This document shows positions 1-20,558 of a stretch of 20,558 nt of DNA, one piece after another. Position numbers and translations under genes: made by a program. The DNA is taken from the IMG/VR virus record IMGVR_UViG_3300044647_002864, positions 1-20,558 of that record; one strand, given 5' to 3'. This DNA comes from a virus. The notes under the pieces are model-generated. The model was given only the letters and a program-made list of their open reading frames with translations, was not told the origin of the DNA and made no database searches. How positions within the stretch are numbered: position 1 is the stretch's first letter; each line of letters begins with the position of its first letter.

Positions 1-4
1 TGGG

Positions 5-508
5 ATGAAACTAAAAAACACGGAAGATGCCTTGGATGCCTTCGCGAAGGAGGCAGTGAGGTATGCGCAGTTGAATCTCGGCACGATCCGCACACTGCGG
101 TACACCACCCGGCCGATCCGGTCAAATAGTGTAGCATCTGGTACATTAAAAAAAAGTCTCCGGTACTACCGGACAGACACGCGGTTCGAATTTACGGCAG
201 ATTCTCCAGCCGACGGCTATGCCGATCGTGTGGAATATGGCACCGATCCGGGCACCGTCGTGCCGGTGGAAAAATTGGAGGATTGGATCCGCAGAAAACC
301 GGTGAAAATGCGGGATAAAGAGGGGCGGTTCATAAAGTCGACGGATGCCGCCGTGAAAAGTGCCGCCATGCGTTTCGTGACTGCCATATACGAACGGGGG
401 ATTCCGGGTACTTTTTTCTATAGCCGGGGGATCGAACAGGCACTCGACAGGAGTACCAAGAAAATCGAAACGGCGCTACTCAAGGACTTGGAAATCAACT
501 TGTTATGA
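5..508 (+). CDS. gp10-like neck / tail-completion protein
   Basis: A 167-residue protein likely to act at the head-tail or tail-terminator junction. The N-terminus (MKLKNTEDALDAFAKEA) is a short amphipathic helix. A central part has R/K-rich strands and an EYGTDPGT turn near residues 77-84, followed by a DxEGRFIKS segment and a C-terminal helix. This layout resembles the HK97-gp10-like family (usually 110-170 aa), which caps or completes tails. The next gene overlaps the stop by 4 bases (ATGA). Only four bases precede the start, so an upstream start cannot be excluded. An A8 run near position 147 stands out in otherwise GC-rich DNA. The family call rests on pattern and context, not alignment. 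Confidence 0.6.
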   Translation: MKLKNTEDALDAFAKEAVRYAQLNLGTIRTLRYTTRPIRSNSVASGTLKKSLRYYRTDTRFEFTADSPADGYADRVEYGTDPGTVVPVEKLEDWIRRKPVKMRDKEGRFIKSTDAAVKSAAMRFVTAIYERGIPGTFFYSRGIEQALDRSTKKIETALLKDLEINLL

Positions 509-1773
509 GCATATCCCGTACGAGGCAACCCAACACGCTGGCGTTCAGCAACGACCGCCTGTTGTTCACCTATACCAGCACGGAGTTTGCCCAGCCGGGG
601 TTCCGGTATGCGCTGACTATTTCGGTGCACGGTAAATCCTACACCTCGTACGTGCAGCCCAATCCATCCAACGCGCTGATATTTGACGCGTCCCAATATC
701 TGAAGGACCTAGTAGTGCCCGACGAAAAGACCAGCATGGGCGAGCCGCTGGTTTCTGCGACGTATTCGGGGGTGAAATTCCGCGTCAGCAACAAGGCTGC
801 AGGAAAGGCCGTAGTGACCGTGCAGGAGTACTACAGCGGCGCGTTACAGGGGGTGGCCAATACCTACACCTTCTACGTAATCGCGGGCCACGGCATGATC
901 CACGAAGGGCAAAACCCGGTACGCACGTCGTATGCTGCCACTTCCGCCCCTCCCGGTTGGGTGACGTCACGCAGTACGAACGTTTACACGATGGGGGACG
1001 GCGTGACCACCCCATCGATCAGGTTGGACATGGCGTCCGCGACCACCGCGTGGATGGCCCGGCTATACAGCACGGCGGTGGGGTCCGTCTCTCAGCAGAT
1101 CCGGTACCGCATCTACAACGGCGCCACCACCGTGGCCACCCACACCACGGATTTAAATACCACCAACGGTGCAACATTTGCGTTTGGTGCAGCAGTGCCC
1201 ACTGCGGGGCAGTTCATGTTGTACATCCCGATCGGCCCGGCGCACATCACGTCGATTTACGGCACCAACTTAACCACGACCCCGTGGACACACATACGTG
1301 TCTGCAACATGTACAGCGGCTCACCGCTGGACGACATACTGATCGTGAATGAAGACGGCAGTTGCAAGCATGATGACACATGGGTTTTGTATGCCAACAG
1401 ACTAGGCGGGTTGGACATGTTGAAATTTGACGCCCGGCGCAAGGAAGACCACGCGGTTGAGTCAAAATCTATCGTCCGGCCTATCGGTAGCTTTTCGGGT
1501 TCTGATGCGCTCTTTTATGCCACGGAACGCACGAAAGAGGCCATCGCCAACACGGCGGTGGTTACCCACACGTTGATGAAAACCGGGGTCACACCCGAAG
1601 AATCCACCCTGCTGGCGGAATTGGCCCGGTCGCGCATGATTTGGGCGTATATCGGCGGCCGCTGGCGGCCCTTGGTAGTAGAGAACCACAACGCCGCCAT
1701 CGTGGTGGGCCGCACCTCACGCATGCAGACCGCTGAGATCACGTTCGTGGAAGCACAGGACATGCGATGCTGA
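505..1773 (+). CDS. Putative tail-tip structural protein
   Basis: A 422-residue, Thr/Ser/Tyr-rich, beta-dominated protein with no signal peptide or membrane segment. It opens with a strand-rich region (NDRLLFTYTSTEF...FRYALTISVHG) followed by IFDASQYLKDLV. Near residues 296-308 it has YANRLGGLDMLKF. From memory, an NRLGG(F/L)D motif of this kind recurs in uncharacterised tail proteins of Bacteroidetes phages that precede a large tail/baseplate protein; this was not checked by alignment. It overlaps both neighbours (4 bases upstream, 7 bases downstream), so co-translation with the 1005-residue tail protein is likely. A distal-tail or baseplate role is an inference from position. Confidence 0.5.
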   Translation: MSISRTRQPNTLAFSNDRLLFTYTSTEFAQPGFRYALTISVHGKSYTSYVQPNPSNALIFDASQYLKDLVVPDEKTSMGEPLVSATYSGVKFRVSNKAAGKAVVTVQEYYSGALQGVANTYTFYVIAGHGMIHEGQNPVRTSYAATSAPPGWVTSRSTNVYTMGDGVTTPSIRLDMASATTAWMARLYSTAVGSVSQQIRYRIYNGATTVATHTTDLNTTNGATFAFGAAVPTAGQFMLYIPIGPAHITSIYGTNLTTTPWTHIRVCNMYSGSPLDDILIVNEDGSCKHDDTWVLYANRLGGLDMLKFDARRKEDHAVESKSIVRPIGSFSGSDALFYATERTKEAIANTAVVTHTLMKTGVTPEESTLLAELARSRMIWAYIGGRWRPLVVENHNAAIVVGRTSRMQTAEITFVEAQDMRC

Positions 1774-4700
1774 CCATCACAGCCAAAAACGAAGCAGGGG
1801 CGTGGGTACAGCTCGACGTGTTCGAGAACGAGCCCGTATCCCTCACCTACGCGTTCCAAGACATCCAAAACGTCAACACCGCGAAGGGGTCACACACGCA
1901 GGAATTCCGGTTGCCCGCCACCGACACCAACAAGCACTATTTCGGTGCGGTGGAGGATCACAACAAGGTGGGCGGTTTCACCATCAAACTGAAACACGAA
2001 GCGGTAGTCAGCAACGACGGGCTGCCCATCTTGACCGGCCACCTCCAATTCAAGGGCGCCATCGTAAAGGCCGGGGATGTCGCCGAGTACGACGTGGTGA
2101 TATTTGGCGAGTTCGTGGATATGGCGGCCGGTTTGCAGGGGGTCCGCTTGCGGGATCTCGATTTTTCGGCTTACAACCACACGCTCAACTACACCAACGT
2201 GGTGGCCTCTTTCGGGGGCTCGTTGCACGGGGGAGTGGTGCGCTACGGCGTGATCGACCGGGCGTTCGGCTGGCTGAACACCGATATCAACCTGTCGGAC
2301 ACCGCGAACACCCTGCACCCGTACCAATTGACGCCCTTTGTGCGGGTGAAAACCGTGCTAGACGCCATTTTCGCACGGGCGGGGTACACCTACACCAGCG
2401 CGTTCTTCACGGCGCACGAAATGTACATGCCCGCCTTTGCCGGTGGGGATGTCATGGTGGTGTCCAACGCCAACACGCCGCAATTGGTGGTAGCCGGTCT
2501 AGCGTCCAACGCTACCCCGTCGGGTAGTGCGCTCTATGTTTTCACCAACCTGACAGATAGCGGCAGTTACTTTTACGACAGCAACGCGTCGTTCTCCAGC
2601 AGCACGTGGACCGCTGCCGTAACTGCCACAATTACGGCCGAAATCCACGTCAAGGCCACGCTCACCGCGGGGTCCACAATGGCCTTTCGCATGGGGTTGG
2701 CCAAGGGGCCGACGTACAGCAGCATGGTGGTACAATCCGGCATCTACACCATCAACGGATCGGGGAACGGGATAGACACCACTGTGTACCTGTCGTTGCC
2801 GGTGATAGCCGGTGAAACGTACCGGCTGGCCGCGTTCACGGAGAGCGGGTGGTCGTCCGGCACGCTCACCTTTGATGGAACCTCCGCGCCTGAATATGTG
2901 CGCACTTTTGTAAGATTTGGCACTTTCTCCGGGGTGCTCACCGGCGGCACGGTGCGGATCGCAGAAAACATGCCGGATTATGCGGCGCTGGACTACCTCG
3001 CCGATCTGCAAGCCATGTTCAACCTCGTGTTCGTGCCGGATCGCAACACGCAGACGATACGGGTGGAACCCGCCAAGGACTACTTCGAGTCGGGAAGCGT
3101 GCTCGATTGGTCGCAAAAGATCGACCGCACTACCGACGTGCAGTTGACGCCCACCACCGACCTGCAGACCAAAACGTACGAGTGGACGTTCGCAGAGTCA
3201 GACGACATAGTGAACACGGCCTTCGTGGACACCGCGCTACGCGTCTGCGGTCGCCAGCGCATCACGGACACGGAAAACGACTTCGCGGAAGGCGATACCA
3301 CGATAACGGCGGGTCACGCCCCGTTCGTGATCAACCGCGTGGGATCCATGCTGCTGTTCAAGGGGTACGACAGCGACGGCGCGGTGCTCACCGAACCGCT
3401 CCCCATGATCTGCTACTTTGCCGGTAACATCACCGGCGCGTGGCGGATGTTCAGCGGCACCACGTCCACCCTGCAGAGCACCTACCCGCTGTTCTCTCCG
3501 TTCAGTGCCGAACCGGCGACGCTAACCAGCAATAGCCTGTTTTTCGGCAACGACGCGGCGCATATAGTCACCGCCTACCCGGTTAACACCCTCTATAACC
3601 GGTTTTGGGCCGGTTATGTGCGCGACCTGTACAGCGAGGAATCCCGCATAATGACGGCGGATTTCTTTTTGACCCCCGGAGACATCGCCACGTTTTCCTT
3701 CGCGGACACGATCTACACGCATGGCGGATATTGGCGGATTTTAGATATTTCCGGCTACGTGGCCAACCTCCCGGGGGTGTGCAGTGTCACACTGTTGAAG
3801 ATTTTTGATGAACCACGGGCGTGCGTCTATATACCCCACACGGTGAGCATTGACGGCATCGTGACATTTACGGACGCTTCCGGGGCCACCAGCGGCGGAT
3901 CGGAGGAGTGTTGCACCCTGTACGGGTATCGGTGGGATGGCTCACGCTGTTACGCCGGACCGGTGCCCAACACCTACGGACCGAGTGGCGGGGTTTCGCC
4001 GCAACCCTACGTGCCCCCCACGCCCGATCTGTCCGACATCGAAGAGGCGATAGATGACATCCGGCTAAAGACGGACTACATCAGCATCACGCAGGCGGTT
4101 AATTTGGACACTGTGGAATCCAACGTGGCCACCTTGAACGGGTCGGTATCGGCCATCTCTGCCGATCTGGACTTGTTGTACCAAACGTTCAACCCCAAAG
4201 GGCCGGACTATGGCACCACGAAAGTGGTGTACCAGCAAAACAAAACCGACGGCACGTCTCTAAGCCTGACGCAAACCGCCATGACTTTGGCCTCGGTGTC
4301 CGGTCGCACGTCGTTGAGTCTCACGGAGACCAGCCCCGGCGTTTTCCGGGCGAATGTACAGGACGACGCCACCCCAACCCCTAACACGGTAACCGCTATT
4401 TATGCCACGGCCAGCAGTAACAACGCCAAGGTGGGCATCAATACCGCAGCCCCGACGGCGGCGTTGGATGTCAACGGCGGGGCTAAAATCACCGGCAACC
4501 TGACCGTATCCGGCACGGTGGATGGCCGGGATGTCTCCGTGGACGGTACCAAACTCGACACAATCGCGACGGGGGCCGAAGTCAACCAATTGGCGTTCAC
4601 GTACGTGCAGGTAGGGGCGTCTACGATTGCTGCCAACACCAAAACGGGCACGCTGACGCTCGCGGCGGGCAGTGGGGTAAGCCTAACCGCCAACACCTCA

Positions 4701-4784
4701 ACGGACACCATCACGATCGATAACACGGCCGCGGGTGCGGACGTGGACGCCGCAGAATTGTTCATGGTCTTTTTTGAGAAATAA
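1767..4784 (+). CDS. Large tail/baseplate protein with fibre-like C-terminus
   Basis: A 1005-residue protein. Residues about 1-450 look like a tail-hub or baseplate body; the N-terminal part contains KGSHTQEFRLPATDTNKHYF, a pattern I associate with Bacteroidetes-phage tail proteins. Near 713-729 there is a compact Cys motif (CC then 11 residues then C, with GYRWDGSRCY). At about 755-815 comes a coiled-coil-like stretch (IEEAIDDIRLKTDY... VESNVATLNGSVSAI), then a fibre-like beta region with VGINTAAPTAALDVNG and KLDTIATGAEVN. The last motif recurs in the next gene. The domain order, body then coiled coil then fibre, suggests a hub or spike from which fibres project. It starts inside the preceding gene and its TAA overlaps the next ATG. 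Confidence 0.65.
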   Translation: MLTITAKNEAGAWVQLDVFENEPVSLTYAFQDIQNVNTAKGSHTQEFRLPATDTNKHYFGAVEDHNKVGGFTIKLKHEAVVSNDGLPILTGHLQFKGAIVKAGDVAEYDVVIFGEFVDMAAGLQGVRLRDLDFSAYNHTLNYTNVVASFGGSLHGGVVRYGVIDRAFGWLNTDINLSDTANTLHPYQLTPFVRVKTVLDAIFARAGYTYTSAFFTAHEMYMPAFAGGDVMVVSNANTPQLVVAGLASNATPSGSALYVFTNLTDSGSYFYDSNASFSSSTWTAAVTATITAEIHVKATLTAGSTMAFRMGLAKGPTYSSMVVQSGIYTINGSGNGIDTTVYLSLPVIAGETYRLAAFTESGWSSGTLTFDGTSAPEYVRTFVRFGTFSGVLTGGTVRIAENMPDYAALDYLADLQAMFNLVFVPDRNTQTIRVEPAKDYFESGSVLDWSQKIDRTTDVQLTPTTDLQTKTYEWTFAESDDIVNTAFVDTALRVCGRQRITDTENDFAEGDTTITAGHAPFVINRVGSMLLFKGYDSDGAVLTEPLPMICYFAGNITGAWRMFSGTTSTLQSTYPLFSPFSAEPATLTSNSLFFGNDAAHIVTAYPVNTLYNRFWAGYVRDLYSEESRIMTADFFLTPGDIATFSFADTIYTHGGYWRILDISGYVANLPGVCSVTLLKIFDEPRACVYIPHTVSIDGIVTFTDASGATSGGSEECCTLYGYRWDGSRCYAGPVPNTYGPSGGVSPQPYVPPTPDLSDIEEAIDDIRLKTDYISITQAVNLDTVESNVATLNGSVSAISADLDLLYQTFNPKGPDYGTTKVVYQQNKTDGTSLSLTQTAMTLASVSGRTSLSLTETSPGVFRANVQDDATPTPNTVTAIYATASSNNAKVGINTAAPTAALDVNGGAKITGNLTVSGTVDGRDVSVDGTKLDTIATGAEVNQLAFTYVQVGASTIAANTKTGTLTLAAGSGVSLTANTSTDTITIDNTAAGADVDAAELFMVFFEK

Positions 4785-6061
4785 TGCCGAATCTATACAA
4801 CACCACCCAAACGACCATCACCAGCACCGGCACGTTCGTGACCGTGTTTACCGCAAGTGCCAGCACCACGCTAGTCAAGGCGGTGCGTATCGTGCACACC
4901 AGCGGAACAACAACGGCCACTCTCGCCATTACCAAAAGCGGTGGCACCCAGACCAGCATGGGCGAGTTTTCGCTCACCTCGAAGGCACTAACCAATACCA
5001 TCACTGAGGTGTTGCCGCTGGCGGCCGGGGATGTACTCAAAGTCAGCGTAACCCACCAACCTACCCATGTGTGGGTGTCGTACGTGGAAAACGCCGTCAG
5101 TGTGGCCGGGCAGTCTATCGACGTGTTGGTGGACGTGGATACCACCGGCAAGGCCAACGGCAACGTACTCATGTGGGACTCGGTGGCGGGGCAATGGGAA
5201 GCGGCCGCCCCAGCAGCCGCCGGGGTAGCCTCCGTGTCGGGAACGGCGCCCATAGCGTCCAGCGGAGGGGCAACACCGGACATCTCTATCGCGGCGGCGA
5301 GTGCGTCCACCGCGGGCAGCATGAGCGCCGCCGACAAAACAAAACTCGACGGGATTACAGCGGGTGCGGCGGTGGCCTCGGTAACCGGCACGGCGCCAAT
5401 TGTCTCGTCAGGGGGGACATCTCCGGCAATAAGCATCACGGCCGCAACCACATCGGCGGATGGATCCATGTCATCGGCAGACAAAACGAAACTCGACGGC
5501 ATCGCGGCAGGTGCAGAGGTGAATGTGAACGCGGACTGGAATGCCGTCAGCGGGGATGCTCAAATCTTGAACAAGCCCACCATTGTGTCCTCCGTTACTG
5601 GAACGGCACCCATATCCAGTAGCGGCGGCACCACTCCGGCCATCAGCATTACGGCGGCCACCACGAGTGTAGCGGGTTCAATGTCCGCGTCTGACAAAAC
5701 CAAGCTAGACGGCATTGCAGCCGGGGCCGAGGTGAACGTAAATGCCGACTGGAACTCGGTGAGTGGGGATGCGCAAATCCTCAATAAACCAGTGATTCCG
5801 TCTATCACCCAGGTCACTGGCAAGACCGTCGCCACCGGTGCGTGGTCGCTGGTTTCGGGCATTTATGAGGCCAGCATCTCAGACGCCGCGATCACCACCA
5901 CAAGTATCGTCGACATTATTCCAGACAATGGGAGTGCCCCCACGATCCGCACGGCCCAACTTTTGCCGCGCACAGACAGCAATAGCGGGTCCGTAAAAAT
6001 CTATAGCACGAACGCCCCGGCTGCCACAATAACTGTCACTCTCAACATTTACAAGCAATGA
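4784..6061 (+). CDS. Repeat-containing tail fibre protein
   Basis: A 425-residue Ala/Thr/Ser-rich fibre. Residues 1-106 form a beta domain that may attach to the tail. Residues 107-148 are a linker (DVDTTGKANGNVLMWDS). Residues 149-339 consist of three tandem units of 49, 71 and 71 residues. Each has TGTAPI(x)SSGG..PxISI followed by SADKTKLDGIxAGA; the last two also carry EVNVNADWN and GDAQILNKP. The C-terminal part (about 340-425) is a beta-rich head ending TITVTLNIYKQ, typical of fibre termini that bind the receptor. It overlaps the next gene, the glycine-rich adhesin, by 4 bases, which suggests the two proteins act together at the fibre end. Confidence 0.75.
   Translation: MPNLYNTTQTTITSTGTFVTVFTASASTTLVKAVRIVHTSGTTTATLAITKSGGTQTSMGEFSLTSKALTNTITEVLPLAAGDVLKVSVTHQPTHVWVSYVENAVSVAGQSIDVLVDVDTTGKANGNVLMWDSVAGQWEAAAPAAAGVASVSGTAPIASSGGATPDISIAAASASTAGSMSAADKTKLDGITAGAAVASVTGTAPIVSSGGTSPAISITAATTSADGSMSSADKTKLDGIAAGAEVNVNADWNAVSGDAQILNKPTIVSSVTGTAPISSSGGTTPAISITAATTSVAGSMSASDKTKLDGIAAGAEVNVNADWNSVSGDAQILNKPVIPSITQVTGKTVATGAWSLVSGIYEASISDAAITTTSIVDIIPDNGSAPTIRTAQLLPRTDSNSGSVKIYSTNAPAATITVTLNIYKQ
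5228..5800 (+). repeat. Three tandem in-frame fibre repeats
   Basis: Units lie at 5228-5374 (147 nt), 5375-5587 (213 nt) and 5588-5800 (213 nt), all in frame. Units 2 and 3 have equal length and very similar protein sequence but many synonymous differences, so the duplication is old or protein-constrained. Unit 1 lacks the last 22 residues (the NVNADWN...ILNKP part). Confidence 0.9.
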
Positions 6062-7017
6062 TAGGTAAATTTGCGTTGCCTGCAAACAACCCCAGCGGAG
6101 GCGGCGGGACGTTAACCCAAACCTTGAGGGAGTATGTAAGTGGGGCCACATGGACAAAGCCATCGGGCCTTGTGTTTATTGAGGTTCTGTGTTTAGGAGC
6201 GGGCGGCGGAGGCGCATCGGGCGGGCAGTTCGGAAGTGGCGTTGCAGCACCCGGCGGAGGCGGCGGAGGCGCGCCATCCATCTCATGGACGCAGGTCATG
6301 GCTGCCTCGTTAGGGGCCACAGAGACCGTAACTATCGGAGCAGGAGGGACTGGAGGCACACCTCAGCTAACGGCAAGCACCGTAGGCAACAATGGAGGCA
6401 CAGGCGGTGACACCTCATTCGGAGCGCATTGCGTGGCTAAAGGAGGGCTAGGCGCAACTAACCGATTCGGGGGTGGTCAGCGTCAAATTCAAAGCAACAC
6501 CCCCGCCTATGGTTGGGGTAGTTTTCCCGGTCATGAAGGCAGGAATGCAAGCGCGTCCGGAGGACAAGGCAGCGCAGGAGACCCCCAATCATTGGCAACC
6601 CAATTCGGCGCCCAAGTGGTGAACGTGCTGGGCGGTTGCTCCGGTGGTGGAAATACTTCCGCAAACTCCATCGGTACAGGCAACCAAGGCAACCAATACT
6701 ATCTATTGAACGGAACCACAACCACAAGGATTCAGGGTGGTGGAGGAGCGGGCGCGAACGGGTTGAACGGCACCAATAACGTGGTAGACCGCATGGTATG
6801 GCCCCCACGTATCGCAGCCCTTTCTCCAAGTTACAAGTTGGGTGTAAGTGGCGGGAGTGGCGCAAGTTCCATCACTGGCACAGGTGGCACAGGTGGTAAC
6901 GGGGGCTTGTACGGAGGAGCGGGTTCAGGAGGGGGTGGTTCCCGCAATGGAAACGCAAGCGGAGCAGGAGGAAGTGGGGCCGGAGGTCTTTGTTTTGTAA
7001 TCGAATACACCATATAA
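6058..7017 (+). CDS. Glycine-rich tail-tip adhesin
   Basis: A 319-residue protein with repeated Gly runs (GGGG, GAGGGG, GGTGG) through most of its length. It opens with a short non-repetitive part and a TWTKPSG motif at residues 31-37 before LVFIEVLCLGAGGGG. This entry motif, followed by Gly-rich strands, is typical of the glycine-rich domain in phage fibre and adhesin proteins. Gly-rich stretches can fold into polyglycine-II sandwiches with variable loops that contact the receptor, as in the S16-type adhesin; applying that here is inference. Glycine is encoded by GGA more often, by eye, than in neighbouring genes, a possible sign of transfer. It starts with an ATGA overlap on the fibre gene and its TAA overlaps the next start. 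Confidence 0.75.
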   Translation: MIGKFALPANNPSGGGGTLTQTLREYVSGATWTKPSGLVFIEVLCLGAGGGGASGGQFGSGVAAPGGGGGGAPSISWTQVMAASLGATETVTIGAGGTGGTPQLTASTVGNNGGTGGDTSFGAHCVAKGGLGATNRFGGGQRQIQSNTPAYGWGSFPGHEGRNASASGGQGSAGDPQSLATQFGAQVVNVLGGCSGGGNTSANSIGTGNQGNQYYLLNGTTTTRIQGGGGAGANGLNGTNNVVDRMVWPPRIAALSPSYKLGVSGGSGASSITGTGGTGGNGGLYGGAGSGGGGSRNGNASGAGGSGAGGLCFVIEYTI

Positions 7018-7229
7018 TGATTTACGTAGTAATTAAAGGGAACTATGTCATCGACCGCATTTTGGCGGACGAACCACCTGCGTACCCACATCCCCACGAT
7101 CTCGTGATAGAAGATGTAGACATGAACATCCACATCGGCGACTGGTACGAGGAGGCAGAGGGGCTGTTTTACCGACCTGTGAATGGAGTTCCTCCAGACG
7201 TACCCACAGAACTCATGCCCAATGGCTAA
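7017..7229 (+). CDS. Small acidic protein after adhesin
   Basis: A 70-residue protein starting MIYVVIKGNYVIDRILADE. The start at 7017 is chosen because it overlaps the upstream TAA (TAATG); a more upstream in-frame ATG at 6990 would run 28 bases into the adhesin gene. It is acidic (DLVIEDVDMN, YEEAEG) and contains GDWYEEAEGLFYRP, which resembles small proteins encoded beside phage fibre genes where a WY...G.F.RP pattern is common. A role in fibre folding or attachment is a guess from position. It overlaps the following tiny gene by 8 bases. Confidence 0.6.
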   Translation: MIYVVIKGNYVIDRILADEPPAYPHPHDLVIEDVDMNIHIGDWYEEAEGLFYRPVNGVPPDVPTELMPNG

Positions 7230-7356
7230 GACCCAAAAGACCTCCGTTCGCATCGAGCGTCAGGTGAGCAGACCCGGCATACACGCCAAAACCAAAAACG
7301 GCACCCACAAAACCGGCAAGAACTACAAAAAGCCCTATAGGGGGCAAGGCCGGTGA
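7222..7356 (+). CDS. Tiny basic HAKTK-type phage protein
   Basis: A 44-residue, strongly basic protein with about a third Lys plus Arg. Its C-terminal half reads RPGIHAKTKNG, then KTGKNYKKPYRGQGR. I recall very similar short basic proteins (RPG.HAKTK ... SKNYKK.YRGQGR) in many Bacteroidetes phages, usually unannotated; this recall was not verified. It has no membrane segment and no cysteine. The charge suggests nucleic-acid or ribosome contact, but nothing in the sequence proves it. Its stop overlaps the GTG start of the next gene (GTGA). Confidence 0.6.
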   Translation: MAKTQKTSVRIERQVSRPGIHAKTKNGTHKTGKNYKKPYRGQGR

Positions 7357-7550
7357 CACCGTTTGGGCGCGAAACATTGGCCGACGACTTGCGACGAGGT
7401 ATCGCCGCGCTAGTCGTGACCGCTCAAGACCCACCGAATACGCGGCGGTGGGCGCTGCTTGACAGGATAGGCGCCGGAGCGATTTACGCGGCAGTTGTGG
7501 TTTTATATATCTCATTGGTTTTATATATATGGCGAAGCGTTTCAAAATAG
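7353..7550 (+). CDS. Small single-pass membrane protein
   Basis: A 65-residue protein with a GTG start overlapping the upstream TGA; no ATG alternative exists downstream in frame. Residues 1-38 are polar, and residues about 41-60 form one strong membrane helix (GAIYAAVVVLYISLVLYIW), followed by a short basic tail (RSVSK). The 3' end overlaps the tape-measure start by 22 bases. A small membrane protein directly before a tape measure is not the usual place for a holin, so the role stays open. Translational coupling to the tape measure is likely. Confidence 0.5.
   Translation: MTPFGRETLADDLRRGIAALVVTAQDPPNTRRWALLDRIGAGAIYAAVVVLYISLVLYIWRSVSK
7498..7528 (+). repeat. 13-bp AT-rich direct repeat before the tape-measure start
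   Basis: TGGTTTTATATAT occurs at 7498-7510 and again at 7516-7528, ending directly before the ATG at 7529. It encodes part of the membrane helix of the preceding protein (LYIS.VLYIW) and also forms the AT-rich initiation region of the tape-measure gene. Confidence 0.8.
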
Positions 7551-9637
7551 ATGTAGACGTCAACACGCGCACCGCTCAGGGGTCCGTTGAAGATCTGCGC
7601 GATGCACTCGACGAAACCGCGGAAGCCGGGGCGGATGCGGGCGATGCCATATCCGACGGGTTCCAACGTAGCAACGCCTCTATCAAGAAACTCACCGATC
7701 TATTGGGCGACGCTCAGGACGCGGCGGGTAGTGCGGGGGATGACATTTTGGGGATGGTGGACGGGTTGGTGCCGGGTTTCGCCGGTGCCCTTGCTGGCGC
7801 GCAGAGGTTCACGAAGGGTATGAAGGGCATGAAGGCGGCGCTGGTGGGTACCGGTCTCGGCGCGCTGGTAGTGCTTTTGGGGTCCATCGTTGAGTGGTTC
7901 CAATCCTCCGAAAAGGGCGCCCGCATGTTGCAAATCGCCACGGGGGTACTGTCGCAAGGCATGAACATACTACTTAACGACGTGGTCCTGCCCCTGTGGA
8001 ATTCGCTTAAATCGTTGTTTGAAGACCCGATCGGTTCGATCGTGCTTTTTTACGAAAACCTGAAGCAATACGTAATAGACGCGTTCGGCAAGATTATCGA
8101 GGGGGCCGGGTTGGTGGGTGAATCGTTGCTGTTGTTGTTCAAGGGGGAATTCAGCGAAGCGTGGGAAACCGCCAAGAAGGGCGTGGTGACTTTTACGGAC
8201 GGCTTAACGGATCTGATCCCGGTCACCGCGGTTACCAAGCTGGCCTTTAACACGCTTTTGCCGATAGTCCAACAGGTGGCATCGTCTGTTGACGCGGCGG
8301 CAGATTCCGTGGCCAACCTCATAGATGCGCAGGAGGCGCTGAGGAAAAAACAGAACGAAGTCGCCAAGGCATCCGCGAAATTGCAGAACACGATCGCCCA
8401 AAACATGCTGGTCGCGGACAACGAACGGGTGGTGTACGAAGATCGAGTGAAGGCCCTGCAGGCGGCCCGCGATGCGGAGATGGAGATGCTCAAGATGAAC
8501 ATCGCCCTTGCTGCACAGGCCGAAGAGGTAGCCCGCCTAGAAGGCGCAGTGGCCACCAAGTTGGAGGACAAAAGAGAAGCGCAGAACCAACTCGCCGAGT
8601 CCACCGCCGCGCGTATTGAACTCGAGGGGGAACTGTTCAACCGCACACAGGAGTACAACCAACAGTTGGTCGCCATGGATCTGGAAGAGGTCCGGCGCAA
8701 GGAGGAGATTCTGCGGGCGATCAGCGACGCCACCCGGGAGTCGTTCGACGATTCGTTGGAGGGCAGACGGGCCGCGGACCTCAAGCAGTTGGAGGCCGAC
8801 GAGTTGCAGGCCAACCGCGAATTCAACGAGTTGCTCGCCACAGAAGCGGAAAAGGAGAATCTGCGGCAGTCTTTCGAAAATGCGCGGGCGCGCGTAGAGC
8901 GCGAGTACGAACGGGACAAGAAAGACCGGGCCCAATCGCTCGCCGACAAGTTGCTGAACATCGAACTGCAGGCCGCGGGCAACGGCATCGAAGCACAACT
9001 ACAGCGCGACCTCGCCGATCTGCGAAATCAGGAAAAGGCCGATCTGCTCGAACTCACCAACCTGAAGGCCACGGAGGAGGAAAAAATCCGACTCGTTGGG
9101 TATTACGAGGCCCTCCGCACCAAAACCGAACAAGACGCAGAAAAAGAGCGGCGCTCGCTGGCGTTCGACGCCCGACAGCGCAAAATCGACGACGCCGTGT
9201 GGATCGGCGAAAACCTGCTGAACATCGCGGACATTTTCAACAACGCGCAAGACAAAGACAGCGAGGAGGCCGCGCGGCGCCAATTTGAACTCAACAAGAA
9301 AATCCAGCGTGCGCAGGTGTATTTGGCCACTGCGTCCGGCATAATGCAACAACTCGCCGTGCCTCAGGACGCCCTCACGGGTGCCAATTTCGTGAAGGCG
9401 GCGATAGTAGCCGCCACCGGGGCCGCGCAACTCGTCGCTATCAACAGCACACAATTCGACGGCGGCGGCAGTTTCGACGATAGTTTCGACAGCGGGGAAA
9501 CCGCGGTCCAGCCGGTCGACCTGTCTTTCATGCAAAACCGCGGGCTCGAAGGATCCATGCGGGCCTACGTGGTAAATGAAGACATCCAAAACAGCGCCAT
9601 GCGCGAACAGAAAATCGCAAACCAAATCTCACTATGA
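7529..9637 (+). CDS. Tail tape measure protein
   Basis: A 702-residue protein that sets tail length and is delivered ahead of the DNA. Residues 1-65 are polar and helical. Residues about 80-205 are hydrophobic, with GMKGMKAALVGTGLGALVVL and a strong membrane-like helix near 105-122, typical of tape measures. Residues about 260-600 are long Ala/Glu/Lys/Arg coiled-coil (QEALRKKQNEVAKASAKL and similar). At about one residue per 1.5 angstrom the tail would be near 100 nm. It overlaps both neighbours (22 bases upstream, ATGA downstream). It precedes the capsid protease, unlike the usual order in which tape measures follow the tail tube. Confidence 0.85.
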   Translation: MAKRFKIDVDVNTRTAQGSVEDLRDALDETAEAGADAGDAISDGFQRSNASIKKLTDLLGDAQDAAGSAGDDILGMVDGLVPGFAGALAGAQRFTKGMKGMKAALVGTGLGALVVLLGSIVEWFQSSEKGARMLQIATGVLSQGMNILLNDVVLPLWNSLKSLFEDPIGSIVLFYENLKQYVIDAFGKIIEGAGLVGESLLLLFKGEFSEAWETAKKGVVTFTDGLTDLIPVTAVTKLAFNTLLPIVQQVASSVDAAADSVANLIDAQEALRKKQNEVAKASAKLQNTIAQNMLVADNERVVYEDRVKALQAARDAEMEMLKMNIALAAQAEEVARLEGAVATKLEDKREAQNQLAESTAARIELEGELFNRTQEYNQQLVAMDLEEVRRKEEILRAISDATRESFDDSLEGRRAADLKQLEADELQANREFNELLATEAEKENLRQSFENARARVEREYERDKKDRAQSLADKLLNIELQAAGNGIEAQLQRDLADLRNQEKADLLELTNLKATEEEKIRLVGYYEALRTKTEQDAEKERRSLAFDARQRKIDDAVWIGENLLNIADIFNNAQDKDSEEAARRQFELNKKIQRAQVYLATASGIMQQLAVPQDALTGANFVKAAIVAATGAAQLVAINSTQFDGGGSFDDSFDSGETAVQPVDLSFMQNRGLEGSMRAYVVNEDIQNSAMREQKIANQISL

Positions 9638-10161
9638 AATTAATTGAACTTTACATCGACGACGCCGACGACGTGCAGGGCGTCAGTGCCGTGTCCCTCG
9701 TGCACATGCCCGCCATCAAGGCCAATTTCATGAAATTCTCCGCACCCTACCAATTCAGTGTGGTGTCCGAAGAAAAACGCATGGTTATGGGACCGGCGCT
9801 AATCCCGGATCTGCCGATTTACAGGAAGAACGAAAGGGGCGAGTTTTTCGTGTGGTTCTCGCGTTCAACCGTGCGGAAATCCGCCGAGTTGTTTCTCGCG
9901 CGGCAGAAAACGCTTTCCCATACCCTCGAACACGCCGCCCCGGTTTCCGGTGTGGCCGTCGTGGAATCGTGGATCGTGGAAAACCCCGCCATGGACAAAG
10001 CAAAACACCACGGATTCGATGTAAAAGCCGGTACGTGGATGATCACCAGCAAAGTGCATAACACACAACTGTGGGAAGACTACGTAAAACCGGGCAAGGT
10101 TTTGGGCTTCAGCATTGAGGGCCTGTACGGGGAGCGCGTTAAAAAACCCGCCGCGGTTTAG
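9634..10161 (+). CDS. XkdF-like prohead serine protease
   Basis: A 175-residue protein matching the XkdF-like putative serine protease pattern (Peptidase S78-type). Residues 50-63 read MVMGPALIPDLPIY, the usual entry motif. TLEH at 97-100, with His96 and His100, is the likely catalytic-His region, and VESWIVE follows. GFSIEG at 159-163 carries the candidate nucleophile Ser160. The family trims scaffold and capsid during prohead maturation. It lies directly before scaffold and major capsid, as expected. It starts with an ATGA overlap on the tape-measure stop. Catalytic residues are assigned by motif position only. Confidence 0.85.
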   Translation: MKLIELYIDDADDVQGVSAVSLVHMPAIKANFMKFSAPYQFSVVSEEKRMVMGPALIPDLPIYRKNERGEFFVWFSRSTVRKSAELFLARQKTLSHTLEHAAPVSGVAVVESWIVENPAMDKAKHHGFDVKAGTWMITSKVHNTQLWEDYVKPGKVLGFSIEGLYGERVKKPAAV

Positions 10162-10172
10162 TTTTCTCTGTG

Positions 10173-10712
10173 ATGACAATTCAAGAGATTATCAACCGCA
10201 CACTCAGCCGGTACGGGTACCGGTTAGAGGACGAAATGCCCATGGAAGAGCCCATGGAAGAGCCCGCCGGGGAAACGCAGGCGTCCAAAACGCTGGAAGA
10301 CGGCACGGAGGTGTTCTCCGATGGCGACTTCGCGGCAGGCGCCAACGTGTACATCGTAACGGACGAGGGCGAGCAGATCCCGCTTCCTACCGGTGAGTAC
10401 ACCTGCACCGATGGCACCATGCTGACCGTAGAAGACGGCGTGGTTACGGGTGAGCCCGAAGCCGCCGAAGCACCCGCCGAAGAAGAGCCGATGGTAGAAG
10501 AAACCATGTCCGCCCACCTTTCGGAAATGCAGGCGTCCTACGAAAGCCGCATCTCCGCGCAAAAGAACAAGATCGCCGCGCTGCAGCGGCGTATCGACAC
10601 GCTGGAGGCGGAAGCCGCCCCGCGTGTGTCCCGTCAGTCGCTCAGCGCCAAACCGGCCCGCGTGCCGGAACAGATGTCGACTGTTTATTCCATCTTCGAA
10701 ACCTATAACTGA
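10173..10712 (+). CDS. Capsid scaffold protein
   Basis: A 179-residue acidic protein between protease and major capsid, the standard scaffold position. An ATG start at 10173 is preferred over the GTG three bases upstream. Order: an N-terminal helix (MTIQEIINRTLSRYGYRL), a Glu/Pro stretch with PMEE twice, a compact beta-like part with two DGT turns (LEDGTEVF at about 43-50 and TDGTMLTVEDG), a second Glu/Ala/Pro stretch, a coiled coil (SYESRISAQKNKIAALQRRI) and a short basic tail before FETYN. Coiled coil plus a basic C-terminus is usual for scaffolds that bind the coat protein. Its TGA overlaps the capsid ATG. Confidence 0.7.
   Translation: MTIQEIINRTLSRYGYRLEDEMPMEEPMEEPAGETQASKTLEDGTEVFSDGDFAAGANVYIVTDEGEQIPLPTGEYTCTDGTMLTVEDGVVTGEPEAAEAPAEEEPMVEETMSAHLSEMQASYESRISAQKNKIAALQRRIDTLEAEAAPRVSRQSLSAKPARVPEQMSTVYSIFETYN
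10239..10262 (+). repeat. 12-bp tandem duplication in scaffold
   Basis: CCCATGGAAGAG is present twice in a row, in frame, encoding PMEE-PMEE in the acidic linker of the scaffold. Confidence 0.9.
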
Positions 10713-11710
10713 TGCCTACGACATTTACGAACACCAAAAGCTACGCCGGGGAACTTGCGCGGCCCTACATCGCCGCGGCGGTTAAATCGTCCGACTCTCT
10801 CACGAAGAACGTGCTCACCGTTAAGGAGGGCGTGAAGTACCGTGAAGCCCTGCGTATCATGGACAGCGCCGGATTGGTGCAAGACGCGGCGTGTGATTTC
10901 ACCGCGGCCGGGGTGATCACCCTTGGCGAGCGCTTCCTGACGCCCGCAGACCTCATGACCAACGTCCAGTTGTGCAAGAAAGACTTCCGGTCCGATTGGG
11001 AGTCACTCAACACGGGCCGCGGGTTCATCAACGACCAATTGCCCCCCGAATTCGCGCAGTTCATGTTGCTCTACGTGGCCAGCAAGATCGGCGAGGCGAT
11101 CGAGGACAATATCTGGAAGGGCGGCACCTCCGGTTTGACCTCCACCGCAGCCGACGGGACGGATTCGGGTACTGTCGTGGGCGATTCGCTCACCGATACG
11201 TTCGACAACAACCACTTCACCGGTGTGCAGAAGTTGTTGCACGACGGCGCGCGCAATTTCCAATCCACCAGCACCGGCGCGGCATGGTCCACCACCAACA
11301 TCTTAACAAATCTTGATTTGGTGATCGACAACCTGCCCAGCGCATTGCAAGGCGACCAAGACGTGCAATTGTGCATGTCTCCGGCCACGTTCTACCTCTA
11401 CTACCGGAAATTGGTATCTGCCGGGGCGCACCCGTCGCTCGCGTTGAACGCACCGATCGCGGAGAACTACCTCGGACACCCGATCAAGGTGTGCCGCGGC
11501 ATGGCGAATGAATACGTGGTGGCTGCCAAGCAGGGTAACCTGTTCTTCGGCACCGACCTGTTGAGCGATCACAACCAAGCACAGTTCATTGATATGACAC
11601 CGGTAGACGGATCGGACAACATCCGTGTGGTTTACCGCTACACCGCCGGGGTGCAGGTGGGCGTTCTCGCCGACACGGTGATGGTTTCCCGCACTGCAAC
11701 CGGTTCTTAA
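10712..11710 (+). CDS. Major capsid protein
   Basis: A 332-residue protein directly after protease and scaffold. It begins MPTTFTNTKSYAGELARPY and shows KNVLTVKEGVKYREALRIM, then TLGERFLTPADLMTNVQLCKKDFRSDW near residues 70-96, followed by the helix LPPEFAQFMLLYVASKIGEAIEDNIWKG. The C-terminal part has mixed beta strands ending YRYTAGVQVGVLADTVMVSR. The length and the arrangement, with a long central spine-like helix, fit a HK97-type coat protein of Bacteroidetes phages; the fold is inferred. No homology to Mu-like or T4-like coats was noticed. The next gene starts 2 bases after the stop. Confidence 0.8.
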   Translation: MPTTFTNTKSYAGELARPYIAAAVKSSDSLTKNVLTVKEGVKYREALRIMDSAGLVQDAACDFTAAGVITLGERFLTPADLMTNVQLCKKDFRSDWESLNTGRGFINDQLPPEFAQFMLLYVASKIGEAIEDNIWKGGTSGLTSTAADGTDSGTVVGDSLTDTFDNNHFTGVQKLLHDGARNFQSTSTGAAWSTTNILTNLDLVIDNLPSALQGDQDVQLCMSPATFYLYYRKLVSAGAHPSLALNAPIAENYLGHPIKVCRGMANEYVVAAKQGNLFFGTDLLSDHNQAQFIDMTPVDGSDNIRVVYRYTAGVQVGVLADTVMVSRTATGS

Positions 11711-11712
11711 TC

Positions 11713-12306
11713 ATGCCCTGCACGATCACCACAGGACGCGGTATTGATTGCCGCGACGCCGTAGGCGGCCTGAAGGCTGTATACGTGCTCACCGATGCGT
11801 CGGATAACCCGGTCACGCTCACCGGCGTGGGGTGCACCACCACGAACGGCGAAATCACCAACGTGCCCGCCGCGTTGGAGGCGTACAAGATCGACCTGCT
11901 CAAGGGGCACGGATCGTTCACCGAAACGTTCCAGATGAACCCGGAAAACGGCACGGTCTTTTACGAACAGGCGCTGGAAATCACGCTCCTGAAAGCCGAC
12001 CACGCCACCACGCAGTTCTTGCGTGCCCTCGCCAAAGTGCGGTGTACGTTCCTCGCCCTCGACAACAACGACACTGTGTTCGTGATCGGTTTTGACGAAG
12101 GAGCCGAAATGACGGGCGGCACCATGCAGACGGGCGCAGCCAAGGGGGACATGCACGGGTTTACGTTCACCGTTACCGCGGAGAGCAAGCAGCCCGCCCT
12201 CCAATTGGCACGCACCGCTGGCCCGGGGTCTGCGAACTATCCGTTGGATGGCATGACCACGAATGACATCACGGTGAACGTTACGATGATTACGCCCGCG
12301 TTCTGA
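11713..12306 (+). CDS. Probable major tail (tube) protein
   Basis: A 197-residue, beta-rich protein beginning MPCTITTGRGIDCRDAVGGL. It has evenly sized strands, a central HGSFTETFQMNPENGTVFYEQ stretch, and a late (TGGTMQTGAAKGDMHGFTFTVTAE) segment that looks like the tube-protein signature G..TG....D..G...T. It lies right after the capsid gene and is followed by a strong hairpin, as expected for an abundantly made structural protein. From memory similar N-termini (PC..TTGR...C.DAVGGLK) occur in Bacteroidetes-phage tail proteins. An alternative would be a capsid decoration protein. Confidence 0.6.
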   Translation: MPCTITTGRGIDCRDAVGGLKAVYVLTDASDNPVTLTGVGCTTTNGEITNVPAALEAYKIDLLKGHGSFTETFQMNPENGTVFYEQALEITLLKADHATTQFLRALAKVRCTFLALDNNDTVFVIGFDEGAEMTGGTMQTGAAKGDMHGFTFTVTAESKQPALQLARTAGPGSANYPLDGMTTNDITVNVTMITPAF

Positions 12307-12330
12307 CGCCCTGTCGGGTACCATACATTC

Positions 12331-12354
12331 GGGGGCGGGCTTTGGTCCGCCCCT
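12331..12354 (+). terminator. GC-rich hairpin after tail-tube gene
   Basis: A 10-bp stem (GGGGGCGGGC pairing with GTCCGCCCCT, allowing two G-U pairs) around a TTTG loop, 24 bases after the tail-tube stop. Only a weak T-tract (GTTATAT) follows. It may be a partial terminator lowering readthrough into the portal gene, or an mRNA-stabilising structure for the capsid/tail message. Confidence 0.6.
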
Positions 12355-12370
12355 GTTATATCCACCCCGC

Positions 12371-12691
12371 ATGATCTACACAACCCGCTATTTTACCATG
12401 CGCGCGCGCTTCGAGCGGCGCAGCACGTTGTCGTCGCCCTTTTCGTATGTCTTCCGGATCACAAAAGACGACAAAGTGAACCAAGACACCATCGTGGCCA
12501 CCTCCGTCGATCGCCGGTATATCACGTTTGCGGTAGATGCACAGGCGTGGCCCATGGTCGAAACCGGCCAATACACCTGTGAGGTCCTTTGTAACGGATT
12601 CCGTATTTTTGTGGATCGGGTGGTGCTGCAGGACACCTACACGTACTATAGCACGCCCACACTTTCCCTCCCATCCACGACGTACGCATGA
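12371..12691 (+). CDS. Small beta-rich structural protein
   Basis: A 106-residue protein without membrane segment or obvious motif. Strands alternate with polar turns (SPFSYVFRITKDDKVN, RRYITFAVDAQAW, GQYTCEVLCNGFRIFVDRVVL), a pattern like small structural proteins that begin Bacteroidetes-phage head or tail operons. No Shine-Dalgarno sequence precedes the ATG. It overlaps the portal start by 4 bases (ATGA), so it is probably co-translated with the portal. Function is unknown; a head or neck role is inferred from position. Confidence 0.5.
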   Translation: MIYTTRYFTMRARFERRSTLSSPFSYVFRITKDDKVNQDTIVATSVDRRYITFAVDAQAWPMVETGQYTCEVLCNGFRIFVDRVVLQDTYTYYSTPTLSLPSTTYA

Positions 12692-14388
12692 GCAACATTC
12701 ACACCATCAACTTTTCCGCGTTCACCCCTCCTAGCATGGTGGAGGCCGAAAATCGCGACGGGTTTATCACCTACGGCGAAGATAACCTCTTCCCGGACCA
12801 CCTGATCGATCTGTTCAGGTCTTCCGCCACCCACGGGGCGCTCTGCAATTCTATTGCACAAATGACGGCGGGCGCGGGTCTGAACATCGACGCCGACGCC
12901 GGTATGGTCAAGGTGGCCCTGTGGAAACTGCAGGAGGTGGTCCGCAAGTGCGCGCTGGATTTTGTGATTCACGGCGGGTTCGCCATAGAGGTCGGCTACA
13001 ACGACGGGGAGATCAAACGGGTGGACCACATGCCCTTCGAAGCCCTCCGTAGTGGCAAAGAAAACGACGCCGAGTTGGTGGATTACTACTACTACAGCAC
13101 CGATTGGGCGGATACACGCACCGCACCGCAGCGGTTGCACACGTTCAACCCGGAGAAGGCCAAAGATCACCCCCTGCAGGTGCTCTATGTGGCCCCCGTG
13201 TCGCCCGGATCCCGTTACTACCCCAAACCGGATTACATCGGCTGCTTAAACTATATAGAACTAGAAAAGAACATATCGGAGTTTCACATTAACAACATTA
13301 AGAACGGGCTCGCGCCGTCGTTCATGATTCATTTTGTCAACGGCACGCCCCCCGAACAGGAGCAGCGCCGCATCCGGATGAACATCGAACAGAACGCGGC
13401 CGGTGCGCACAATGCGGGCAAGGTCTGGATCACATACAGCGACACCCCCGATACTAAACCGTCGGTGGAACCGATGCCCCTGTCGGATGCGCATAACCAA
13501 TACCAATTCCTATCTACCGAGTGCACCGACAAGATCATGATCGGGCACCGGGTGGTATCGCCCGCCATGTTCGGGGTGAAAACGGCCGGTGAATTGGGGA
13601 ACACCGACGAATTGGAAGTTGCTAGTCGGTTGTTTCATTATCAGGTGGTGGCACCCAAACAGCAGGTGCTCGCCGGGGCTTTCGAAAAAATCTTCGGGGC
13701 CATGAAAATCTACGGCCGGGTATCCATCGTGAACAACCACCCGTATTTGAAGACCGACGAAAAACGCACGGAGGAGTCCACCGCGTTGCACTCACACGAA
13801 CTTGAGGCGCATTTCGTCAATCTCGAAGACGACGACGAACTCGCGGAATACGTAGAGGTGCACAGCGCGCCGGTGGATTACGTCGCCGAACAGGGGCTGG
13901 ACGAAATGTGGGCCTTCTTTGACAGCAAACCATCGGCGAAGTCTGCGCAGGACCGGCCCTTGATCAAAATACGCTACCGCTACGCGGGAGATACCACCGT
14001 TGACAGCAGGAAATTCTGCCGCACCTTAATGTCGTTAAACAAGTTCTACCGCAAGGAAGATATACAAGGCGCAGCCAAGAAGGCCGTGAACCCGGGTTTC
14101 GGCCCGGGGGGCGCCGACAACTACGACGTGTGGCTCTACAAAGGCGGCCCGCGGTGTCACCATTTTTGGGAGCGGGTTACTTTCCTGCGCAAGGACGACA
14201 GCCGCATGAGCGTGAACGACGCAAAACGTATGCTCAAAGGCTTGACCCCGGCCGAACGAAAGGCCAATGAATTGCCCGTGAACCCGCGGCGGGTATCCGC
14301 GCACCCCAACGACATGGTGCACAAAGGGTACCACCCCGACAACGAAAACATGCCCAAAGACGCACGGGCCAAAACTTCCGGCTTATGA
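12688..14388 (+). CDS. Portal protein with Cys/His C-terminal domain
   Basis: A 566-residue protein. Residues about 1-400 look like a portal: GEDNLFPDHLIDLF near 26-40, CNSIAQMTAGAGLNI, the long helix CTDKIMIGHRVVSPAMFG, and a C-terminal part of that region rich in acidic residues. Residues about 425-500 form a separate compact domain: RYRYAG at 429-434, DSRKFCRT at 439-446, FYRKEDI, NPGFGPGGADNYDVWLYKGG at 468-487 and CHHFW at 490-494. Cys444 with Cys490, His491 and His492 could bind a metal. I recall this domain fused to or following portals in Bacteroidetes phages, somewhat like the Cys/His tail of Mu gpF-type minor head proteins. It overlaps both neighbours by 4 bases. Confidence 0.75.
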   Translation: MSNIHTINFSAFTPPSMVEAENRDGFITYGEDNLFPDHLIDLFRSSATHGALCNSIAQMTAGAGLNIDADAGMVKVALWKLQEVVRKCALDFVIHGGFAIEVGYNDGEIKRVDHMPFEALRSGKENDAELVDYYYYSTDWADTRTAPQRLHTFNPEKAKDHPLQVLYVAPVSPGSRYYPKPDYIGCLNYIELEKNISEFHINNIKNGLAPSFMIHFVNGTPPEQEQRRIRMNIEQNAAGAHNAGKVWITYSDTPDTKPSVEPMPLSDAHNQYQFLSTECTDKIMIGHRVVSPAMFGVKTAGELGNTDELEVASRLFHYQVVAPKQQVLAGAFEKIFGAMKIYGRVSIVNNHPYLKTDEKRTEESTALHSHELEAHFVNLEDDDELAEYVEVHSAPVDYVAEQGLDEMWAFFDSKPSAKSAQDRPLIKIRYRYAGDTTVDSRKFCRTLMSLNKFYRKEDIQGAAKKAVNPGFGPGGADNYDVWLYKGGPRCHHFWERVTFLRKDDSRMSVNDAKRMLKGLTPAERKANELPVNPRRVSAHPNDMVHKGYHPDNENMPKDARAKTSGL

Positions 14389-14942
14389 TACCCACCACCG
14401 TGTTGCTGGCTTCGCCCGAATACGTGAAGCACATCACCAGCATTAACAAGTCGGTCGACGACGACAGATTGCGCGTGGCGATATATCTCACACAGGATAC
14501 GCGCCTCCACCCGATCCTCGGAACGCGCCTGTACGACAAGTACCTAACCGACGGGCGCACCAACACGATCTCCGGGGCCTATCTCGATCTGCTCGACCAA
14601 CACATACGGCGGGTGGTGGCGTGGTACAGCCTGCTGGACCTCATGCCGGACCTTTACAGCCAAATCGACAACGGCGGCATCGTGCAGCGAACCGGGGACG
14701 GAGGCACACCGATCGACAAGCAAACACTCGACTTGCAGATCAACCGCGCCCGCCAATACGGCAATTTCTACGCCGACCGCATGATTGACCACATGCGCTA
14801 TTATCAGTCCCGGTACCCGGAGTACAGCCTGTCCGCGGGCGACGAGTTGGTGCCCATGATCGACGTATACAGGCAAAACGGGCTCCAGATCACCGGCGGC
14901 GGGCTGCCTTTGCGCGACCGCTACCCACACCTATACGCATGA
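14385..14942 (+). CDS. DUF6712-like head-tail connector
   Basis: A 185-residue mostly helical protein. It opens (MIPTTVLLASPEYVKHITSI) with a short region, then SVDDDRLRVAIYLTQDTRLHPILGTRLYDKYL, which fits the connector/adaptor pattern in DUF6712-like proteins (V(D/N)...(I/L)...AQD..I...LGT.LY). The central helices contain LLDQHIRRVVAWYSLLDLMP. The C-terminal part is Gly-rich (GGGLPLRDRYPHLYA). The position directly after the portal fits a connector that seals the portal and receives the tail. It overlaps the portal stop by 4 bases. Confidence 0.6.
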   Translation: MIPTTVLLASPEYVKHITSINKSVDDDRLRVAIYLTQDTRLHPILGTRLYDKYLTDGRTNTISGAYLDLLDQHIRRVVAWYSLLDLMPDLYSQIDNGGIVQRTGDGGTPIDKQTLDLQINRARQYGNFYADRMIDHMRYYQSRYPEYSLSAGDELVPMIDVYRQNGLQITGGGLPLRDRYPHLYA

Positions 14943-14990
14943 CCGCACGCGACCGAAACACCGAAAAACTCAACCGCTGGCTTTCTACCC

Positions 14991-15374
14991 ATGGATCAGT
15001 TCTTAACCGCCCTTGTTTCAGTAGTGGCAACACTAACCAGCGCGAAAGCGTGGGACTACTACACGAAAAAATTGAACACGAAGACCAACACGCTGGATCG
15101 AAAAGATAGCGAGTTGGCCCTATGGCGCGCCGAATTGAAGGAGCGGGTGGGCCACCTGGAAGCGCAGGTGGCGGATCTGCTCGCGGAAAACGCCAAACTG
15201 CTGGCCGAAGTTCACGCCCTCACTAATCTGGTCTCGCAACTGCGGGACGAAAACCGCCGACTCAATGAAGATACCATGGCTGCCCCGGGTAAACCTCAAC
15301 CGCGCGCAAGAGTTCGCCGGGGCGACGCGCCGGTGGAAGTTCGACCGCGAAAACCCCGTAGCGGCAACCGCTAG
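14991..15374 (+). CDS. Membrane-anchored coiled-coil protein
   Basis: A 127-residue protein. Residues 3-20 (QFLTALVSVVATLTSAKA) are moderately hydrophobic and may form a membrane anchor. Residues about 45-95 are a heptad-like coiled coil (LWRAELKERVGHLEAQVADL...). The end is basic and low-complexity (RARVRRGDAPVEVRPRKPRS). Anchor plus coiled coil resembles inner spanin-like (Rz-type) or other phage envelope proteins; no lipoprotein partner was found. Its last 110 bases overlap the next gene in a different frame, an Rz/Rz1-like arrangement, though the second gene encodes no lipobox. Confidence 0.5.
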   Translation: MDQFLTALVSVVATLTSAKAWDYYTKKLNTKTNTLDRKDSELALWRAELKERVGHLEAQVADLLAENAKLLAEVHALTNLVSQLRDENRRLNEDTMAAPGKPQPRARVRRGDAPVEVRPRKPRSGNR

Positions 15375-15543
15375 ACCGCTGGTTTTGCTCACGCTCACGG
15401 CTTTGTTCGTGGTGTTCGTGGTCAAGGAAAGCAGCGACCCGCAATGGCGCACGCCGGACGATTTGCGCGAATTGTTCATGGTGTTGTACCCGGGTGTTGT
15501 GGCGGCCTATTTCGCAATCCGGACCATCGAAAAGCGTCTTTAA
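15265..15543 (+). CDS. Two-pass membrane protein, holin candidate
   Basis: A 92-residue protein with a basic N-terminal part (residues 1-30), a membrane helix at about 36-53 (ARPLVLLTLTALFVVFVV), a polar acidic loop (KESSDPQWRTPDD) and a second helix at about 70-87 (LFMVLYPGVVAAYFAI), ending IEKRL. Two helices, small size and a charged C-terminus fit a class II holin, but no endolysin is next to it, so this is a guess. The ATG at 15265 lies inside the preceding coiled-coil gene. The stop is embedded in the first TTTAACA repeat. Confidence 0.5.
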   Translation: MKIPWLPRVNLNRAQEFAGATRRWKFDRENPVAATARPLVLLTLTALFVVFVVKESSDPQWRTPDDLRELFMVLYPGVVAAYFAIRTIEKRL

Positions 15544-15558
15544 CATACTTTAACACAT
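15537..15558 (+). promoter_or_regulatory. Two TTTAACA repeats, probable promoter/operator
   Basis: TTTAACA occurs at 15539-15545 and 15549-15555, starts exactly 10 bp apart, followed by TATATTGC at 15561-15568. The same pattern (three copies) precedes the gene at 18679. The spacing equals one helical turn. A TATATTG box 5 bp downstream could be a diverged -7 element (Bacteroidetes consensus TAnnTTTG). It probably drives the gene at 15614 and the small-ORF block. Confidence 0.45.
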
Positions 15559-15613
15559 GCTATATTGCAAAGAGGGCCCCGCCGTGGTTTTCTTTACGGC
15601 ATAACACAACACC

Positions 15614-15766
15614 ATGCAGTTACTGTTCGATCATTGGGCCGAGATCCTTCTTGGCGGTTTGGCTTTTGCCAAGGTTGTAGTGCGGCTCACGCCGTCACTC
15701 AAAGACGACGCCGTTTTCGGCTACCTCGACCGGGTTATTGAGGCATTCGTACCGAACAGGAAATGA
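15614..15766 (+). CDS. Small membrane protein with TP(S)LKDD motif
   Basis: A 50-residue protein, too short for many gene finders. Residues 9-24 (AEILLGGLAFAKVVVRL) are hydrophobic and may span or sit on the membrane; then TPSLKDDAVFGYLDRVIEAFVPNRK. From memory this layout (short helix, then TPT/S.KDD...VIPNRK) is frequent in small holin-like phage proteins. The first gene after the TTTAACA promoter-like region, it starts without a Shine-Dalgarno sequence and overlaps the next gene by 4 bases (ATGA). Confidence 0.65.
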   Translation: MQLLFDHWAEILLGGLAFAKVVVRLTPSLKDDAVFGYLDRVIEAFVPNRK

Positions 15767-15996
15767 AAAACGTTTCGGTGGAACTGATGCTCGACGAACG
15801 GCTCGCGCTGGTCGTGGGGGTGTCCGTGGCTGGCTACGACCAGATCACATCGGTGGAAGACATCGAAATCAACACGGTGAAATTATGCAACATCTACACC
15901 AATCACACGGTCGACATCACGCACCTGTCCGAACAGGCGGGGCCGCTCGTGCTCGATTACGATCAGTTGGCGCTATGGGTGCTGGAAAAGATCTAG
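15763..15996 (+). CDS. Small hypothetical protein
   Basis: A 77-residue, slightly acidic protein, MKNVSVELMLDERLALVVGV..., with beta-strand character and no membrane segment or metal motif. It starts on an ATGA overlap with the small membrane protein. The 3' end overlaps the next gene by 22 bases in another frame. I do not recognise it. Confidence 0.55.
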   Translation: MKNVSVELMLDERLALVVGVSVAGYDQITSVEDIEINTVKLCNIYTNHTVDITHLSEQAGPLVLDYDQLALWVLEKI

Positions 15997-16235
15997 ACCC
16001 CACCATGCTGGTAGATGGGTTCGACGACGCCATCGTGGGGATCATGCACAACACGGAACCGCCCCGCGTGGTGTACGACATCGACCGGATGGTAGAGATC
16101 CTCTCCGCCGACATGACAGAGGAAGAAGCGCGGGAGTATCTCGACTACAACGTGCTGAGCACGTGGGTGGGCGAAGGTACGCCGGTATACGTGCACCGTG
16201 CTAACAAAGAAGACATCACATATATTCTGAATTAA
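15975..16235 (+). CDS. Small phage protein, DGFDDAIVGI family
   Basis: An 86-residue acidic protein (ATG at 15975; a later ATG at 16005 would give a 76-residue product). Residues 11-22 read MLVDGFDDAIVG, followed by RVVYDIDRMVEILSADMTEEEAREYLDYN, then TWVGEGTPVYVHR. From memory, GF(D/E)DAI.G...YD...(V)..L..MT.EEA.EY...N...W.G..TP is a widespread small phage family of unknown function. It overlaps the upstream stop by 22 bases and the next ATG by one base (TAATG). The family resemblance supports this frame over a longer in-frame version starting at 15738, whose first half has a poor protein-like sequence. Confidence 0.7.
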   Translation: MGAGKDLDPTMLVDGFDDAIVGIMHNTEPPRVVYDIDRMVEILSADMTEEEAREYLDYNVLSTWVGEGTPVYVHRANKEDITYILN

Positions 16236-16453
16236 TGAAAAACGCAATCGACACATTCCTTGCAGCACAAAACGTGCGCATGGCCAAGTTAGTAGACCCG
16301 GACGCCGTTATGGTCAAAAAAACGATGGCCAAGCTGGACATGACATTAGATTATCTCGAAACGCTCGGCGAAGACCCGAAGGTTTTCCGGAGTCCCAAAG
16401 CGGCTCAAAAGGCCATCCGCGAAATGCGGAATCTAATCCCACTGATCAAATGA
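16235..16453 (+). CDS. Small paralogue-array protein 1 (MKNAIDTF)
   Basis: A 72-residue helical protein beginning MKNAIDTFLAAQ. Its N-terminus resembles those of the proteins starting at 16815, 17207 and 18123 (MKxA(I/L)(D/E)x(Y/F)). The rest (KKTMAKLDMTLDYLETLGEDP... AAQKAIREMRNLIPLIK) is amphipathic, with a basic end. It carries no known motif. Its ATG overlaps the upstream TAA and its TGA overlaps the next ATG, so it is translated as part of one coupled unit. Confidence 0.55.
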   Translation: MKNAIDTFLAAQNVRMAKLVDPDAVMVKKTMAKLDMTLDYLETLGEDPKVFRSPKAAQKAIREMRNLIPLIK

Positions 16454-16812
16454 GCAACACTCGATCACATGAGTTTGCGGCCAACCCGGGTCCCGGCGAG
16501 TGGGGCGGCATTTTGAATAAATTGCTGAAAGCCGTAGACCAAGACGCCGAAATCAAAAACCTGCGTAAACAACTCGATGAGATTATTGGTCTGAAGGACC
16601 AACTCGTCGCGGAGATGAACAAAGCGGGTGAAAAAGATCCCGCGGTTAGACAGGTGGAAACATCGGTCGCGAACACGGACAACCACATGAAGAAACTAGA
16701 AAAAACGTATACGTACGACGTGGGCGCCGTGATCAAGAAAACATTGGCCGAATACAAAAAAGCCGACCCCAAACTGTACGGTCCGGACGACAACAAAGCA
16801 AAACAGAGCTAA
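16450..16812 (+). CDS. Helical coiled-coil hypothetical
   Basis: A 120-residue protein. It begins with a Gly/Pro patch (SHEFAANPGPGEWGGIL), then a helical heptad-like stretch (LNKLLKAVDQDAEIKNLRKQLDEIIGLKDQLVAEMNKAG), and a Lys-rich tail (KTLAEYKKADPKLYG). It has no signal peptide, cysteine or metal motif. It lacks the MKxA N-terminus of its neighbours but shares helix content and size. It overlaps the upstream stop (ATGA). The next gene starts 2 bases after its stop. Confidence 0.55.
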   Translation: MSNTRSHEFAANPGPGEWGGILNKLLKAVDQDAEIKNLRKQLDEIIGLKDQLVAEMNKAGEKDPAVRQVETSVANTDNHMKKLEKTYTYDVGAVIKKTLAEYKKADPKLYGPDDNKAKQS

Positions 16813-16814
16813 GG

Positions 16815-17210
16815 ATGAAAACCGCACTTGACGTCTACCACGCAGAACTTCGCCAGCAGGAGGTAGCGCTTGCTTCGAAAACCGCGGCCGGGTTGGTCAA
16901 AAAACTTCAGGCCAAAACCAAGGAGTTGGACGCCGCCATTGAAGCGTACAGGCAGAACTTCTTCCTAGCAAACAGTTACCACACGAAATTCGGCCATGCT
17001 TTGCTCACGTCGTATTCAGCCATCAAATGGGGGTACGCGCTGACACCTGAAGAGGAAGCCGCCCGCACCAAACTGTGGCAAACGTACGCCACCCCCGAAC
17101 CTTACGACGTGCAATTAAGGGGATACTTCGCGGAGAGGTGGTACGATGTCGCGGCAATTCAAGCGGCCGCCAAAAGAATCAGCAAATTCGCACAAAACCT
17201 ACAACCATGA
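16815..17210 (+). CDS. Small paralogue-array protein 2 (MKTALDVY)
   Basis: A 131-residue helical protein beginning MKTALDVYHAELRQQEVAL. It has a coiled-coil-like first half (VKKLQAKTKELDAAIEAY) and a mixed second half (YSAIKWGYALTPEEEAARTKLWQTY). The last residues (YFAERWYDV...AKRISKFAQNLQP) look like the end of the 18123 protein (ELYDNVDKAKKKIATFVSKLPN). It overlaps the following ATG (ATGA). No function is recognised. Confidence 0.6.
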   Translation: MKTALDVYHAELRQQEVALASKTAAGLVKKLQAKTKELDAAIEAYRQNFFLANSYHTKFGHALLTSYSAIKWGYALTPEEEAARTKLWQTYATPEPYDVQLRGYFAERWYDVAAIQAAAKRISKFAQNLQP

Positions 17211-17515
17211 AACACGCCATTGACCTTTATAACCAGCACGTAGCGCTGGCCGGTGTCGACTTGGAAAAAATCCGGAAAGCCTTGTACGCGGAGGGAAAAC
17301 AACTCCGGGATTTTATTTACCAAGATTGGAAGCTCTCTGAAAAGATGTTCCTCGATCTGCTGGACGCGGGCCGCATCGAAAAAAACGACGCCAAGGCGTT
17401 GATGAAACAATACGTCGAAGCGGTTAACGGTATGGCACAGGCCGCGCACAAATACCAACAAGACATCGACAAATTGGTAGAAACAATCGGCAAGTATAAA
17501 CACACTTACCAATAA
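17207..17515 (+). CDS. Small paralogue-array protein 3 (MKHAIDLY)
   Basis: A 102-residue helical protein. The start at 17207 (ATGA overlap) fits both operon structure and the MKHAIDLYNQHVALAGVDL N-terminus. ALYAEGKQLRDFIYQDWK aligns by eye with ALEAEKKELQDWYKNKWK in the next protein. The C-terminal half contains YVEAVNGMAQAAHKYQQDID, again matching FVNAVADYNAAHGK of the next one. This pair is the clearest evidence of tandem duplication. The next gene starts 2 bases after its stop. Confidence 0.6.
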   Translation: MKHAIDLYNQHVALAGVDLEKIRKALYAEGKQLRDFIYQDWKLSEKMFLDLLDAGRIEKNDAKALMKQYVEAVNGMAQAAHKYQQDIDKLVETIGKYKHTYQ

Positions 17516-17517
17516 CC

Positions 17518-17820
17518 ATGCAAAACGAAATCAAAGAGTTTATGACTCGCGTATCACTCGCGACGGACTACCAAGACGCCGCCCGCCAAGCGCTGGAGGC
17601 AGAAAAGAAAGAACTTCAGGATTGGTACAAAAACAAGTGGAAGACGGCCGAAGATGCCATCGACGACTTGCAGCAGAACAAAGGGTCGTTCGGGCCGTCA
17701 CCGGAAGAGGCAAAAGCGATCCGGGCGGATTACAACCTCATGATCAACAAGTTCGTCAATGCGGTGGCGGATTACAACGCTGCGCACGGCAAACTGATGA
17801 AACGCCTTAACAAGAGTTGA
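17518..17820 (+). CDS. Small paralogue-array protein 4
   Basis: A 100-residue helical protein, MQNEIKEFMTRVSLATDYQDAAR..., aligning by eye with the preceding protein over residues about 24-41 (ALEAEKKELQDWYKNKWK) and again in the C-terminal third. It differs by carrying an N-terminal MQNEIKEF rather than MKHAIDLY and a Pro/Ser insert (FGPSPEEAKAIRADYN). It ends LMKRLNKS. The next gene begins at a TTG overlapping the TGA. Confidence 0.6.
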   Translation: MQNEIKEFMTRVSLATDYQDAARQALEAEKKELQDWYKNKWKTAEDAIDDLQQNKGSFGPSPEEAKAIRADYNLMINKFVNAVADYNAAHGKLMKRLNKS

Positions 17821-18107
17821 CCGTGGAGCGCTTCGAATTCAAAAACACCGAGCGGGTCGAACTTGCTGCTTTCGACGAGAATGTGGTATACGACCAGATC
17901 GCGGACATGTACCGCACATGGACCAACGCGGTACGCAAGCCCGCACAGGAACTGCAGGCCACGTACGGGATCAAACCCGGCGACGCCACCAAACTGAAAA
18001 AAGACGCGGTGGCACTGTCGTTGGAATTGGAAAAGGCCCTCGACAAAGCCGGGGCGGTAATCAAAGCGATCGCCAAACTCGAAGCAGCCGTGGGCAGGAA
18101 TCGATAA
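17817..18107 (+). CDS. Small paralogue-array protein 5 (TTG start)
   Basis: A 96-residue helical protein. No ATG is available near the start; TTG at 17817 overlapping the upstream TGA is favoured because it gives the same coupling as its neighbours, but GTG at 17823 is possible. Residues 1-20 (MTVERFEFKNTERVELAAFD) are mixed; then DENVVYDQIADMYRTWTNAV, and a Lys/Ala coiled-coil-like end (LELEKALDKAGAVIKAIAKLEAAVG). It shows no strong similarity to the others except size and composition. Confidence 0.5.
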   Translation: MTVERFEFKNTERVELAAFDENVVYDQIADMYRTWTNAVRKPAQELQATYGIKPGDATKLKKDAVALSLELEKALDKAGAVIKAIAKLEAAVGRNR

Positions 18108-18122
18108 AAACCCAACTTCGTG

Positions 18123-18533
18123 ATGAAGAAAGCACTGGAAATCTACCAACAGGAAATTGACGCCAAGCGCTACGAATTCGGCGGCGGTTTTGATGAATCG
18201 GCGGCTCTACAAGAACTCACCGTCTACACGCGGGGTTTATTGTCTAGGGTCAATCATAAAGAAAGGGCGCTAAGTCAAGGCATATCCTTTTATCGAACAG
18301 GTGCTTCCGAATTTTCTATTGACATCAACAAAATGGGGAACGGTTATATTCATTTGAATCTGTTTACCAAAGTTGAAGTATCCTCTCGGTCATTGGCAGA
18401 TCCACGGGCAAACTACCAAACCACATCCGCAAGGGTGGTCAAAAACAAAAAAACACAATTCAGAGAACTATATGACAACGTGGACAAAGCCAAAAAGAAA
18501 ATAGCCACGTTCGTATCAAAATTGCCAAACTGA
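18123..18533 (+). CDS. Small paralogue-array protein 6 (MKKALEIY), mosaic
   Basis: A 136-residue protein. The ATG at 18123 is chosen over the GTG three bases upstream. Residues 1-40 (MKKALEIYQQEIDAKRYEFG...) belong to the same N-terminal type as the proteins starting at 16235, 16815 and 17207. From about 18238 the DNA becomes visibly more AT-rich and the protein less Ala/Lys-regular (GISFYRTGASEFSIDINKMGNGYIHLNLFTKVEV). It ends KAKKKIATFVSKLPN, resembling the 16815 protein. It looks like a chimera with a recently replaced middle. It is the last gene before a 145-bp gap. Confidence 0.6.
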   Translation: MKKALEIYQQEIDAKRYEFGGGFDESAALQELTVYTRGLLSRVNHKERALSQGISFYRTGASEFSIDINKMGNGYIHLNLFTKVEVSSRSLADPRANYQTTSARVVKNKKTQFRELYDNVDKAKKKIATFVSKLPN

Positions 18534-18546
18534 ACGCGGGGACGGG

Positions 18547-18564
18547 TGCCCTTTTAAAAGGGCA
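18547..18564. promoter_or_regulatory. Perfect 18-bp palindrome, terminator or operator
   Basis: TGCCCTTTTAAAAGGGCA lies 14 bases after the last small-ORF stop. As RNA it forms a short stem (TGCCCTT/AAGGGCA) around TTAA; no long T-tract follows on either side, so a terminator is only one option. A dimeric repressor site beside the TTTAACA repeats is the other. Confidence 0.5.
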
Positions 18565-18570
18565 GAGTGT

Positions 18571-18635
18571 TCTTTAACATCTTTTAACATCTTTTAACAC
18601 ATCGGGGTATTGTGTAACAACTGTTTCTATTTTTT
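18571..18635 (+). promoter_or_regulatory. Three TTTAACA repeats with downstream promoter-like region
   Basis: TTTAACA occurs at 18573-18579, 18583-18589 and 18593-18599, exactly 10 bp apart. Then TATTGTGT at 18608-18615 and TATTTTTT at 18628-18635; either could serve as a diverged TAnnTTTG -7 box for a Bacteroidetes sigma factor. It precedes the 18679 gene and matches the two-copy array at 15539. Confidence 0.45.
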
Positions 18636-18678
18636 CTTTGTACCACAAATTCGCCGAAAGGCACTAATTTCCTAATTG

Positions 18679-19221
18679 ATGAAACATCAAACCCGCCCCC
18701 TGAACCAAGATGGTTCATTTGTCAACAACTTGATGGGAAACAACACCACCACCCCTGTGGTCGGTGAAATGTGCACTATCTGCGGTTACAGCGACCGCAA
18801 GGTATACGAGGTTATCGCGGTATCGGAAGACGGCGCCGCATGCACGGTCCGCCGCGTAAAGACCAGCCGCACCGGCAACCGCGACATGAGCGAAATGCAA
18901 ACCTACGAGTACACGTCCAACCCGAACGGCCACACGATGGAATTGATGTGGTCACAACGCAAAGGGCAGGACACCGGCAAATGGGTACAAGTGTCGCATA
19001 CCATCGAATTCGCCCCCGCGGTGCGGCGCGCGGCGAAAGAAGCCGGTCACTATTTCATCACCGACGTGCTCACGCCGGAGCAAAACGAGGCGGTGTACGC
19101 CGGATCCCAAAACGGCCAACCCGCTAACGTCGTGCCGGGCATCACCAAGGCAAAAAAGATTTACTACGACGTGTCAGTAGTGTTTGGCGACGCCGACGAA
19201 TACTTCGATTTCTCATTTTAA
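18679..19221 (+). CDS. Phage protein with SDR...SEMQ.YEY...DFSF pattern
   Basis: A 180-residue protein; ATG at 18679 is preferred over TTG three bases earlier. Residues 10-40 read QDGSFVNNLMGNNTTTPVVGEMCTICGYSDR (shown here in parts: NNLMGNN, VVGEM, YSDR). Then KVYEVIAVSEDGAACTVRR, DMSEMQTYEYTSNPNG, TLTPEQ-like VLTPEQNEAVY, and the C-terminal DEYFDFSF. From memory a phage family with NN.M..N....VG.G.T...(Y/W)(S/T)DR..(Y/T)V..V..., SE.Q.YEY, and ...YYDYSF is common but unnamed. The acidic/aromatic C-terminus could act as a peptide docking tail. It has its own promoter-like region and a strong terminator, so it is a single-gene unit. Confidence 0.65.
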   Translation: MKHQTRPLNQDGSFVNNLMGNNTTTPVVGEMCTICGYSDRKVYEVIAVSEDGAACTVRRVKTSRTGNRDMSEMQTYEYTSNPNGHTMELMWSQRKGQDTGKWVQVSHTIEFAPAVRRAAKEAGHYFITDVLTPEQNEAVYAGSQNGQPANVVPGITKAKKIYYDVSVVFGDADEYFDFSF

Positions 19222-19223
19222 CC

Positions 19224-19244
19224 GGGGCTTCGGCCCCTTTTTTT
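19224..19244 (+). terminator. Intrinsic terminator
   Basis: GGGGC-TTCG-GCCCC followed by seven Ts, two bases after the 18679 gene stop: a tight 5-bp GC stem with the stable UUCG tetraloop and U-tract, a textbook rho-independent terminator on the + strand. Confidence 0.9.
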
Positions 19245-19255
19245 ACTTTTCTATC

Positions 19256-19465
19256 ATGAAACTTACCAACGAACAAAAGGAAAAACTCATTGGCGCCGTG
19301 GAGGCGCTGGTGGATCTCCGCAACGAGGCCAGCCACGAATTCAGGATGCAATACGAGCAGCCCGACATGGATTTGAGCCGTTATCACCGACTGATCGACG
19401 AGTACTTCGCCAACCGCAACGAATTAAACGGATTTATCGCCACCCTCAATTTTCCCCAATCATGA
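19256..19465 (+). CDS. Small hypothetical protein after terminator
   Basis: A 69-residue helical, charged protein. The ATG at 19256 is favoured over an upstream in-frame ATG at 19184 because the upstream version would run back through the terminator and the preceding gene. Starts MKLTNEQKEKLIGAVEALVDL; EQPDMDLSRYHRLIDEYF is amphipathic. It has no membrane segment and no metal motif. It overlaps the next gene by 4 bases (ATGA). No Shine-Dalgarno sequence is present; the upstream sequence is T-rich. Confidence 0.55.
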   Translation: MKLTNEQKEKLIGAVEALVDLRNEASHEFRMQYEQPDMDLSRYHRLIDEYFANRNELNGFIATLNFPQS

Positions 19466-19713
19466 CTTCTGAATTTAACCGGTGCATCACGTGGCACGCC
19501 ACGAAAGAGCACATGCCTAAGTCCAGCGCCGAATTGGCTGGTAACTGGCCCGACGCGCACGAGGCCGTGCTCGTCGTGGTTCACGGCCCGGACGGACGCC
19601 GGGTGGACATCGACCACCTGACCATGTTCGCCAACAGTTACGGCTGGTTCTTCCTGCAGGAAGACGAAGAAATTTCTCATTGGGCGTACCTCTCAGATTC
19701 TTTTTTGCCATGA
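19462..19713 (+). CDS. DUF551-like small protein
   Basis: An 83-residue protein. Trp11, EAVLVVVHGPDG at 34-45, GW at 61-62, and ISHWAYLSD...LP at 71-83 fit the DUF551 layout (W...P..V......W......ITHW..LP). This family occurs in phages and prophages near DNA-metabolism genes and its role is unknown. It overlaps the next gene by 4 bases (ATGA), so it is likely co-expressed with the exonuclease. Confidence 0.7.
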   Translation: MTSEFNRCITWHATKEHMPKSSAELAGNWPDAHEAVLVVVHGPDGRRVDIDHLTMFANSYGWFFLQEDEEISHWAYLSDSFLP

Positions 19714-20435
19714 AACGACCCTATCTATCCTACAGCGCCCTAAAAGCGTTTGCCAAATCGCCCAACCACTACCTCGAGTACGTGACGGGCCAATTCGAAG
19801 AAACGCCCGCCATGGTGTTGGGGCGCGCCATCCACGCGCTGGTGCTAGAAGGCGACGACGCGTTCGCGGACAATTTCGCCGTTAGCCCGGAAGTCGACCG
19901 GAGAACGACCGCCGGAAAGGCAGATTGGGCGCTTTTCTTGGAATCGAACGATGGCAAGAGTATTTTAACACCGGCCGAATACGCCAAGGCCAAGGAAGTG
20001 GCCTCCCGTGTCCTCGCCGATCCGGTGGCGAAGCTTATTTTAGGGTTCTGTCCTGAACGCGAAATTAAGCACACGAAGGATATGTTGGGTTATACGTTTA
20101 CCGGTGTGGCTGACGGGTTGGGCCCCAGCACCCTGTTGGACATCAAAACCTGTTCGGACGCCAGCCCGGAGGGCTTTTCAAGGCAGGCGCACAACCTGCA
20201 CTACCACCTGCAGGCCGCCCTGTATTGCCGCTTGTTCAATCGCGACGCGTTCTATTGGATCGCCGCAGAAACCACACCGCCATACAATGTACAGGTGTAT
20301 CGGCAGAGCGCAACCGCGGTAAACCGCGCGGACTACATGCTACAGACAATCACGGAGCGTTTCAAAGCGTGGGACGGTTTACCATGCGGATACGCCGACC
20401 AAGTTCTTGAACTCAATTTGCCTAAATGGGCCTAA
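19710..20435 (+). CDS. PD-(D/E)XK exonuclease (RecE-like)
   Basis: A 241-residue PD-(D/E)XK nuclease of the RecE/exonuclease VIII-like or Cas4/RecB type. Starts MKRPYLSYSALKAFAKSP; GRAIHALVLEG at 39-48 carries His42; GVADG at 132-136 supplies Asp135; TLLDIKT at 141-147 gives Asp144 and Lys146; YHLQAALY at 165-172 carries Gln168 and Tyr172. These match motifs of the PDDEXK-like family used in phage recombination (5'-to-3' resection). A recombinase or annealing protein would be expected downstream, beyond the window. ATG overlaps the DUF551-like stop (ATGA). Confidence 0.85.
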   Translation: MKRPYLSYSALKAFAKSPNHYLEYVTGQFEETPAMVLGRAIHALVLEGDDAFADNFAVSPEVDRRTTAGKADWALFLESNDGKSILTPAEYAKAKEVASRVLADPVAKLILGFCPEREIKHTKDMLGYTFTGVADGLGPSTLLDIKTCSDASPEGFSRQAHNLHYHLQAALYCRLFNRDAFYWIAAETTPPYNVQVYRQSATAVNRADYMLQTITERFKAWDGLPCGYADQVLELNLPKWA

Positions 20436-20437
20436 TC

Positions 20438-20558
20438 ATGGAAACCATGCCATCCATCAAATCGACTTCCTACCCGGACCGCGCGTCGCGGGACTTTAAC
20501 GAGTGGCAGCAAGACCTGTTATGGGAACGCGACCTCGAACGGCTCCTCGAAGATTTCA
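20438..20558 (+). CDS. Partial gene at window end
   Basis: At least 40 residues (METMPSIKSTSYPDRASRDF..., then NEWQQDLLWERDLERLLEDF), open to the window edge. It starts 2 bases after the exonuclease stop, so it is probably in the same operon. It is charged and helical in the visible part, with no recognised motif. An annealing protein or other recombination partner would fit the position but nothing visible shows it. Confidence 0.45.
   Translation, partial: METMPSIKSTSYPDRASRDFNEWQQDLLWERDLERLLEDF

Follow-up and report, generated by a model that had tools for sequence, protein, structure and literature searches.

Tandem arrays of small proteins with a common N-terminal signature in two related phages

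Results

The array and its operon

The window, the whole stretch of DNA analysed here, is a fragmentary virus record of 20,558 bases with all of its main genes on the + strand. Genes for a tail, a tape-measure-like protein, an XkdF-type protease (next to a scaffold-like gene), a capsid and a portal are followed by small genes and then by the beginning of a replication region. Two more IMG/VR contigs come from the same phage (99.95% identity across the overlap) and carry its sequence on to about 29,086 in window coordinates, adding genes for an exonuclease, an SSB-like protein, a NinG-like nuclease and a terminase, together with an operon that includes PurZ, MazZ and DatZ-like genes. The relatives that we found are Bacteroidota phages (Nonlabens phage P12024S and contigs from Bacteroidia and Flavobacteriaceae MAGs) and, judged by these relatives, the array-bearing phage would be a Bacteroidota-type siphophage. 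No endolysin was recognised among the genes searched with Pfam, and in relatives an M15-like peptidase occupies the slot of the array.

The array consists of seven + strand ORFs, A to G, at 16235-18533, encoding proteins of 72-136 amino acids. Gene A (16235-16453, 72 amino acids) opens with the signature MKNAIDTF and is coupled by an ATGA overlap to B (16450-16812, 120 amino acids), which lacks the signature. C (16815-17210, 131 amino acids) begins MKTALDVYHAE and D (17207-17515, 102 amino acids) begins MKHAIDLY, while the paralogue of D, E (17518-17820, 100 amino acids), has the degenerate version MQNEIKEF. F (17817-18107, 96 amino acids) uses a TTG start and is without the signature, and G (18123-18533, 136 amino acids) begins MKKALEIYQQE. 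The junctions are ATGA or TTGA overlaps or gaps of 2-15 bases, much as the original prediction described, except that it counted six ORFs and the number is seven when the TTG-initiated frame at 17817 is included. By codon usage all seven frames score as coding and every competing frame scores worse. Gene G stands apart in base composition (43% GC and 46% GC3, against 48-57% GC and 61-72% GC3 in A-F). The proteins are soluble by composition (negative GRAVY) and nearly free of Cys, and many are basic.

The array is probably the distal part of an operon at 15614-18533 that has its own promoter, to judge from the arrangement of genes and promoter-like elements. Its first three genes, also on the + strand, encode a hydrophobic protein of 50 amino acids (15614-15766), an acidic protein of 77 amino acids (15763-15996) and a conserved phage protein of 76 amino acids (16005-16235; phrog_13182, PHROGs E 1.5e-21). 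The last of these has relatives in large Bacillus phages at about 40% identity. Just upstream, an ORF at 15265-15543 with a match to the holin-like phrog_3427 (E 7e-5) overlaps the gene at 14991-15374 in another frame and is 65% identical in a sister phage described below.

The promoter region (15539-15596, + strand) has TTTAACA boxes at 15539 and 15549, a spacing of 10 bp, followed by TATTGC and by the -7-like element TTTTCTTTA at 15588-15596. In contig L002 of this phage TTTAACA occurs eight times against 1.2 expected, and seven of the eight copies lie in three promoter-like intergenic gaps with the 10-bp box spacing: upstream of 15614, upstream of 18676 and downstream of the terminase gene. 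Each of these gaps continues into a Bacteroidetes-like -33/-7 arrangement, the published consensus being TTTG/TANNTTTG (PMC6847099). Boxes mark three operon promoters in each phage (window 15539 and 18573 and L002 11368; sister contig L098 912, 4033 and 11163), and the arrangement at L098 912/922 is that found before the array operon of the window. After the array come a perfect, terminator-like palindrome, TGCCCTTTTAAAAGGGCA (18547-18564, + strand), of a kind that is no commoner than in shuffled sequence, and the promoter of the next, replication operon (18573-18640, + strand), in which three TTTAACA boxes precede TATTGTGTAACAAC and TTTCTTTG. The promoter type is common to operons holding head, tail and replication genes, and because the same box precedes the operon running into the genes for tail and head, early and late expression of the array are not separable on this ground. 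One promoter-proximal gene, H, has changed its place between the two phages: it heads the replication operon in the window phage (18679-19221) and follows the terminase gene in the sister phage (L098 11279-11809).

A different array in a sister phage

A search with the terminase found the sister phage (81% identity; L097, L098 and L099), whose portal (L184, L261) is 72% identical. Its operon keeps the first three genes (64%, 36% and 67% identical in order), continues with eight small ORFs, a1-a7 and aF (L098 1597-4037), and ends before the same promoter, so that the two arrays have the same neighbours. The edge genes have orthologues (A = a1 at 33-43% identity; F = aF at 50%). For B, C, D, E and G no orthologue was detectable in the sister phage by tblastn at E 0.01, and nothing follows aF in the place of G. 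Most other genes common to both phages are 50-84% identical; below that range fall the 15763 gene (36%), a ParB-like ORF (34-38%) and the 19462 gene (49%), and the ORF at 19253 has no orthologue. With interior orthologues undetectable and most flanking genes at 50-84%, the interior of the array is the most changed part of the region compared, though not the only one.

Between the contigs of each phage the array is nearly identical. Over A-G we found one difference, at position 17655 in the third base of a codon of E, and L098 and L184 do not differ across a1-aF. With contigs this alike, and with interior genes that have diverged too far between the phages for dN/dS, the comparison does not demonstrate the diversifying selection originally proposed, taken in the strict sense. 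The tandem diversification proposed with it fared better: the same slot in the sister phage is filled by another array, in part without orthologues here, in which the same N-terminal signature recurs.

All comparisons of arrays rest on one pair, the two phages in which an array is known. We scanned IMG/VR with C, D, a D/E alignment, an F/aF alignment and, at the DNA level, a pattern for the signature; arrays came up only in the contigs of these two phages, and there was no third one. From GTDB genomes, a search with the portal yielded three MAG contigs, in which local scans found no arrays. Outside the arrays, the motif scan of our loci, many of which miss the slot, matched two single unrelated ORFs (L052, L097).

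The N-terminal signature

The recurring signature is MKxA(L/I)(D/E)x(Y/F), within a segment of about 11 residues, MKxALDxYxxE. We scored it with leave-one-out profiles of 11 residues, each omitting the member under test and its nearest paralogue, against 2557 ATG ORFs from related phages that were not chosen by motif; as these ORFs are from phages of the same kind, they cover a general preference for MK starts. The profile members had been picked by eye for the motif, a bias that leaving one out corrects in part. A, C, D, G, a4, a5, a6 and a7 each outscored all 2557 background ORFs, E and a2 fell in the top 1%, and B, F, a1, a3 and aF lacked the signature. An earlier leave-one-out run with a motif-enriched background, taken from a pattern scan, gave a weaker result. 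By these scores a shared start is present in eight of the fifteen proteins of the two arrays, and probably in ten; within the window it is present in at least four, as had been predicted for the ORFs now called A, C, D and G, and probably in five.

The signature was absent from the protease, scaffold, capsid, portal and tape-measure proteins. C, G, a5, a6 and a7 have Glu as residue 10 or 11, and A, D, E and a4 lack it. Differences among the signature codons are more often synonymous (pN/pS about 0.5, from few codons), so it is the protein, rather than the DNA, that is kept. We did not adopt a purely DNA-level cause of the common start.

Relations among the array proteins

D and E, which the original prediction had aligned by eye, are homologous along their full length (30% identity, Smith-Waterman z about 10-11) and are the only strong pair in the window; C-D, C-G and A-C score at z 3-4. 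In the sister array we also found homology of a6 with a7 and of a4 with a6. Among all 105 pairs of the fifteen proteins, 16 reached p <= 0.01, compared with none of 180 control pairs, and nine pairs were still at about p < 0.01 or below once the first 20 residues had been removed. Full-length profiles that left out the protein under test put C and G each at rank 1 among about 6230 (E 4e-4 and 0.011) and also support a4, a6 and a7; F came second, at E 0.29. Taken as a pair, C and G are weakly related (z 3.6), their best local alignment lying at the N-terminus, but the rank of both with the full-length profile lends some support to the C-terminal resemblance that the original prediction described. 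The original prediction had staked itself on HMM comparison detecting a relation among the proteins: one was detected for A, C, D, E and G, none for B, and that of F is at best weak.

Judged by the full-length homology of D and E and by the signature in A, C, D and G, the array is a tandem paralogous family, and the sequences indicate that tandem duplication gave rise to D/E and to a6/a7. G is probably a recent gain; this follows from its low GC, its place after F with no sister gene, and a start that is closest to the start of a7.

Database searches and structure models

Profile searches of the array proteins against Pfam, PHROGs, PADLOC and the PDB gave weak, inconsistent matches only, with none to structural, enzymatic or lysis families, and none of C, E, F, G and a4 had a significant tblastn match among 50,697 phage records. 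PADLOC, which covers defence and not anti-defence, returned one weak match (16 bits) of B to DndD that probably reflects coiled-coil bias.

Models were made of D and G. That of D has three helices (pLDDT 72), a separate N-terminal helix at residues 2-14 (pLDDT about 55) followed by a hairpin, and agrees with the prediction that the array proteins are helical. The model of G is alpha/beta/alpha at low confidence (pLDDT 52), so that G is probably not all-helical and the prediction probably does not extend to the whole array. Foldseek searches with the D model found generic helical bundles (best E 0.17 in the PDB and 0.16 among viral structures). At about 100 amino acids with a helical hairpin, D resembles WXG100 proteins such as EsxA, for which the best Foldseek hit (EsxA/EsxB) had a non-significant E of 0.59; we rejected membership of that family because the W-x-G motif occurs in none of A-G. 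A group of phage proteins beginning MKTAVE...AKEMEK (L222, L236, L246 and L247) resembles array members over the first 8-11 residues; unlike them, these are the products of single genes, have another C-terminal motif and score E 0.16-5 with the array profile.

Discussion

We tentatively favour, at a probability of roughly 0.45, a reading in which the arrays encode accessory proteins of the arms race between phage and host (anti-defence or host-takeover proteins) that have a common docking helix and belong to a fast-turning tandem family. This reading is inferred from the anatomy of the array. The original prediction had named host-takeover, anti-defence and particle-internal roles, and no database match favours any one of them. 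On our reading the array's own promoter would drive synthesis of the proteins in the infected cell; the N-terminal segment, a predicted helix, would be kept as the means by which every member docks onto one common partner or place, while the variable bodies would act on changing host targets, such as defence systems or host regulators. New members would arise by duplication, as in D/E and in a6/a7 of the sister phage, and by cassette gain, as in G. We count in its favour an own operon and promoter that are conserved in the sister phage, a signature specific to the arrays, the homologies of D-E, a6-a7 and a4-a6, a gene G of foreign composition that nevertheless has the signature, a signature conserved as protein rather than as DNA, the lack of matches to structural, enzymatic or lysis families, and interior genes for which no orthologue was detectable although A, F and most flanking genes do have one. 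Against it stand B and F, which lack the signature, and the occurrence of the same promoter type on structural and replication operons. Hypervariability alone is no proof of an arms race, as relaxed constraint would look similar.

In Bacillus phage SPO1 a host-takeover cluster consists of small, tightly packed genes with their own promoters, whose products are of unknown fold. The array resembles it as a tightly packed run of small genes with an own promoter; to our knowledge, the takeover genes of SPO1 do not form a single tandem family sharing an N-terminal segment. By anatomy the closest precedent is instead the internal proteins of phage T4 (IPI, IPII and IPIII), in which a short conserved N-terminal segment precedes the bodies of small, highly diverse proteins; the signature of the arrays resembles that segment in form only. 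Ten N-terminal residues suffice to package the T4 proteins and their bodies are diverse defence proteins (PMC9026906, PMC3012670).

The main rival to the arms-race reading, and a rather unlikely one, builds on this likeness: the array products would be virion-internal proteins whose N-terminal segment is an address tag for the prohead, perhaps clipped by the prohead protease, and whose diverse bodies would be ejected with the DNA and block first-line defences. The gene for an S78-type (XkdF) protease (PF14550, 9634-10158, E 1.5e-11) does adjoin a scaffold-like gene and the capsid gene, many array members are basic, and five proteins (C, G, a5, a6 and a7) have a Glu at 10 or 11. As T4 carries modified DNA, the genes for PurZ, MazZ and DatZ are a further point of likeness alongside the prohead protease. 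The array proteins nevertheless matched no T4 internal proteins in PHROGs, Pfam or the PDB; the Glu is missing in A, D, E and a4, which leaves no uniform cleavage site; and the signature is absent from the protease, scaffold, capsid, portal and tape measure. The genome, moreover, is small and siphophage-like, unlike that of T4, and the array lies in an operon separate from the head genes, with its own promoter. We therefore did not adopt membership of the T4 internal proteins, having looked for homology to IPI, IPII and IPIII and found none. Still less probable is the version in which a small siphophage with 2-aminoadenine DNA would have reached a T4-like scheme independently, with the tag loading a swappable anti-defence set and new bodies being joined to the tag.

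The slot itself suggests accessory lysis, head or tail assembly proteins that evolve fast, a proposal that we regard as improbable. In relatives with 45-49% portal identity it holds genes that read as an M15-like peptidase, a metallophosphatase-like protein and a holin-like protein; the holin-like overlapping gene lies just upstream of the array operon, and the lack of a recognised endolysin in the genes searched points the same way. The array proteins, however, are soluble by composition, nearly Cys-free and without a hydrolase match, and many paralogues with near-complete replacement of the set would be unusual for one such function. We give the least credence to a largely neutral turnover, in which duplicated small genes of little function are born and lost. 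It would sit well with the failure to find a function and with edge genes (A and F) that diverge faster than most core genes, but frames that are all intact and coding and lie tightly packed in a phage genome of some 30 kb, a signature kept at the protein level and arrays retained in both phages argue against it.

If the arms-race reading is true, the signature is a handle for fast-changing phage proteins that databases leave unlinked, and the fifteen small genes of the two arrays could be screened as a set for anti-defence activity.

The array and modified DNA

Genes for PurZ (phrog_1211, E 9e-73), MazZ (phrog_801) and DatZ (phrog_7076) are consecutive at L096 10420-12398 (about 26117-28098 in window coordinates), from which the array-bearing phage probably has 2-aminoadenine DNA. 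Among 51 loci of terminase relatives that extend 1.5 kb or more downstream, these genes occur in three, all of which belong to array phages. Both array phages are of one clade, so the co-occurrence amounts to one event at most, and we treat it as a possible lead and not as a correlation. With the array seen only in two relatives that have the 2-aminoadenine pathway, a link with modified DNA can be tested. From the promoter to PurZ (about 25755-26117 in window coordinates) there are strong differences between L002 and L090, two contigs of the same phage, and L090 has an extra small ORF there.
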